Origin: Bacteroidota bacterium
Lineage (GTDB): Bacteria > Bacteroidota > Bacteroidia > Chitinophagales > Chitinophagaceae
Reading direction: 5' to 3'
NCBI GenBank assembly: GCA_029555415.1
Contig: JAKPSI010000037.1
Span: 1 to 64,000, forward strand
Length of the DNA stretch: 64,000 nt
Shown here: piece by piece, positions 1-64,000 of the stretch
How positions within the stretch are numbered: the first letter of the stretch is position 1
Layout: every line of letters begins with the position of its first letter
Made by a program: the position numbers and the translations under genes
Notes under the pieces: generated by a model
What the model saw: the letters and a program-made list of their open reading frames with translations, nothing else
Told to the model about the DNA's origin: nothing
The model's database searches: none

Positions 1-541
1 AGGCGATGGCGCGCATATCGGTGAAGTGGTGAAAGATGGCGCGGCCGCACAGAGCGGTTTGAAAAAAGGTGATGTGATCACGAAGATCAATGATGTACCC
101 GTCAGTTCATTCACGGAACTCCAGGGTGCTGTAGCTTCTTACAACGCAGGCGATAAAGTGAAGATCACGTACAAACGTGATGGCGAAGAAAAAACAGTAG
201 CCTCAATACTGACCGCCAAGACCGCTGCTTTCGATGAGATCGCGCAGTCGAACATCGGCGACAGACTGGGTGCGGAACTGCTGAACCTCGATCCCAAGAA
301 GGCACAGTCCTATGGCGTGGAAGGTGGTGTGATCGTGAAGAAGATCAAAGCTGATGGACCGATCAGCCGCACGCGTATGCAGGATGGATTCATTATCACC
401 AGCATCAATGGTGAGGACATCAGCAATATCAATGACCTCAGCAAAGTATTGTCACAGCTTGAAGGCAGTGTACGCCTTGAAGGGATCTATCCCGGCTATG
501 ACGGAACGTATACCTATCCCCTGAATCTGCAGGATCAGTAA
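1..541 (+). CDS. Deg/HtrA-type serine protease, C-terminal part (two PDZ domains)
   Basis: The gene enters from the left edge; the frame is open from base 2, and about 179 residues plus stop are visible. Two PDZ domains are seen. The first contains GLKKGDVITKIND and ends in a short linker. The second starts at about LGAELLNLDP, includes the carboxylate-loop region GVEGGVIV, and ends near the C-terminus. Periplasmic Do-like proteases have a signal peptide, a trypsin-like domain and then two PDZ domains that bind unfolded C-termini, so the missing N-terminal part should carry the His-Asp-Ser triad. This assignment is made from PDZ order alone; another PDZ protein is possible but less likely. 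A strong terminator follows 20 bases after the stop. Confidence 0.8.
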   Translation, partial: GDGAHIGEVVKDGAAAQSGLKKGDVITKINDVPVSSFTELQGAVASYNAGDKVKITYKRDGEEKTVASILTAKTAAFDEIAQSNIGDRLGAELLNLDPKKAQSYGVEGGVIVKKIKADGPISRTRMQDGFIITSINGEDISNINDLSKVLSQLEGSVRLEGIYPGYDGTYTYPLNLQDQ

Positions 542-560
542 GAACATCGGATCAAAGAAA

Positions 561-595
561 AGCCCCCCGACTGTAAACGTCGGGGGGCTTTTTTA
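561..595 (+). terminator. Rho-independent terminator after the Deg-like protease
   Basis: Perfect 11-bp stem (561-571 with 579-589, AGCCCCCCGAC) around a 7-base loop, followed by a T run. It ends the protease transcript. The T run is on the plus strand, but the stem could also stop transcripts of the convergent GH13 gene. Confidence 0.92.
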
Positions 596-610
596 TATAG
601 TGATGTCCAA

Positions 611-1900
611 TTATTTCTCAAACACAAAGTAACCGAAAGGTACCAGTATCAGATCGCGGATGGTACCGAGATCTTTCTGTTCGTTGCTGAACACATTCCG
701 GTAAGCCCCTTTTACATTATTATCATTGATCTCCACGGACAAGGTTTCTGCCGTGAAATTCAGGAAAACGAGCACTTCTTTTTCGCGCCAGCGGCGGAGA
801 TACGCCAGTATCTGTTTTCCGGCGTTGGTCTTGACCCGGATCGTACGCACCGAAGTATCGCCACCCCGCAGGGCCGGATGTTCCGTATGGAGCCGAAGCA
901 GGGCCTGATAAAATCCATGCAGCTGGTATGTACCGTTCCATTCGATCGGATCCTTGTCGAAGAACGCGAGTCGTTTGGTATTCGGCAGTTCCTGTCCGGA
1001 ATACAATAACGGGATCCCGTTCCAGGTGCTGCTGAATACCGCCAATGCGGGTGCCAGGGGGCCATACTTTTCGAATTCCGTTCCGTTCCAGCTGTTCTCA
1101 TCATGATTAGTGGTGAACCAGGCGCGCATGGTATGATCACCCAGATCATCATAGCGCTTCAGGATATTCATCAGGTCCGTTGTATCACCGGGGGCTTTCA
1201 TGTATTCTGCCGCATGGTGCATCCATGACCAGCTGTAACTGGCATCGAATACTTCTCCGTATGCGGGATGTTCGAGCTCATCGAATTCACCGAGCCAGAA
1301 AAGTGGTTTCACCGCATCGAGTGCGGGACGGGCTTCTTTCCAGAAATCAAGTTCCACCCAAAAGGCAAGATCACAGCGGAATCCATCGATATCGGATCCT
1401 GTTACCCACCATTTCATCGCGTCGATCATGGCGGCACGCAGGGATGGGTTTTTGAAATTCAGTTCGATGATATCGTCCATGCCGGAAGCGGCTACGAATG
1501 CATTGGTGACGGGGTCCTGTTCGAAGTACTCAGGGTTGGTCCAGGTCCAGCGGTGATCCCATCCGGTATGATTAGCGACCCAGTCGAGGATCACTTTGAA
1601 TCCCATTTCATGGGCCTTCGCTACGAGGTTCCTGAAGTCCTCCATGGTACCGAATTCCGGGGCAACATCCGTAAAATCAGAACAGGCATAGTAACTGCCC
1701 ATGGTTCCTTTCATGTTCTTCTGTGCGATCGGGGTGATGGGCATGAACCAGAGTGTCTGAACACCCATGTCCTTCAGCCGTGGTAAATGCGGCAGAAATG
1801 CATTGATGGTCCCCTCCTGTGTATACTGACGAAGGTTGACCTCATAGATATTCGTGGAATTTGCCCAGGGTACGGGTTTGTAACGGGTAGATGAATACAT
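611..1900 (-). CDS. GH13 alpha-amylase family glycoside hydrolase (cytoplasmic)
   Basis: 429 residues. A (beta/alpha)8 barrel of the alpha-amylase family that should cleave alpha-1,4 glucans. Visible family motifs: region I DWVANH (106-111), the nucleophile in GFRCD (Asp177), the acid/base in WLGEFDE (Glu205) and TTNHDENS with the transition-state Asp267. No signal peptide is seen, so it probably acts on intracellular glycogen or maltodextrin, which fits the glucan phosphorylase 1.8 kb away. A longer reading frame extends upstream to 2050, but that extension crosses a TAnnTTTG promoter (1920-1927) and a repeat array, so the ATG at 1900 is chosen. Exact substrate specificity cannot be read from the sequence. 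Confidence 0.88.
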   Translation of the reverse strand: MYSSTRYKPVPWANSTNIYEVNLRQYTQEGTINAFLPHLPRLKDMGVQTLWFMPITPIAQKNMKGTMGSYYACSDFTDVAPEFGTMEDFRNLVAKAHEMGFKVILDWVANHTGWDHRWTWTNPEYFEQDPVTNAFVAASGMDDIIELNFKNPSLRAAMIDAMKWWVTGSDIDGFRCDLAFWVELDFWKEARPALDAVKPLFWLGEFDELEHPAYGEVFDASYSWSWMHHAAEYMKAPGDTTDLMNILKRYDDLGDHTMRAWFTTNHDENSWNGTEFEKYGPLAPALAVFSSTWNGIPLLYSGQELPNTKRLAFFDKDPIEWNGTYQLHGFYQALLRLHTEHPALRGGDTSVRTIRVKTNAGKQILAYLRRWREKEVLVFLNFTAETLSVEINDNNVKGAYRNVFSNEQKDLGTIRDLILVPFGYFVFEK

Positions 1901-1919
1901 AAGTCGGGTTGTGGTTCGG

Positions 1920-1927
1920 CAAAAATA
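1920..1927 (-). promoter_or_regulatory. TAnnTTTG promoter element for the GH13 gene
   Basis: Minus strand reads TATTTTTG, a full match to the Bacteroidota -7 consensus, about 20 bases before the ATG at 1900. No convincing upstream TTG element is seen. It supports the shorter start. Confidence 0.55.
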
Positions 1928-1934
1928 CGGTACG

Positions 1935-1978
1935 AAATTTTGAATTTTGAGTTTTGAGTTATGGGTTGCGGGTTGGCG
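1935..1978. repeat. Heptad array, TTTTGAR family (single arm)
   Basis: Six degenerate 7-base units in a row (TTTTGAA, TTTTGAG, TTTTGAG, TTATGGG, TTGCGGG, TTGGCG). It lies between the divergent GH13 and ispH starts, so unlike most arrays in this window it is not next to a stop codon. Confidence 0.75.
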
Positions 1979-2077
1979 TAATAAACTGAAAGCTATCTTC
2001 TCACTGCTTCCTTCACTGCTATTTATTGCATAATACAAGACCACCGGCAAACAATTTCACTCAATCTGTGTTCTTTT

Positions 2078-2111
2078 CTATGTGTACCTAAGTGACTAAG
2101 TGAGCTATGTG
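2078..2111. repeat. CTATGTG-type short-unit array
   Basis: Degenerate 8-9-base units based on CTATGTG/CTAAGTGA in the 260-bp GH13/ispH spacer. The same words form the arms of the inverted elements at 11351-11569 and 31056-31161. The rest of the spacer holds only the two promoters and the TTTTGAR array. Confidence 0.6.
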
Positions 2112-2148
2112 TTTAAGCTTTTCTCTCAGTGCCCTTTTTATAATTCCT

Positions 2149-2156
2149 TAATTTTG
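2149..2156 (+). promoter_or_regulatory. TAnnTTTG promoter element of ispH
   Basis: TAATTTTG, a full consensus match, ends only four bases before the GTG start at 2161. If used, the transcript would begin at or next to the start codon. Confidence 0.5.
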
Positions 2157-2160
2157 ACCC

Positions 2161-3366
2161 GTGAAACAATTCGACGTCCCCATCATATACCGGAGTCCGC
2201 TGATCAGCGCGATCAAGAAGAAAAGAAAGGAAGCGGATAAGCTGAAGAAGGATTTCCGTCCTACCCTGCTGGATTTCGGCCCTATTCAGATCAGCCTGGC
2301 CCGCCACTTCGGATTTTGTTACGGCGTGGAGAACGCGATCGAGATCGCATTCCGGACCATTGATGAGAACCCCGGCAAACGCATCTTCTTACTCAGTGAA
2401 ATGATCCATAACCCGCAGGTGAATGCGAACCTTCAGGAACGTGGTGTTGTTTTTTTACAGGATACGTATGGTAAACAGCTGATCCCTTTCGAAGAACTGA
2501 AAGCGGATGATGTGGTCATCATACCGGCATTCGGTACCACACTGGAGATCGAACAAAAGTTGCAGGCGATCGGCATCCGGACCGAAAAATACAATACGAC
2601 TTGCCCCTTCGTCGAAAAAGTATGGAACCGCGGAGATGCGATCGCAAAGCAACGCTACAGCATCATCATTCACGGTAAACCGAAACATGAAGAAACCCGT
2701 GCTACCTTCTCACATGCCGCGAAAGGCGCACCTTCTGTCATTGTGAAAGATATGGAGGAAGCCATCATGCTGGGTGAATTCATCAGTGGAAAAAAAGCGG
2801 GAGATGAATTTTACACCACATTCGCAGGACAGTATTCCGAAGGATTCAATGTGCAGCATGATCTGCAGCGGATCGGGGTGGTGAATCAAACGACCATGCT
2901 GGCGAGTGATACGCAGGCCATCGCGGATCATCTGAAACAAGTGGTACTGCAGACCTGGCCCGGTGAGACCGAACGATTCGCCGATACGCGCGATACGTTG
3001 TGTTACGCCACACTTGACAACCAGACCGCGGTGCAGGGGATGCTGGATGTGCAAGCCGATCTGGCCATCGTGGTAGGCGGATACAATTCATCCAACACAT
3101 CCCACCTCGTTGAATTATGTGAAGAGAAACTGCCGACCTATTTCATCAGCAATGAAGAGAAGCTGATCTCGAAAGAACTGATCGAACATTATAATTTCCA
3201 TACAAAGGAGATCCTTCAAACAAAGGACTTCCTCCCCTCCTCCACACCGGTTCACATCCTGATCACGAGCGGCGCTTCCTGTCCGGATGCGATCGTGGAA
3301 GCGGTGATCGCGAAGCTGGTGGGATTCTTTAAAGATGCGAGGTCGTTGACAGAGATAAGCTACTAG
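2161..3366 (+). CDS. ispH: 4-hydroxy-3-methylbut-2-enyl diphosphate reductase
   Basis: 401 residues, the long form seen in Bacteroidota (the E. coli enzyme is about 316). It performs the last step of the MEP isoprenoid pathway, reducing HMBPP to IPP and DMAPP with a [4Fe-4S] cluster. The three expected cluster cysteines are visible: Cys53 in HFGFCYGVENA, Cys148 in TTCPFVEKVW and Cys281 in DTLCYATLDNQTA. Substrate-site signatures MIHNP (His83), HGKPKHEE (His171) and TSGAS (369-373) are also present. The start is a GTG; the N-terminal extension before the first Cys motif begins there and no in-frame ATG precedes that motif. A TAnnTTTG element lies immediately upstream, so the mRNA may be leaderless. 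Confidence 0.95.
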   Translation: MKQFDVPIIYRSPLISAIKKKRKEADKLKKDFRPTLLDFGPIQISLARHFGFCYGVENAIEIAFRTIDENPGKRIFLLSEMIHNPQVNANLQERGVVFLQDTYGKQLIPFEELKADDVVIIPAFGTTLEIEQKLQAIGIRTEKYNTTCPFVEKVWNRGDAIAKQRYSIIIHGKPKHEETRATFSHAAKGAPSVIVKDMEEAIMLGEFISGKKAGDEFYTTFAGQYSEGFNVQHDLQRIGVVNQTTMLASDTQAIADHLKQVVLQTWPGETERFADTRDTLCYATLDNQTAVQGMLDVQADLAIVVGGYNSSNTSHLVELCEEKLPTYFISNEEKLISKELIEHYNFHTKEILQTKDFLPSSTPVHILITSGASCPDAIVEAVIAKLVGFFKDARSLTEISY

Positions 3367-3388
3367 CCCCGAGCTGCAAGCTACAAGG
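3364..3388 (+). repeat. GCTGCAA-type heptads at the ispH stop
   Basis: After the TAG stop come two 7-base units (GCTGCAA, GCTACAA). They are related to the array at 3518-3546 and to the one after icd. A weak, short example. Confidence 0.5.
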
Positions 3389-3517
3389 GTATTCTAAAGT
3401 GCTCTGAGTTGCGTTCAGCAATTTATATCATTACATCAGTGGACATCGCCGGACAAGCGAAGCAGTGTTGATCATTACAGGAGTGATGAATTACTTATAA
3501 TGCGGCTACGAAGCGTC

Positions 3518-3546
3518 TTGCAGCTAACAGCTAATAGCTTACAGCA
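3518..3546. repeat. GCTAACA-type heptad array
   Basis: Units TTGCAGC, TAACAGC, TAATAGC, TTACAGC in the ispH/glucan phosphorylase spacer. Read on the minus strand (the phosphorylase sense) they contain TAA and TAG. They lie just beyond the phosphorylase terminator. The remainder of this ~300-base convergent spacer (3389-3517) shows nothing recognisable. Confidence 0.6.
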
Positions 3547-3547
3547 A

Positions 3548-3580
3548 ACAAAAGAGGCCAGCTGTTTCCAACTGACCTCT
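3548..3580 (-). terminator. Terminator of the glucan phosphorylase gene
   Basis: On the minus strand a 9-bp stem AGAGGTCAG/CTGGCCTCT, with further pairing inside, is followed by a short T-rich run. It lies about 90 bases after the stop codon, and the whole interval is filled by the CATTATC array. Confidence 0.65.
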
Positions 3581-3692
3581 CATTATCATTTCTCCATTAT
3601 CCACTATCCATTATCACTTCTCCATTATCACTTTTCCATTATCACTTCTCCATTATCACTTCTCCATTATCACTTATACATTATCTCATAAT
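3581..3692. repeat. CATTATC heptad array overlapping the glucan phosphorylase stop
   Basis: About fifteen consecutive 7-base units, mostly alternating CATTATC and ACTTCTC (a 14-base higher-order period). The minus-strand TGA stop at 3670-3672 and the codons for the last residues YEIMYK lie inside the array. In the mRNA sense it reads TGATAATGGAGAAG repeatedly, so TGA and TAA recur in shifting frames up to the terminator. Confidence 0.9.
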
Positions 3693-5325
3693 ATTCGTGT
3701 GCCATGCGGTTGGAATCAAAACGGAAGCGTACGTCTTCCATACCGTTCTTGACCACCTGGCGCCATGTATTGTATTTATCGTAGTACAGCGGGAGAATTT
3801 CATTTTCGAGGATCTCATAAAGTTTATTGAGATCGTATTCATCCTGCTCATGAACAGCCATGTTCCCGTAATCCGCCATTGGAACGACGAATCCGTTATG
3901 ACCATGATTGATGAATTCAGGGATCCAGCCATCGTTGGTACTGAAGTTCACCGCACCGTTCATGGCGGCGGTCATACCACTGGTACCGGAAGCCTCGCGG
4001 GGAACGCGGGGATTGTTCAGCCAGCAGTCAGCCGCCTGTTTGAGGCGTTTGGAAAGTCCGAGTTCATAACCGATCAGTACGGCCATGTTCTTGTATTGCT
4101 TGCTGAGATGAACGAGCTGGTTGAATTCGCTGATCGCGGGATGATCGACAGGGTAAGGTTTACCGGCCCAGATGATCTGAACGGGATACTTTGAATTCTT
4201 CATCAGTCTTTCAAAGCGTTCTTCCGCGGTCGTGATCAGTCCGGCACGTTTGTACCCGGCGAAGCGGCGTGCCCAAACGATCGTGAATACATCGGGATTG
4301 AAGATCTTGCCGGTTTGGTCGGCCACGATCTCAAATGCCCTTTTCTTCAGGTATTTCTTGCGGTCATCGAATCCGTAATGATCTCCCGCTTCATTGAAAC
4401 GGTAGAGTTGTTTATCGGCCCAGTAGCGCCAGTTCTGCGCATTGGTGATGGATTTGATCTCGCAGATATTATCGTATTTGCTCCACATGGCGCGTGATAC
4501 GTGCCCGTGCAGTTCAGATACACCATTCGCGATGTGCGCGAAACGGAGCGCGGCGAGCGAGTGGTTGAACTGATTATCCGGCATACCGGTCAGTTCTTTC
4601 ACCTGTTCAACGCTGAGCCCGCAGAAATAACTCATCTTATGACAGAGGAAGATATCGTGCTTTTCGTTACCGGCTTCTTCAGGCGTGTGGGTAGTGAACA
4701 CCAGACGCTTCTTCACTTCAGCCAGGTTATTCCTGAATTTGTTGTAGAGATAGAAAGCGGCGGAAAGGCCGTGCGCTTCATTCAGGTGATACAGCTCAGG
4801 ATTGAAACCGAGCATATCCATCAGTTTGGCACCACCTACTCCGAGCAGGATGAACTGCGCAACCTTGGTAGCGACATTCGCATCGTACAAACGGTGCGTA
4901 ATGGTCTGGGAAACATAATCGTTCTCCGGAACATCGGTGGAGAGCAGGAACAGCGGAGCTGTTTTGAAGGTTTCGGGGTTGAGGTAGAACACCTTTACCC
5001 AAACCGGATGCTCGTGCACCATGATCTGGAATTTGATGCCGGTATCTTCGAGGAAGCTGTATGATTTTTCATTCCAGGCGGTGTCCAGGGTCTGGTCCTG
5101 ATTCCGCTCCTGATCGTAGTAACCGTATTTCCAGAGGATACCAACGCCAACGAGATTCTGACGGAGTTCATAAGCACTGCGCAGGTGAGAACCGGCGAGA
5201 AAACCTAAACCACCGCTGTAGATCTTGAGGGGCTGGTGTGTGGCGAACTCCATTGAGAAATAAGCCACGCGTTTTTTATAACGATCATCAACAGGGTAAG
5301 GGACTGAATAAGAGGTAAAACTCAT
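3670..5325 (-). CDS. Short alpha-glucan phosphorylase (GT35 family)
   Basis: 551 residues, the compact GT35 type rather than the ~800-residue glycogen phosphorylases. These enzymes release glucose-1-phosphate from alpha-1,4 glucans using pyridoxal phosphate. Family signatures are clear: YFSMEFA near the N-terminus, LNEAHG (181-186), TTHTPEEAGNEKHD, WARRFAGYKR (351-360) and REASGTSGMTAAMNG. In classical phosphorylases the residue after GTSGM is the Lys that binds PLP; here it is Thr452. Either this subfamily binds the cofactor differently or the activity is altered. The gene stands alone, with its terminator at 3548-3580. The ATG at 5325 begins the conserved N-terminus. Confidence 0.85.
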   Translation of the reverse strand: MSFTSYSVPYPVDDRYKKRVAYFSMEFATHQPLKIYSGGLGFLAGSHLRSAYELRQNLVGVGILWKYGYYDQERNQDQTLDTAWNEKSYSFLEDTGIKFQIMVHEHPVWVKVFYLNPETFKTAPLFLLSTDVPENDYVSQTITHRLYDANVATKVAQFILLGVGGAKLMDMLGFNPELYHLNEAHGLSAAFYLYNKFRNNLAEVKKRLVFTTHTPEEAGNEKHDIFLCHKMSYFCGLSVEQVKELTGMPDNQFNHSLAALRFAHIANGVSELHGHVSRAMWSKYDNICEIKSITNAQNWRYWADKQLYRFNEAGDHYGFDDRKKYLKKRAFEIVADQTGKIFNPDVFTIVWARRFAGYKRAGLITTAEERFERLMKNSKYPVQIIWAGKPYPVDHPAISEFNQLVHLSKQYKNMAVLIGYELGLSKRLKQAADCWLNNPRVPREASGTSGMTAAMNGAVNFSTNDGWIPEFINHGHNGFVVPMADYGNMAVHEQDEYDLNKLYEILENEILPLYYDKYNTWRQVVKNGMEDVRFRFDSNRMAHEYYEIMYK

Positions 5326-5437
5326 AATGTGTTGTTTTTACACGAAGGCGCAAGATAATTCATAATCCCGAGAATATACAGTGGTACGGGACCAAGCAAT
5401 AAATGGCCTGATTTTGTTGAAAAAATGGACGGAAAAA

Positions 5438-6415
5438 TCATTTTTTGTTGGGTGACCTTTTGTTTGAGCCCGGTTTGACGTATTTCTTCCTGGCGAAGGA
5501 CCCGTTAAAGGAACAACGGAGACCACGATGGGACCCGCAGCCTTCTTCTTCATTGAGTGTGACGGAGTTACCTGTAAAAATAAAGCTCAGTTTACAGGGA
5601 TCCCCGTTCTCCGTATACTCGGCACGGTTAGGTCCGCGGAGGAAGGCCTCCCCTTTCAGCTCGCCATTACAATCCCCGTTCTCAAAATGGATAAAGAAAG
5701 TAAGGCGGTCCGGTTTACGGCTGTCGCGGATAGAAACCAGATTCATTTTCCCGTTGGCGTAGTCAGCTGAGAGTTTATGCTTACGGCCCAGGGTATCGAT
5801 CGGGTTGATGAGTTCGGTCACTTTGTCTTCCAGGGCTTCGGTCATGATCAGCATGAAACTATTAGCGGCCTCGTTGAGGACAAATACATCTTTACCATCA
5901 CTGAATGTGCCATCCGGATTCCGGCGCATGACACTCTTGTTGATCGTTAAACGTTTATCGATGAAAACGGATTGTGCAGTGGCCGCGGACTGATCCGGCT
6001 GCAGTACCGGCATACCGGCGATGAATGCATTCGATTTACTGAAGGCAAGCAGGAAGCCCGTCTTTTTCCCATTATGGACGGCTTTGACGAAGAGGTAGGT
6101 CTCCCCTCCTTTAACCGCGACTTTCCCGAAAGGATAGAGCTTTGGTTTCGCATTCTTACCCAGCGTTTTTGCCAGTACACTGTCCGGGACGAACTGGGTG
6201 AAAACCTTATAGCTGATGAGGAGAGAATCGGCATCCTTTTTCAGCAGGATGGAATCACTCCAGACGGCCGGCATCTGCAGGGGCTGGAAGAATTCAATGA
6301 AGTCATTGATCTCCACCGGGTCATCGCCGGAAAGGGATACTTTCTTCTTGGACTTACAGGCCAGCATCAGAGCGGGCATCAGGAGGAGGATCAGGAGATT
6401 TTTCCGGGCAACCAT
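5438..6415 (-). CDS. Putative lipoprotein of unknown function
   Basis: 325 residues. A hydrophobic signal ends in LMPALMLACKSKKK, a lipobox with Cys20, so the protein should be lipid-anchored and face the periplasm or the outer membrane. The rest is soluble with no domain I recognise; a basic tail (KKYVKPGSNKRSPNKK) closes it. It is divergent from the dtxR-like gene, with 109 bases between the starts, and an operator-like palindrome lies near the dtxR side, so co-regulation by metal is possible but unproven. No partner is seen downstream. Confidence 0.7.
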   Translation of the reverse strand: MVARKNLLILLLMPALMLACKSKKKVSLSGDDPVEINDFIEFFQPLQMPAVWSDSILLKKDADSLLISYKVFTQFVPDSVLAKTLGKNAKPKLYPFGKVAVKGGETYLFVKAVHNGKKTGFLLAFSKSNAFIAGMPVLQPDQSAATAQSVFIDKRLTINKSVMRRNPDGTFSDGKDVFVLNEAANSFMLIMTEALEDKVTELINPIDTLGRKHKLSADYANGKMNLVSIRDSRKPDRLTFFIHFENGDCNGELKGEAFLRGPNRAEYTENGDPCKLSFIFTGNSVTLNEEEGCGSHRGLRCSFNGSFARKKYVKPGSNKRSPNKK

Positions 6416-6495
6416 GGTACACTATTGGAACCCGAATGTAAGCGATTCCCGCTTCCCTGTCAATAGTAAAAAAATTGGCGGTATCCTTCCTTTTT

Positions 6496-6511
6496 TTTAG
6501 ATTAGCCTAAA
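6496..6511. promoter_or_regulatory. Candidate DtxR/MntR operator
   Basis: Imperfect 16-base palindrome TTTAGATTAGCCTAAA with 12 of 16 symmetric positions, ending 13 bases before the regulator's ATG. The TTTAG-N6-CTAAA shape and AT-rich arms resemble operators of DtxR/MntR-family proteins, suggesting autoregulation and metal control of the downstream Nramp gene. The assignment is inferred from position and symmetry. Confidence 0.55.
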
Positions 6512-6524
6512 TTTTATTTTAGAC

Positions 6525-7190
6525 ATGCTGAAGTTTTCCACCAGCGAAGAGAATTATATCAAGGCGATCTATCACTTACAGGAAGGGGAATCGACCGTTA
6601 CGACCAACGCGCTGGCGCAGGAACTGCACACGAGGCCGGCATCCGTAACGGATATGATGAAGAAACTGAAGACGAAGAAATTGCTGCATTACCAGCCCTA
6701 TCAGGGATTCCGGCTGAGTCCGGAAGGCAGCAAAGTGGCACTGGGCATCATCCGCCGTCACCGGCTCTGGGAGTTCTTCCTGGCCGAGAAGCTGGAATTC
6801 AGCTGGGAGGAAGTGCATGAAGTGGCGGAAGACCTGGAGCACGTAGGGAGCAAGAAACTGATCGACCGGCTGGATGCCTTCCTGGGCTTTCCTCGTTTCG
6901 ATCCGCATGGCGACCCGATCCCCGACAGCAATGGAAGGATGAAACCAAGTCAGCAGATCAGCTTAAGTGAGGTAGCCCTGAACCGCACGGTGATCGTTCG
7001 TCATGTTGCGGACCAGTCGGCCGGCCTGCTCGAACTCCTTCGTCACAAAAAGATCAGCATCGGTACCCGTATGGAAGTGAAAAAAAGATTCGCTTATGAC
7101 CAATCGGTCGAGATCCGCATCAAACCCCACCCGCTGTTCACGATCAGTGAGCAGTCGGCCAAAAACATATTTGTGAGCTATGGCGAATGA
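6525..7190 (+). CDS. DtxR/MntR-family metal-dependent repressor
   Basis: 221 residues. An N-terminal winged helix (about 5-65) is followed by the metal-binding dimerisation domain (66-140) and a C-terminal FeoA/SH3-like domain (about 145-221), the three-domain plan of DtxR/IdeR. Ligand-type residues align with IdeR numbering: His79, Glu83, His98, Glu105, His106. Position 102, Cys in DtxR/IdeR, is Glu here, as in Mn-responsive MntR; position 10 is Asn. The gene overlaps the Nramp transporter by 11 bases, so the pair is one operon. A palindrome at 6496-6511 probably serves autoregulation. Mn is the more likely co-repressor, inferred from the Glu and the partner. Confidence 0.88.
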   Translation: MLKFSTSEENYIKAIYHLQEGESTVTTNALAQELHTRPASVTDMMKKLKTKKLLHYQPYQGFRLSPEGSKVALGIIRRHRLWEFFLAEKLEFSWEEVHEVAEDLEHVGSKKLIDRLDAFLGFPRFDPHGDPIPDSNGRMKPSQQISLSEVALNRTVIVRHVADQSAGLLELLRHKKISIGTRMEVKKRFAYDQSVEIRIKPHPLFTISEQSAKNIFVSYGE

Positions 7191-9066
7191 ACGGCATATA
7201 AGAAGATCCCTGAGTGAAGTGCATGGGAGCGTTGACACCACCCAGGTGAACCGCCCTGTTTGGAGGAAGATCCTCTCCTTTTTCGGACCCGCTTACCTGG
7301 TCAGTGTAGGTTACATGGACCCCGGCAACTGGGCAACGGACCTGGCGGGTGGCAGCCAGTTCGGGTACAGCCTGATCTGGGTGCTGCTGATGAGTAACCT
7401 GATGGCATTGCTGCTGCAGAGCTTATCAGCGCGGCTGGGCATCGTACGCGGGCGCGATCTGGCACAAGCTAACAGAGAAGTATACCCTAAATTCATCAAC
7501 ATCCCTTTGTATGTGCTGGCGGAAGTGGCCATCGCGGCCTGTGATCTGGCGGAAGTACTGGGTATGGCGATCGGGATCCAGTTGCTCACCGGATTGCCGC
7601 TGATCTGGGGCGTGCTCATCACCGTATTGGATACATTCCTGCTGTTATTACTGCAACGGCTGGGCATGCGGAAGATGGAGGCGTTCATCATCGGACTCGT
7701 CTTCATCATCGGACTCTCCTTCTTTATCGAGATCTTACTGGCCAAACCGGTTTGGGGTGAAGTGGTGACGGGATTCGTACCGCGCCTGCAGAATGATACG
7801 GCACTGTACATCGCGATCGGTATCATCGGTGCCACCGTGATGCCGCATAATCTGTACCTGCATTCGGCGCTGGTGCAAACACGTAAGATCCAGCGCGATC
7901 CAGATGGGATCAAAAAAGCATTACGGCTGAATTTCTGGGACAGCACCATCGCACTCAATCTGGCCTTCCTGGTCAATGCGGCGATATTGATACTGGCCGC
8001 GACCGTATTTTTCAAATCAGGCCGGCATGATGTAGCGGAGATCAAGACCGCCCACCAGTTGCTGTCGCCACTCCTCGGCAATGCATGGGCACCCCGATTA
8101 TTCGCGATCGCGCTGATCGCATCGGGACAAAGTTCCACGATCACCGGAACACTGGCCGGACAGATCATCATGGAAGGTTATCTGCACTTGCGTATCAACC
8201 CGGTGGTACGGCGGCTGCTGACCCGTATGATCGCGATCATTCCTGCGGTGCTGGTCATCCTGATCAAAGGTGAATCGAACATGGACTACCTGCTGGTGCT
8301 GAGTCAGGTGATCCTGAGTCTGCAATTAGGATTCGCGATCATACCGTTGATCCATTTTGTGAGTGATAAGCATACCATGGGAGCTTTCGCCATCAAACCC
8401 CTTACCCAGATCATGGCCTGGGTGATCACTGCGGTACTGGTTTACCTGAACCTGCGCATGGCATCCGAACAGGCCACCAATTATTTCACGGAGAGCGGCC
8501 ATTGGGGATGGAAACTGCTGATCATCACCGGAGGTGCTCTATTCATTTTGTTGCTGCTCGTCACTACGATCTATCCGTTGGTGCGCCGTAAAAAACGAAT
8601 GGCATCTGCGTTGTTACATACTGGACCGGGCACCATCGCCGCACTGGAAGTCCCTGCCTACAAGAAGATCGCGGTGGCACTGGAATTCAGTCAGCATGAC
8701 TCCAAACTCCTGGCACATGCGATCGGGCAAAGCCGCCCGGACACCATACTGGAACTGATCCACATCGTGGAAAGCGTTTCCGCCACCTTCTATGAACAGG
8801 ATAGTGATGACCTGGAAACCAGAAAAGACCAGGAACAGCTGAATGATTATGTGCGGCAGTTGAATGAAAAAGGAATCAAAGCGGAAGCACGATTGGGTTT
8901 CGGTGGCCGCGCCACAGAGATCATCCGGATCGTGAAAGAGAACAACGCGGAAATGCTGGTGATCGGCGCCCACGGCCATACCGGCATCATGGATATTTTA
9001 TTCGGTCAAACCATTAATACGGTGCGGCACGGGGTGAAGATTCCGGTGCTGGTGGTGAATGTTTGA
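7180..9066 (+). CDS. mntH: Nramp (MntH-type) divalent metal transporter fused to a UspA domain
   Basis: 628 residues. Residues about 30-470 form an Nramp proton-coupled Mn2+/Fe2+ importer of the inner membrane, with the metal-binding motifs DPGN (47-50, TM1) and MPHN (221-224, TM6) and about eleven hydrophobic segments. Residues 494-628 are a cytoplasmic universal-stress-protein domain ending in VIGAHGHTG...GQT, which matches the ATP-binding G-2X-G-9X-G pattern. MntH proteins are usually about 410 residues, so the tail is a true fusion; ATP or stress signalling might gate transport, but this is inference. The ATG at 7180 overlaps the end of the repressor gene. A heptad array begins just after the TGA stop. 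Confidence 0.92.
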   Translation: MANERHIRRSLSEVHGSVDTTQVNRPVWRKILSFFGPAYLVSVGYMDPGNWATDLAGGSQFGYSLIWVLLMSNLMALLLQSLSARLGIVRGRDLAQANREVYPKFINIPLYVLAEVAIAACDLAEVLGMAIGIQLLTGLPLIWGVLITVLDTFLLLLLQRLGMRKMEAFIIGLVFIIGLSFFIEILLAKPVWGEVVTGFVPRLQNDTALYIAIGIIGATVMPHNLYLHSALVQTRKIQRDPDGIKKALRLNFWDSTIALNLAFLVNAAILILAATVFFKSGRHDVAEIKTAHQLLSPLLGNAWAPRLFAIALIASGQSSTITGTLAGQIIMEGYLHLRINPVVRRLLTRMIAIIPAVLVILIKGESNMDYLLVLSQVILSLQLGFAIIPLIHFVSDKHTMGAFAIKPLTQIMAWVITAVLVYLNLRMASEQATNYFTESGHWGWKLLIITGGALFILLLLVTTIYPLVRRKKRMASALLHTGPGTIAALEVPAYKKIAVALEFSQHDSKLLAHAIGQSRPDTILELIHIVESVSATFYEQDSDDLETRKDQEQLNDYVRQLNEKGIKAEARLGFGGRATEIIRIVKENNAEMLVIGAHGHTGIMDILFGQTINTVRHGVKIPVLVVNV

Positions 9067-9248
9067 TGAAATTTTGAAATTTGAATTTTGAGATTTGAAT
9101 GAGAGGGGCACTCCTGATAAATTCAAATTTTATCTGCATAGGACAGGTGTAAGAAAGCCGAAATGAACTTTACGACGAACGGTACTAAATGAAAAGCTAC
9201 GATCACAATGAATCTTCGCCAATTCAAAACTCAAAACTCAAAATTTTC
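9067..9248. repeat. TTTTGAR heptad arrays, inverted pair between convergent genes
   Basis: Arm 1 (9069-9100) begins 2 bases after the Nramp stop; arm 2 (9221-9248, plus strand CTCAAAACTCAAAA) ends next to the stop of the Crp-like gene. Each arm reads TTTTGAR in the sense of its own gene. A shorter complementary piece lies at 9118-9134. Nothing else is recognised in this spacer. Confidence 0.8.
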
Positions 9249-9249
9249 T

Positions 9250-9849
9250 TCACCCGTGTTGTTTCGAGTGCTCCCTCAGCAAATGTTTGAACCTGCTGAA
9301 CGTTTCGGGTTTGATGTTGAGATAAGAGGCGAGGTATTTCTGGGGAACGCGTTGCATGAGTTCGGGGTTCTTCACCACGAAATTGAGGAAGCGTTCGCGG
9401 GGTGACATCTTCACGAGCTGGATCTGCCAGCGGTCTTTGATCACCATGGCATAAGTGATGAGCAAACGGGCCAGGTGTTCCATTTTATGGGAGCTGGCAT
9501 ATACCGCTTCCAGGTCTTCATACTTGATGGAAACAAGATGACAGGGTTCAATGGTCTCCAGGGAATACTCTGATGGCAGGCGGCTATGAAATGATTCCTG
9601 ACAAAGGATCAGATGTCCCTCATAGGATATCTGAGTATTGATCTCCTGATGCCCTTTTTTATAGTATTTCCGGACCAGTCCTTTAGTAATGAAGTTGAAA
9701 TGATTCTCGATATCCCCGGCCTGTGTAATGATCTCTTTCTTACCGAATTTGCGCACTTTGATCACTGGCACCAAGTTCTTCTGAAATTCTTCATCCGTGA
9801 TATCTGAGAAACGGAGCAGATAATTATGAAAAGCCTTTATATTCTCCAT
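9250..9849 (-). CDS. Crp/Fnr-family transcriptional regulator
   Basis: 199 residues. A cyclic-nucleotide-binding-like beta barrel at about 25-120 (GKKEIITQAGDIENHFNFI) and a C-terminal helix-turn-helix at about 150-195 (SPRERFLNFV, then LASYLNIKPETFSRFK). The arginine and glutamate of the canonical cAMP pocket are not evident, so the ligand, if any, is unknown; many Bacteroidota paralogues are orphan regulators. No FNR-type cysteine cluster is visible. The ATG at 9849 (MENIKAFHNY) is chosen over one 30 bases upstream because the family N-terminus starts here. It is a single gene convergent with the Nramp operon. Confidence 0.87.
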   Translation of the reverse strand: MENIKAFHNYLLRFSDITDEEFQKNLVPVIKVRKFGKKEIITQAGDIENHFNFITKGLVRKYYKKGHQEINTQISYEGHLILCQESFHSRLPSEYSLETIEPCHLVSIKYEDLEAVYASSHKMEHLARLLITYAMVIKDRWQIQLVKMSPRERFLNFVVKNPELMQRVPQKYLASYLNIKPETFSRFKHLLREHSKQHG

Positions 9850-9963
9850 GAGTGCAAATACCTCAAAAAGGTACAACAATCAATTGACTTAAATCAATTC
9901 TTTTGTTCCCAAAAAAGACTATGCCCCCTGAGCCCGCTCCTGCCTGAATGCCTCAAAAAACAT

Positions 9964-9971
9964 TAAATTTG
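9964..9971 (+). promoter_or_regulatory. TAnnTTTG promoter element of icd
   Basis: TAAATTTG, a full -7 consensus match, 52 bases before the ATG of icd. No clear -33 element is seen. Confidence 0.6.
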
Positions 9972-10023
9972 CGCCGCTGCCGGCCTCGCCGGAAGGTCTT
10001 AACTCTTTAAATTAAAAAGCTTT

Positions 10024-11256
10024 ATGGCGCAAAAAATCAAGGTTGCCAATCCTGTGGTGGAACTCGATGGCGATGAAATGACCCGCATTATCTGGAAATT
10101 CATCAAAGACAAACTGATCCTCCCTTATCTGGACGTGGATATCAAATATTTCGATCTGGGTGTTGAGTACCGCGACGAGACCAATGACCAGGTGACCATT
10201 GATGCCGCCAACGCGATCCGCGAATTCGGTGTAGGTATCAAATGCGCAACGATCACACCTGATGAAGCACGTGTAAAAGAATTCAATCTGAAACAAATGT
10301 GGAAGAGTCCGAACGGGACGATCCGCAATATCCTGGATGGTACCGTATTCCGCGAGCCGATCGTGATCAGCAATGTACCGCGTCTCGTTACGAACTGGAC
10401 CGCTCCGATCATCGTTGGCCGTCACGCATTCGGCGATCAGTACCGCGCTACCGATACCGTGATCAAAGGAAAAGGTAAACTGACCATGACCTTCACGCCC
10501 GAAGGCGGTGGTGAACCCCAGGTTTTTGAAGTGTACAACTACAAAGGCGATGGCGTTGCCATGACGATGTACAATACCGACGAAAGCATCATCGGTTTCG
10601 CACGCAGCTGTTTCAACATGGCCCTCAGCAAAAAATGGCCCCTGTATCTTTCCACCAAGAACACGATCCTCAAAAAATATGATGGCCGCTTCAAGGATAT
10701 CTTTGAAGACATCTATCAGAAAGAATTCAAAGCGCAATACGAAGCAGCGGGCATCACGTACGAGCACCGCCTGATCGATGACATGGTAGCGAGCGCACTG
10801 AAATGGAACGGCAACTTCGTTTGGGCCTGTAAGAACTATGATGGTGACGTACAATCTGACACCGTTGCACAAGGCTTCGGTTCACTGGGACTCATGACCA
10901 GCGTACTGATCACACCTGATGGCAAGACCATGGAAGCAGAAGCGGCACACGGTACCGTAACCCGCCACTACCGTGAATACCAGGCCGGCCGCCCGACCAG
11001 CACCAACCCCATCGCTTCCATCTTCGCATGGACACGCGGTCTCGCTTTCCGTGGTAAACTCGACGGCAACCAGCCCCTGATCGATTTCTGCGAAGCACTC
11101 GAGCAAGTTTGCATCGAAACCGTTGAAGAAGGAAAGATGACGAAGGACCTGGCGGTTTGTATCCATGGCAACAAAGTGAAACACGGTGATCATTACCTGT
11201 ATACTGAGGAGTTCCTGGATGCGATAGATAGTAACTTGCAAAAGAAGTTAGGTTGA
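10024..11256 (+). CDS. icd: NADP-dependent isocitrate dehydrogenase (homodimeric, eukaryote-like type)
   Basis: 410 residues. It oxidatively decarboxylates isocitrate to 2-oxoglutarate in the TCA cycle and supplies NADPH. The sequence follows the eukaryotic/mitochondrial-like subfamily: [14 protein letters not shown] at the N-terminus, [19 protein letters not shown] (substrate-site Ser and Arg), LIDDMVA with metal-binding Asp, and [15 protein letters not shown] promoter lies at 9964 and a strong terminator follows, so it is monocistronic. A short heptad repeat (AGCTGTA) directly follows the TGA stop. Confidence 0.96.
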
Positions 11257-11282
11257 TAGCCGCAAGCTGTAAGCTGCAAGGG
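11257..11282 (+). repeat. GCTGTAA-type heptads after the icd stop
   Basis: Units GCCGCAA, GCTGTAA, GCTGCAA directly follow the stop codon (reading TGA TAG at the junction). Same family as 3364-3388 and 3518-3546; short and degenerate. Confidence 0.5.
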
Positions 11283-11314
11283 CATTCTAAGAAACATACT
11301 TCTGAATTGATATG

Positions 11315-11346
11315 AAGTCCGCTGATGAGTCAGCGGACTTTTTTTT
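11315..11346 (+). terminator. Terminator of icd
   Basis: Perfect 11-bp stem AAGTCCGCTGA (11315-11325) with 11330-11340 around the loop TGAG, followed by a long T run. Confidence 0.93.
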
Positions 11347-11350
11347 GTTT

Positions 11351-11569
11351 TGTCACACCTGCCTGCCGGCAGGCAGGTAGGCACATAGGCCACATGGGAA
11401 TACACATATAGGTTTTGCAGGACAGTTGCATGCCGATGCAGGAGGCATCTTATTCCTTGATTCAGATCCCTCCTGCATCGGGATGACAATCATTTGCTTT
11501 TTTCGACAAAGCAAATGCTGGCATTTTTCTATGTGTGTATAGCTATGTGGCCTATGTGCCTATGTGACA
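11351..11569. repeat. Nested inverted-repeat element with CACATAGG arms
   Basis: The outer arms TGTCACA...AGGCACATAGGCCACAT (from 11351) and its complement (to 11569) are 8-base CATAGG-type arrays. The left arm is interrupted by a perfect 20-base palindrome (11358-11377, built from CCTGCCTGCC and its complement) that the right arm lacks. Inside are a second inverted pair, CCGATGCAGGAGG (11433-11445) with 11469-11481, and a third, TTTGCTTT/AAAGCAAA (11493-11515). No coding potential is seen. It fills the spacer between the icd terminator and the next gene. Confidence 0.75.
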
Positions 11570-11631
11570 GCATCAGGAGCCCCAGATCTCACCTCAAACA
11601 ACCTTTTCTTACTTTTACCCGACTATTATAC

Positions 11632-12024
11632 ATGCCCCGCTTTCTTTTCATATCGATCCTCCTCATTGCCGGCAGGCTGGTTTCCGCCCAGCAGGTGGAC
11701 AGCATCTATTTTCACCTGTATACGGACAGCCTGAAAAAAGGACGGCATAACTATATCAATGTGGATGGCAAACTGGCCAACGGGCGCTGGCTTCCGCTTA
11801 CGGAGAAGGAGGTCATCTTCAGTGCAGACAAAGGGAAGTTCGAAGGGAATGATCTGGTATTGCCTGCGGTGATGACGGAAGAAAAAGTGACCGTGACCGC
11901 GGTATTGCGCAGCAAGCCTGAAATGAAGATCGTAAGAACGATCTGGATCAAGACATTGCCCGAACCCGATAAACTTCCGGAACATCAGGATGAACTGCCC
12001 ACGAAGCGGAACAAGCACACATAA
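11632..12024 (+). CDS. Small exported protein of unknown function
   Basis: 130 residues starting MPRFLFISILLIAG; a signal peptide runs to about SAQQ (residues 1-20), so the protein is probably periplasmic. The mature part (KLANGRWLPLTEKEVIFSAD...VTVTAVLRSKPEM) looks like a small beta-sandwich, with no family I can name. The ATG at 11632 is chosen over an in-frame start at 11494, which would be made of repeat DNA. It is convergent with transaldolase; its stop codon touches the A-run of the transaldolase terminator. Confidence 0.65.
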   Translation: MPRFLFISILLIAGRLVSAQQVDSIYFHLYTDSLKKGRHNYINVDGKLANGRWLPLTEKEVIFSADKGKFEGNDLVLPAVMTEEKVTVTAVLRSKPEMKIVRTIWIKTLPEPDKLPEHQDELPTKRNKHT

Positions 12025-12052
12025 AAAATCCCGTCAAGCAAAGCGGACGGGA
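12023..12052 (-). terminator. Terminator of the transaldolase gene
   Basis: Minus strand: stem TCCCGTC/GACGGGA (12046-12052 with 12029-12035), then a run of T (12023-12028). It overlaps the stop codon of the convergent small exported protein. Confidence 0.8.
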
Positions 12053-12073
12053 CCTTCATCAATCATTTATAGA

Positions 12074-12727
12074 TCAGGCGAATTTCTTCGCGTCTTCCAG
12101 GAATTTTGCGAGACCCAGGTCCGTCAGCGGGTGCTTCAGAAGTCCGAGGATGGAATCCAGCGGACAAGTACAAACATCCGCACCCACTTCCGCGCAGCGG
12201 ATGATATGGTTCGGATTGCGGATCGATGCCGCCAGTACTTCTGTTTTATAACCCTGAATGGAATAGATCTGAACGATCTGCTGGATCAGCTGTACGCCAT
12301 CCCAGCCGCTGTCGTCGATACGGCCGATGAACGGTGAAACGTAGGAGGCGCCTGCTTTTGCGCAGAGGATCGCTTGTCCCGCTGAGAACACCAGTGTACA
12401 ATTGGTACGGATGCCGTTATCTGTGAACCATTTGATGGCTTTGATGCCGTCTTTGATCATCGGCACTTTCACTACGATGTTGGGGTGAATGGCCGCGAGT
12501 TTCTTGCCTTCTTCAATGATGCCATTGAAATCAGTGGAGATCACTTCCGCGCTGATATCGCCGTCCACCAATTCACAGATGGTTTTATAGTGTGCCATGA
12601 CCGCTTCCTGGCCTTTGATGCCTTCTTTGGCCATCAGGGATGGGTTGGTCGTTACACCATCAAGAATACCTAATTCGTTGGCTTCTTTGATCTGCGCGAG
12701 GTTCGCGGTATCAATAAAAAATTTCAT
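12074..12727 (-). CDS. Transaldolase / fructose-6-phosphate aldolase-type enzyme
   Basis: 217 residues, the short TalC/MipB-FSA subfamily. It should transfer dihydroxyacetone units in the pentose phosphate pathway through a Schiff-base lysine. Signatures are MKFFIDTANL, GVTTNPSLMAKEG and NIVVKVPM with Lys87 as the expected Schiff base. Sequence alone does not separate transaldolase from F6P aldolase. The ATG at 12727 is chosen because the longer frame reads into the SRP RNA gene. Only 31 bases separate the start from the 3' end of ffs on the same strand, so read-through from ffs or a promoter inside it is likely. Confidence 0.92.
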   Translation of the reverse strand: MKFFIDTANLAQIKEANELGILDGVTTNPSLMAKEGIKGQEAVMAHYKTICELVDGDISAEVISTDFNGIIEEGKKLAAIHPNIVVKVPMIKDGIKAIKWFTDNGIRTNCTLVFSAGQAILCAKAGASYVSPFIGRIDDSGWDGVQLIQQIVQIYSIQGYKTEVLAASIRNPNHIIRCAEVGADVCTCPLDSILGLLKHPLTDLGLAKFLEDAKKFA

Positions 12728-12758
12728 GTGCTGAGGTTTTGGGAGAGAGAAAAAAAAT

Positions 12759-12852
12759 GGCAGGCTGATTACATCGCACCGCTCAACCACCTACTCTTGC
12801 TGCCTTCCGGCCCTGGGAGGGTTCAGCAGGAGCTGGTCGTGTAAGACCTGCC
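12759..12852 (-). ncRNA. ffs: Signal recognition particle RNA, small bacterial (4.5S) type
   Basis: The minus strand contains the SRP domain IV hairpin: CTCCCAGGGCCGGAAGGCAG, with the GGAA tetraloop and the conserved asymmetric loop, then AGCAAGAGTAGGTGG. The 5' end GGCAGG pairs with the 3' end CCTGCC (12759-12764), closing a ~94-nt hairpin, and a T8 run (12750-12757) follows as terminator. A TATCTTTG promoter lies just upstream. The RNA binds Ffh and directs membrane-protein targeting. Ends are set from the closing stem. Confidence 0.92.
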
Positions 12853-12856
12853 GGCG

Positions 12857-12864
12857 CAAAGATA
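12857..12864 (-). promoter_or_regulatory. TAnnTTTG promoter element of ffs
   Basis: TATCTTTG on the minus strand, about 5 bases before the predicted 5' end of the SRP RNA. It is a full consensus match, and its position agrees with the RNA fold. Confidence 0.75.
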
Positions 12865-12899
12865 AGGATATGCCGGCAAATGGCAGGCTTGTAATGGGT

Positions 12900-14174
12900 T
12901 TAACGCTGAAAATAGGAACTGACCTTTGTCCAGGCGATCAGTTCATCCGAACGGCCGCCAAAAGCCCGGTAATAGACCAGTATGGTATAGCTGTTCTCGG
13001 TCCCGTAATAATTCCCTTCCGTATTCTCGAGGGATAAGGGTGCTCCGGGGGCCGCGTTCACCGGCTTCGTAACATAACTGTAATTATAATAGCCCTGTTT
13101 CAGGAACAGTGTTTTCTCGTATACACCCATGCTTTCATTAAAATCCATTTTGGAACCCGCATCGGTGGCATAGCCGGTCAGTTCTCCATAAACATATACG
13201 TCCTTTCCGTTATAAGGCTGATTGCCCGGCGGCACGAATGTGAAATGCGTGTATGCATAATCACTTTGCCAGTAGGGATTGTTGCCTTCGCGGTTCTCGA
13301 TCGTATAGATGCCATCGAGGTCGGTATAATACAGATAGACCTGTTGTTTCCTTTCCACATCCGGCTTGATGAACACGTCGTACCGTTTGCCGGTATCCAC
13401 GATCCGCTGCATGCGGTCACTCAGCAATTGCAGGCTGCGCAGGTCGATCCAGCGCCATTCTTTACCCGCGGAGAAGGAAGTGCCTTCATCGCTGCTGTAT
13501 TCATAATAATTACCGCGGAAGATATCCGGACGATCGGTACGCAGGGCGGTGGACCAGATATTATTCTGGAGCATCACGATCTTGAAATCCTGCGGAGAAA
13601 ATGCACGAACCTGTGAATTGGCGGTATTGATACCTACCTGCAGGCGTTGCAGGGTCTTGAAGTTCGAGGCATTGAAAGGCTGCATGACGGTAGCGCCGAT
13701 CGACACTTTATTCTCCACTACCAGGAATCGTTTGGTGAAGACGAGTTCATTCTCATGGTCATTGATAAAAACCTTGAGCATATAATTCCCGGAACGCGAT
13801 GGCGTCATGTTCCTTTCGGGGAACTGGCACTGGTAATGCGTGTAACGGGTCATGGAAATGGAAGAACTCCGGTAATTTGAAATGCGGCTCGACTGGAATC
13901 CGCGGATATAATCAAAGCGTTGCAGGTCGCAGGGTGTCCAGTCCGCATTGCATAACTGAAAGCTGTAGTAATAATTCTTGACATCGCCATCGAAATCGTC
14001 AAAATGCAGTTCCAGCTGGTCGTTGCTGTTAAGGGATAATACAGGATAGGCATAAATATCACCCGCACGGTAGAGTTTGACGGAATGGACCGAAGCTTTA
14101 TAAGTACGGTCAGGGTCCTGTGCGGCAGCGATCAGGCTGAGAAGTGACAATAATACGGCCAGGGTGTATTTCAT
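12900..14174 (-). CDS. DUF5103-family exported protein
   Basis: 424 residues. A signal peptide MKYTLAVLLSLLSLIAAAQ is followed by a beta-rich protein with the DUF5103 pattern (YYSFQLCNADWTPCDL, YIRGFQSSRISNYRSS, PSRSGNYMLKV, FEKRFLVVE-like segment). The family is common and conserved in Bacteroidota and is predicted to be periplasmic or surface-exposed; its function is unknown to me. It is divergent from the LolE-like permease gene (119 bases between starts), but no shared function is evident. The ATG at 14174 begins the signal peptide. Confidence 0.82.
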   Translation of the reverse strand: MKYTLAVLLSLLSLIAAAQDPDRTYKASVHSVKLYRAGDIYAYPVLSLNSNDQLELHFDDFDGDVKNYYYSFQLCNADWTPCDLQRFDYIRGFQSSRISNYRSSSISMTRYTHYQCQFPERNMTPSRSGNYMLKVFINDHENELVFTKRFLVVENKVSIGATVMQPFNASNFKTLQRLQVGINTANSQVRAFSPQDFKIVMLQNNIWSTALRTDRPDIFRGNYYEYSSDEGTSFSAGKEWRWIDLRSLQLLSDRMQRIVDTGKRYDVFIKPDVERKQQVYLYYTDLDGIYTIENREGNNPYWQSDYAYTHFTFVPPGNQPYNGKDVYVYGELTGYATDAGSKMDFNESMGVYEKTLFLKQGYYNYSYVTKPVNAAPGAPLSLENTEGNYYGTENSYTILVYYRAFGGRSDELIAWTKVSSYFQR

Positions 14175-14245
14175 ATGAAAGCGCGATGCTTACCTGTAAG
14201 TTGCTAAAATTCGGCCAAAAATGAGGGCAAATCTTTTGACAGGCT

Positions 14246-14253
14246 TATTTTTG
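14246..14253 (+). promoter_or_regulatory. TAnnTTTG promoter element of the LolE-like permease gene
   Basis: TATTTTTG, a consensus match 40 bases upstream of the TTG start. No -33 TTG at a good spacing is obvious. Confidence 0.5.
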
Positions 14254-14293
14254 TTCAGATGTACGTTTTCCCCATCAAGACAAACTATCCCAT

Positions 14294-15547
14294 TTGAAGG
14301 TTGCAGGCTTTATAGCAAACCGGATCGCTTTTAACCAGCAGCAATCCTTTTCAAGGTTCATCATCCGCCTTTCGGTGGCCGCAACGGTCATCAGTGTGGC
14401 CGTGATGATCATCACGCTGGCATTCGCGAATGGTTTCCAGGCAACGGTGAGTCAGAAGGTATTCAGCTTCTGGGGACATATCCGTATCCAGGAGAAGCAA
14501 CCGGACAAAGCGGTGATCGCGGAGGAATCTCCGATCACTGCCAATGATTCGCTGATCAATGTGATCCGTCAGCAACCTGAAGTGGAGAGTATTCACCCTT
14601 TCGCGACCAAGTATGCTTTGCTGAAGACGAAGGAAGATATGGAAGGTGTGCTGATCAAAGGATTCGATTCAAGCAATCATTTTGAACACCTGCGTCCTTT
14701 CATTTCAGAAGGCAGACCACCGGTACTGACGGACACCGGTTACAGCCGGGAGATCATGATCTCCGCTTTCACCGCGAAACAATTAAAACTGAAAGTGAAT
14801 GACCGGCCATTCATCTATGTGATGAAACCCGGCGCGGCGGAAGATGATGAGGATAAGATCAAAGTGAACCGGCTGACGGTTTGCGGAATCTACAAAACGG
14901 GTATAGAAGAATATGATAAAACATTCTCGATCGCGGACCTGCGGCTGATCCGCAAGATGTACCAATGGAATGCGGATGATGTGGGCGGTTATGAGATCTT
15001 CCTGCATGACTATAACAAGATCGACACCACCGTTGAATCGATCTATGAGCTGCCGGGATTCCCCGCTACGTGGAATACGGTAAGTGTGAAGAATATCTCG
15101 CCCAATATCTTCGACTGGCTGGCGATGCAGGATGTAACACGTAATGTGCTGATCGGTTTCATGGTGATCGTTGCGGTGATCAACCTGATCACCTGTCTGA
15201 TCATCCTGGTGCTGGAACGCATCCGGATGGTGGGAATCCTGAAAGCATTGGGTGCGGACGATCTCACTATCCAGAGTATCTTCTTACGTCACGCGCTGAT
15301 CATCACGGTCACGGGCATCATACTCGGCGCCATACTGGGATTAGGTATTTTGTATCTGCAGCAATACACGGGATTCATCAAACTCAACGAGGAAGCTTAT
15401 TACATGCGTACCGCTGCGGTGAAGATCGTGTGGTGGCAGATAGGCGCGATCTGCGCCGCTACGTTCGGGATCTGTCTGGCGGTACTGATGGTGCCGACAT
15501 ACCTGATCAGGAAGATCCAGCCGGTGAATGCGATCCGATTCAGGTAG
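14294..15547 (+). CDS. LolC/LolE-like ABC transporter permease (FtsX family)
   Basis: 417 residues: one N-terminal membrane segment (about 22-50, RLSVAATVISVAVMIITLAF), a ~220-residue periplasmic MacB-like domain, then three C-terminal segments (about 280-305, 325-350, 380-405) with the FtsX core. In this family it would work with an ATPase to extract lipoproteins from the inner membrane; no ATPase gene lies nearby, so it must be encoded elsewhere. The start appears to be a TTG, since the next in-frame ATG lies inside the first membrane segment. Its last 8 bases overlap the convergent SpoU gene. Confidence 0.82.
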   Translation: MKVAGFIANRIAFNQQQSFSRFIIRLSVAATVISVAVMIITLAFANGFQATVSQKVFSFWGHIRIQEKQPDKAVIAEESPITANDSLINVIRQQPEVESIHPFATKYALLKTKEDMEGVLIKGFDSSNHFEHLRPFISEGRPPVLTDTGYSREIMISAFTAKQLKLKVNDRPFIYVMKPGAAEDDEDKIKVNRLTVCGIYKTGIEEYDKTFSIADLRLIRKMYQWNADDVGGYEIFLHDYNKIDTTVESIYELPGFPATWNTVSVKNISPNIFDWLAMQDVTRNVLIGFMVIVAVINLITCLIILVLERIRMVGILKALGADDLTIQSIFLRHALIITVTGIILGAILGLGILYLQQYTGFIKLNEEAYYMRTAAVKIVWWQIGAICAATFGICLAVLMVPTYLIRKIQPVNAIRFR

Positions 15548-16277
15548 TGATGTATGACATGAGGATGCCGGCTGCAACGGCCGCATTGAGTGATTCGGCC
15601 TGTCCGATCCTTGGGATCATGAGTTTCACATCCGCCATTTGCAAAACTTCCGGCCGGATCCCTTTCGATTCATTTCCGATCACAATGATGCCTTCTTCGG
15701 GTTTAGGCACTTCACGTATATCCTGCCCATCCAGCGCGGCCGCATAGATCTTTACGTCCGGTTGCGCCTGCAGCCATTCGGGCAGATCGACATAATGCAG
15801 TTGCACACGGGCGATGCTGCCCATGGTGGATTGCACCACTTTCGGACTGAAACAATCGGCGCATTCTCGACTGCAAACGACCTGTGAAACACCGAACCAG
15901 TCGGCAATGCGGATGATGGTACCGAGATTCCCGGGATCCTGCACAGCATCCAGTAAGAGGATCAACTCGCCTTTTAACCTGACCATGGGCTTCTCTTCAG
16001 GCTTACGAAGGACGGCCAGCACCTGATTAGGCGTGGACAATTGTGAAATTCTTTCTAATTCTTCTTCGGTGATGTCTGTAACGGGAAAGGGGTATACCTT
16101 GCCTTGCTGTGCTGAAGTCCATTCAGTAAGCGCATAAACGTGATCGATCTGCTCCGGGATCTCCTGGATCAGCTCCGCCAGCAGCTTGGGACCTTCAGCA
16201 ATGAAGAGCCCTTCCGCATCACGGTGCTTTTTTTGGCCTAAACTTTGGATATATTTGAGTTCCTTTTTACCAGCCAT
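15540..16277 (-). CDS. TrmH/SpoU-family RNA 2'-O-ribose methyltransferase
   Basis: 245 residues. An N-terminal substrate-binding domain (about 5-95) precedes the SPOUT knot with its three motifs: DAVQDPGNLGTIIRIADWFG (110-129), IGNESKGI (200-207) and IPRIGQAESLNAAVAAGI (221-238). These bind SAM and place the catalytic residues; the target is a ribose in tRNA or 23S rRNA, not identifiable here. The ATG at 16277 (MAGKKELKYIQSLGQKKHRD) fits the family N-terminus. It is divergent from the TamL-like gene with 19 bases between the starts. Confidence 0.9.
   Translation of the reverse strand: MAGKKELKYIQSLGQKKHRDAEGLFIAEGPKLLAELIQEIPEQIDHVYALTEWTSAQQGKVYPFPVTDITEEELERISQLSTPNQVLAVLRKPEEKPMVRLKGELILLLDAVQDPGNLGTIIRIADWFGVSQVVCSRECADCFSPKVVQSTMGSIARVQLHYVDLPEWLQAQPDVKIYAAALDGQDIREVPKPEEGIIVIGNESKGIRPEVLQMADVKLMIPRIGQAESLNAAVAAGILMSYITT
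16250..16257 (+). promoter_or_regulatory. TAnnTTTG promoter element for the TamL-like gene
   Basis: TATATTTG, a full consensus match 39 bases before the ATG at 16297. It lies inside the 5' end of the divergent methyltransferase coding region. A TTTG at 16232 is somewhat too close to be an ideal -33 element. Confidence 0.5.
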
Positions 16278-16296
16278 TGTATCGCTTTTAACAATT

Positions 16297-18663
16297 ATGT
16301 TCACCGGCAGCACCACTTTGAGAAGAATTTTCGCCCAGGCATCGGTCGCCGGAATGATCCTCAGCCTGTTCAGCGCATGCAATGTAACGGTCCCCCGTCA
16401 TTATCCCGCCAACAAGCCTTTCGTTTACGAATATAAAATTAAGGTGGAGGCGGACCTCAGCAATAAAGAAAAAAATGAACTGGAATCGGGTCTGACGAAC
16501 CAGCTGGACGACAGTATCCGGGTCCGGACCGCCCGTAAACTCTTTTACCATGGATTCAATACGCCGGTTCTGGACCATCCCCCCGTGTATGAAAGCGGTA
16601 ATGCGGATAAATCGGTGATCTTCATGCGGGCCCTGCTGAACGCGCACGGCTATTTCAAGGATACGATCACCTATGACACGACGATGCGTTATGAAAAGGA
16701 CCAGCAACGGACGACCGTGAACTTTACTGTGAAGCCGGGAAAAGTAGTGCAACTGGATTCGATCAGTTATACGATCAATCATCCGGAGCTGCAGTCGCTC
16801 ACCGATGGTAGTATGAAAAAAACATACCTCCACCGGAACAGGGCCTTTGCGCGGGATACGATCTCATTTGAACTGGACCGCCTGGTGGATCTTTATCGCA
16901 ATAACGGATACATGCGATTCAGCCGGGATGAGCTGGTAGGTTTATGGGATACGCTGGATGTTTCCCTGCTGATGCCGACACTGGATCCATTCGCGGACCT
17001 CGTTAATCTGCAAACACAAAAAGACAGAAGGGAGAATCCAAAAGCGAATCTGGAAATCCGGCTGCGCCCGGGACTGGATCCCACGCGTCTGACTAAATAC
17101 TATATCGGACAGATCACCGTGTATCCGGATTATCATGGCGATATCACTGCTGATTCTGTTGCCCAACTGGAAAAACACTCCACTATCGTTGAGGGTGTGA
17201 AAGTGGTCTGGTACAATAAGATCTTCAAACCCTCGATCATACCACAGAATATCTATCTGCATAAGGATAGCCTGTATCGTATTTCAGATTATCAGAGAAC
17301 CGTCGACCGTTTCAATTCACTGGGTGCATGGCGACTGGTGACTATTGAGCCCAGGATCAGGGGCGGCAGTGACACGGTCGATTTCGTGATCAATCTCACA
17401 CCTGCAAAAAAATATTCTTTCAATACCAACCTGGAAGGATCGAGCAATTACAGCGCGATCGCGGGTAACTTGTTCGGTATCGCGGTGAATGCGGGTGTAC
17501 AGAACCGAAACTTCGCGAAGGCGGCCAATCAGACGATCACCAATATCCGCTATGGTATTGAAACAGGAAAGGATTCGCTGACGAAGGTCAAGTTCACTCA
17601 AACACGGCAGCTGAGTCTGAGCCATACCATTTATTTCCCTCATCCGATCCCCAACAACAACTGGGTACCGGCCAAATTGCGGGAAAATTTCAGGACCGTT
17701 TTCTCATTCAATGCTGCCAATACGGAAAGAAGGGAATTGTATAACCTGACCACATTGAATGCATCATGGGGCTATGAATTCCAATGGAAGCATCAGTTAT
17801 TCTCGATCAAACTGCCGAACATCGAATATTCATCGCTGAGTGTGAAACCCAAACTGAACGACCTGTTCCAGAGCAACCCTTCGCTGCGCAACATCTTCAC
17901 TGATGGATTCATATCTTCCATAGCACTGGGCTATACTGCAACAGGCGGAAAGAACAGAAGCGTGAATGTATTCCATGCCAATATGGAAGAATCCGGTCTG
18001 GTGGCCGGGATGATCCGCAGCAAATTCCTGGACAAGAACCTCTACAAATTCGTGAAGCTGGACGCGGAATTCGTGCGGAAAGTGAATTACAACAAAACGT
18101 CATTGGTGATGCGCCTGTTCGCAGGAGCCGGTTATGAATTCAATTCCACACGTGATGCCAACAAGAAGAACAACCTGCCCTTCTTCAAACAGTATTTCGG
18201 AGGTGGCCCCAACAGCATGCGTGCATGGGGTTTGCGTAAACTCGGGCCGGGTTCCACCATCAAATCATTCGGTAGCACCGGTATCCCGGAACGTTACGGC
18301 GATGTACAGCTGGAAGGCAATATAGAATATCGTTTCCCCATCACCGTTATATCCGGTGTCAAGATCAAAGGTGCTTTGTTCACCGATATGGGTAATGTCT
18401 GGTTCCTGAAAAAAGCCGCGGCACCTTCCAATCCGGAAGGCGTCTTCAATATCAACCGGCTGGGCAAGGACCTTGCGGTGGGTATGGGGGGAGGTTTGCG
18501 GGTCGACTTCAGCTTCTTCGTAGTGCGGCTTGATTATTCTTACAAAGCCAAGGACCCATCTCCCAAGCCCGAAAATGCGGCGGGGCAGAATGTGTGGTTC
18601 TATAACTGGAAACCGCTGAAAGGTCAGTTGCAGCTGGGTATCAGCTATCCCTTCATTTTATGA
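16297..18663 (+). CDS. Omp85-superfamily outer-membrane lipoprotein (TamL/TamA-like)
   Basis: 788 residues. The signal ends in a lipobox, ILSLFSAC (Cys28), unlike ordinary BamA/TamA but as in the Bacteroidota TamL type. Residues about 40-420 contain POTRA-like repeats (LNAHGYFKDTITYD, VDLYRNNGYMRFS, DRFNSLGAWRLVTIEPR). The C-terminal half is a 16-strand barrel of the bacterial surface antigen type, with the conserved FGGGPNSMRAWGLRKLGPG segment and final QLGISYPFIL. It should insert or assemble outer-membrane proteins, probably with a TamB elsewhere. The ATG at 16297 is the lipoprotein start. Its 3' end overlaps truB by 19 bases. Confidence 0.88.
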   Translation: MFTGSTTLRRIFAQASVAGMILSLFSACNVTVPRHYPANKPFVYEYKIKVEADLSNKEKNELESGLTNQLDDSIRVRTARKLFYHGFNTPVLDHPPVYESGNADKSVIFMRALLNAHGYFKDTITYDTTMRYEKDQQRTTVNFTVKPGKVVQLDSISYTINHPELQSLTDGSMKKTYLHRNRAFARDTISFELDRLVDLYRNNGYMRFSRDELVGLWDTLDVSLLMPTLDPFADLVNLQTQKDRRENPKANLEIRLRPGLDPTRLTKYYIGQITVYPDYHGDITADSVAQLEKHSTIVEGVKVVWYNKIFKPSIIPQNIYLHKDSLYRISDYQRTVDRFNSLGAWRLVTIEPRIRGGSDTVDFVINLTPAKKYSFNTNLEGSSNYSAIAGNLFGIAVNAGVQNRNFAKAANQTITNIRYGIETGKDSLTKVKFTQTRQLSLSHTIYFPHPIPNNNWVPAKLRENFRTVFSFNAANTERRELYNLTTLNASWGYEFQWKHQLFSIKLPNIEYSSLSVKPKLNDLFQSNPSLRNIFTDGFISSIALGYTATGGKNRSVNVFHANMEESGLVAGMIRSKFLDKNLYKFVKLDAEFVRKVNYNKTSLVMRLFAGAGYEFNSTRDANKKNNLPFFKQYFGGGPNSMRAWGLRKLGPGSTIKSFGSTGIPERYGDVQLEGNIEYRFPITVISGVKIKGALFTDMGNVWFLKKAAAPSNPEGVFNINRLGKDLAVGMGGGLRVDFSFFVVRLDYSYKAKDPSPKPENAAGQNVWFYNWKPLKGQLQLGISYPFIL

Positions 18664-19355
18664 TCCGTGGTGCCGAGTATCGCACGGGCTTCCGTTTCAA
18701 ATGAAGCCATATCCTGCGCGTCTTCAACTCTGAATTCCCCGATCCGGGTGCGGCAGAGGCTGCTGAGATAGCCGTTGCAGCCTAGGGCTTTACCGAGATC
18801 ATTGGCGAGACTGCGTATATACGTGCCCGTTGAACAGACCACGCGGAAGTGAAGTACTGGCATTTCGTTCTTCGTGATCTCAAATACTTTGACGGTGACC
18901 TTACGCGGCTCGATGATCACTTCCTCTCCCCTTCTTGCCATCTCATACACACGCTGTCCTCCTTGTTTGATGGCGGAGTGCGCGGGCGGCACCTGTAGTA
19001 TCTCGCCGGTGAATTGTTTCAGGGTTTCTTCAATGAGCGCCGGTGTGATATGATCGTAAGTCTTGAATTGTTCCGGTTCGGATTCCAGGTCATAAGTGGG
19101 AGTGAGTGCACCGAGTGTAATGGTACCGGTATACTCCTTTTCCTGCGCCATGTATTCGTTGATCTTCTTCGTGAAACGCCCGGTGCATACGATGAGCAGG
19201 CCTGTGGCCAACGGATCCAGGGTACCCGCATGCCCCACTTTTTTGATGCGTACGGTGTTGCGGATCTTGCGCACGGCGTCGAACGAAGTCCAGCGGAGCG
19301 GTTTATTGATGAGCAGTACTTTACCTTCTTCGAAAGGATTGAGGAGTGGGTCCAT
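18645..19355 (-). CDS. truB: tRNA pseudouridine(55) synthase
   Basis: 236 residues. It isomerises U55 in the T-loop of tRNAs. The TruB core is clear: GKVLLINKPLRWTSFDAV at the N-terminus, GHAGTLDPLATGLL with catalytic Asp47, YTGTITLGALTPTYDLESE and the C-terminal CSTGTYIRSLANDLG. It lacks the extra C-terminal PUA domain of longer homologues, as is usual for short forms. It is convergent with the TamL-like gene, overlapping its end by 19 bases. Confidence 0.95.
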   Translation of the reverse strand: MDPLLNPFEEGKVLLINKPLRWTSFDAVRKIRNTVRIKKVGHAGTLDPLATGLLIVCTGRFTKKINEYMAQEKEYTGTITLGALTPTYDLESEPEQFKTYDHITPALIEETLKQFTGEILQVPPAHSAIKQGGQRVYEMARRGEEVIIEPRKVTVKVFEITKNEMPVLHFRVVCSTGTYIRSLANDLGKALGCNGYLSSLCRTRIGEFRVEDAQDMASFETEARAILGTTDHKMKG

Positions 19356-19378
19356 TTCGCAAAGGTCGCTAATTCAGA

Positions 19379-19504
19379 AGGAATTTTGAATGCTGAATTT
19401 TGAAATTTGAATTCATACTAAACAGAATTAATTGAAATAACAGCTCCTGTCTCCGTTAGGGGTGATCCCCACATTCAAAATTCAAAACTTAAAATTCAAA
19501 ATTA
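19379..19504. repeat. TTTTGAR heptad arrays, inverted pair, at the DUF58 stop
   Basis: Plus-strand arm TTTTGAATGCTGAATTTTG (19379-19413) and complementary arm TTCAAAATTCAAAACTTAAA (19472-19504) around a ~58-base loop. The minus-strand TAA stop of the DUF58 gene (19502-19504) lies at the array end. In DUF58 mRNA the TGA-rich arm comes first. Confidence 0.8.
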
Positions 19505-20818
19505 TATTGAAAGCCTATTTTTCAACTCGAGGTACTTATTCACCGTGTTCACCGTTAAATTCTCCGGCGTCGTGAGGATGGAAGGAATACCATTCTTGTG
19601 GAGTTCAAGGACCATGCGGCGTTTTTCGTAGGCGAATTTTTCAGCAATGGTCTTGATATAGATCTCCTCGATGGTGCCGGCATTGTGGCCAATGAGGCTG
19701 CGGAGTTCGGTATTCTCGAAAAAGACGACAAGTAATAAATGATAATGGGCGATCTTCTTGAGGGCGGGCATTTCGCGCTGCAGACTTTCGAGCGATTCAA
19801 AATTGGTGAACAGCACCATGAGACTGCGGTTGGTCACGCGGTTGCGGATGACAGAATACAGTTTTTCAAAATCCGCTTCCTGGAACTGCGTTTGCTGGCG
19901 GTACAGGGATTCCAGCACCAGGTTCATCTGCGTGGGTTTCTTGTCGGCCACCACGAACGTATCCAGGTTCTTTTCAAAGGTGATGAGCCCGGCGCGGTCC
20001 TGTTTCACCAGTGCCACATTACTCAGTACCAGTGTGGCATTGATCGCGTGATCGAGCAGGGTCATGCCGTTGAAAGGCATTTTCATCACACGGCCTTTAT
20101 TGACCAGGCAATAGATCTGCTGACTGCGTTCATCGGTGTAATTATTCACCATCAGTCCGCCCTTGCGCGCGGTGGCTTTCCAGTTGATGGTGCGGTAATC
20201 ATCGCCCCTTACATATTCCTTGATCTGCTCGAACTCCATGCTGTGACCCAGCTTGCGGGTGCGCTTCACCCCTACTTCCTGCAGGCGGTTATTGACGGCC
20301 AGCAGCTGATAGCGGCGCATCTGCACATAGGAAGGATATACTTTGACAACCTGCTTTTGCGGGATCCAGTAATGGCGTTTGATGAGCGCGAGCGGACCAT
20401 GCGCGAAAATGTTGATGCTGCCGAAAACATATTCACCGCGGGTGAACGGTGTCAGTTCATATACGATCTGTTTACTGCCACGCACTTTCTCTTTGCGCAT
20501 CCAGTCGCGCTCCTGGAACTGAAAAGGCAGTTCATCGATCACGGAAAGTCTTACCGGAAAAACATAGCGGCTGGTGACCAGCAGTTCCACTTTATTCGGA
20601 TCACCGATACTGAAGCGGTCCGTTACGGTACGCTGCGCTTGTATGCCGGAGCGGCTGTACAATAACAGTGTATCCAGCAACACGGCGATCGCCAGGCATA
20701 ACAACACCAGATTCCCGGCCAGGATCATCTTCGGCACGAAGTAACCCGACAGGTACAGCATGGCGGCCGCACCGGCGATGTAGTAGACGATGTTATTGAG
20801 GTAGAACGATTTAAACAT
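19502..20818 (-). CDS. DUF58-domain membrane protein (vWA-like fold)
   Basis: 438 residues. Two membrane segments (about 8-27 and 31-53) anchor a large domain; the DUF58 signature EFEQIKEYVRGDDYRTINWK lies at 195-214, and the C-terminal half has a vWA-like pattern (SLMVLFTNFESL). DUF58 proteins are partners of MoxR AAA+ ATPases, and the moxR gene lies 120 bases upstream in the same direction. The ATG at 20818 starts the first membrane segment; a longer frame would read into repeat DNA. Last gene of a five-gene minus-strand module. Confidence 0.85.
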   Translation of the reverse strand: MFKSFYLNNIVYYIAGAAAMLYLSGYFVPKMILAGNLVLLCLAIAVLLDTLLLYSRSGIQAQRTVTDRFSIGDPNKVELLVTSRYVFPVRLSVIDELPFQFQERDWMRKEKVRGSKQIVYELTPFTRGEYVFGSINIFAHGPLALIKRHYWIPQKQVVKVYPSYVQMRRYQLLAVNNRLQEVGVKRTRKLGHSMEFEQIKEYVRGDDYRTINWKATARKGGLMVNNYTDERSQQIYCLVNKGRVMKMPFNGMTLLDHAINATLVLSNVALVKQDRAGLITFEKNLDTFVVADKKPTQMNLVLESLYRQQTQFQEADFEKLYSVIRNRVTNRSLMVLFTNFESLESLQREMPALKKIAHYHLLLVVFFENTELRSLIGHNAGTIEEIYIKTIAEKFAYEKRRMVLELHKNGIPSILTTPENLTVNTVNKYLELKNRLSI

Positions 20819-20942
20819 AATTGATAATGGATAGTGCATAACTGATAATGACGATTCCAATTCGGCCTATCCGATCATTTTCCAAAATACATATATGCTT
20901 GCTCTGCCTATTCTCATTTATTCATTTTCAATTCTCCATTAC
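20819..20942. repeat. CATTATC-type heptads bracketing the moxR/DUF58 spacer
   Basis: Units GATAATG GATAGTG CATAACT GATAATG (20823-20850, plus strand) sit just upstream of the DUF58 ATG. The complementary type ATTTATT CATTTTC AATTCTC CATTACC (20917-20943) runs through the TAA stop of moxR (20939-20941). The two arms are inverted relative to each other. Confidence 0.75.
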
Positions 20943-21916
20943 CTTGGGACATCCATACTCTGCAATATCTGCCTGATCACTTCATCTTCTGTGATACCCT
21001 CCATTTCTTTATCCGGTGACAGGATGATCCGGTGGCGGAGTACGGCGGGTACTACGGACAGTATATCATCCGGTGTTACGAAATCGCGGCCGGAGATCGC
21101 GGCGGTGGCTTTCGATGCATTCATGATGGCCAGGGATGCACGCGGGGAAGCACCGAGGTAAATGGATTTATGGATACGCGTCTGATGTACGAGTTTAGCG
21201 ATGAACTGCAGCAGTTTCTCTTCGATCACCAGTGTGCGGATCTGCTGACGCAGGGTGATGATCTGCTGTGAACCCAGTACGGGATGGACGAGATCGAGCG
21301 CGACACTGTTGCCCATGTTATGGAACTGACTGAGGATCGCCATTTCTTCCATCTCGGAAGGATATTGCACCACGATCTTGAACAGGAAACGGTCGAGCTG
21401 CGCTTCGGGCAACCGATAAGTTCCTTCCTGCTCCACGGGGTTTTGCGTGGCCAGCACCATGAAGGGCTGTGCCATCGGATAGGTCTTGCCATCCACGGTG
21501 GCTTGTCTTTCTTCCATGATCTCCAGCAGGGCCGATTGCGTTTTGGCCGGAGCACGGTTGATCTCATCCACAAGGATGATATTGCTGAACACGGGACCTT
21601 TCTTGAATTCGAAGGCCGATTGCTGCGGATTGAACACCGGTGTACCGAGTACATCGGAAGGCATCAGGTCAGGCGTGAACTGGATGCGGCTGAAACCGGC
21701 ATCCACGCTGCGCGCGACGAGTTTAGCGGCAAGCGTCTTTGCCACACCGGGCACCCCTTCAATGAGCACGTGACCATCGGCCAGCAATGCGGTGATGATG
21801 AGTTTCACCATTTCGTCCTGACCAACGATGATCTTGCGGATCTCATTACGGATGGACATGACCGCATTATTCAGTTCGGTCAGATCGGTGCGGGGTTGAA
21901 ATAACTGTTCTTCCAT
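20939..21916 (-). CDS. MoxR-family AAA+ ATPase
   Basis: 325 residues. AAA+ core with Walker A GVPGVAKT (54-61), Walker B LVDEIN (115-120), sensor 1 ATQNP (156-160) and a C-terminal lid with sensor 2 (ASPRASLAIMNASKA). MoxR ATPases act as chaperones that activate partner proteins, often vWA-containing ones such as the DUF58 protein encoded next. The ATG at 21916 is one base from the stop of the DUF4350 gene, so the pair is translationally linked. Confidence 0.93.
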   Translation of the reverse strand: MEEQLFQPRTDLTELNNAVMSIRNEIRKIIVGQDEMVKLIITALLADGHVLIEGVPGVAKTLAAKLVARSVDAGFSRIQFTPDLMPSDVLGTPVFNPQQSAFEFKKGPVFSNIILVDEINRAPAKTQSALLEIMEERQATVDGKTYPMAQPFMVLATQNPVEQEGTYRLPEAQLDRFLFKIVVQYPSEMEEMAILSQFHNMGNSVALDLVHPVLGSQQIITLRQQIRTLVIEEKLLQFIAKLVHQTRIHKSIYLGASPRASLAIMNASKATAAISGRDFVTPDDILSVVPAVLRHRIILSPDKEMEGITEDEVIRQILQSMDVPR

Positions 21917-21917
21917 G

Positions 21918-23138
21918 TTATGCTTTTTGATAGAATGATTCAAGTTGGGCGTGGAAATGCGCCAGTTCATCGGCAGTAACGGCCGGCGAATCCTCCACAT
22001 ATTTTATAAATGTAACGATCCCTCTGATCTCCTGTTCCGGTGCACCGCTTTTATATTGCAGCAGCTGCATGAACGATTCATCCAGATTCGTGGTGGGCAG
22101 TTTGTAGCGGTTACGCACATGTTCCAGGAAATAGGAACCCATTTTCCGGCAGAGGTTGCGGTGATCTCCTTTGTCGTAATACAAACGCCCGATCGTTTTG
22201 ACGAAATCCAGTGAATCGTTACGGGGTGGCGCCATATGCGGGATGATCCGTTGTTTACGGCGCATTTCCAGCAGCGTAAAGATGAGCAGTGCCAGCATGG
22301 CGGTCAATAAGGCTGCCCGGAGTGCGGGATGTTTGAAGAGCACGGACAGCCATTTCTGGTTTCCGGAATCCTCATTATCCTCCGCTTTCTTATTCAGGAA
22401 ATATTCATCCCATACCACTTTTTTCATGGAAGGATCGAAAAGCGACATCAGCTTTTCATAGTAGCGCATGTTATCCCCGTTCAGGAGGAAATAATTACTG
22501 AAAGCGAGTGGCGCCAGATGCAAATAGATATGGCCTTTACCTGCCTGCATGCGGATGAAATTGGTGCGCCCATCCCCTTCTGTACCCATGACCTCCGTAT
22601 AGGTGCCGTTGCTGGAATAGAAAAATGCATCGAAGCGGGCACCGGGATAAGTGAAGGTCCTTCTGTCGTTGAGCATACCATGTACCAGCCGGATATTCAG
22701 GGTATCCCTTTTTTCATAGTTGTCGCTGTACTCCGTGTATATATTGGTATTGCAGTCCAGTAATTTTTCAGCGGAACCGGAGATATGCCGGGCACTGATG
22801 AACACGTCGTTACCATTCTCCGCGAAAGTGATGAGCCGGTTCATGTCAAATTCGGTGGCCTGGAACTGAGGGGAGACGATGAACAGCAATTGTTTGGATT
22901 CATAGGAAGTGATCGAATCCCAGAGCCCGGGCTCTTTGCGGTTGACCGATATCCTTGCCTCCGGAAATTCATCCTTCAGATGTTCATAAGCTACCCAGGT
23001 GCCGTAAGGGATCTTGTCCGTCCGGCTCATGGAAAGCCGTTTGTCGAGCGTCCTTTCCTTCTTTTCCTTTGAGCTGAAAAGCAGGATCAGCGCTGCAACG
23101 AGCATGGCTCCGATGATATATGGTATCGCTTTACGCAA
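21918..23138 (-). CDS. DUF4350-domain membrane protein
   Basis: 406 residues. An N-terminal membrane segment (about 5-23) is followed by a periplasmic domain of DUF4350 type (PYGTWVAYEHLKDEFPEA, LLFIVSPQF, GNDVFISARH), a second membrane segment near 265-288 (ALLTAMLALLIFTLLEMRRK) and a cytoplasmic tail. The domain resembles GATase-like folds seen in MoxR-linked operons; no catalytic residues are evident. It sits between the DUF4129 gene (2-base gap) and moxR (1-base gap). Confidence 0.8.
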   Translation of the reverse strand: MRKAIPYIIGAMLVAALILLFSSKEKKERTLDKRLSMSRTDKIPYGTWVAYEHLKDEFPEARISVNRKEPGLWDSITSYESKQLLFIVSPQFQATEFDMNRLITFAENGNDVFISARHISGSAEKLLDCNTNIYTEYSDNYEKRDTLNIRLVHGMLNDRRTFTYPGARFDAFFYSSNGTYTEVMGTEGDGRTNFIRMQAGKGHIYLHLAPLAFSNYFLLNGDNMRYYEKLMSLFDPSMKKVVWDEYFLNKKAEDNEDSGNQKWLSVLFKHPALRAALLTAMLALLIFTLLEMRRKQRIIPHMAPPRNDSLDFVKTIGRLYYDKGDHRNLCRKMGSYFLEHVRNRYKLPTTNLDESFMQLLQYKSGAPEQEIRGIVTFIKYVEDSPAVTADELAHFHAQLESFYQKA

Positions 23139-23140
23139 GA

Positions 23141-24013
23141 TCAGAGATTGCTGTTTGTGTATCTGTCGAATTCATTTTTGATGAATGAGTATCCTTCTTC
23201 CGTGACTTCAAACTTCCCGTACCAGGTATATTCATAATGCCGGGTGAGGCGGAAGAAGCCGTCGTACAATTTGGTGGACATCAGGCTGAACAGGTAGTCC
23301 GAGTTGGTCTTGTCCTGTTTATAACTGATGATGTTCTTTTCTGACATGCGTTTCAGCAATTGCAGATAATGCAGTCTGACCGCGAGCCGGAGATCCCCTT
23401 TCGCAACCGCTTTATCGATCTCCCTGGGATAATTGATGTCGAAGATATTCTCCGGCATTTCTTCTTCAGCGAGTTCACCCGGAGTGAGATCACGCGGTTG
23501 CCGGCGGAAGAAACTGAATTCATTCTCCCGCAGGTACCAGATCAGAAAACCGATGAAACCGATGAGTACAATGGCCCACATGAGATTCCTGAACCACTTG
23601 CGCTGCAGGAGGGGTTCGTATTCATTCGGGTCCTCTTCTTGTTTTTTGACCACGGGCTTCTTCCTGAAATCGATATCCGCATACCAGAAGGCGTCATCTT
23701 TTTTCAGTTTCCGTGCCAGGGAATCACCGTTCCTGCGCTCGTACAAAGTATCTGCCGCATAATCCGTATGGTTGCGGGCAACAAAATATTTTCCGGGGTC
23801 CGGTTTCTCTCCATCCGATGATACCGTTTCAATGATCGTTCTGCTGCCGGTTGTGTCCACCCATGAAGTATCATGTGTAACATTCAATGCGCTGGTATCA
23901 ACAGGAAATGAGGCCGTGTCCACTTGTGCTGCTGCTATCTGTGTCAGCAGGAGCATGGACAACGCGAAACAGCCTTTCCGCAGCAGAGAGATATGCATGA
24001 TGGAATACGGCAT
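23141..24013 (-). CDS. DUF4129-domain exported membrane protein
   Basis: 290 residues. A signal peptide (to about AAAQVDT) is followed by a Thr/Ser/Asp-rich periplasmic part, one membrane segment at about 143-165 (LMWAIVLIGFIGFLIWYLRE) and a C-terminal cytoplasmic DUF4129 region (AVRLHYLQLLKRMSEKNIISY, YEYTWYGKFEV). It belongs to the MoxR/DUF58 module. Two starts are possible: ATG 24013 (one base from the upstream stop, taken here) or ATG 23998, which gives a more standard signal peptide. Confidence 0.78.
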   Translation of the reverse strand: MPYSIMHISLLRKGCFALSMLLLTQIAAAQVDTASFPVDTSALNVTHDTSWVDTTGSRTIIETVSSDGEKPDPGKYFVARNHTDYAADTLYERRNGDSLARKLKKDDAFWYADIDFRKKPVVKKQEEDPNEYEPLLQRKWFRNLMWAIVLIGFIGFLIWYLRENEFSFFRRQPRDLTPGELAEEEMPENIFDINYPREIDKAVAKGDLRLAVRLHYLQLLKRMSEKNIISYKQDKTNSDYLFSLMSTKLYDGFFRLTRHYEYTWYGKFEVTEEGYSFIKNEFDRYTNSNL

Positions 24014-24014
24014 G

Positions 24015-25052
24015 CTATACTTCCTCCTCGTTTAACCGGAGGGCGGTGCGCCGCGCCAGGCGGATGGGATAAATGATGAAATACCAGATCACGAAGACGA
24101 TGGACAATGAGAATACGATCGTGGTCAGTATGGAAATATCGTTATACAATCTTGTGATGAATCCTTCAAAGAAGGCGGCGACGGCCAGCACAGGCACGAT
24201 ACCGACCATAAGCTTGACCCCGTCTTTTGCGCCGCGTTTGAACGCGTCGATGCGTCGGACGGTTCCCGGAAAAAGGAAACTCTTGCCGAGTACGATGCCT
24301 GCGGCGGAAGCGATGATGAAGGCAGTCATTTCCAGGGTTCCATGCACGAACACGACGAGGAAGAAATCAAGACCCAGGCCATGTGAGGCGAAGATCTGAT
24401 CGAAGATGCCCACCATGATCGAGTTCTGCCCCATGAGATACAGGGAGGGCAGTGTACAGAAGATCCCGGAAACAAAAATGAGGAAGGCCACACGGATATT
24501 GCTGAACATGATCCATATCCAGGTAAAGAAAGGATTACCGTTCTCATAGATCCCGAAAGGATTCTTATTGCGGATATTCTTTTCGGTCTCTTCCAGATAC
24601 CCTTCACTGAAGATCGAACTGGTCAGTGCGGGATCATCTTTGGATACGAAGTAACCGATCACCCAGAATGCGACGAAGAGAATGAAGGTGAACAGGATGA
24701 CACGGTGATGCTTGCGGATGGTCAGCGGCAGATCGTATTTCCAGAAATGCACGAGCCGGTTGGTCTCTTCCCTGCGGTTCCGGTAGATGCTCAGATAGAT
24801 CTTAGAAGCCTCGGAATTGATATAACGCGTGACCTTGCTGGTGGGGTAGAATGTTTTGGCGTACGCGAGGTCGTCCACCAGCTGGCTGAAATGGGATGCC
24901 ATTTCATCGGCGTCATCGGGTGGATCCTGCTGGTTCTCGAGCCAGCGGTCTTTGTTTTTCTTAATGAATAAGGCTTCGCGCAAATAAAGGGATTCAGCTT
25001 GTAAAATACTGTTTTTTGGAAGACGTTGAGCCGGCTTTTCCCTTAAAAACAA
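24015..25052 (-). CDS. SpoIIM-like (stage II sporulation protein M family) membrane protein
   Basis: Up to 345 residues. After a ~100-residue cytoplasmic N-terminus (EALFIKKNKDRWLENQQ) there are five or six membrane segments, with the SpoIIM-like core IRVAFLIFVSGIFCTLPSLY and HGTLEMTAFIIASAAGIVLG. The organism is not a spore former; in Bacteroidota this family accompanies RDD, MoxR and DUF58 genes. The ATG at 25052 overlaps the divergent RDD promoter area; a TTG at 24983 (LREALFIKKN) fits the family N-terminus and may be the real start. First gene of the minus-strand module. Confidence 0.8.
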   Translation of the reverse strand: MFLREKPAQRLPKNSILQAESLYLREALFIKKNKDRWLENQQDPPDDADEMASHFSQLVDDLAYAKTFYPTSKVTRYINSEASKIYLSIYRNRREETNRLVHFWKYDLPLTIRKHHRVILFTFILFVAFWVIGYFVSKDDPALTSSIFSEGYLEETEKNIRNKNPFGIYENGNPFFTWIWIMFSNIRVAFLIFVSGIFCTLPSLYLMGQNSIMVGIFDQIFASHGLGLDFFLVVFVHGTLEMTAFIIASAAGIVLGKSFLFPGTVRRIDAFKRGAKDGVKLMVGIVPVLAVAAFFEGFITRLYNDISILTTIVFSLSIVFVIWYFIIYPIRLARRTALRLNEEEV

Positions 25053-25087
25053 AAAACCTTTATCTTCCCGTTACAAAGCGCCGGAAC

Positions 25088-25888
25088 ATGGCAGTGATCA
25101 AAGTACCGACCAATTTCAATATCGATGTGGAATTCGAGATCCCCGAATTCTACCGGCGTATGCTGGCCTTGCTGGTGGACATGATCATTGAATTCTGCTA
25201 TGTGTATGTGGCCATCCGGATCCTTTCGAACCTCTACCCGAATTCCGATGACGATGCCATGCGCGCCTACAGCTGGCTGTTGTTCGCACCCTATTTCCTG
25301 TATCACCTGATCATGGAGATCACGCTGAACGGACAAAGCCTTGGCAAGAAACTGATGGGCCTCCGGGTGGTGAATGAGAATGGGGGCAAAGCCAGTATCG
25401 GTCAGTTTCTGATCCGCTGGTTCCTGCGCGTATCGGATGTATGGATCGTGAGCCTGCTGGTGATCATCGCGTTCAGCAACAGTTTCGGAAGGGATGCGGA
25501 AAGGACCTTTTTCATCCTGGCAGCACTGGGTTTCCTGATCACGGACATCGCGCTGGTGGTGAATTCCAAAAAAGGACAACGGATCGGCGATATCCTGGCG
25601 CATACCATCCTCATCCGCACCCATTCGAAGGCGAGTATTGAAGAAACAGTATTCCAGGAAGTAGCCGATAATTACATCCCTTCTTTTCCGCAGATCATGC
25701 AGCTGAGCGATAAGGACATCAACGCGATCAAGAGCATCCTGCAAACAGCTCAGAAAAAAGGCGACTACATCATGGCGCTCTCCGCCAGTGATAAGATCAA
25801 GGGCCATTTGAAGATCGAGTCCTCCCTTTCTCCTTTCGATTTTCTGGAGATCCTGCTGAAGGACTACAACTATCTTTCCACCAAATAA
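25088..25888 (+). CDS. RDD-family membrane protein
   Basis: 266 residues. The RDD motif region YRRMLALLVDMIIEF lies in the first membrane segment (about 20-45), followed by further segments and the LNGQSLGKKLMGLRVV loop; a ~80-residue soluble tail ends the protein. RDD proteins are proposed transporters or membrane scaffolds. It is divergent from the SpoIIM gene and completes the MoxR module as usually found in Bacteroidota. The ATG at 25088 (MAVIKVPTNFNID) is used; an upstream ATG at 25016 lies in the shared promoter region. Confidence 0.85.
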   Translation: MAVIKVPTNFNIDVEFEIPEFYRRMLALLVDMIIEFCYVYVAIRILSNLYPNSDDDAMRAYSWLLFAPYFLYHLIMEITLNGQSLGKKLMGLRVVNENGGKASIGQFLIRWFLRVSDVWIVSLLVIIAFSNSFGRDAERTFFILAALGFLITDIALVVNSKKGQRIGDILAHTILIRTHSKASIEETVFQEVADNYIPSFPQIMQLSDKDINAIKSILQTAQKKGDYIMALSASDKIKGHLKIESSLSPFDFLEILLKDYNYLSTK

Positions 25889-25912
25889 AAAACGCCCCCT
25901 TCCGGAGGCGTT
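25887..25912 (-). terminator. Terminator of the DUF5362 genes (minus strand)
   Basis: Stem AACGCC/GGCGTT (25891-25896 with 25907-25912) with inner C-G pairs; on the minus strand it is followed by a T run (25887-25892) that overlaps the RDD stop codon. It may also act on the convergent RDD transcript. Confidence 0.75.
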
Positions 25913-25936
25913 GATATCTTTCAACCTAATTCAGTA

Positions 25937-26395
25937 TTATCTTCCTCCAATCGTCGCGACGATCAGGATCGCCAGGAAGAAGAACACCATGACAATGATC
26001 AGCAGCACGCCGATGATCTTGAAATAGGTAGCCAGCTTCGCGAGTCCGTCACCGATCTGCATCGTATCATTATTATCCACCCCTGCTTTGGTCAGTCTTG
26101 CATACTGACTCAGGAAATAGAACATAAAGATGGCCAGTACAAGAGAAATGACCGCAGAAACGAGGTTGCTTCCGGTCGAGGCCGCATTCTGTGATGAGAA
26201 ACCTTCCATTCCCATATTCCGCAGCATGGCTTCCTGTCTGCTTCTCGTGACGAAAAAAGAAATAAAGGAGACCACGGAACCTACCAGAGAGAGAATGGCG
26301 GCAATAGCAGCTACGTTGGCCGCGCCCTTCATCTGTTGTTTCAGGTTGTCATCGTATTGAATGTCGAAAAGGGAATGTTCGTTTTGATATTCCAT
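25937..26395 (-). CDS. DUF5362-family small membrane protein (second copy)
   Basis: 152 residues, no signal peptide. The N-terminus MEYQNEHSLFDIQYDDNL is followed by about four hydrophobic segments (AAIAAILSLVGSVVSFISFF; SAVISLVLAIFMFYFLSQYA; FKIIGVLLIIVMVFFFLAIL). It is a paralogue of the next gene upstream, sharing the SLFD N-terminus and the STEL/IGDGLA-type pattern. They are co-directional with 11 bases between them and probably form one transcript. Function unknown. Confidence 0.75.
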   Translation of the reverse strand: MEYQNEHSLFDIQYDDNLKQQMKGAANVAAIAAILSLVGSVVSFISFFVTRSRQEAMLRNMGMEGFSSQNAASTGSNLVSAVISLVLAIFMFYFLSQYARLTKAGVDNNDTMQIGDGLAKLATYFKIIGVLLIIVMVFFFLAILIVATIGGR

Positions 26396-26406
26396 AAATA
26401 AGTTTT

Positions 26407-26835
26407 TTAAAAGTTGAGGATAGTGCTGATCGCATACAGCAGGGAAAGAACGGACATGACCGTGCTGAAAATGAAAAAAGAACGAAGGGCCCGGAAGCCT
26501 TCGGCCAACTCTGTGGAGTTCTTACTGTCAAGCCCTTTCTTCAATTGGGTAGATGCCTTGAACATCAGGAACACCCATACGCCCAGTACAAGGACCATCA
26601 CGATCACAATGATCAGGATCACACCGGCGAGACTGGAACTGCCGAGCTCAGAAAGCAGGCTGATCTGTTTGAAAATGGCTTGTCCTGCCAATGCAAATAC
26701 CAGGAGGATCAGACCCAGGCCCACAAAGCCTGTGATGGAAATGAAGCGGGTCCATTTGCTGACCGAATTGATGCTGCTTTGCGCGCCCGCATCAATATTC
26801 ATGTCGAATAGTGAGGAGTTTTGTTCCTGTTCCAT
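26407..26835 (-). CDS. DUF5362-family small membrane protein (first copy)
   Basis: 142 residues, starting MEQEQNSSLFDMNIDAG; four hydrophobic segments with a short charged loop (KASTQLKKGLDSKNSTELAEG). A tandem paralogue of the gene at 25937. The ATG at 26835 is chosen because the longer frame (from 26886) crosses the TAAATTTG promoter at 26884. Function unknown; the duplication suggests partners in one membrane complex, which is inference only. Confidence 0.75.
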   Translation of the reverse strand: MEQEQNSSLFDMNIDAGAQSSINSVSKWTRFISITGFVGLGLILLVFALAGQAIFKQISLLSELGSSSLAGVILIIVIVMVLVLGVWVFLMFKASTQLKKGLDSKNSTELAEGFRALRSFFIFSTVMSVLSLLYAISTILNF

Positions 26836-26883
26836 ATTGTAGTTTTTGGTAGTAATAAATTTACAGGCCCTTGGCGGGACCTG

Positions 26884-26891
26884 CAAATTTA
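26884..26891 (-). promoter_or_regulatory. TAnnTTTG promoter element for the DUF5362 pair
   Basis: TAAATTTG on the minus strand, about 49 bases before the ATG at 26835 and just downstream of the proS stop. An imperfect hairpin (GCAGG...CCTG) follows it. Confidence 0.55.
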
Positions 26892-26907
26892 CTTTTACCG
26901 AAAACCA

Positions 26908-28386
<1,479 letters not shown>

Positions 28387-28519
28387 TTTTTTAACATTTT
28401 GCCCTTTAGGGGTTTAACGGCGAAAGCCCTTTTAGTTATTATTTAACAACGAATTGCGCAATATATTTATGGACTGGTAGAATCTTTGTGCTACAAACGA
28501 TTGCGCGACCGAAGTCGCA

Positions 28520-28527
28520 CAAAAGTA
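28520..28527 (-). promoter_or_regulatory. TAnnTTTG promoter element, probably of proS
   Basis: TACTTTTG on the minus strand, 134 bases before the proS ATG. The long leader contains a small hairpin (GCGCGAC...GTCGCAC, 28503-28520). Assignment is by position. Confidence 0.4.
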
Positions 28528-28563
28528 GTAACTTCAATTTATAAACCGTTTAAACCGTTTGCC

Positions 28564-29295
28564 ATGAAATCAGCAATTCTACTTCTGGCAGTTTCCGCAG
28601 CCGCTCTGAGCAGCTGTACCACCGCGTATAAGACCGGTCAAACCCCTGATGATGTTTATTTTTCCCCGGCCCGTCCACAGGACGAATATGTACGCGTGGA
28701 AAAGCAGGATGACCGTCAGTACAACAGTGATGACGAGTATTATGACGACCGTTACCTGCGCATGAAAGTGCATAACAGGACCCGTTGGAGCGATCTGGAC
28801 GACCGCTATTATTTCGGCAGCCGTTACAGTTACAATTCATATTCCTACAATAATTGCTACAACAATCCCTGGAATCCTTACAGTTACTGGAACAATTATT
28901 ACAACCCCTACTATCACAATTATGTGATCGTGAATCCGCATTCAACTGCTTCATTGGGCAGACCCAGGACCTTCAACCTGAATACTTACAACAGCAATTC
29001 ATTGCTCAACAGCAACTATACGAATCCGAAAGCGACCACCGCTTCCAATAATTCACATTATACCGGACCGCGTACCACCGGCACCTACACTACGCCGACC
29101 AATACGAATACCCGGAACAATTCGAATAACGGAAGCTTCCTGCGTGACCTGTTCAGCGGTGGCAATAAGAACAACAACAGCAGCAACTCCGGTTCCAGCT
29201 CTTCGAGCCATAACACGAATAGCAGCAGTTCATCCAGTTCCAGTTCAAGTTCGAGTTCATCCTCTTCAAGCAGTGCTCCTGTCAGAAGATTCTAA
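28564..29295 (+). CDS. Low-complexity Asn/Tyr/Ser-rich lipoprotein
   Basis: 243 residues. The signal MKSAILLLAVSAAALSSC gives a lipobox with Cys18. The mature protein is rich in Asn, Tyr and acidic residues (SYNSYSYNNCYNNPWNPYS), then Thr/Asn-rich, and ends with a run of about twenty serines, encoded by mixed AGC/TCN codons, before APVRRF. It is probably a flexible, disordered surface or periplasmic lipoprotein; no family function is known. The ATG at 28564 is selected as the signal peptide start. A hairpin follows the stop. Confidence 0.72.
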   Translation: MKSAILLLAVSAAALSSCTTAYKTGQTPDDVYFSPARPQDEYVRVEKQDDRQYNSDDEYYDDRYLRMKVHNRTRWSDLDDRYYFGSRYSYNSYSYNNCYNNPWNPYSYWNNYYNPYYHNYVIVNPHSTASLGRPRTFNLNTYNSNSLLNSNYTNPKATTASNNSHYTGPRTTGTYTTPTNTNTRNNSNNGSFLRDLFSGGNKNNNSSNSGSSSSSHNTNSSSSSSSSSSSSSSSSSSAPVRRF

Positions 29296-29306
29296 AAAAA
29301 CTGATC

Positions 29307-29341
29307 CTTTTGATCTCCCGGTCATGCCGGGAGGTCAAAAG
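29307..29341 (+). terminator. Hairpin after the low-complexity lipoprotein gene (possible terminator)
   Basis: 15-bp stem with one mismatch (CTTTTGATCTCCCGG, 29307-29321, with 29327-29341) and loop TCATG. There is no T run after it, so it may be an attenuator or processing hairpin rather than an intrinsic terminator. Confidence 0.5.
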
Positions 29342-29400
29342 TGCTATGATCGCCACACATCAGCACTGAACATCCTTTTCTTGTACCTAATTTTACAGCA

Positions 29401-30948
29401 ATGAGAAAGATCATCTTCTTATTCAGCCTCCTTATACCCGCTACTGCCCTTTTTGCGCAGGAACCGGGAGATGCCTTACGTTATTCCTGGGGACCTTCCA
29501 GCGGTACCGCACGCCAGCAGGCGATCGGTGGTGCCATGACTTCCCTGGGTGGTGATATTTCCGCCACTTTCGTGAATCCGGCGGGACTGGCATTTTACAA
29601 GACCGGTGATTTCGTGATCACACCTGGCTTCAATATGCTGCGCAATAAAGCCACTTATTATGGCCGCGCGGAAAAAGACAAACGCAATGGCATGGCCTTC
29701 GGAACTACCGGTGTGGTTTGGGGCGAAGGTTATACCGGCCCGAATAAAAGGAACAGAGGTTCCGCAGTGAGTCTCGCTGTGAATCAATCCGGTTATTTCG
29801 GCAGTAACATCTTATACCGCGGATCGAACAGCCAGAACTCCTATTCCCAGAAATTTCTGGAGGAGATCGCGAACAATAATGACCGCGATGCGAACCATGT
29901 GGCATCGGGTTATCCTTTCGGAACGAGTCTCGCGTTCAATACTTACTGGATCGATACCATCGCGGGTGGTTCATCCAATAACTATTCATTCAAGACACGT
30001 GCGCCGATCGGTACCGGATTGCTGCAGGAGAACAGGATCAGCAATCGGGGCGGTATTACGGAACTGGCACTGGGCCTGGCCGCCAACTCAAATGATAAAT
30101 TCTTCTTTGGCGGCACGTTCGGTGTTCCCTTCCTGCATTATAAAAAGGAAGCGACCTTCACTGAAGCGGATGCCACCACGAATACCAATAACAATTTCGA
30201 CTTCGCATCGATCACGGAGAATCTGACCACGGATGGTGTGGGTATCAACCTGAAGATGGGTCTGATCTATAAGCCTGCAGAATTCTTCCGCCTTGGTTTC
30301 GCATTCCATACACCAACTTATTTCAATCTTACTGATAAGTACAGCGCGACCGTCACCACCAATACGGAGAACTACAAGGGTAATCTGACCCAAACTTCTG
30401 CTACGGTGAATAACGGTTCTGACGGATCATTCAAATACACGATGCTGACGCCTTACCGTTTGATGGCTTCCGCCTCTTATGTATTGCGTGAGATCCAGGA
30501 TGTGCGTAAACAGAAAGGATTCCTGACCGCCGATATCGAATATGTGAATTACAAATCCGCATCCTTCCATCCGGATGCGAATGGCAATGCGGACCAGTCC
30601 ACCAAGGACTATCTCAAATCCCTGAACACGGCGATCGACAACGCTTATAAAGGCGCATTCAATATCAAAGCCGGTGGTGAATTGAAATTCACGACGGTGA
30701 TGGTCCGCCTGGGTACCGCTTATTACGGCAACCCTTACAAGAACCTGCATGGTGAGAAAGGCAGTCGCTTCTCTCTCAGCGGTGGCCTCGGCTACCGTAA
30801 CAAAGGCGTCTTTGTGGATGTAGCTTATGTGTATACGATGGGTAAGGATGTTCATTTCCCGTATCGCTTACAGACCGGCGCTTTCAGTGGCGCAACGATA
30901 AAGAATACGGGGGGGAATGCGATACTGACCGTAGGATTCAAGATATAA
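29401..30948 (+). CDS. OmpP1/FadL-like outer-membrane porin
   Basis: 515 residues. The signal peptide ends at ALFAQ; the mature N-terminus DALRYSWGPSSGTARQQAIG, followed by AMTSLGGDISATFVNPAGLA, is typical of the OmpP1/FadL/TodX family, whose barrels pass hydrophobic compounds across the outer membrane. The remainder alternates beta strands, ending ILTVGFKI with a C-terminal hydrophobic strand. Substrate unknown. A TTTTGAR heptad array starts at the TAA stop, and a terminator follows. Confidence 0.82.
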   Translation: MRKIIFLFSLLIPATALFAQEPGDALRYSWGPSSGTARQQAIGGAMTSLGGDISATFVNPAGLAFYKTGDFVITPGFNMLRNKATYYGRAEKDKRNGMAFGTTGVVWGEGYTGPNKRNRGSAVSLAVNQSGYFGSNILYRGSNSQNSYSQKFLEEIANNNDRDANHVASGYPFGTSLAFNTYWIDTIAGGSSNNYSFKTRAPIGTGLLQENRISNRGGITELALGLAANSNDKFFFGGTFGVPFLHYKKEATFTEADATTNTNNNFDFASITENLTTDGVGINLKMGLIYKPAEFFRLGFAFHTPTYFNLTDKYSATVTTNTENYKGNLTQTSATVNNGSDGSFKYTMLTPYRLMASASYVLREIQDVRKQKGFLTADIEYVNYKSASFHPDANGNADQSTKDYLKSLNTAIDNAYKGAFNIKAGGELKFTTVMVRLGTAYYGNPYKNLHGEKGSRFSLSGGLGYRNKGVFVDVAYVYTMGKDVHFPYRLQTGAFSGATIKNTGGNAILTVGFKI

Positions 30949-30975
30949 ATTTTGAGTTTTGAATTTTGAATTGAG
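30949..30975 (+). repeat. TTTTGAR heptad array at the porin stop
   Basis: After the TAA come TTTTGAG TTTTGAA TTTTGAA in the gene's sense, so TGA recurs every 7 bases and covers all three frames. No inverted partner is seen before the terminator 22 bases later. Confidence 0.8.
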
Positions 30976-30996
30976 GGGCATTGGTAAAGAATTTGA

Positions 30997-31023
30997 AAAG
31001 ACGTCGTTGTGGCGTCTTTTTTT
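30997..31023 (+). terminator. Terminator of the OmpP1/FadL-like gene
   Basis: Stem AAAGACG (30997-31003) with CGTCTTT (31013-31019), followed by a T run. Confidence 0.8.
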
Positions 31024-31055
31024 GTGTGAATTCTCCTTCAGTACGAACATTTTTT

Positions 31056-31161
31056 CTTGACACATAGAAAAGAGGTCATGGAGGAATACACATATAGTTT
31101 GCTTTTATTTTAAATGGCCTATGTGTTCAGGCCTCCATGCCCTCCATGCCTATGTGACAAG
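31056..31161. repeat. CACATAGG-type inverted element
   Basis: Left arm (31056-31084) begins CTTGACACATAG and ends CATGGAGG; right arm (31132-31161) is its inverse, CCTCCATG to CTATGTGACAAG. The centre holds TACACATATAG and GGCCTATGTG. It is related to 11351-11569 and, like it, starts just beyond a terminator. The rest of this 290-base spacer holds nothing else recognisable. Confidence 0.7.
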
Positions 31162-31240
31162 AATTTTGACCGCTTATCACGATTAATTAATTTCAGTATG
31201 TAAACCCCTTCCTTCCGGCATCGCCTAAAAAACTTCAAAC

Positions 31241-31984
31241 ATGAAAACGATCTTCAGCTTACTTTTTGCTGGCTTATTTGCCACGAACCTGATGGCGCAG
31301 GTGAATACCTCGCCCAACCCCTATCCCAAAACCATCACGGTGACCGGATCGGCATCCATGGACATTATTCCGGATGAAATCTATGTGAATGTGGTGTTAC
31401 AGGAATATCAGAAGAAGAGTGAATCGAAGAAGGATATTGAAACGATCAAATCTCAGTTCCTCGACAATTGCCGCCAGGCGGGCATCCCGGATTCCAGCAT
31501 CAGCATCGTGGCCTTCACCGGTGCCGGTAATTATTATATCTGGAGAAAAAGAAAAAGGGACAACGACCTGCAGTCGAGCATCACTTATCAGGTCAAATTC
31601 AAAAGCAGTACGCTGATGGATGCCCTGGTGGATAAACTGGATGACGAAGCCACGCAGAGCTTCCAGGTCGTCAGGACCAGTCACAGCCGGATGTCGGAAT
31701 TCCGCCGCCAGTTGAAGATCAAAGCCGTGCAGGCCGCGAAAGAAAAAGGCATATACCTGACGGATGCCATAGGTGAAAAACTGGGCGAAGCGATCACGAT
31801 CAATGAACCGCAGGACCCCAACACCGATCTGGTCTCCCGGAGAGATAATTATAATATTCCTGTTTCCCAGAGCAACGTAGCTTTCAGTGAATTCGACAAA
31901 TCATTCAGCGGCAAATCCACAGAGATCGACTTCAGGAGGATCACCCTGCGTTATGAAGTGGAGATCGTATTCGCACTGAAATAA
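31241..31984 (+). CDS. SIMPL-domain (DUF541) exported protein
   Basis: 247 residues. The signal peptide ends at LMAQ; the SIMPL/DUF541 domain covers nearly all of the rest (PKTITVTGSASMDIIPDEIY, then the NDLQSSITYQVKF segment and KAVQAAKEKGIYLTDAIGEKLG). Family members are periplasmic or outer-membrane-associated oligomers of uncertain role. It is followed by a lipoprotein gene 18 bases downstream in the same direction, so the two are probably co-transcribed. Confidence 0.85.
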   Translation: MKTIFSLLFAGLFATNLMAQVNTSPNPYPKTITVTGSASMDIIPDEIYVNVVLQEYQKKSESKKDIETIKSQFLDNCRQAGIPDSSISIVAFTGAGNYYIWRKRKRDNDLQSSITYQVKFKSSTLMDALVDKLDDEATQSFQVVRTSHSRMSEFRRQLKIKAVQAAKEKGIYLTDAIGEKLGEAITINEPQDPNTDLVSRRDNYNIPVSQSNVAFSEFDKSFSGKSTEIDFRRITLRYEVEIVFALK

Positions 31985-32002
31985 AAAAAGAACTTACTAT
32001 TT

Positions 32003-32536
32003 ATGAACAGATACCGGAACTTCCAGGCAATCGCAGTATTGATGATGATCTTTTCATTCATCGCTTGCAATAATTCAACGGAAACCCCACCGATCGTAAA
32101 GTCTACCACGATGACCCCGAATGGAGGTTTCGAGTACCGGTTCGGTGATGCGACCAAACCACCGCCCTATCATCGCAGTTTTACCATCAGCATTAAGCCA
32201 GGTATGGTGCGGCTGGAGATCTCCTCGTACGGCGATATACTGTTGAAAGATTCGAGTGTGCTGACTGAAGCACAGTACTTCGACTTCGTCAGCAAAGTAA
32301 CCGCGCTGAAAGTGAGCTTGAAGAAAGAGAATCCTTCCAATGACTGTACCGGTGGTGCTACGGATTATCTGGCGCTGTATACAGATACGCCGGATGAGCT
32401 CCGGGGGTATTTGTATCATTGCGGTTCAACGGACTTCGGGAACCTGGAGGGTGAAGTGGAGAAGTGTATTCAGCTATTTCATGATATGGTACCGGACCTG
32501 GGGAAGAAACTGGATTCAACGAGGGCGCAGGAGTAA
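32003..32536 (+). CDS. Putative lipoprotein of unknown function
   Basis: 177 residues. The signal ends MMIFSFIACNNS (lipobox Cys22). The mature domain has a cysteine pair (NDCTGGATDYLALYTDTP and LYHCGSTDFGN) that could form a disulfide. No family recognised. Probably in an operon with the SIMPL gene. It is followed by the tandem repeat array. Confidence 0.68.
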   Translation: MNRYRNFQAIAVLMMIFSFIACNNSTETPPIVKSTTMTPNGGFEYRFGDATKPPPYHRSFTISIKPGMVRLEISSYGDILLKDSSVLTEAQYFDFVSKVTALKVSLKKENPSNDCTGGATDYLALYTDTPDELRGYLYHCGSTDFGNLEGEVEKCIQLFHDMVPDLGKKLDSTRAQE

Positions 32537-32559
32537 AGGTGGGGCATCTTTTATTTACC

Positions 32560-33231
32560 ACAGAGGCACGGAGGCTTGTGCCACATATCTTTTATAGAAG
32601 ATTTAATATGACATTATATTGCCTGCTATCCGGAGAATGGAGTTCACTTAGGGACTGCAAGCAGTCCAACGTTTCCATAGTAAATGCAGAATGATGCCAC
32701 AGGCAATTGATTTAAAACTTTTGAGGGTCTTCTCACCCTCTCTTCCGGAGAGGGGGCCCGGGGGGTGAGGTCAGTTTTTTAACACAGAGGCACGGAAGTT
32801 TATGCCACATAACTTTTATAGAAGATTTAATATGACATTGTAATGCCTGCTATACGGAGAATGGAGTTCACTGAGGGACTGCAAGCAGTCCAACGTTTCC
32901 ATAGTAAATGCAGAATGATGCCACAGGCAATTGATTTAAAACATTTGAGGGTCTTCTCCCCCTTTCTTCCGGAGAGGGGGCCAGGGGGGGGTGAGGTCAG
33001 TTTTTTAACACAGAGGCACGGAGGTTTGTGCCACATAACTTTTACAGAAGATTTAATATGACATTGTAATGCCTGCTATCCGGAGAATGGAGTTCACTTA
33101 GGGACTGCAAGCAGTCCAACGTTTCCATAGTAAATGCAGAATGATGCTACAGGCAATTGATTTAAAACTTTTGAGGGTCTTCTCCCCCTCTCTTCCGGAG
33201 AGGGGGCCCGGGGGGTGAGGTCAGTTTTTAA
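32560..33231. repeat. Three tandem copies of a ~225-bp non-coding unit
   Basis: Copies start at 32560, 32783 and 33010 (periods 223 and 227) and differ at only a few positions. Each runs from ACAGAGGCACGGA through AGACTGCAAGCAGTCC-like and GATTTAATATGACATT stretches to a GC-rich part (CTCTTCCGGAGAGGGGGCCC) and GTGAGGTCAGTTTTTTAAC. A partial fourth start (ACTGAGGGACTGCAAG) follows. Frames are not conserved between copies. This accounts for the 745-base gap before miaA. Confidence 0.93.
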
Positions 33232-33281
33232 CACTGAGGGACTGCAAGAAGCCTTGAACACCTTACCGTCTTTCCGGCCAA

Positions 33282-34193
33282 TTAAACTGATGTATCAATA
33301 AACTGCAGGATCTTATCCCACTCATCCGGTACAAACCAGTGCATCTCCGGATCGCGGTTGAACCAGGTCATCTGACGTTTGGCATACTGACGGGTATTGA
33401 TCTTAACGCGTTCAACCGCGTCTTCCAGCCGGCATTTGCCTTCGAGGTATTCGAATATTTCCTGATAGCCGACGGTTTGCAGGGCGTTCAGGTGGCGGTT
33501 CGGGCGCAGTTCACGCACTTCGGCTTCCAGTCCGGCTTTCATCATCTGGTCCACACGTTCGTCAATACGCTGACGGAGTATGTCGCGGGGTAAAGTGAGT
33601 CCGATCTTTATGATCTCAAAATCACGTGAAGTCTTTTCATTTCTGCGGAAAGAGAAAATGGAATGACCCGTTGCTTCCACTACTTCCAGTGCCCGCATCA
33701 TACGTTGCGGATTCTGCATCTCCCCTTTTTCCGCGAACAGCGGATCGCGTAAATTGAGTTCCTGCTGCAGCCAGCCGATGCCATTTGCCTCATAGGAGGC
33801 GATGATCTTTTCACGGATCCCTGCCGGTATCTCCGGGATCAGGTCCAGCCCTTCGCAGAAGGCACGGATGTAAAGACCGGTGCCACCCACCATCACGACC
33901 ACATCATGTGTCTTGAATAATTCAGCTGCTTTTTCCAGTGCATAGGATTCAAATACCGCGGCGGTCACATCTTCCTGAATGGAATGGGAAGCGATAAAAA
34001 AATGCGGAACGGCGCTGAGCTCTTCATCCGAAGGCCGCGCTACCCCGATCTTCATTTCTTTGTAGCACTGGCGACTATCCGCCGAAATAATGGATGTATG
34101 AAAATGCTGCGCGATGCGTATCGCCATGGCAGTCTTGCCTGCGGCAGTCGGGCCTGCTATAAGAATGAGCTTTTTTGTGGATAAATGTGTCAT
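33282..34193 (-). CDS. miaA: tRNA dimethylallyltransferase
   Basis: 303 residues. It adds a dimethylallyl group to A37 of tRNAs reading UNN codons. Motifs are the P-loop GPTAAGKT (14-21), DSRQCYKEMKIGVARPS with the catalytic Asp, and VGGTGLYIRAFCEGLD. The C-terminal RQYAKRQMTWFNRDPEMHW is also typical. It needs dimethylallyl diphosphate, the product of the MEP pathway to which ispH in this window belongs. It follows the pRiA4b-type gene on the same strand. Confidence 0.96.
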   Translation of the reverse strand: MTHLSTKKLILIAGPTAAGKTAMAIRIAQHFHTSIISADSRQCYKEMKIGVARPSDEELSAVPHFFIASHSIQEDVTAAVFESYALEKAAELFKTHDVVVMVGGTGLYIRAFCEGLDLIPEIPAGIREKIIASYEANGIGWLQQELNLRDPLFAEKGEMQNPQRMMRALEVVEATGHSIFSFRRNEKTSRDFEIIKIGLTLPRDILRQRIDERVDQMMKAGLEAEVRELRPNRHLNALQTVGYQEIFEYLEGKCRLEDAVERVKINTRQYAKRQMTWFNRDPEMHWFVPDEWDKILQFIDTSV

Positions 34194-34227
34194 GTTCGAT
34201 CCCGGCGGAAAGAATGATCCTATGCCG

Positions 34228-34260
34228 GACTATTGACTAAAGACTACAGACTAACGACTA
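34228..34260 (-). repeat. TAGTCNN heptad array through the stop of the pRiA4b-type gene
   Basis: Plus strand GACTATT GACTAAA GACTACA GACTAAC GACTA. On the gene's own strand this reads TAGTCGT TAGTCTG TAGTCTT TAGTCAA TAGTC: the gene's TAG stop is the first unit, and the next four TAGs fall in successive frames. No inverted arm is present. Confidence 0.88.
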
Positions 34261-34842
34261 GCTTTCTTCGCCAGCACTTTCTTCTCCACCTTCCTCAGCG
34301 CCCCCTTCTTCCAGTCCGAGGTCTTCGCCATCTTCATCTTTTTCGGCAAAGCCATCACCAACGGCGATGGAACTGAGATCGTACTTCTCTTCGATATCGG
34401 CGAATTTCTCACCCAGCAGGCCTTTGGTACCGTACTGGCTGGGCGCAATGCCTTCGGTGCGGACAACGGTGGGGTAAGTGATCTTGGGGTTCTCCTCTTT
34501 GGATACATTGATGAGTTCCACCAGGAAGGTCCAGTTCTTATTGAAATCGTACTGATAAATGAAGCGCTGGTTGGGGTCACGTATCTCGGAACCGATGGTC
34601 GTATCTGCCATCAGGAGCGGAGCGGCTTTATAATCCTTTTCATACACTTCGAGGGAGATCTCACGGCCACGCTGCCAGTGGTCATTACTGCGGTAAAAGG
34701 TAGCCTTATGTTTATTGTCGAATTCATAGCCACGCAGGATGGCGGCATGAAGGTCGAGGAAGTTCTGGTTATGACGGATCACCACATCGCGGTAGATGCT
34801 TTCATCTTCTTCAAAATAGATCCTGAATCGTAAAATTGCCAT
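34258..34842 (-). CDS. pRiA4b ORF-3-like protein
   Basis: 194 residues. Residues 1-150 match the plasmid pRiA4b ORF-3 family pattern (MAILRFRIYFEEDESIYRDV, LHAAILRGYEFDNKHKATFY, YQYDFNKNWTFLVEL), a small alpha/beta domain of unknown role once linked to transposons but common as a chromosomal gene. The last 35 residues are strongly acidic (EDGEDLGLEEGGAEEGGEES). It lies 65 bases upstream of miaA on the same strand. No transposase is nearby, so no mobility is inferred. Confidence 0.8.
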   Translation of the reverse strand: MAILRFRIYFEEDESIYRDVVIRHNQNFLDLHAAILRGYEFDNKHKATFYRSNDHWQRGREISLEVYEKDYKAAPLLMADTTIGSEIRDPNQRFIYQYDFNKNWTFLVELINVSKEENPKITYPTVVRTEGIAPSQYGTKGLLGEKFADIEEKYDLSSIAVGDGFAEKDEDGEDLGLEEGGAEEGGEESAGEES

Positions 34843-34888
34843 TACACAAATTTAAAACTTTACCCCGAAGGAGGAAGTGATTTAGCGT

Positions 34889-36313
34889 TTAGTTTTTTTG
34901 CACTGTAAGGCCCAGTTCAGCGCCTTTTTGCAGCATAAATGCGTATGCCGCGTCATAATTATTCTCTATTTCTCCGTCCAGTATCGCGTCTTTTAACGAA
35001 TCCTTAATGATACCAACGGGTTTGGATGGCGGAATGCCGAATATTTCCATGATCATCTCACCGGTCACGGGCGGTTGCCAGTTGCGGACATGGTCCTTTT
35101 CTTCCACTTCTTTACAACGCTGACGCACCATCTGGAAATTCTCCAGGAAGCGTTTCACTTTTTGTTTGTTCTTGGAAGTGATATCCGCTTCGCATAATAT
35201 CATCAATGCGTCAAAATCCTCACCCGCGTCGAATAACAAACGGCGGACGGCACTGTCGGTGATATTCTCCTTCGTGAGACTGATCGGCCGCAAATGCAGT
35301 TCCACCAGTTTTTTCACGAAACGCATTTTCTCGTTCTGCGGAAGCTTCAGTTTGCCGAATATTTTGGGCACCATGCGTCCACCTACGGCTTCATGGCCGT
35401 GAAAGGTCCAGCCATGCCCTTCTTCAAACCGTTTGGTAGCGGGTTTGGCGATATCATGCAGGATGGCGGCCCAGCGCAACCAGAGATCATCACTGTTGCG
35501 GGAAAGATTATCGAGCACCTGAAGGGTATGATAGAAATTATCCTTGTGTCCAAGCCCGTCCTTGTATTCAGCACCGGCCAGGTCCACCATGGCGGGGAAG
35601 ATGAGCTGCAATAGACCGGAGCGGTAGAGCAGATCGAAACCAACGGAAGGTTTGGATGACAGCACGATCTTGTTCAGTTCATCGGTGATGCGTTCCTGTG
35701 AAACGATATGGATACGTTTGACATTTTCCTGGATACCGGTCCAGGTAGATTCATCGATCGTGAATTGCAATTGCGACGCGAACCGGATGGCACGCAGCAT
35801 GCGTAACGGATCATCGCTGAATGTTTGCTCGGGCGTGAGCGGAGTTCGGATGATCTTCGCTTCCAGATCAGCAATACCACCGAAGGGATCGATCAGACTT
35901 CCGTAGTCATTTTTATTGAGGCTGATCGCGAGCGCGTTGATGGTGAAATCGCGGCGGTTCTGATCATCTTCCACGGTACCGGCTTCCACTTCGGGTTTGC
36001 GGGAATCACTGCGGTAACTTTCTTTTCGGGCACCGACGAATTCAATATCAAAACCATCGGCCGTGCGGAAATGCGCGGTGCCGAAATTCTTGAAGAAACT
36101 GACCGTGGGTGTGGGATGCAGCAGCGATGCGGCTCTGGCGGCCAGTTCGGTGCCATCACCTATACATACGACATCGATATCCTTACAGGGGCGGCCGAGG
36201 ATCTTATCGCGCACAAAACCACCGATCAGCCAGGCGGGTTGGCCCAGTTGTTCAGCCGCTTGTGCGATGGTGCGCAGCAGCTCTTCTTCTCTCGGTGTGC
36301 AGTTGATCTCCAT
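34889..36313 (-). CDS. CCA-adding-type tRNA nucleotidyltransferase with HD domain
   Basis: 474 residues. A class II nucleotidyltransferase head (WLIGGFVRDKILGRPCKDID with catalytic DxD, about 25-50), RRDFTINALAISL and DPLRMLRAIRFASQL motifs, then an HD phosphohydrolase-like domain (LHDIAKPATKRF...FHGHE) and a C-terminal helical part. It builds or repairs the 3' CCA of tRNAs; the tRNA-Leu gene in this window does not encode CCA, consistent with this need. The ATG at 36313 (MEINCTPREEELL) is preferred over an upstream ATG at 36430 inside tsaC. Confidence 0.92.
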   Translation of the reverse strand: MEINCTPREEELLRTIAQAAEQLGQPAWLIGGFVRDKILGRPCKDIDVVCIGDGTELAARAASLLHPTPTVSFFKNFGTAHFRTADGFDIEFVGARKESYRSDSRKPEVEAGTVEDDQNRRDFTINALAISLNKNDYGSLIDPFGGIADLEAKIIRTPLTPEQTFSDDPLRMLRAIRFASQLQFTIDESTWTGIQENVKRIHIVSQERITDELNKIVLSSKPSVGFDLLYRSGLLQLIFPAMVDLAGAEYKDGLGHKDNFYHTLQVLDNLSRNSDDLWLRWAAILHDIAKPATKRFEEGHGWTFHGHEAVGGRMVPKIFGKLKLPQNEKMRFVKKLVELHLRPISLTKENITDSAVRRLLFDAGEDFDALMILCEADITSKNKQKVKRFLENFQMVRQRCKEVEEKDHVRNWQPPVTGEMIMEIFGIPPSKPVGIIKDSLKDAILDGEIENNYDAAYAFMLQKGAELGLTVQKN

Positions 36314-36332
36314 AAAACGCTGCAAAGGTAAG

Positions 36333-36905
36333 CTATGGCCGCAGAACGGTGACGCTGCCGTCGGGATTCCAGCGAACGACCGATGAGGGCTGCGCGGGAC
36401 TGTTATCATCACGGCGATGGTTAACCACATAATCTACCCCATTCCGGATCGCTTCGCTGATCCCGGCAAATGTTGCGGGTGAGGGTTCGCCGGAAATATT
36501 CGCGGAGGTGGAGACGATCGGTTTACGGAAACGCTTGATGAGGTGACGGCAGAGATCTTCTTTGCAGATGCGGATGCCGATGCTGCCATCGGCACTGACG
36601 AGATTATCGGCCAGTCCGAGCGCGCCATCATACACGATGGTGGTGGGCTTTGTACACTGATCGATGAAATCGAAAACAGCGGGATCGGGTGCCGCCACAT
36701 ACTGCATGATATCGCGTTCATCGGCGAGCAGGACGATCATCGCTTTCGTATCCGCCCTTTGTTTGAGTGCATACACACGCGCGACCGCGGCTTCATTCGT
36801 GGCATCACAGCCGATGCCCCATACGGTATCGGTGGGATACAGGATGAGTCCTCCGTTGCGGAGCACTTCCAGTGCGGCTTCGATATCTTTTTCAAGATCT
36901 ACCAT
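36333..36905 (-). CDS. tsaC: L-threonylcarbamoyladenylate synthase (Sua5/YrdC family)
   Basis: 190 residues, the single-domain TsaC length. It makes threonylcarbamoyl-AMP for the t6A37 modification of ANN-decoding tRNAs. Motifs are LYPTDTVWGIGCDA, ALKQRADTKAMIVLL and STSANISGEPS. The ATG at 36905 lies within the end of the glycosyltransferase gene (7-base overlap), so the two are co-translated; the CCA-type gene follows by 19 bases. miaA, tsaC and the CCA-type gene make this a tRNA-maturation neighbourhood. Confidence 0.93.
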   Translation of the reverse strand: MVDLEKDIEAALEVLRNGGLILYPTDTVWGIGCDATNEAAVARVYALKQRADTKAMIVLLADERDIMQYVAAPDPAVFDFIDQCTKPTTIVYDGALGLADNLVSADGSIGIRICKEDLCRHLIKRFRKPIVSTSANISGEPSPATFAGISEAIRNGVDYVVNHRRDDNSPAQPSSVVRWNPDGSVTVLRP

Positions 36906-38053
36906 ACGGACTGATATACGTTCATGACGGCAGCGGCACATTTTTCAGGCGTGAAATGTTGGGCGTGCTGCCAGCCTTTTTCAGTTTGGGTTTTGACGAG
37001 ATCCGTTTCTGTTGTGATCGTTTTAATGGCCTGCGCGATCTCTTCCGCACTGGAGGGGTTGACATAGAACGCTCCTTCCCCACCCGCTTCGGGCAAGCAG
37101 GAAACATTCGATGTGATCACCGGAATGCGGCTCCAGAGCGCTTCCAGCACGGGAATGCCGAAACCTTCGAAATGCGAAGGATAGATCATGCCGAGTGATC
37201 CCTGATAGATGGCAGGAAAATCCACTGCGTTCTTAAAGGAGGCGTGTTGTGCTTCGGGTTGGTCAGACAGGAAGATAATCTTTTGTTCCAGGTTATTCTG
37301 TTTTACGAAATCCTGTACCTGTTGTTTATAAGCACCGCCGTTGCCGATCACGACCAGCGGGATATCCAGTTCATTGCGCAGGATGAAGTACGCTTTGCAG
37401 ACATTCAACAGGTTCTTTCTTTCAATAATAGAACCGACTGACAATAAGTATCGCTCCGGCAGTTTATATAATTGTTTTACCGCTTCGATCTCGTGCGCGG
37501 ATCTTTTGATACCGAATGAAGGATTGCAACTCTGGTAACAGACCACGATCTTTTCATCCGGGATCTGATAATATTGAATGAGGTCTGTGCGCGTTTGTTC
37601 ACTGATCGCGATCACACGTTTGGAAGCGGCGCAGGCGTGTTTGTATTTCTTCGTATAGATCTTGCGGTCGATGGCCTTGTATTGGGCGGGATAGCGTTCA
37701 TGAATGAGATCATGCATCGTTACGATGGCGGGGATACCGGTATCCTCAATGCCGAAGGGCACTTCATGACTGAGACCGTGATACAATCCGATACGCATGA
37801 TCTTAAGGTCCTTCACGACACCCTTACTGCGCCATAAAGCAGGCAGGGCTTTGCTCAGGAACCGGTTCGGGAGCACTTCATGGAGGTGGTCCTGAGAAAG
37901 GTCGAATGTCCTTGAGGGTTTGGGATTGAAGAGATAGTATTCATGCTGCGGAAAACTATCGGCCAGGGCACGAATGAGACTGCGGCTGTAATGCCCCAGT
38001 CCTGTCCCGTTATGAAAAGCACGTTTGGCGTCGAATCCGATATTCATCTGCAT
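36899..38053 (-). CDS. Family 4 (GT-B) glycosyltransferase
   Basis: 384 residues. N-terminal acceptor domain (MNIGFDAKRAFHNGTGLGHY) and C-terminal nucleotide-sugar domain with YLLSVGSIIERKNL, the GSLGMIYPSHFEGFGIPVLEA segment (E-x7-E motif) and PVITSNVSCLPEAGG. Such enzymes transfer sugars in polysaccharide or glycolipid synthesis; donor and acceptor are unknown. It is not in a polysaccharide cluster but heads the tsaC-CCA transcript. MQMN at 38053 or MN at 38047 could be the start. Confidence 0.87.
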   Translation of the reverse strand: MQMNIGFDAKRAFHNGTGLGHYSRSLIRALADSFPQHEYYLFNPKPSRTFDLSQDHLHEVLPNRFLSKALPALWRSKGVVKDLKIMRIGLYHGLSHEVPFGIEDTGIPAIVTMHDLIHERYPAQYKAIDRKIYTKKYKHACAASKRVIAISEQTRTDLIQYYQIPDEKIVVCYQSCNPSFGIKRSAHEIEAVKQLYKLPERYLLSVGSIIERKNLLNVCKAYFILRNELDIPLVVIGNGGAYKQQVQDFVKQNNLEQKIIFLSDQPEAQHASFKNAVDFPAIYQGSLGMIYPSHFEGFGIPVLEALWSRIPVITSNVSCLPEAGGEGAFYVNPSSAEEIAQAIKTITTETDLVKTQTEKGWQHAQHFTPEKCAAAVMNVYQSVW

Positions 38054-38112
38054 GTTCTCCTGTCACAAAATTGCGATATTATTCCGCAGGAAAGGCAAAA
38101 TGGGGCGCCAAG

Positions 38113-38143
38113 TTGGGCAACGGGGTACATTATCTTATTTTCG
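38113..38143 (+). promoter_or_regulatory. Promoter of dapD
   Basis: TTG (38113-38115), 20 bases, then TATTTTCG (38136-38143), close to TTG-N19-20-TAnnTTTG. The start codon is 18 bases further on. A second candidate, TAACTTTT at 38149, is too close to the start. Confidence 0.5.
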
Positions 38144-38161
38144 CAGCCTAACTTTTACAAC

Positions 38162-38968
38162 ATGAAAGAACTGATACTGGAAGCCTGGGGTAACCGTGAC
38201 CTGCTTCGTGATGCGAAATATGCGGATGCAGTGCGGGCGGTGATCGAGGAAGTGGACAAAGGCAGGCTGCGTGTGGCGGAACCCGGTGAAAAGGGTTGGG
38301 TGGTGAATGAGTGGGTGAAACAGGCCATATTAATGTATTTCGGCATACAACAGATGCAGACCTGGGAGCTGGCTCCTTTTGAGTTCTACGACAAGATGCT
38401 GCTGAAGAAGAATTACAAGGAGATCGGTGTGCGTGCGGTTCCGCATGCGGTTGCCCGTTATGGCGCGTTCCTGGCGCGTAACGTGGTGCTGATGCCTTCT
38501 TATGTGAATATCGGTGCGTATGTGGATGAGGGCACGATGGTAGATACCTGGGCTACGGTGGGCAGTTGTGCCCAGATCGGCAAGGGTGTGCACCTGAGTG
38601 GTGGGGTGGGCATTGGTGGCGTGCTGGAGCCGTTGCAGGCTGCTCCGGTGATCATTGAGGACGGATGTTTCCTGGGCAGCCGGAGTATTGTGGTGGAAGG
38701 TGTGATCGTGGAGAAGGAAGCGGTTTTGGGCGCGAATGTGGTGCTGACGCAAAGTACAAGGATCATTGATGTGAGCGGACCGGTGGCGAGGGAGTATAAG
38801 GGCCGGGTACCGGCGAGAAGTGTGGTGATCCCGGGTACGTATCCGAAGAAATTCCCGGCTGGCGAGTACAATGTTAGTTGTGCCCTGATCATTGGCCAAC
38901 GCAAGCCCAGCACGGATCTGAAGACGAGTCTGAATGAAGCTCTGAGGGATTTCAATATCAGTGTATAA
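38162..38968 (+). CDS. dapD: 2,3,4,5-tetrahydropyridine-2,6-dicarboxylate N-succinyltransferase
   Basis: 268 residues. It succinylates tetrahydrodipicolinate in lysine/meso-diaminopimelate synthesis. An N-terminal helical domain is followed by a left-handed beta helix of hexapeptide repeats (VNIGAYVDEGTMVDTWATVG, SCAQIGKGVHLSGGVGIGGV, PVIIEDGCFLGSRSIVVEGV). The C-terminus KFPAGEYNVSCALIIGQR is also typical. The ATG at 38162 is chosen; the upstream open frame includes the promoter. Single gene. Confidence 0.95.
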   Translation: MKELILEAWGNRDLLRDAKYADAVRAVIEEVDKGRLRVAEPGEKGWVVNEWVKQAILMYFGIQQMQTWELAPFEFYDKMLLKKNYKEIGVRAVPHAVARYGAFLARNVVLMPSYVNIGAYVDEGTMVDTWATVGSCAQIGKGVHLSGGVGIGGVLEPLQAAPVIIEDGCFLGSRSIVVEGVIVEKEAVLGANVVLTQSTRIIDVSGPVAREYKGRVPARSVVIPGTYPKKFPAGEYNVSCALIIGQRKPSTDLKTSLNEALRDFNISV

Positions 38969-39028
38969 GGGTCTGAAAAAAGCCCTGAAAAAGAAGGATT
39001 TTCATTTTTTAGAATAATTTTTTGGGCG

Positions 39029-39036
39029 TACATTTG
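39029..39036 (+). promoter_or_regulatory. TAnnTTTG promoter element of tRNA-Leu
   Basis: TACATTTG, a full consensus match about 64 bases before the tRNA. The leader contains a small hairpin (GCAGAC...GTCTGC, 39044-39061). Confidence 0.6.
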
Positions 39037-39099
39037 CCCCCCTGCAGACGCTAACGGTCTGCACAGGTCCTCCGCAAAGAGGCTAGTTCTTATCTCCAG

Positions 39100-39183
39100 G
39101 CCCGGGTGGCGAAATTGGTAGACGCACCGTCTTCAGGTGGCGGCGTTCGAAAGGATGTGCTGGTTCGAATCCAGTCCCGGGCA
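39100..39183 (+). tRNA. tRNA-Leu (anticodon CAG)
   Basis: 84 nt. Acceptor GCCCGGG pairs with CCCGGGC (39176-39182), discriminator A. The D arm is GGCGAAATTGGTAGACGC; anticodon stem CCGTC/GGCGG holds the loop TTCAGGT with CAG at positions 34-36; a long variable arm (CGTTCGAAAGGATG region) marks a class II tRNA; the T loop is GGTTCGAATCC. CCA is not encoded. It reads CUG codons. A terminator follows at once. Confidence 0.96.
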
Positions 39184-39187
39184 CAAG

Positions 39188-39214
39188 GCCCTCAACGATA
39201 GTTGGGGGCTTTTG
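39188..39214 (+). terminator. Terminator of tRNA-Leu
   Basis: 9-bp stem GCCCTCAAC (39188-39196) with 39201-39209 (one G-T pair), loop GATA, then TTTTG. Confidence 0.85.
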
Positions 39215-39220
39215 TATTTG

Positions 39221-39471
39221 GGGGCGACGCGAACTTGTTCGCAGGCGAACCCAAATACAAAAGACCAGCCCCGCACCTGCGGGGCTTAGGGCCTTGGGTA
39301 AGACCAATCTTCAAGGATCAGCGCAGCTCATCCACTCTCTCCTAAATAATGGAAAAGTACGCGGCGCAAGCTTGCTTGCAGATGCGGACAAACAAAAAAG
39401 ACCGGGGACGGCGATAGCCGGCCGGGGGCCATGGGTAAGACCACAATTCCAGGATCAGCGCAGCTCATCCA
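39221..39471. repeat. Two degenerate copies of a ~114-bp unit beside tRNA-Leu
   Basis: Unit 1 (39221-39334) and unit 2 (39358-39471) have a 137-base period. Both contain a palindromic GAACTTGTTC/AAGCTTGCTT part, AAAAGACC, a GC hairpin and a near-identical 45-base end (TGGGTAAGACC...AGGATCAGCGCAGCTCATCC). Unit 1 also has CTTTTGTATTTGGG with its inverse. No ORF is shared. It fills the gap between the tRNA and the DUF4236 gene; 39472-39578 shows nothing. Confidence 0.7.
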
Positions 39472-39578
39472 TAATTCTAAAACATCTCGCCGATTATAGC
39501 TACTGATAAAGACTTGTAGTGTTTGGTACCATTATTGGACGTAGAAGAAAAAAAGTGAAACGAAGCAAGTATTTATGA

Positions 39579-40763
39579 CTATTGTTTAAACTCATTCAAC
39601 ATACTATTTGCAATTGAAATGGCACTGCAGTATTCTTTTAATAGAGATTTAAAAAAATCTGCATTTCCGGAATTACTAAAAAGAAATAATTCATTTAACC
39701 CACTTCTAGACTTAAATGAAATTGCATTATATTTTAATATCGGAATCTGAAAATTATCTTTAAACCTTTTATCAGGTGTGCCATCCTTATTACACTTGTA
39801 CCAAGTATAACTTATAATCTCTGAATCTTTAGGCACACTTTCATTCTCTACGATATTATACTGATAACCATCAACTTCTAACTCGGAATAGTCAATAATA
39901 GCAAAACTATGTTCAGAATTGTATACAAGCAAAAAACCTGGATAAAAAAACAGATCTCCTCCGTTTACATTCGACAACTTAAGAGGAGTTGTTTTACTAT
40001 TTATTAAAGTACATCTCTCTACACTCGCCCTAACATCTGTTCTTCTTATTTCATTCTCTGCTACAGATCGCATTTTAATTCGATCAATATCTTTTCGATG
40101 TGTAATATCCCAAATCTTATGTGTGCTCATAAGTCGGAAGTAAGATTGATTAAGATTATTGAACAATTCTGCAAAAGTCTCATCATGAGATATAGCCAAA
40201 TCAACTTTCGACAGCTCTAGTTGTTCCTTAATCTCATTTATGTTAATTTCTATCCCCTTTATTTCTTCTTCAAGTTTCCCGATTTTCTTTTTTTGTAAGA
40301 ACCTAAAAAAGCTAGTTGAGATTTTCTTATGCTTTCTTGTTATAAAGGCATGTCGTTCCTCAAAATTCACAAGTTCCTTATCTATCTCAGTAAACTGTTT
40401 ATTTGCCGTATATATTGTGTTTTTTAAACTTTGCAGGCCCAAACTTGTCAACTCGCCAATATGAGCACTTTTAATTTGCGATGGATCATCAACAGTCTGA
40501 TCCAAAAATTGAGATAACTGTCTGGAATTCTCTTCAGAAATATTACCATCCTCCAATTCAGATTCATTAGCTCCTTTAAACCCAGAAATTTTAATTCTTT
40601 GAGAAAGGCCAGATCCTGGAAAGCCCGTATTAAGATAAATACCATTTTTACCCAAATTCAAAGAAAGCCCTTTCGGTCCCAGTGTTGTACTTATGCCATT
40701 TTTCCCAAAGTTCAAATAGACTCCGGGAATAATAGTAAGCCGTCTATGAAAACGCCAACCCAT
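39579..40763 (-). CDS. DUF4236-domain protein, AT-rich, probably acquired
   Basis: 394 residues. The first ~55 residues match DUF4236 (MGWRFHRRLTIIPGVYLNFG, then the GISTTLGPKGLSLNLGKNG repeats). The centre (about 110-200) is helical and probably coiled coil (EEEIKGIEININEIKEQLEL), and the C-terminal half is a mixed alpha/beta domain I do not recognise. Codon use and base composition are strikingly AT-rich compared with every neighbour, which points to recent transfer; the site next to tRNA-Leu fits this. Its promoter overlaps the katG terminator. DUF4236 proteins are of unknown function and often lie in variable regions. Confidence 0.8.
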   Translation of the reverse strand: MGWRFHRRLTIIPGVYLNFGKNGISTTLGPKGLSLNLGKNGIYLNTGFPGSGLSQRIKISGFKGANESELEDGNISEENSRQLSQFLDQTVDDPSQIKSAHIGELTSLGLQSLKNTIYTANKQFTEIDKELVNFEERHAFITRKHKKISTSFFRFLQKKKIGKLEEEIKGIEININEIKEQLELSKVDLAISHDETFAELFNNLNQSYFRLMSTHKIWDITHRKDIDRIKMRSVAENEIRRTDVRASVERCTLINSKTTPLKLSNVNGGDLFFYPGFLLVYNSEHSFAIIDYSELEVDGYQYNIVENESVPKDSEIISYTWYKCNKDGTPDKRFKDNFQIPILKYNAISFKSRSGLNELFLFSNSGNADFFKSLLKEYCSAISIANSMLNEFKQ

Positions 40764-40779
40764 AGGACTTAATTTACTG

Positions 40780-40810
40780 TGAAAGTAAATAAATGAATTT
40801 CTAATACAAA
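40780..40810 (-). promoter_or_regulatory. Promoter of the DUF4236 gene
   Basis: Minus strand TTTG (40807-40810), 19 bases, then TACTTTCA (40780-40787): a good -33/-7 pair 16 bases before the ATG. The TTTG lies within the T run of the katG terminator. Confidence 0.6.
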
Positions 40811-40836
40811 AAAAGGTGACCCATTCGGATCACCTT
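40808..40836 (-). terminator. Terminator of katG
   Basis: Minus strand stem AAGGTGA (40830-40836) with TCACCTT (40813-40819), inner CC/GG pairs, loop GAAT, then a 7-base T run (40808-40814). Confidence 0.85.
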
Positions 40837-40859
40837 ACCTATTCTAAGCACTTAAATTC

Positions 40860-43124
<2,265 letters not shown>

Positions 43125-43334
43125 TCAAAAAAGATGAGGCTCCCCGGATACATATCCACCTTGTGAAACCTTTACCTGGATTGGGTTTAGGGAGATATTC
43201 GTCCGGATCTGACAGCATAACATTCTATCAGGGTATTTGTTTGATCAGAAAGCAACAACCAAACATGACCTGTAACTGTTAAAGGGCGCACGAAAGCTGC
43301 TTTTTCGTTACCTTTTCCATTCAAATCAACGAAC

Positions 43335-43745
43335 ATGAAAAAGACATTCCTTGCACTGGCCTTTATTTTCTGCACTGTAAGCGCATTCTCCCAGACCGCA
43401 CACCGGGTGGTCATTCAGCTCAGTACGAATGATACATTAGCCTGGAAAGGTGTGATCGGTAATATCAAACACCTGCGGGAAGAACTGGGCAATGAAACGG
43501 AGGTCGAAGTGGTGGCACACAGCAACGGGATCGAATTCCTGACGACTGCTAAAACCACTCAGGCTGCGGAGATCGAATCACTAAGCAAAGCCGGTGTGAA
43601 ATTCGTAGGATGCGAGAATACGATGAAGATGCGGAAGATGACCAAAGATCAGTTATTACCAGTGGCAGGCACTGTATCGTCCGGTGTGGCGGAAGTGGTG
43701 AAGAAGGAGGAAGCGGGGTGGTCGTATTTGAAAGCAGGTTTTTGA
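43335..43745 (+). CDS. Exported DsrE-family protein
   Basis: 136 residues: signal peptide to about SAFSQ, then a DsrE/YchN-like alpha/beta domain (HRVVIQLSTNDTLAWKGVIG, VEVVAHSNGIEFL, AGVKFVGCENTMKMRKM). One conserved cysteine (VGCENT) is where sulfur-relay relatives carry the active thiol. It is periplasmic, so not part of the classical cytoplasmic Tus pathway. The stop is followed immediately by a heptad array shared with the convergent TMEM175-like gene. Confidence 0.82.
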   Translation: MKKTFLALAFIFCTVSAFSQTAHRVVIQLSTNDTLAWKGVIGNIKHLREELGNETEVEVVAHSNGIEFLTTAKTTQAAEIESLSKAGVKFVGCENTMKMRKMTKDQLLPVAGTVSSGVAEVVKKEEAGWSYLKAGF

Positions 43746-43848
43746 ATAATGGATAGTGGATAATTGAGAAATGATAATAGTGTCGCTTCCACATTATCCA
43801 TTATCCATTATCCATTATTCATTCTCCATTATCATCTATCAATTACTC
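43743..43848. repeat. CATTATC/GATAATG inverted heptad arrays between convergent genes
   Basis: Left arm from the DsrE stop (TGAATAAT GGATAGT GGATAAT TGAGAAA TGATAAT) and right arm to and through the TMEM175 stop (CATTATC x3, CATTATT, CATTCTC, CATTATC). Each arm reads GATAATG-like in the sense of its own gene, and the two can pair around a ~15-base loop. The whole convergent spacer is this element. Confidence 0.9.
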
Positions 43849-44460
43849 AAGCTCTTCCTCCGTGTCTTTCGTCGCGAACGCCCAATACACCCACATGAAG
43901 AAAGTGATGCCTAATGCGATCACATAATTATAAAGGGCGATAACGGCCGCGATCTCGTATAGTGCGAAGCCGACCAGTTGCTGGCGCATCATGGTTTTGA
44001 ACCAGGGCAGGCTGGTAGCAGGATGCATGAGAAGTTTGGGGTTACGGGTCAGGCCCAAATTCAGCAACCACATGCTCAGCGTGATGAAGCCCGTGAACCC
44101 GGCATAGAAGCAAACAGCGGTATTCTCCGCTTCAGAGCCAATGAACGAACCGACCATCCGGGTAGGGAAAGGGAAAAGCACGACGAACAGCAGCACCAAT
44201 CCGTTCAGGAGAAAGATCTTGTGACTCGCCACCCGCACATGCCGGAGGATCTTATGATGTCCCATCCAGATCAGCAATACGGTGGCGAAAGAGTTGAAGT
44301 AAGTAAAATACTCAGGCCATTTTTCTTTGATCTTCAGCCAGAGGTTGGCATTGCTGGCACCTTCATATTCACGGATCCCGATCTCGATCGCCAGTAAGGT
44401 GATCGCTACACCGAAAATACCATCGCTGAATGCCTCGAGACGGGCAGTTTGTTTTTCCAT
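43843..44460 (-). CDS. TMEM175/DUF1211-family potassium channel-like protein
   Basis: 205 residues with six hydrophobic segments. The signature RLEAFSDGIFGVAITLLAIE in the first segment contains the FSD motif of bacterial TMEM175 channels, which form the potassium pore from this helix. The single six-helix repeat is the usual bacterial length and would work as a tetramer. The TAA stop lies inside the CATTATC array. It stands alone. Confidence 0.87.
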   Translation of the reverse strand: MEKQTARLEAFSDGIFGVAITLLAIEIGIREYEGASNANLWLKIKEKWPEYFTYFNSFATVLLIWMGHHKILRHVRVASHKIFLLNGLVLLFVVLFPFPTRMVGSFIGSEAENTAVCFYAGFTGFITLSMWLLNLGLTRNPKLLMHPATSLPWFKTMMRQQLVGFALYEIAAVIALYNYVIALGITFFMWVYWAFATKDTEEELE

Positions 44461-44534
44461 GGTTGGTTGTTGAATGAACTGGGATATATTTTGATATGAT
44501 CCGAGACAAGTAACACCTGAAATCTAAATAACGG

Positions 44535-44641
44535 CTTCTGGCTATTAGCTGTTAGCTGCTAGACTGTGCTAAGAAATTTATACTTTAACCTGTTACCTCT
44601 TATTTTTAAACTATAACCTATCACCTTCTACCTATCACCTG
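44535..44641. repeat. GCTNTTA and ACCTATC heptad arrays; the second runs through the serine hydrolase stop
   Basis: Two families side by side: GCTATTA GCTGTTA GCTGCTA (44537-44557) and ACCTGTT ACCTCTT ATTTTTA AACTATA ACCTATC ACCTTCT ACCTATC ACCTGCT (44588-44643). The minus-strand TGA stop (44621-44623) and the codons of the C-terminal VIGRR are inside the second. In the mRNA sense many units hold TAG or TAA. Confidence 0.82.
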
Positions 44642-45862
44642 CTGCATCACGCATTCAAACACCGCTCTCCGCACCGGACTCACATTATAATACTCTTTAG
44701 TGGGCAACAGTCCCACATTCTGCCGGTTGATGAGCAGGATCACAGATAGATCTTCAGAAGGTAGCACAGCTATGCTCGTACCGGTGAAGCCAGTATGGCC
44801 GAAACTGCCGGCGGGTGCGTTCTTCATGAAGGAATTGGCGGGATCCATCATCCAGCCCAGTCCGTTGAGGAAACTGTCCTGGGTCAGAAAAAGGTCAATG
44901 GTCTTTTCAGACAGGAATTGGAACTGCCCTACCCTTCCTTTATTCATCAGCATATCGACGATCAGCTGTATATCTTCTACCGTGGAAAAGATGCCGGCTG
45001 CGCCACTGACGCCACCACAGGCATAGGCCGCATTGCCGTCATTCACCTCACCCACCAGTGTATACTTCCGCCAGCCATTCCAGCTGTCGGGATTTATTTC
45101 TTTAAAAACGAATCCGAGTGATGTATCATGTACCATTCGGTATTCGTAAGGATTACCGTGTGAGGTAGCCGCGAATTCAAATTTCCGTGCATCAAAAATG
45201 GGGTTGTACAACGTATGTTTCATCCCCAATGGGATGCAGATATCTTCTTTCAGGAAACGGTCGAGCGGTTTGCCGGAAACGATCTCGATGATCTCACCCA
45301 GTATAGTAAAGCCCAGGTCACTGTACTTGCGTTGCTGCCCTACCGGAAAATGCAGCGGTAATTCACCGATGAGTTTATAAGTCTCTTCCTTGGTATGCGC
45401 CCGGTAATACATCGGGTACCATTCATATAATCCGGCCGTATGGGTGAGCAGGTGACGGATGGTAATGGTCTTTTTGTCCGGTGCATTGAATGCAGGCACA
45501 TATTTACCAACGGGATCATCCACACTGATCTTGCCTTTATCCACCAGTAACATGATACCAGTGGTGGTGCCGACCACTTTCGTGAGGGATGCGATATCGA
45601 ACAAAGTGTTGGTGGACATGGGTTTCAGCACCTGGCTGATCTCTGTCGCGTAGTTGGTCACCAGCACTTGTTTCTGTGCATAACCATAGGCATGCTCATA
45701 GATGACCTTCCCCTCTTTTTTGATCTGGATGACTGCACCGGGGATCTTGTTGCTGTCGACCTGCGATTGCAGGATGCTGTCGATACTGTGTGTCAGGGAT
45801 GCGTGCTGGGCATGGGATTGGAAGGAGATGAAAAACAGGAGGAGGAGTGTGCGGAAAGGCAT
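44621..45862 (-). CDS. Exported serine hydrolase, class C beta-lactamase/PBP4-like fold
   Basis: 413 residues. Signal peptide to about SHAQ, then the beta-lactamase-related domain: SLTK with nucleophile Ser92 and Lys95, KYSD (Tyr180) as the YxN-type motif, and GHTGFTG near the end as the KTG equivalent. Likely a periplasmic peptidase or esterase; true beta-lactamase activity is unlikely to be predictable. The last residues are coded by repeat DNA. A heptad element separates it from the GNAT gene upstream. Confidence 0.87.
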   Translation of the reverse strand: MPFRTLLLLFFISFQSHAQHASLTHSIDSILQSQVDSNKIPGAVIQIKKEGKVIYEHAYGYAQKQVLVTNYATEISQVLKPMSTNTLFDIASLTKVVGTTTGIMLLVDKGKISVDDPVGKYVPAFNAPDKKTITIRHLLTHTAGLYEWYPMYYRAHTKEETYKLIGELPLHFPVGQQRKYSDLGFTILGEIIEIVSGKPLDRFLKEDICIPLGMKHTLYNPIFDARKFEFAATSHGNPYEYRMVHDTSLGFVFKEINPDSWNGWRKYTLVGEVNDGNAAYACGGVSGAAGIFSTVEDIQLIVDMLMNKGRVGQFQFLSEKTIDLFLTQDSFLNGLGWMMDPANSFMKNAPAGSFGHTGFTGTSIAVLPSEDLSVILLINRQNVGLLPTKEYYNVSPVRRAVFECVMQQVIGRR

Positions 45863-45890
45863 GATTGAAGATAATGAAATAGCAGAATAA

Positions 45891-45985
45891 AATGTTGAGT
45901 GCTGAATTTTGAATTTTGAGTGAGGGGGTATTTAATTGAAATTCCGGACTGAGTGCAATTCAAAACTCAAAATTTAAAATTTTTC
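45891..45985. repeat. TTTTGAR heptad arrays, inverted pair, at the GNAT stop
   Basis: Plus arm TGTTGAG TGCTGAA TTTTGAA TTTTGAG (45893-45920) and complementary arm ATTCAAAACTCAAAATTTAA (45958 onward). The TGA stop of the GNAT gene (45967-45969) is inside the second arm, so its final NFKF is encoded by repeat DNA. Confidence 0.85.
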
Positions 45986-46464
45986 ACAAGAAAATGGTTC
46001 CAGGAACCGATCGTTTTTCGCAACAACAACTCATCATAACCGGTCCTGACAAAATCCTTCAGCAACCCAACCTTTTCAAATCCGTAGCGGAAATACAATT
46101 GCTGCGCAGCAGTATTGAAAGAAGATACACAGATGAACACATTCGGGGAGAATTGATGGATACGCTGCTCACAAAATTGCAGTAATGCGGTGCCCACTCC
46201 CCTGCCCCGGTATTCCGGTGCCGCACAAAGGATCTGAATATAGCCGCGGAATGAACCGGCCGTTTGAATGACAGCAAAACCGGCGATGTTGGTGCCGTCG
46301 AATGCGAAATATTTCTCTTTATCAGGCCCGTCGAATGCACCGTGACAGCGGTCCAGCCCCATTTCCAGCGTGATCCAGGGATCGGTTGCGGCCATGATGG
46401 CGGCACCTGTTTCATAATGCGCGGGATCGTTCGAGAGCCGGATATCATATAAGGTATCAGCCAT
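45967..46464 (-). CDS. GNAT-family N-acetyltransferase
   Basis: 165 residues. The GNAT fold is shown by motif A, CAAPEYRGRGVGTALLQFCE, with the acetyl-CoA pyrophosphate loop RGRGVG, and motif B (SSFNTAAQQLYFRYGFEKVG). The acceptor is unknown. It overlaps the sodium symporter gene by 8 bases, so the two are co-translated, suggesting linked use of one solute. The last codons (KNFKF) lie within the heptad array, so the native C-terminus has been altered or extended by the repeat. Confidence 0.88.
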   Translation of the reverse strand: MADTLYDIRLSNDPAHYETGAAIMAATDPWITLEMGLDRCHGAFDGPDKEKYFAFDGTNIAGFAVIQTAGSFRGYIQILCAAPEYRGRGVGTALLQFCEQRIHQFSPNVFICVSSFNTAAQQLYFRYGFEKVGLLKDFVRTGYDELLLRKTIGSWNHFLVKNFKF

Positions 46465-47914
46465 GCTGTTTCTTTTTTAGGGCTAATAGGAAGATCATCG
46501 TGAGCAGTCCGTTCACTGCTATATTCATGAAGCCGATATCATAATGCCAGGCGGAGATGGAGTATTCATTCAGTCCGTAGGTCAGTAATGCCGCCGCTAC
46601 GCAGGCAATGGGTACACCCCGTTCCTTCAACAGGATCTTCGTGAAAAGACCGGTCATGTATAAACCCAGGATCGGACCGTATGTATATCCCGCGATCTTA
46701 AAGATGGTGAAGATGATGGCACCCTGACTGTTCCAGAAGGCCATGACGATGGTAAAGATGACGATGTTGACTGCCAGCAGCACACGGTTCTTGATCCGTT
46801 TCCGTTCCTCATGCGGGCGGTTGGCGAAATCCATGAAATCATAGCTGAAAGCTGTGGTGAGCGCGGTAATGCAGGAATCGATCGTGGCGAAGGTGGATGC
46901 GACCACGCCGATGAAGAAGGCCATCGCGCCGATCTTTCCGAAATAGTTCTGGGTAAGGAATGGGTAGAGTTTATCCGTGTTGAGGAACTGCCCATCCTTC
47001 ATTTCCAAACTGATCCCCTTCTGCTCCGCGAATACATATAACAATACACCGAGTGCCAGGAACAAGGTTTGCGCAAAGGCGATGAAGAAGCTGAACGTAA
47101 GCACGTTCTTCCTTGCATCCTTCGCATTCTTCACCGTTAGCGATTTCTGCATCATGCTCTGATCAAGCCCGACCAGCGCGACCGTGATCAGCACCCCGGA
47201 TATGAATTGCTTGAAGAAGTTGGAACCGGAAGCCGGATCCCAGTCGAACAGCTTACTGTACGGATGATGCGCCACGGCCGTTACCATCCCGGAAAAAGAA
47301 AATCCGAGGAAGTTCTTAATGGTGATGATCGAGATCACAATGACCGTGATGAGGAAGAAGGATTGCAGAGCATCGGTCCATACGATGGTCTTGATCCCTG
47401 ATTTATTCGTGTACAGCCAGATCAGTACCAGCACTACGATGATGGTGATGAAGTACGGAATGCCCAGCTGGTCGAAGAAGGCGGTCTGCAGTATTTTGAC
47501 GGAAAGCAACAAGCGGAAAGCCGCGCCGAATGACTGCGACACGAGGAAGAACAGAGAACCAGTCTTGTAAGTCACATTCCCGAAACGGGTCTGCAGATAG
47601 GTATAAATGGAAACGAGCTGTTGCTTATGGAAAAGCGGAATGAGAACGAAGGCTATGAACAGGTATCCCACTATATTACCCAAAATGAACTGGAAATAAT
47701 ACAGATGATTGTTACCAACATTGCCCGGAATGGAAACCAGTGAAACTGCAGAGATGCCGGATCCGATCATCCCGAATGCCACCAGGAACCAGTGTGATTG
47801 CCGGTCGCCGTCGAAATATGTATGGTCCTTACTTTTCCTGGAAGTGATCCTTGAGATGATCATCAGCAGGGAAAAATAGCAGGCAATGAAGACGAGGACC
47901 AAGATGGGGCTCAT
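46457..47914 (-). CDS. Sodium:solute symporter (SSS family)
   Basis: 485 residues with about thirteen membrane helices. SSS features: the N-terminal FDGDRQSHWFLVAFGMIGSG segment, GNVGNNHLYYFQF, VWTDALQSFFLI and LVGLDQSMMQKSLTVKNAKD. The last segment is the usual signature after TM7. It imports an organic solute with Na+; the subfamily (sugar, sialic acid or similar) is not clear. First gene of a two-gene operon with the GNAT. The ATG at 47914 is taken. Confidence 0.88.
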   Translation of the reverse strand: MSPILVLVFIACYFSLLMIISRITSRKSKDHTYFDGDRQSHWFLVAFGMIGSGISAVSLVSIPGNVGNNHLYYFQFILGNIVGYLFIAFVLIPLFHKQQLVSIYTYLQTRFGNVTYKTGSLFFLVSQSFGAAFRLLLSVKILQTAFFDQLGIPYFITIIVVLVLIWLYTNKSGIKTIVWTDALQSFFLITVIVISIITIKNFLGFSFSGMVTAVAHHPYSKLFDWDPASGSNFFKQFISGVLITVALVGLDQSMMQKSLTVKNAKDARKNVLTFSFFIAFAQTLFLALGVLLYVFAEQKGISLEMKDGQFLNTDKLYPFLTQNYFGKIGAMAFFIGVVASTFATIDSCITALTTAFSYDFMDFANRPHEERKRIKNRVLLAVNIVIFTIVMAFWNSQGAIIFTIFKIAGYTYGPILGLYMTGLFTKILLKERGVPIACVAAALLTYGLNEYSISAWHYDIGFMNIAVNGLLTMIFLLALKKKQHG

Positions 47915-47943
47915 ACCCCAAATTAACTAAAAGCCCCATTGAA

Positions 47944-48260
47944 TGTTGAAATTTGATTGCTGAATTTTGAATTTGGGCGGAAAATTCAAAATTTAAAATT
48001 CAGAATTCATACAAGGTCGCTTTGATCTGTATCGGAACTGCCCATTCGAAAGTCGTAGGTTTCCTGCTGATTTCGCAGACGGAAGCGCAGATCGCCCAGA
48101 AAAATTTAATAGAATTTACTTACGCAAAACAAACGTTAGAAGCTAATCAGCTATCATGACTCCTGTTTTAATTTTGAATTTTTAATTCTGAATTCAGTAA
48201 GTTGAATTAAACCCGTAAAGACGATCCATTCAAAACTCAAAATCCAAAACTCAAAATTTC
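47944..48260. repeat. Long composite repeat, copy A (TTTTGAR arrays plus conserved core)
   Basis: The 346-base spacer is one element: arrays at 47944-48008, a ~160-base middle (CATACAAGGTCGCTTTGA..., CTGATTTCGCAGACGG, GCGCAGATCGCCCAGAAAAA, ...ATCATGACTCCTGTTTTAAT), an array at 48164-48200, a loop, and the final array CAAAACTCAAAATCCAAAAC that touches the TAA stop at 48261. It is homologous to 49851-50178 and 60438-60722. Confidence 0.85.
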
Positions 48261-49370
48261 TTACGCCAGCTCGTGCTCGTCCGACATCGAATACACCGGA
48301 TAATCCGAATACCCTTTTTCGCCTGCTGAATAGAACAGTGATGCATCAGGCTCGGTGGAAATGGGCCAGTTGTGGCGGAAGCGTTCCACCAGATCCGGGT
48401 TATCGATGAAGGGGCGGCCGAAAGCGACCAGTTCGGCAAAGTTGCTGTGGACGTCGTTTTCAGCGTGCTCCAGATCATAACCACCTGAGAGGATGAGCGA
48501 ATTTTTGAAGTTATTCCGCACCTGAAGTTTGATACTCAGCGGAACGACGGGTGCACCCATGGCCGAATGATCCGCCAGGTGGATGTATAAGATACCGAGA
48601 CGGTTGAGTTCATTTGAAAGATGGTCGTACACTTCGCTGATGCCCGGATAATTGGGCATATCATTCGCCACACCAAAGGGTGATAAGCGGATGCCGATAC
48701 GGTCCTTGCCGATCGCATCGGAAGCGGCAGCAACCACTTCAATGATGAAACGGCAGCGGTTCTCAACGGTTCCTCCATATTCATCGGTACGTTTGTTCGA
48801 AGCCGGCGACAGGAATTGCTCCATCAGATAGCCATTGGCACCATGCAATTCCACTCCGTCGAAACCCGCTGCGATCGCGTTCTTCGCAGCATCCACATAT
48901 TCCTGTTTGGTGGTCTGTATCTCTTCCTGCGTCATGGCAACAGGTACCGGAAAATCCTGCATTTGTTTGGCATCCGTCCACATTTGTCCTTTTGCCTGCA
49001 CCGCGGATGGGGCCATGATCTTCGCTTCTTCCGGCATATTCAGCATATGACTGACCCTGCCGGTATGCATGAGCTGAACGAAGATCTTTCCACCTTTATC
49101 GTGTACGGCTTGTGTGGTCAGCTTCCAGCCCTCTGTTTGTTCTTCATTGAAAATACCGGGTATGCGTGCATAACCCAATCCGTTCGGCGATGGTGAAGTC
49201 CCTTCTGTAATGATCAAACCTGCTCCTGCCCTTTGCGCGTAATAGTGTGCCATCAGTGCATTCGGAATATTCTGCAGGGCCCTGCTTCTGGTCATGGGAG
49301 CCATAACGACACGGTTATCCAGTTCAATTTTGCCCAGTTTTGCAGGACTCAGTAGTTTATAAACTTTCAT
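48261..49370 (-). CDS. Old Yellow Enzyme-family NADH:flavin oxidoreductase (alkene reductase)
   Basis: 369 residues, an FMN (beta/alpha)8 barrel reducing activated C=C bonds. Motifs are LDNRVVMAPMTRSRA, GLIITEGTSPSPNGLGY, FVQLMHTGRVSH, GVELHGANGYLMEQFLSP (the His-x2-Asn pair binds substrate), GGTVENRCRFIIEV and VAFGRPFIDNPDLV. The ATG at 49370 (MKVYKLLSPAKLG) fits the family start; an ATG at 49385, one base from the upstream stop, would add five residues and allow coupling. It follows the acidic small gene in the same direction. Confidence 0.93.
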   Translation of the reverse strand: MKVYKLLSPAKLGKIELDNRVVMAPMTRSRALQNIPNALMAHYYAQRAGAGLIITEGTSPSPNGLGYARIPGIFNEEQTEGWKLTTQAVHDKGGKIFVQLMHTGRVSHMLNMPEEAKIMAPSAVQAKGQMWTDAKQMQDFPVPVAMTQEEIQTTKQEYVDAAKNAIAAGFDGVELHGANGYLMEQFLSPASNKRTDEYGGTVENRCRFIIEVVAAASDAIGKDRIGIRLSPFGVANDMPNYPGISEVYDHLSNELNRLGILYIHLADHSAMGAPVVPLSIKLQVRNNFKNSLILSGGYDLEHAENDVHSNFAELVAFGRPFIDNPDLVERFRHNWPISTEPDASLFYSAGEKGYSDYPVYSMSDEHELA

Positions 49371-49386
49371 GATATTGTGTTTCATT

Positions 49387-49716
49387 TTATTCGGGGCGAT
49401 CTTCATCCAGATCGTTATGAGCATCACCACCCAGGCTGTAATAATTGTTCTCTTCATCTTCGGAACCGATCGCTTCCATATCATCATCCAGTTCCGACCC
49501 CGGAACATCCAGGTCATCGCCCTCATTGTCATAATGATCCACCAGACTGGCTTTTGCTTTGCCAACGATCTCCGGCAGGTCCTCCGGATCCACGGACTTA
49601 TCTTCCTTGCCTTTGATGTACATGTCTTCCGATGCCGGGTATTCCAGCATTTTGTTGTAAGGGAATTCCGTCAACGCAGGCTGAGCCTTCTTTTGGTCAG
49701 GAAAATTTTCTTGCAT
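49387..49716 (-). CDS. Small acidic protein of unknown function
   Basis: 109 residues with no signal peptide or membrane segment. Strongly acidic, especially the second half (GDDLDVPGSELDDDMEAIGS, then EDEENNYYSLGGDAHNDLDE). It looks largely disordered. I recognise no family. It directly precedes the Old Yellow Enzyme gene, with 1-17 bases between depending on the start, so the two are an operon. Confidence 0.65.
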   Translation of the reverse strand: MQENFPDQKKAQPALTEFPYNKMLEYPASEDMYIKGKEDKSVDPEDLPEIVGKAKASLVDHYDNEGDDLDVPGSELDDDMEAIGSEDEENNYYSLGGDAHNDLDEDRPE

Positions 49717-49850
49717 AACCCTGTTTTTTGAATGGAATGATCAATGTACACAGTACTGTCAAATCACGATACAAAGTTGGAACAGGGAGAATAGAGGATA
49801 TTATTCAATTGTCATGAAATGTTACATCTTTCACAGAACCAAATTGAAAA

Positions 49851-50178
49851 TTTTGAATTTTGAATTTTGAAAGCTGAATTCTGGAGGAACAAATCAAAAA
49901 TCAAAATTCAAAACTTAAAATTCAAAATTTATACAGGGTCGTTTTGAACTGGAAAGAGACTTCTTTTTCGAAAGCCGTAGTTCCCGCAGATTACGTAGAT
50001 GATGCGCAAATCGCGCAGAAAAAGAATGAAAGTAAATACTTACGAAAATCAGCCCATAGTAAAGGGTCAACCCTAGTGACTGTTGTCTTAATTTTTAATT
50101 TTAAATTTTAAATGCGTAGAGCTGAATTAGCTCCGGAAAGCCGACCCATTCAAAATTCAAAACTCAAAATTCAAAATT
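49851..50178. repeat. Long composite repeat, copy B
   Basis: Same layout as copy A: paired arrays (49851-49930), middle part (ATACAGGGTCGTTTTGA, CCGCAGATTACGTAGATG, GCGCAAATCGCGCAGAAAAA, AAATACTTACG...), array (50092-50118), loop CTGAATTAGCTCCGGAAAGC, final array ATTCAAAATTCAAAACTCAA ending at the TAG stop of the DUF3570 gene. Bases 49717-49850 hold nothing recognised. Confidence 0.85.
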
Positions 50179-51477
50179 CTATTTAAACTTCAGGTCAACC
50201 GAGATGACATTCGACACCAAATTAGTCGTTTGTGAGTAGTGCCCGTAACGCAGTTCCAGCGCGGCAAGGGATTGCATCAGTACACCTTTGGGTGGCGCGA
50301 GGCGGAGACCCATGCCCCAGGCATGACTGGTGAAAGCGGCCAGTGCGTAATTGCTGGTGTAATATTCATCATTCAGTGTATGGGTAGCATAAGGCGCGAA
50401 ATACTTCGCGGCCGTTTGCCTGTAGAAGCGGTAATAGGGAGAAAGCGAGAAGAATGGTGTGAGTTTGATAGCGGTTTCCAGACTGGCCGTATGGGAACGA
50501 AGTCCCCAGCTATCGAGATAATAACGATAAAAAGCGCGGAGGATCAGCTTATCCCCAACGAAATAATTCATGCGTAATCCTATAGGCAATTTGAAACGAC
50601 TGGAAGGCAGAGTTTCGATCGTATCTTTTCCTGTATTGAGGTATACCCGGTGGAAAGGCAGCCCCAGATAACCTTTCATGTACACAAGATCCATGGCGAT
50701 GCTGGCCTGCATACGCTCATTGATCACTTGTGCGAAAGAGAATGAGGCGCTGATGGTATTTCGCGACTTCACGATATCAGGCATTTGTCCGGAAACCGTC
50801 GTGCTCCCACCATTATGAAAGACCAGGGCCCGGCGGTGTCCGCTGGCGGTGGTGATATACACGACACTATCGGTTGGCGCAACAGTGGTAACGACCAGTG
50901 GCGGATTGAATTCCGCTGGATTGATCATGTGGATCTTATCGAGGAAGGCGCTGACCTTGACACTGAATTCGCCGTTGTTACGCGTTTTCTGTGATACCGA
51001 TCCGTTGAAACCAAGTGAATTATAGTATTGTGATTCGTGTGAGAAATACAGACCAAGTCCGACCTCCGAACCTTTGATCTTATTCTCCCGGCTCCAGTCG
51101 AGCGTCGGATACAAACGGGTGCCGTTATTCCGGGCATGTCCATTGGAATCGATATAACCCTGGGATGCGGCGGTGTGATGATCATACCCCATTCCGAATG
51201 TGAAATTATTCTTGCGATGCGCGGAATCAAGGAATGCGAGTTTGAGTTCGATAGAATTGGAGAAATCGGTCACATCGCCATTCCCTTTCGGATCGGTACG
51301 ACCGCCCATGACGGCTGACTTATCAGCCTTTTGCGTGTAATAACTGGAAACGATGCTCACCTCTTCTGTCCGCAGTTTACGGGACTTGTAAGCTGTCGTA
51401 TCCTTTGGCGCCTGCTGAGAGAAAGCGTTCAGGATGACCAGGTACATTCCGACAACAGTGAGACATATTTTTTTCAT
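50179..51477 (-). CDS. DUF3570-family outer-membrane protein
   Basis: 432 residues. Signal peptide to about FSQQ; the rest alternates amphipathic beta strands (NFTFGMGYDHHTAASQGYID, LGLYFSHESQYYNSLGFNG, FKLPIGLRMNYFVGDKLIL, LRAFYRYYLDSWG), as expected of a beta barrel, and matches DUF3570. It is always or nearly always found with a DUF4266 lipoprotein, as here (23 bases between the genes). The pair is often near FAD:protein FMN transferase and thioredoxin genes, absent here. Function unknown. Confidence 0.85.
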   Translation of the reverse strand: MKKICLTVVGMYLVILNAFSQQAPKDTTAYKSRKLRTEEVSIVSSYYTQKADKSAVMGGRTDPKGNGDVTDFSNSIELKLAFLDSAHRKNNFTFGMGYDHHTAASQGYIDSNGHARNNGTRLYPTLDWSRENKIKGSEVGLGLYFSHESQYYNSLGFNGSVSQKTRNNGEFSVKVSAFLDKIHMINPAEFNPPLVVTTVAPTDSVVYITTASGHRRALVFHNGGSTTVSGQMPDIVKSRNTISASFSFAQVINERMQASIAMDLVYMKGYLGLPFHRVYLNTGKDTIETLPSSRFKLPIGLRMNYFVGDKLILRAFYRYYLDSWGLRSHTASLETAIKLTPFFSLSPYYRFYRQTAAKYFAPYATHTLNDEYYTSNYALAAFTSHAWGMGLRLAPPKGVLMQSLAALELRYGHYSQTTNLVSNVISVDLKFK

Positions 51478-51500
51478 GCAGCAGTGCGTTCAGTTTTGTA

Positions 51501-51719
51501 TCAGTTACAACCACAGCCTCCGCCGGTTTTTCCGCCATTGGCACCGGAGGATCCCTCTCGGTAGGATTGCGCGTTAAGCTCGGTCTTCTCCACTTTGCGG
51601 TTGCCCAGCGCCATTTCCGAATCATTGATCCGGTTCTTCTGATACTCCTTTACAGTAGTGCAGGAACTGACTACCGTAACGACGAGCAGTAAAGCAGGCA
51701 GGAGATATTTATTTTTCAT
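51501..51719 (-). CDS. DUF4266-family small lipoprotein
   Basis: 72 residues. The signal ends VVTVVSSC (lipobox Cys20); DUF4266 follows (VKEYQKNRINDSEMALG) and the tail is GGKTGGGCGCN. The glycine-rich, two-cysteine C-terminus is typical of the family and could bind metal or be modified. First gene of the DUF4266-DUF3570 operon; the lipoprotein and the barrel probably act together at the outer membrane. The tail is the family's most intriguing part, but its chemistry is not known to me. Confidence 0.85.
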   Translation of the reverse strand: MKNKYLLPALLLVVTVVSSCTTVKEYQKNRINDSEMALGNRKVEKTELNAQSYREGSSGANGGKTGGGCGCN

Positions 51720-51819
51720 GCGCTTTTCTTTCTTGTTCTTAACTCAATGAATAATCGGGAAGTGCTTCACAGGAGTTGCCCGGGTAAGGCGGGATATCTA
51801 AATATATGAAAAGTGCTGA

Positions 51820-51905
51820 AATGTTGAGTTTTGAATTTTGAATGCTGAATCAAGTCCCGTCAGCCGAACAATACAAATCTCAAAATTCAAAACTCAAAAT
51901 TTCTT
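51820..51905. repeat. Short heptad hairpin element with conserved core
   Basis: TGTTGAGTTTTGAATTTTGA arm, core GCTGAATCAAGTCCCGTCAG/CCGAACAAT, complementary arm CAAATCTCAAAATTCAAAAC. It lies beyond the terminator of the giant gene, so unlike most copies it is about 60 bases past a stop. The core matches those at 60660 and 61249. Confidence 0.8.
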
Positions 51906-51909
51906 TCAT

Positions 51910-51938
51910 AAAAAAAGATCCCCCGTTTCCGGAGGACC
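51910..51938 (-). terminator. Terminator of the giant secreted protein gene
   Basis: Minus strand stem GGTCCTCCG/CGGGGGATC (51930-51938 with 51917-51925, two G-T pairs), loop GAAA, then a 7-base T run. Confidence 0.85.
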
Positions 51939-51964
51939 TTTCTCTCATTCCAGTCAGTGCTGGC

Positions 51965-54900
51965 TCATCTGTATACTATGACTGTCTTTACAGCGATCTG
52001 TTTACCGTTATGGTCACGTACTTCGACCATGAAATAACCGCTTGACATGATGCCTTCTTTCAGCATATTCACTTCCATGCTGGTATAAGGTGCGCTGGTA
52101 GCATATTTGCGCTGATACACCAGGCGACCGCGGTCATTGTATATACTCAGGGTGACTTGCTCACCGGCTGCATTGTAGAACCGTACACTGAATTCACCGT
52201 TATTCGGGTTCGGGTAAGCGAACAGTTTGGTGGATTCAGAAGCGGTGATCTGCAACTCTGCGGATGCGGATGTACAGCCATTTCCGTCAGTATATACCAC
52301 TTTGTAAGTACCGGCATTGTCTACGGTCAGTCCGTCGATGACATCTCCAGTTACACCTGACATCAGTTCTCCGTTCCTGTACCATTTATAAGTACCGCCC
52401 GAGATGGAAACATTCGCGGTGAGTGTCAGGAACTGGCCGGGTGTCATGGCCGGTGAACCGGAAGCGGTGATGGTCACAAACGGATTCGGATTCACGTAAA
52501 CGGTCGCGATGTTACTGATGGCATTGTTGCACAATCCGATCACAGTAACACGGTACGTATTGGTGTTCATGTTCAGGGTAGCATTGTTCACGGTATAGAC
52601 CGCATTGTTGCTGCCGGAAATATCTGACCAGCCTGTTCCGTTCCATGCCTGCCACAGGTAGCTCACCACGTTGGTGGAAGCCACGTTGAAGGAAGCGGCG
52701 GTACCGGCACATACTGTTGTATTCACAGGCTGTGTGCTGATCGCGGGTATCTGACCGTCCAGTACCGTTACGGTAAAGGAACAGGTACTGATATTACCGG
52801 ATGCATCCGTTACACGATGGGTAACAGTGGTTACACCCAGCGGGAAGGCTGAACCGCTTGCCAGGCCTGCGGTACGGACGAGGGTAAAGCCGGGACAATT
52901 ATCCGTTGCGGTCACGGTATAGTTCACCACTTTGGTGCAGGCACCTGTGGCGGTTACGGTGATGTTGGACGGACATGTGATCACGGGCAGTTCTGTATCA
53001 CGCACGGTGACGGTGAATGAACAGGTCACGACTGCGCAAACATTCGTTGCCGTAACAGTTACTGTAGTGGTTCCGATCGGGAACACACTGCCGGATGGCA
53101 TGGAGTAACTGACGGTCGGTGCAGGTGCGCCGGTCACTGTTGCAGGTGCGTAAGTCACGGTGGCTCCGCAAACACCCGGATCATTCACTACGTTGATATT
53201 CGCCGGGCAAGTGATGGTCGGTGTAGCGTTCACCGTGATCGTAAAGGTCTTCGAAGGTCCGCTGCAGGATACACCTCCGTTGGTGAATGTCGGTGTAACG
53301 GTGATGGTAGCCACTTGCGGTGTATTGGTATTATTCACGGCTGCGAAAGACGCGATGTTACCGGTTCCGCTTGCGGCGAGACCGATCGATGTATTCGTAT
53401 TGGTCCAGCTGTAAGTGGTCGTACCCCCTGTATTCGATGTAGTATACGTTACTGCGGTCGGTGCTCCGTTACATTCCACCAGGTCAGCGGGCTGATCCAC
53501 TTGTCCTGTTGGGTTCACAGTGATCGTAAAGGTCTGTGCAGGTCCGCTGCAGGTCACACCGGCATTGGTATAAGCAGGTGTAACAGTGATGGTAGCGGTA
53601 ACCGGTGCTGTTCCACTGTTGGTTGCAGTGAAGGAAGCGATATCACCATTGCCACTGGCCGCGAGACCGATCGAAGTATTGCTGTTGGTCCAGCTGTACG
53701 CTGTGGTACCGCCGGTATTGTTCGTCGTAAAGCTGACTGCATTCGTTGTACTGCCATTACATTTTACCTGATTGGCCGGAACATTCACTTGTGCGGTCGG
53801 GTTTACGGTGATCGTAAAGGTCACGGATGGTCCTGAACAGGTCACACCGCCATTTGTGAAAGTTGGGGTCACTGTGATCGTAGCCACTTGCGGTGTTGTA
53901 CCGGTATTGATCGCAGTAAAGGAGTTGATCCATCCACCAGCTGCGCCACTGGCTGCCAGACCAATACTTGTATTGTCATTGGTCCAAGTGCAATAGGTAG
54001 CACCGCCTGAAACGATCGTTCCGAAATTAATGGTCGGTACGACATCTGAATTACATACCACTTTATTGGTGATCGGGTTCACTTGTGCAGTAGGATTCAC
54101 GGTAATGGTGAAGGTCTGCGAAGGACCTGTACAATTAGCTCCTGAAGGAGGAATACCAGGCTCGGCTCCTTCCTGTACACCGGGTGCAGCATTGCTGAAT
54201 GTCGGTGTAACGGTGATCGTAGCCGTTACCGGTGAGTTACCACTGTTGGTTGCGGTGAAAGATGCGATATTACCGGTTCCACTGGCTGCGAGGCCGATGC
54301 TGGTATTATCGTTCGTCCATGCGTAAGTGGTGGTTCCGCCGGAATTGACCGTTGTGAAATTCACGGCTGATGTAAGCGCACTGTTACAGATCACCTGATC
54401 GGCGGGGTCATTCACCTGGCCGGTCGGGTTCACGATGATCGTGAATGTTTTCGCAGGACCTGAACAGCTGACGCCTGCGTTGGTGAATGTTGGTGTAACA
54501 ACGATCGTTGCGGTGACCGGTGATGTGCCGGTATTCACTGCTGTGAAGGATGCGATGTTACCGGTACCATTGGCTGCGAGGCCGATGGTCGTATTATCAT
54601 TCGTCCAGGCGTAAGTGGTCGTACCACCTGTATTCACAGTTGAGAAATTCGTAGCTGCTGCCGCGGTATTATTACATACTGTAAAGAAAGCCGGCTGATT
54701 CACCTGAGCAGCGGGGTTCACTGTGATAGTGAAGGTCTGTGCCGTACCACTGCAGGATGTTGCTCCATTCGTGAAGGTCGGTGTAACGGTGATCGTGGCG
54801 GTCACAGGCGCTGTACCGGTATTGGTTGCGGTGAAAGCCGCGATATTACCGGTTCCGCTGGCTGCAAGGCCTATAGAAGTTGTATTATTCGTCCAGGCGT

Positions 54901-57900
54901 AAGTTGTTGTTCCACCTGTATTATCGGTTGCGAAATTGACCGCTGTGGTCGTTGCACTGTTGCAAAGTACCTGGTCGGTCGGATCATTCACCTGACCGGA
55001 CGGATTCACCGTGATGGTGAAAGTTTTGGATGCACCGGTACAGGTCACACCACCAAAAGTAAAGGAAGGTGTAACCGTGATGTTCGCGGTAACAGGTGCG
55101 GTTCCTGTATTCACAGCTGTGAAAGAAGCGATGTCGCCTGTTCCACTGGCTGCGAGACCGATCGAAGTATTATCATTGGTCCAGCTGTAGTCGAATATAC
55201 CACCACCGCCGCCAACATATTGCAGTGCATTCTTCATGATCTTTGCACCATCTGATGCCGGATCCCAGAAGTCACTTCTTGAATCTTTTGAAGGCGGGAA
55301 GAATCCGAGGTCAACGCGTTTCGCATGGGCAGCTCCTACGTCATCACGAGCTGTGATCAGATACCGGCCATCGTTCCAGTCTGCCACACTGTAAGCACCA
55401 GGTGCCAACGATGTTGAAGTGGACCTGTAGCTTGACGTACCGCCATTGAATGAAGTAATCCCATTCATCAATTGGTGGGCAGGAAGCCAAACGGTGCCCA
55501 GTGTTTGTGTGGACCCCTGGGTCTGTCCGGCCGGGACCATTACCTGATAAGTGCTTGTATTGATCGCACCGCCAACAGGTACTGAAGCCGTTGAGAAAAC
55601 AGCCATTACCAATCCTCCGCCACCGTCCACATATGCGGCCAGATTATTTCCCAAAAGTGTTGAATTTGCATAACCGGTCTCTGCATAAAACAGAACGGAC
55701 TGGTATTCCTGTAACTGAGCCAGCGTGGGCGTTACATTGGCTGCATTGATCACATCAATTGTACTGAAAGCTCCGGTAGCCATGATCTTTGCCTTTACTT
55801 CATTCACCCAGCTGAATGCGTCAGCAGCGAGGATCAGTACTTTATTTCCGAAACTGACCGGTGCTGAAGATGCATTATTACATATCACCTGTGCTGACGG
55901 TTGATTCACACTCGGTGTCGGATTCACGGTGATCGTGAAAGAAGTGGAAGTTCCTGCACAACCTGTGCCACCATTGGTAAATGAGGGCGTAACGGTGATG
56001 GTTGCAACAACAGGACTGGCGGTGCTGTTGGTAGCAGTGAAAGAAGCGATGTCACCAGTACCACTTGCACTCAGACCGATCGAAGTATTGTTATTGGTCC
56101 ATGTATAAGTCGTGGTTCCGCCTGTATTATTCGAACTGAAATTGATCGCAGGTGAGGATGAACCAGCGCAAAGCACTGCATCGATCACATTGTTCACCTG
56201 TCCTTTCGGATTTACGATGATCGTAAAGGTCTGTATTGAGCCGCCACAACCAACAGATGCATTATTGAAAGTAGGCACTACTGTTATGGTTGCGGTAACC
56301 GGAGCCGTACCGGCGTTGGTAGCTGTGAAAGCGGATATATTTCCGGTTCCGTTCGCTGCCAGACCGACCGATGTGTTATCATTTGACCAGCTGTACAATG
56401 TTGTACCACCAGTATTAGTTGAAGCGAAATTGACCGCAGTAGTGTTCGCATTGTTGCAGATCACCTGGTCGGCGGGGTCGTTCACTTGACCGGTCGGGTT
56501 GACTGTGATCGTAAATGTCTTCGTTGCACCGGAACAGCTTACACCTGCGTTGGTGTATGTCGGCGTTACAACGATCGTTGCAACGACCGGTGCAGTACCA
56601 CTGTTCACGGCTGTGAAGGATGCGATATTGCCACTGCCACTGGCGGCAAGACCGATCGATGTTGCATTATTCGTCCAGGTGTAAGTTGTTGTACCACCCG
56701 TATTCGTTGTAGCGAAATTCACTGAAACGGATGAATTATTACAAAGCACCTGTGAAGCTGGCTGGCTTACCTGTCCTGCCGGATTCACCGTAATGGTGAA
56801 TGTTTGAGCTGTACCGCTGCAGGATGTTCCACCGTTCGTGAAAGTAGGTGTTACTGTAATGGTCGCTGTAACAGGAGCCGTACCGGCATTGGTAGCGGTG
56901 AAGGCCGATATATTACCGGTTCCGCTGGCTGCAAGGCCGATCGAAGTTGTATTATTCGTCCAGGCGTAAGTGGTTGTACCACCTGTGTTATTGGTTGCGA
57001 AATTGACCGCCGTGATAGCAGTACTGTTGCAAACCACCTGGTCGGCAGGATCATTCACCTGGCCGCCCGGGTTCACGGTAATGGTGAACGTTTTCGTTGC
57101 ACCAGCTGTACTTACACCTGCATTGGTGAATGTGGGCGTTACGATGATCGTTGCAACAACAGGGGCTGATCCGCTGTTCACTGTTGTGAAGGAGGCGATA
57201 TTCCCATTGCCACTGGCTGCAAGACCGATCGTTGTATTGTTGTTGGTCCAACTGTAAGTAGTCGTACCACCTGTATTGGTCGTAGCAAAGTTCACTGAAA
57301 CAGAACCATTATTACAGACGACCTGAGAAGCGGGCTGATTCAGTTGTCCGGCAGGGTTAACGGTAATAGTGAATGTTTGAGCTGTTCCGCTGCAGGATGT
57401 TGCGCCGTTCGTGAATGTTGGCGTAACTGTAATAGTCGCTGTAACAGGAGCCGTACCGGCGTTGGTAGCGGTGAATGCAGAAATATTTCCGGTTCCACTT
57501 GCTGCGAGGCCGATCGATGTCGTATTATTCGTCCAGGCGTAAGTTGTGGTTCCGCCTGTATTATTTGATGTGAAATTGACTGCGGTTGTGGTTCCGCCGT
57601 TACTTACCACCTGGTCGGCGGGGTCATTCACTTGTCCGGTCGGATTCACGGTGATCGTAAAAGTCTTTGAAGCACCATTACATGTCACGCCACCACTTGT
57701 ATAAGAAGGCGTAACGGTTATAGTTGCTGTAACCGGTGCAGTACCTGTATTCACTGCGGTAAAAGAAGGAACATCTCCGGTTCCACTGGCGGCCAGACCA
57801 ATGGAAGGATTACTGTTTGTCCAGGTATAATCAAATATACCACCGCCGCCGCCTACATATTGCAGCGCATTTTTCATGATGTTGGCACCAGAAGAAGAAG

Positions 57901-60094
57901 GTATCCAACCGCCGCCATTAAATCCGTCATTGGATGGCGGGAACAAACCCAGATCAACACGTTTTACATGTGATGCACCTACATCATCCTTCGCGGTGAT
58001 CAGGAAATTGCCATCATTCCAGTCTGCCACACGGTAGCTGCCCGCAGTCAGGGTTGAAGATGTAGTTCTGTAACTAGCATTGCCGTCAAAGCTGGTCACT
58101 CCTGTCATTAATTGGTGTGTCGGAAGATGTACTGTACCTAATGTCATACCATAATTGTTAGTATGACCAGAAGGCACTATGACCTGATAAGAAGCTGTAT
58201 TGAAATTCCCCCCGATAGGCAAACCGCCAGTCGCGAAAACTGCGCAGACCACACCACCACCACCATCAACATAAGCGGCAAGGTTATTTCCGGAAGTTGT
58301 CGGATCGAGGTAACTGTTATCGGACCATGTCATCACCGCCTGGTATTGTTGCAATTGTGCAAGGGTCGGTGTAGTTGAGTTGGCGTACATGATATCGATC
58401 TGGCTGAAGGCACCAGTTGCAAGCAATTTGGCTTTCACATCATCGATCCAGCTGGGCTGATCCGCTGCATATAACAATACTTTTCCGCCGAAGCTAACTG
58501 TACTGGATGCGCTGTTATTGCATACAACCTGATCAGCTGGCTGATTCACGGAGGGTGTAGGATTCACTGTAATTGTAAAAGTGACCGGTGTACCTGCGCA
58601 ACTTGTACCCCCGTTTGAATAAGTAGGTGTAACGGTGATCGTAGCCACTACAGGTATTGCGGTAGTGTTCGTTGCCGTAAAAGATGCGATATTACCGGAT
58701 CCGCTGGCAGCAAGGCCGATCGATGTTTTATTGTTTGTCCACGCATAAGTCGTTGTGCTGCCTGTATTATTCGTACTGAAATTAACTGCTGCGCTTGATG
58801 CACCATCGCAGAAGATCTGATTGCTCACACTGTTGACCTGGCCTTTCGGATTCACTGTGATCGTGAAAGTCTGGGGTGTACCGCTGCAGGATACTCCTCC
58901 GTTCGTGAACGTTGGTGTAACGGTTATCGTTGCGGTTACAGGGGCCGTGCCACTGTTCGTTGCGGTGAAGGAAGAAATATTCCCGCTGCCACTGGCAGCC
59001 AGCCCGATGGCCGTATTATTATTTGTCCATGCATATGTTGTAGTTCCGCCGCTATTACCCGTTGTAAAATTGACGGCCGAAGTTGAAGCGTTATGGCAGA
59101 CCACCTGATCGGCCGGATCATTCACCTGACCGGAAGGATTCACAGCAATTGTCGTGGATCCCGATGTACCGTTACAGGTCACACCTCCATTTGTATAAGA
59201 AGGCGCGATGTTGATCGTTGCAGTGACCGGCGAGGTACCGCTGTTCAGCGCTGTGAAAGATGATATGTCCCCAGAACCGCTTGCAGAAAGGCCTATACTT
59301 GTAGTGTTATTCGTCCAGTTGAAGACCGTTCCTGATACAGCGCCTGTGAATGAAAGCAGGTTCGTTCCGCTTCCGTTGCATTTGACCTGGCTTGAAACTC
59401 CGTTCACCGTAGGGATCGGATTAACCGTAACAGTTGTGGAAGCACAACCAACACTGAATACACAGTTATTGAAATTCCGTGCATAATATGTAGTGGTAGT
59501 AGAAGGGTTGACGGAAATTGGGTTTCCTGTACCAACCAATGTACCTCCGCAACTGCCAGAATACCAGTAAACAGTTCCTACCGCACCAGTAGCAGTGAGA
59601 GAAGTACTGGAACCATTACAGATCACCGGGGAAGTTGCACTGGCTGCTGTGGGATCGGCAGGAGCAGAAGGATTATACAGGACGGTCGCGTTCAGCCCAG
59701 TACTGGTGACACTCAGGTCAGTAGTGAAGCCTACGGTGATCGTTTGACTGAAATTACCGGTGAAGCAGAATGTACCGGAACCAAAATAGGTAGCCAATAC
59801 CGTACCGCCTGTACCTGTTCCATCATAGATCCTGATGAAATCACAGCAACTCTCAGTATTATATGAACCGGAGATCTGTACCCTGTTACCGGTCGTTACA
59901 TTAATTACTGTGTATCCGTTCGCATAGTCGGAATAAGTAGCTCCGCATCCGGCGTGGGTGCAGAGTGTACCGTTCGAATTCATCGAATTACTTCCGGCAT
60001 AAGGAATGAGTGTTTGCGAAATTGCCGTTAACGTGAACAGCATCGTGATGAACACTCCCGTAGTAGCTTTAAGCAGTGGGTAAACTTTTTTCAT
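51965..60094 (-). CDS. Giant T9SS-secreted multidomain repeat protein
   Basis: 2709 residues. Signal peptide to about AISQ (1-27); CUB-like domain (about 30-140, NTESCCDFIRIYDGTGTGG); one Ig-like domain (145-226). Then 17 copies of a ~96-residue Ig-like unit (about 227-2290) with the frame QVNDPADQVVCN, TTTYAWTNNTTSIGLAASG, TATITVTPTFTNG and TFTITVNP. Units 4 and 11 are each split by a ~215-residue alpha/beta domain (VLLYAADQPSWIDDVKAKLL). Next come two HYR domains (TCPANINVVND, TCPSNITVTA), two more Ig-like domains and a type A sorting domain (LFAYPNPNNGEFSVRFYN to the final KTVIVYR). Likely a cell-surface adhesin or matrix protein exported by the type IX system. Confidence 0.93.
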   Translation of the reverse strand: MKKVYPLLKATTGVFITMLFTLTAISQTLIPYAGSNSMNSNGTLCTHAGCGATYSDYANGYTVINVTTGNRVQISGSYNTESCCDFIRIYDGTGTGGTVLATYFGSGTFCFTGNFSQTITVGFTTDLSVTSTGLNATVLYNPSAPADPTAASATSPVICNGSSTSLTATGAVGTVYWYSGSCGGTLVGTGNPISVNPSTTTTYYARNFNNCVFSVGCASTTVTVNPIPTVNGVSSQVKCNGSGTNLLSFTGAVSGTVFNWTNNTTSIGLSASGSGDISSFTALNSGTSPVTATINIAPSYTNGGVTCNGTSGSTTIAVNPSGQVNDPADQVVCHNASTSAVNFTTGNSGGTTTYAWTNNNTAIGLAASGSGNISSFTATNSGTAPVTATITVTPTFTNGGVSCSGTPQTFTITVNPKGQVNSVSNQIFCDGASSAAVNFSTNNTGSTTTYAWTNNKTSIGLAASGSGNIASFTATNTTAIPVVATITVTPTYSNGGTSCAGTPVTFTITVNPTPSVNQPADQVVCNNSASSTVSFGGKVLLYAADQPSWIDDVKAKLLATGAFSQIDIMYANSTTPTLAQLQQYQAVMTWSDNSYLDPTTSGNNLAAYVDGGGGVVCAVFATGGLPIGGNFNTASYQVIVPSGHTNNYGMTLGTVHLPTHQLMTGVTSFDGNASYRTTSSTLTAGSYRVADWNDGNFLITAKDDVGASHVKRVDLGLFPPSNDGFNGGGWIPSSSGANIMKNALQYVGGGGGIFDYTWTNSNPSIGLAASGTGDVPSFTAVNTGTAPVTATITVTPSYTSGGVTCNGASKTFTITVNPTGQVNDPADQVVSNGGTTTAVNFTSNNTGGTTTYAWTNNTTSIGLAASGTGNISAFTATNAGTAPVTATITVTPTFTNGATSCSGTAQTFTITVNPAGQLNQPASQVVCNNGSVSVNFATTNTGGTTTYSWTNNNTTIGLAASGNGNIASFTTVNSGSAPVVATIIVTPTFTNAGVSTAGATKTFTITVNPGGQVNDPADQVVCNSTAITAVNFATNNTGGTTTYAWTNNTTSIGLAASGTGNISAFTATNAGTAPVTATITVTPTFTNGGTSCSGTAQTFTITVNPAGQVSQPASQVLCNNSSVSVNFATTNTGGTTTYTWTNNATSIGLAASGSGNIASFTAVNSGTAPVVATIVVTPTYTNAGVSCSGATKTFTITVNPTGQVNDPADQVICNNANTTAVNFASTNTGGTTLYSWSNDNTSVGLAANGTGNISAFTATNAGTAPVTATITVVPTFNNASVGCGGSIQTFTIIVNPKGQVNNVIDAVLCAGSSSPAINFSSNNTGGTTTYTWTNNNTSIGLSASGTGDIASFTATNSTASPVVATITVTPSFTNGGTGCAGTSTSFTITVNPTPSVNQPSAQVICNNASSAPVSFGNKVLILAADAFSWVNEVKAKIMATGAFSTIDVINAANVTPTLAQLQEYQSVLFYAETGYANSTLLGNNLAAYVDGGGGLVMAVFSTASVPVGGAINTSTYQVMVPAGQTQGSTQTLGTVWLPAHQLMNGITSFNGGTSSYRSTSTSLAPGAYSVADWNDGRYLITARDDVGAAHAKRVDLGFFPPSKDSRSDFWDPASDGAKIMKNALQYVGGGGGIFDYSWTNDNTSIGLAASGTGDIASFTAVNTGTAPVTANITVTPSFTFGGVTCTGASKTFTITVNPSGQVNDPTDQVLCNSATTTAVNFATDNTGGTTTYAWTNNTTSIGLAASGTGNIAAFTATNTGTAPVTATITVTPTFTNGATSCSGTAQTFTITVNPAAQVNQPAFFTVCNNTAAAATNFSTVNTGGTTTYAWTNDNTTIGLAANGTGNIASFTAVNTGTSPVTATIVVTPTFTNAGVSCSGPAKTFTIIVNPTGQVNDPADQVICNSALTSAVNFTTVNSGGTTTYAWTNDNTSIGLAASGTGNIASFTATNSGNSPVTATITVTPTFSNAAPGVQEGAEPGIPPSGANCTGPSQTFTITVNPTAQVNPITNKVVCNSDVVPTINFGTIVSGGATYCTWTNDNTSIGLAASGAAGGWINSFTAINTGTTPQVATITVTPTFTNGGVTCSGPSVTFTITVNPTAQVNVPANQVKCNGSTTNAVSFTTNNTGGTTAYSWTNSNTSIGLAASGNGDIASFTATNSGTAPVTATITVTPAYTNAGVTCSGPAQTFTITVNPTGQVDQPADLVECNGAPTAVTYTTSNTGGTTTYSWTNTNTSIGLAASGTGNIASFAAVNNTNTPQVATITVTPTFTNGGVSCSGPSKTFTITVNATPTITCPANINVVNDPGVCGATVTYAPATVTGAPAPTVSYSMPSGSVFPIGTTTVTVTATNVCAVVTCSFTVTVRDTELPVITCPSNITVTATGACTKVVNYTVTATDNCPGFTLVRTAGLASGSAFPLGVTTVTHRVTDASGNISTCSFTVTVLDGQIPAISTQPVNTTVCAGTAASFNVASTNVVSYLWQAWNGTGWSDISGSNNAVYTVNNATLNMNTNTYRVTVIGLCNNAISNIATVYVNPNPFVTITASGSPAMTPGQFLTLTANVSISGGTYKWYRNGELMSGVTGDVIDGLTVDNAGTYKVVYTDGNGCTSASAELQITASESTKLFAYPNPNNGEFSVRFYNAAGEQVTLSIYNDRGRLVYQRKYATSAPYTSMEVNMLKEGIMSSGYFMVEVRDHNGKQIAVKTVIVYR
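53226..59416 (-). repeat. 17 tandem ~288-bp coding repeats in the giant gene
   Basis: In-frame units encode the Ig-like repeats. Two ~650-bp insertions (about 57840-58490 and 55195-55855) interrupt units 4 and 11 at the same point. Units 3-5 resemble units 10-12, so a block of seven units (about 2.6 kb) has been duplicated. Within the blocks, units of NDPADQ and NQPA types partly alternate. Unit 14 has an extra loop (GVQEGAEPGIPPSGA). Confidence 0.9.
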
Positions 60095-60283
60095 ACAGGA
60101 TAACTTTTAGATCTTCTTATTAATTACAAACGATTCGTGACTAAGGGTTGGGAGATCCGGTAGCAGTATTTCGCCTTTTTCATACATCCAAACACCGGTT
60201 CATTACAAGCAAAAAACAGGGGATCGTAGTACGAATATTCCTAAAGAAAACATTGCTGAATAAGAAGAATGGTCATGCCATTT

Positions 60284-60299
60284 GCTGATTGATATCAGC
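60284..60299. promoter_or_regulatory. Palindrome upstream of the giant gene
   Basis: GCTGATTGATATCAGC, a 6-bp inverted repeat around TGAT, 190 bases upstream of the giant gene's ATG. A possible regulator site; nothing identifies the protein. The rest of 60095-60437 shows no feature I can name. Confidence 0.25.
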
Positions 60300-60437
60300 A
60301 TAAAATATTGTCAATCAATCGTTTAGGGGTATTCGATGATAAAGACTAAATGGTTACCCTGATAGTTCTATGTTGTACTTATTTTCTCAATAATGAGTAT
60401 GACAGGGTGCGCGAAGGAGTATGACAGAAGCAGGTGA

Positions 60438-60722
60438 GGGAAATTTTGAAATCGGGGCTCATGAAGAATTCAAAATTAAAAATTCATACATGGTCATTCT
60501 GAAAAGACCATTCACTTCGTTGTCGAAAAACAAAGGTTTCCCGCAGATTTCGCGGATGAAGGCGCAGATTGTGCAGCGTAAAACAGAAGATGACATTTAC
60601 GCAAGACGGACCTTAGTTCAGCATCAACTATAATGACTCGTGTTTTAATTTTGAATTTTAAATACTGAAATAAGCTCCGTCAGCCGAACAATTCAAAATT
60701 CAAAACTCAGAATTTAAAATTC
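60438..60722. repeat. Long composite repeat, copy C
   Basis: Arrays (60440-60486), middle (CATACATGGTCATTCTGA, TTTCCCGCAGATTTCGCGGA, GGCGCAGATTGTGCAGCG, TTTACGCAAGACGG, ATAATGACTCGTGTTTTAAT), array (60643-60666), core CTGAAATAAGCTCCGTCAGC, final array ATTCAAAATTCAAAACTCAG ending at the TGA stop of the VOC gene at 60721. Homologous to copies A and B. Confidence 0.85.
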
Positions 60723-61194
60723 ACCCATTGTAGGCTGCTTCCAGTTCCGCGACCACGATCTTTTTCATCTTCAGCATCGCCTGCATCGCCCTGCCGGACG
60801 CGGCTCTGTCTTCACTGCCGAGTAACTGACCCAGGCGCTCGGGAATGATCTGCCAGGAGAGACCGAATTTATCCTTCAGCCAGCCGCACTGTGATGCCGT
60901 GCCGCCATTATCAAGGAAAGCGTTCCACAAGCGGTCCACTTCTTCCTGATCTTTGCAGTTCACGAACAAGGAAACGGATTCATTGAATTTGAACATCGGC
61001 CCGCCATTGAGCGCCATGAAGGTCTGACCCGCCAGTTTGAAGGTGCCGGTGAAAAATGATCCGTTCGATTGCCGGTTCGCCCCCAGCATCGCTGAATCTT
61101 CGAAAAGCGAGCAATAGAAGTTGATGGCTTCCTCGGCATCGTTGTTGAACCAGAGGAAAGGGGTGATCTTGGATGAAGTGGATAAAATGGCCAT
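60721..61194 (-). CDS. VOC-superfamily protein (PhnB/3-dmu-9_3-mt type)
   Basis: 157 residues. Matches the small PhnB-like branch of the vicinal-oxygen-chelate fold: KITPFLWFNNDAEEAINFYC, GTFKLAGQTFMALNGGP, VNCKDQEEVDRLWNAFLDNG and CGWLKDKFGLSWQIIPERL. The catalytic role of this branch is unknown despite its methyltransferase-like name. Single gene; its TGA stop is at the edge of long repeat copy C, and a short heptad hairpin lies just upstream of its start. Confidence 0.87.
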   Translation of the reverse strand: MAILSTSSKITPFLWFNNDAEEAINFYCSLFEDSAMLGANRQSNGSFFTGTFKLAGQTFMALNGGPMFKFNESVSLFVNCKDQEEVDRLWNAFLDNGGTASQCGWLKDKFGLSWQIIPERLGQLLGSEDRAASGRAMQAMLKMKKIVVAELEAAYNG

Positions 61195-61218
61195 ATGGGG
61201 GTGATTATTTCATTAAGG

Positions 61219-61308
61219 TAAATGAAATTTTGAATTTTAAATTTTGAATGCTGAATTAAGTCACTTCAGCTGATCAATTCAAAATTCAAATCTCAAAATT
61301 CAAAATTG
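61219..61308. repeat. Short heptad hairpin element after the LuxE-like gene
   Basis: Arm TTTTGAATTTTAAATTTTGA, core GCTGAATTAAGTCACTTCAG/CTGATCAATTC, complementary arm ATTCAAAATTCAAATCTCAA. It ends 6 bases from the TAA stop of the LuxE-like gene (61314). Confidence 0.85.
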
Positions 61309-61313
61309 GCTTT

Positions 61314-62360
61314 TTAACTAACAACGAGCAAACTGCAGCCTCGTAGGTCACTCCCATCCAGCCTCCCCAGCACCTCAAAACTCCCGTCCGCATATAACTT
61401 CCCCGCGTCATCTGTAGCCATGAAGGAGCAGCTGTTCACATTCGCCAGATCAATGACATTGATAGCTCCACTGACAAAATGTTTGTTAGTACGCATTATC
61501 AATTCTCCACTATCAACTATCCATTTCAAAGAAAGAGGGTCTTCTTCATCACGAACCAATATCTTCATCCATGCCGGGCATTCAAACAAACCCTCTCCAC
61601 GCGACCATGCCTGCGACAATAACTCCGTCATCCCGTATTCCGAATGAATAGAAGGGACACTGAATGCAGTCGTTAATAGTTCATGAACTTCCGGTCTCGT
61701 TATCTCCGCCCTCCTGCCCTTCATGCCGCCTGTTTCCATGATCACTGTATGTTGTAACGGCATCGGGTATTGTTCCGCGAAATCCAGTAACGCGAACGTG
61801 ACCCCGATGAGCAAAGTCTTTTTCTGCTGCGCTTCCCCTTCTTTCAGTAAGGCTGCCAGCTGTGCGAACTCATGCAGGTAAAATCCGCTCTTCGGATCGC
61901 CACTTTCTCTGATCAGGCGGTCCGTCATGTACACCAGCGATGAATTCCCCCGCTCCAGATAAGAAGGCAGTAAGCCGATGATGCGCCATTCCTTTATATC
62001 TCCATAAAACTGTTCAAAACTCCTGAGAAAGCTCTCTTCATATATGCTGGTATCGGTCACATAATGGCGACTGGTCACCATGCCCGTCGTTCCGCTGCTC
62101 TCAAAAACCTGTTGTGCCTCCTCCTGACCTGTTTGACCCGGGGCCTGTCCCGTCAATACGGGATGGGTCCTGAAGAACCGGATCGGCAAAAACGGGATCT
62201 CCGCCAAACGGCTCACCCGGGCCGGATCCACCCGCAAAGCCGCGCAGAAATCGCGGTACACGGGGTTTCCCGCCGCCTGATACCGGAAAATATCCAGGGC
62301 CAGGGCCTCGAAATTCCCTGCCTGAACACCGAAAATTTTATCATTCCATTCACCCGGCAT
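61314..62360 (-). CDS. LuxE/acyl-protein synthetase-like enzyme
   Basis: 348 residues. An adenylate-forming-type enzyme of the LuxE family: IPFLPIRFFRTHPVL, the phosphate-binding loop VFESSGTTGMVTS, and HSEYGMTELLSQAW (the A5-like motif). LuxE activates a fatty acid and passes it to a reductase for aldehyde synthesis. No luxC, luxD or luxAB is present, so here it may activate another acid, for example in surface-polymer or pilin-like synthesis; this is open. Divergent from the lipoprotein gene at 62416. Confidence 0.82.
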   Translation of the reverse strand: MPGEWNDKIFGVQAGNFEALALDIFRYQAAGNPVYRDFCAALRVDPARVSRLAEIPFLPIRFFRTHPVLTGQAPGQTGQEEAQQVFESSGTTGMVTSRHYVTDTSIYEESFLRSFEQFYGDIKEWRIIGLLPSYLERGNSSLVYMTDRLIRESGDPKSGFYLHEFAQLAALLKEGEAQQKKTLLIGVTFALLDFAEQYPMPLQHTVIMETGGMKGRRAEITRPEVHELLTTAFSVPSIHSEYGMTELLSQAWSRGEGLFECPAWMKILVRDEEDPLSLKWIVDSGELIMRTNKHFVSGAINVIDLANVNSCSFMATDDAGKLYADGSFEVLGRLDGSDLRGCSLLVVS

Positions 62361-62365
62361 GGCTA

Positions 62366-62394
62366 TTGTTGTATATTCAATTATTGTAAATTTG
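62366..62394 (+). promoter_or_regulatory. Promoter of the lipoprotein/UbiA-like/peptidase operon
   Basis: TTG (62366-62368), 18 bases, TAAATTTG (62387-62394): the best-formed -33/-7 pair in the window, 21 bases before the ATG. Confidence 0.65.
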
Positions 62395-62415
62395 TTTTCA
62401 CCTTAAACGAAGCCC

Positions 62416-62865
62416 ATGAAGTTCCCCGTTCCGGTTGTTGGCCTGCTGTTGATCCTGTCGCTGGGACTTTTCTCCTGCGGTAAAGATAAATTTAAAACCA
62501 AACCCACGATCGATATCACGGGTTACAAGACCAAGACCGTGGGAAGGAATGACGCACTCATCATCAATCTTCGTTTTACTGACAAGGAAGGTGACCTGCC
62601 GAACGGTACATTCGTTTATATCCCCCAACGCCTGAATGCCCGTCCGCTGCCTCCCCTGATCCCCGATTATGATTCTGTTAAACTGGTGGTACCCACCTTC
62701 CCTGACAATACGGATGGCACCTTCCAACTGAACCTTCCCTGGATCAACGTCCATAAAAGTGATATCGAGAACGATACCATTAAAATGCGTTTTGTACTGG
62801 TCGACCGCGCCAGCAATAAAAGCGATACGGTCACCAGCGACCCCGTTGTTATCCTGAAAAATTAA
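62416..62865 (+). CDS. Putative lipoprotein of unknown function
   Basis: 149 residues. The signal ends SLGLFSCGKDK (lipobox Cys20). The mature part is a single beta-rich domain (ALIINLRFTDKEGDLPNGTF, IKMRFVLVDRASNKSDT) resembling an Ig-like fold, without a family I can name. Its TAA overlaps the ATG of the next gene (TAATG), so the two are translationally coupled. Confidence 0.72.
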   Translation: MKFPVPVVGLLLILSLGLFSCGKDKFKTKPTIDITGYKTKTVGRNDALIINLRFTDKEGDLPNGTFVYIPQRLNARPLPPLIPDYDSVKLVVPTFPDNTDGTFQLNLPWINVHKSDIENDTIKMRFVLVDRASNKSDTVTSDPVVILKN

Positions 62866-63770
62866 TGCGCGCGATCATTCGTTTACGGGACTTCCTCGTT
62901 TACACCAATATTTACATTGGCCTTTGCGCAGCCGCACTCAGCTGGGAAACTTTTGCCCTGCTGAAAATTCCATCCACCCACAACTGGTACTTGCTGCTGA
63001 TCTTTGGCGCTACGCTGTTCGTTTACAACCTGCATTATTTCGCCAAACTGAAAGGTCCAAAAGAGAACAGCCGTATGCAATGGTGCCGTGGTAACAAAAT
63101 GCTGCTGCTGGCATTCGTGATTGGCAGCCTGCTCTTCATTCTTGCTGTATTGTTTTATCATTATAAGGCCATCTTCGGCGGACCAGGCAACTGGCAATAC
63201 CGCAATCTTATTGTACTGCTCATTATCCCTGCGCTGGCACTGGCTTATTCCTTCCCGATCTTCAAAAAAAGTCTCAGACAGATCGGCTGGCTGAAGATGA
63301 TCTCGCTGAGTGGTATATGGGCATTCAGTACGGTCCTGCTTCCGGTTTTCCTGTTGCCCGACGGATCGGGGATCGCTCCGGATGATCATATTGTGCTCAT
63401 GATCTTCATCAATCGTTTCATCTTCATCGCGGCGCTGAGTGTCGTGTTTAATCTTAAGGACCTGGAAGAGGACAAGCAGGCCGGTATCCGAACATTGGCG
63501 GTGATCTTCGGCCAGAAGAAAGTGCTGCAATGGGGTCAATGGATCTTTCCTTTTTTATTCCTGGGTTCAGCCTGCATTTTCATTTTTTCAATTCCAGATT
63601 CACCTAAGGGATTGGGGGGTGGCATTGGTGCCATCACCGTTGCAATTTTCAGATGTTTCCGGGATTTTAGATCAGAGAAATACAGCGAAGCACGCTTCGT
63701 CATGGAATATGATGGTCTTATGCTCGTTCAGCCCCTCATCCTTATCTTTGTACAGCTTTTCACACATTAA
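62865..63770 (+). CDS. UbiA-like prenyltransferase-family membrane protein
   Basis: 301 residues with eight or nine membrane helices. The second Asp-rich region FNLKDLEEDKQAGIRTLAVI matches the UbiA-family DxxxD motif, but the first motif (NDxxD) is replaced by VYNLHYFAKLKG. Prenyltransferase activity is therefore uncertain; it may belong to a divergent subfamily. The start codon overlaps the preceding stop, and a peptidase gene follows 9 bases downstream. Confidence 0.75.
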   Translation: MRAIIRLRDFLVYTNIYIGLCAAALSWETFALLKIPSTHNWYLLLIFGATLFVYNLHYFAKLKGPKENSRMQWCRGNKMLLLAFVIGSLLFILAVLFYHYKAIFGGPGNWQYRNLIVLLIIPALALAYSFPIFKKSLRQIGWLKMISLSGIWAFSTVLLPVFLLPDGSGIAPDDHIVLMIFINRFIFIAALSVVFNLKDLEEDKQAGIRTLAVIFGQKKVLQWGQWIFPFLFLGSACIFIFSIPDSPKGLGGGIGAITVAIFRCFRDFRSEKYSEARFVMEYDGLMLVQPLILIFVQLFTH

Positions 63771-63779
63771 AAACCACGT

Positions 63780-64000
63780 ATGGCAAAATCAGCGAAACCC
63801 GCAGCAAAAAAGTCAGCTCCCAAAGCGAAGAAGAGCGTGATCACCGATACATCATTTTCTTTCCTGAAATCATATATCAATAATGCTTCTCCTGTGGGTT
63901 TCGAGACCTGGGGCCAAAAGCTCTGGCTGGAATACATCAAACCTTATTGCGATACCACTTTTGTGGATCCTTATGGTACGGCTGTAGCGGTCATCAATCC
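63780..64000 (+). CDS. M42-type metallopeptidase, N-terminal part
   Basis: 73 codons are visible before the right edge. A Lys/Ala-rich leader (MAKSAKPAAKKSAPKAKKS) is followed by SFLKSYINNASPVGFETWGQ and YCDTTFVDPYGTAVAVIN, which resembles the start of M42 aminopeptidases, where a similar segment precedes the metal-binding His. The metal ligands are outside the window, so the family call is tentative; an M20 or M18-like peptidase is also possible. Third gene of the operon. Confidence 0.6.
   Translation, partial: MAKSAKPAAKKSAPKAKKSVITDTSFSFLKSYINNASPVGFETWGQKLWLEYIKPYCDTTFVDPYGTAVAVIN

Follow-up and report, generated by a model that had tools for sequence, protein, structure and literature searches.

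A giant protein with a T9SS sorting domain carries predicted ThuA-fold modules within two of its 17 Ig-like units

Why do two of 17 consecutive Ig-like units in a giant protein of a Bacteroidota bacterium carry a long extra stretch at the same point, what kind of domain is this stretch, and what might it do there? The gene lies on the minus strand of the window (i.e. the whole 64,000-nucleotide stretch of DNA that was analysed) at 51965-60094, as a single open reading frame with a translation of 2709 aa, and all coordinates below refer to this strand. The protein starts with a signal peptide of about 27 aa (60014-60094; recognised by eye from the sequence). This is followed by a weak CUB-like N-terminal domain (59681-59962; PF23062 with E 0.00031 and PF00431 with E 0.065, both under the cut-off) and by an Ig_7 domain (PF19081; 59417-59662), for which the whole protein gave E 5.4e-11 and 43.1 bits in two stretches, the best at aa 145-226. 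The array of 17 PKD_5-type Ig-like units (53228-59422) was delimited by unit boundaries, the unit alignment and PF19406. Two stretches of HYR domain (52757-53227; PF02494, E 4.9e-20, best at aa 2366-2444, with the extent of the first set by eye) and a T9SS type A C-terminal sorting domain (51977-52216) complete the protein. The whole protein exceeded the PKD_5 cut-off of 25 bits (46 bits, nine stretches), and its single units scored just under it in a six-frame search (21-24 bits). In total, 11 Pfam families matched the protein at E <= 1; they include a weak Ig_2 match and no RTX family.

The sorting domain scored over the cut-off with both PF18962 (36.5 bits, cut-off 27) and TIGR04183 (24.7 bits, cut-off 23), and the genome as a whole contains 56 such matches, 54 of them over the cut-off and this gene included. 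Hence, export of the 2709-aa protein by the T9SS can reasonably be inferred. Nine neighbouring proteins were tested (an SSF transporter, an FMN oxidoreductase, DUF3570, 3-dmu-9_3-mt, LuxE, UbiA, a Beta-lactamase-family protein, a peroxidase and DUF4236), and these gave no sign of a polysaccharide-utilisation locus or a shared pathway. Downstream of the giant gene, the first large frame encountered is that of the DUF3570 protein (50179-51477, minus strand).

The initial annotation had described 17 Ig-like repeats, of which units 4 and 11 would be split after VSFG by about 215 residues, and this description held. The units span aa 225-2289, and 15 of them are 95-111 aa long. Units 4 (aa 512-817) and 11 (aa 1392-1697) each measure 306 aa because each holds 218 extra residues. 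Insert 1 (aa 537-754; 57833-58486) and insert 2 (aa 1417-1634; 55193-55846) both start directly behind VSFG. According to the unit alignment and the unit profile, they separate an N-terminal segment of 25 aa from a C-terminal segment of 63 aa, at 58487-58561 and 57644-57832 in unit 4 and at 55847-55921 and 55004-55192 in unit 11. With the insert removed, both units come to 88 aa, 8 short of a 96-aa unit. A different and much smaller insertion was seen in unit 14, where 15 residues near the end (APGVQEGAEPGIPPS; 54143-54187, minus strand) are missing from the other 16 units.

Since Pfam was uninformative on the two constructs of the window, we built a profile from the 15 uninterrupted units and used it to score the parts of units 4 and 11. 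The joined halves of unit 4 scored 115.0 bits, compared with 99.4 bits for the C-terminal and 24.2 bits for the N-terminal half alone. The corresponding values for unit 11 were 116.2, 104.2 and 20.4 bits, and the inserts alone scored below zero. Cysteine is kept in both halves of units 4 and 11, and it occurs in both halves of 13 of the 15 whole units. Judged from these sequence comparisons, units 4 and 11 qualify as Ig-like domains interrupted by a folded module, and the split unit may well still close as an Ig fold. A model of unit 4 had a mean pLDDT of 81.1 and left Ig residues 1-25 unplaced (pLDDT < 50), probably because its alignment contained only two rows across this N-terminal segment. 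A fold search with this model was filled by GATase-like chains. For the unit profile itself no solved structure gave a credible match, the best being a densovirus capsid protein (E 0.0019).

The insert was confidently predicted to adopt a ThuA/class I glutamine-amidotransferase-like fold, in line with the Rossmann/GATase-like appearance noted in the initial annotation. An AlphaFold2 model of insert 1, based on an alignment of 17 sequences, reached a pLDDT of 91.9 and a pTM of 0.91, and depicts a folded module instead of a linker; the same fold would apply to insert 2, going by insert 1. ThuA/GATase-like chains were at the top of both fold searches. With Foldseek, the best matches were 2gk3 (E 8.8e-8) and the ThuA-like 4jqs (E 5.7e-7). 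With VIA-align, the model reached Z 20.3 both to 3rht, a GATase1-like protein of Planctomyces, and to 2gk3, and Z 18.9 to the ThuA-like 1t0b (rmsd 2.7 over 195).

At the sequence level these similarities are faint. The insert shares its fold with the ThuA family (PF06283; PDB 1T0B and 4JQS, the latter with Z 15.8), but its Pfam matches to this family are weak, at 18.5 and 15.8 bits for the two inserts against a cut-off of 33.4 bits. Among the 17 aligned relatives, 12 had ThuA matches at E <= 1 (best 0.00027), and one protein with three copies summed to 40.1 bits with no single stretch passing. A search of the PDB with the insert profile found no sequence relative (best E 0.11) and did not list BT1761 (8aa2) at E <= 10; a two-sequence insert profile found no PDB relative either.

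Similarity of fold is not proof of function for the insert. Class I glutamine amidotransferases and GIFT domains (IFT52, OST48/Wbp1) belong to the same fold class as the insert, which differs from them in having no conserved Cys or Glu and in being secreted and located within Ig units. We counted residues over 70 copies of the module, in the columns present in insert 1 only. The highest Cys column contained Cys in 8 of the 70 copies, and no column reached Glu in 25. Hence, the amidotransferase triad is absent, and amidotransferase chemistry, one form of the enzyme role that the initial annotation had allowed for, is unlikely. Several other residues are strongly conserved, namely one His column (64/70), Asp74 (68/70), Tyr100 (68/70) and Asn206 (65/70). 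Numbered along the insert, conserved residues include Trp156 and His124 as well as Tyr100. Together with the fold, these residues could fit an active enzyme of the ThuA/GATase superfamily (an amidase, or a sugar-modifying or esterase-like enzyme) tethered to the stalk, and ThuA-like proteins are usually viewed in connection with sugar metabolism. However, the classical GATase triad is missing, and 18 matches that lie in six three-copy open reading frames of one Planctomycetota-labelled genome look more like binding modules. We consider a tethered enzyme unlikely.

A second alternative is that the insert serves in protein-protein docking or as a structural spacer, as IFT52 and OST48 do in complexes, and binds no sugar. 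VIA-align gave Z 15.7 to the N-terminal domain of IFT52, and the Foldseek matches include chains of the human OST and translocon, which we take to be OST48. Against docking, the free-standing secreted copies of the module, some of which have PEP-CTERM-like or dockerin-like tails by eye, suggest an independent extracellular role. Moreover, sugar binding itself has been put forward for GIFT domains in one report (PMC7226087). A docking or spacer role thus seems improbable to us. The insert is instead probably a ligand-binding module, and sugar binding by it is plausible.

To what extent is this module found elsewhere? A search with the single sequence, in 98 relatives and the own genome, yielded the copies of the window only, so a profile was needed to find relatives. 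A scan of genome contigs revealed eight loci, with the labels Planctomycetota, Phycisphaerales, Opitutia, Verrucomicrobia, Acidobacteria, Chthoniobacterales and Planctomyces. At E <= 1e-3, the profile matched 6 of the 394 genomes drawn from the window's family and 11 of the 395 drawn from its phylum, where both counts include the own genome and three genomes are merely marginal. At E <= 1e-10, matches were found in 8 of 395 genomes of the window's class and 2 of 198 of its order, as well as in 11 of 246 genomes of the phylum of G812, 6 of 197 of the class of G756 and 1 of 4 of the class of G433; these counts include the centre genomes, and the draws overlap. The PKD_5 host unit is common, with matches at E <= 1e-3 in 27 of 59 genomes, own included, 23 of them over the cut-off.

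The search for the insert in other proteins provided the set of 70 copies (domain E < 1e-6, duplicates removed), of which 31 are from Bacteroidota and 39 from elsewhere. Left out of this set were G397, G585 and G796, with weak matches (E 2e-4 to 7e-4), and L059, as well as L098, which was found later. The two inserts of the window come out as sisters (100/99) in a tree built from the 70 copies. Next to them (99/94) stand two relatives from the same family, namely an N-terminal domain and a free-standing secreted protein of 261 aa that is 62% identical to insert 2. Several deep branches of the tree are weak.

The 18 module matches in the Planctomycetota-labelled genome G812 are arranged as six open reading frames with three tandem copies each (e.g. 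L003:2836-7416), and behind the copies comes a C-terminal segment with a dockerin-like appearance by eye. With respect to an origin in a phage or plasmid, the module had no phage match, and its one plasmid match was partial, to a Nostoc PEP-CTERM protein with 30% identity. Among 53 candidate stretches, one locus was from a contig catalogued as viral, and a 234-aa frame related to the module lies on a contig of a viral collection (L098:4911-5612).

By inspection of the flanks, 23 of the 31 Bacteroidota copies are enclosed by a host domain of Ig-like type: two in PKD_5 (those of the window), two in HYR and 19 in HYDIN/BACON-like domains. The remaining eight stand behind an apparent signal peptide. 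Outside the Bacteroidota, none of the 39 copies looked inserted; they are arranged in tandem or are preceded by a signal peptide, a linker or another domain. Relatives of the insert are free-standing or inside one of three kinds of Ig-like host. On the tree, host type changed at least seven times, and a single clade of all inserted copies was disfavoured (p-AU 0.01). Several separate insertions into host domains are therefore likely, short of proof since the deep branches are weak and the tree has no direction of change.

Joining the flanks on either side of the module provides a further view of these hosts. We searched Pfam with 20 of the 23 constructs, omitting L039_1380, L040_1531 and L040_1076, in the last of which the profile boundary shortened the module. 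In 11 of the 18 non-window constructs (one HYR and ten HYDIN/BACON-like) the best host match spans the junction, and nine of these 11 are over the cut-off. In the other seven, the best host match does not run across the junction; a linker fills much of the N-terminal flank in five of them by eye, and one of the seven, L024, reaches 26.0 bits across the junction (cut-off 25.5) when its linker is also removed. All five flank pairs that were also scored apart scored higher when joined, as in the HYR example with 57.3 bits joined against 22.4 and 38.5 bits apart. In HYDIN-type hosts, six C-terminal flanks match alone (three behind ThuA-fold modules and three behind other inserts), and in all six the residue directly behind the insert falls, by extrapolation, on position 45-46 of the 100 profile positions; one further C-terminal flank gave no match alone.

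It is quite doubtful that, in units 4 and 11, the 25 residues before the insert are merely a linker, with the module between two partial units and not within a closed Ig domain, as their low pLDDT in the unit-4 model might suggest, given that this segment matches the unit profile by itself (24.2 and 20.4 bits) and retains the unit's Cys, that the joined halves have the top score, and that a HYR domain elsewhere regains full coverage (profile 1-81/81) once the insert is omitted. The domain-in-domain arrangement of the initial annotation thus gains from the unit-profile scores and from the relatives in other hosts, whereas the unit-4 model, with its N-terminal Ig segment unplaced, does not speak for it.

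Two proteins with HYDIN-type hosts (L041:5984-13219 and L042:5511-12848, minus strand) contain other modules that seem to share the HYDIN/BACON-like slot with the ThuA-fold module. Cleaved_Adhesin (cut-off 21.4) matched L042 with 44.4 bits in two stretches and L041 with 21.2 bits, just under the cut-off, and a propeller-like segment is visible by eye between HYDIN-type halves in both. When the flanks of the other modules in L042 were joined, a host match spanned the junction at two of three places (24.1 and 34.5 bits, one under and one over the cut-off of 25), the third place did not gain by joining (27.8 versus 27.7), and none of the three N-terminal halves matched alone.

We favour, by a modest lean, a reading in which the ThuA-fold modules are ligand-binding and probably glycan-binding heads, displayed sideways on a T9SS-secreted Ig stalk. 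A stand-alone domain of ThuA/GATase fold would first have entered a PKD_5 Ig-like unit at a loop; the split unit would then have been duplicated along with neighbouring units. After export by the T9SS, the Ig units of the 2709-aa protein would form a long stalk, presumably attached to the cell surface, from which each split unit would push its ThuA-fold module sideways, thereby giving one molecule two lateral binding heads. The module would lack amidotransferase activity and bind a ligand, most likely a polysaccharide. A stalk with two lateral glycan-binding heads is the likeliest reading because it has two precedents, namely split domains in RTX adhesins and a levan-binding domain of ThuA fold.

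The Ig-like split domains of RTX adhesins serve to hold ligand-binding domains out from a stalk (PMC12077191, PMC10865825). As far as these reports describe them, the T1SS adhesins FrhA, AhLap and MpIBP resemble the 2709-aa protein in that a module is set into an Ig-like domain within a long stalk of repeats; they project it sideways, and the same geometry may hold here. In contrast, their modules are of the beta-sandwich, RTX-roll or vWFA type and their export is by the T1SS, whereas the 2709-aa protein combines a PKD_5 host and a ThuA-fold module with a T9SS C-terminus in place of RTX repeats and a type I secretion signal. Ligand binding is shown for the sugar-binding modules of RTX adhesins and is a proposal for the ThuA-fold insert.

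The second precedent is the surface glycan-binding protein of the levan utilisome, which in its published description comprises two Ig-like domains along with a levan-binding one; its authors found the latter to resemble the ThuA-like 1T0B, and two Trp residues matter for levan binding (PMC7618045). This protein, SGBPlev/BT1761 of Bacteroides (PDB 8AA2), is likewise from Bacteroidota and likewise combines Ig-like domains with an extracellular ThuA-fold domain, to which the insert model aligned with Z 14.9 (8aa2_G residues 182-438, rmsd 3.1 over 194); the fold is alike, with no match in the profile search of PDB sequences. In SGBPlev/BT1761, however, the ThuA-fold domain is C-terminal rather than within an Ig unit, and the protein is a surface lipoprotein of a PUL, whereas the 2709-aa protein is a T9SS substrate by its tail. 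Both display by split domains and the fold itself are already known; we found no report in the open-access literature of such a module inside Ig-like units or T9SS stalks.

The relatives point to a wider reading, to which we give slightly less than even credence. Bacteroidota may possess a 'socket' system in which unrelated Ig-like stalk domains (PKD_5, HYR and HYDIN/BACON-like) each offer one preferred loop to interchangeable modules. The glycan-binding ThuA-fold module would have been plugged in independently several times, and the slot of L042, and by likeness that of L041, would also hold Cleaved_Adhesin-like and propeller-like modules. The system would be a separately arisen T9SS counterpart of RTX split domains. 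Related modules in two further kinds of stalk repeat do suggest a plug-in display of binding domains on the cell surface.

If the reading of the inserts as lateral binding heads is true, the ligand-binding heads of very long T9SS surface proteins could be recognised from sequence by an interrupted Ig-like unit, much as split domains already reveal them in RTX adhesins. Furthermore, binding would be the role, in several phyla, of a ThuA-fold domain that lacks the amidotransferase Cys. The insert of 218 aa is a compact construct for testing this binding role.

The two split units are part of a repetition within the array. Units 3-5 (aa 416-913; 57356-58849) match units 10-12 (54716-56209), as the initial annotation had seen, with identities of 73% for units 3/10, 82% for 4/11 and 89% for 5/12, although unit 5 is marginally nearer to unit 7 (91%) than to unit 12. 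Corrected for the mean similarity of the units, this is the strongest three-unit run at an offset of at least 2, a strength that was reached when the units were permuted in 6 of 5000 cases. The match fades beyond these units: pair 6/13 is weaker (residual 6.6), pair 7/14 shows nothing (0.6), and pairs 8/15 and 9/16 have 61 and 67% identity. The duplicated block is therefore about 1.5 kb long (units 3-5, ~1494 bp), and the 2.6 kb that had been proposed for it corresponds to the spacing of the insert copies (880 aa, 2640 bp). The two inserts are 62% identical as proteins and 62.4% as DNA (406/651), and NG86 gave no dS estimate for them, which we read as saturation. Units 5-6 and 7-8 (56498-57643, minus strand) look like a separate two-unit duplication, with identities of 91 and 85%.
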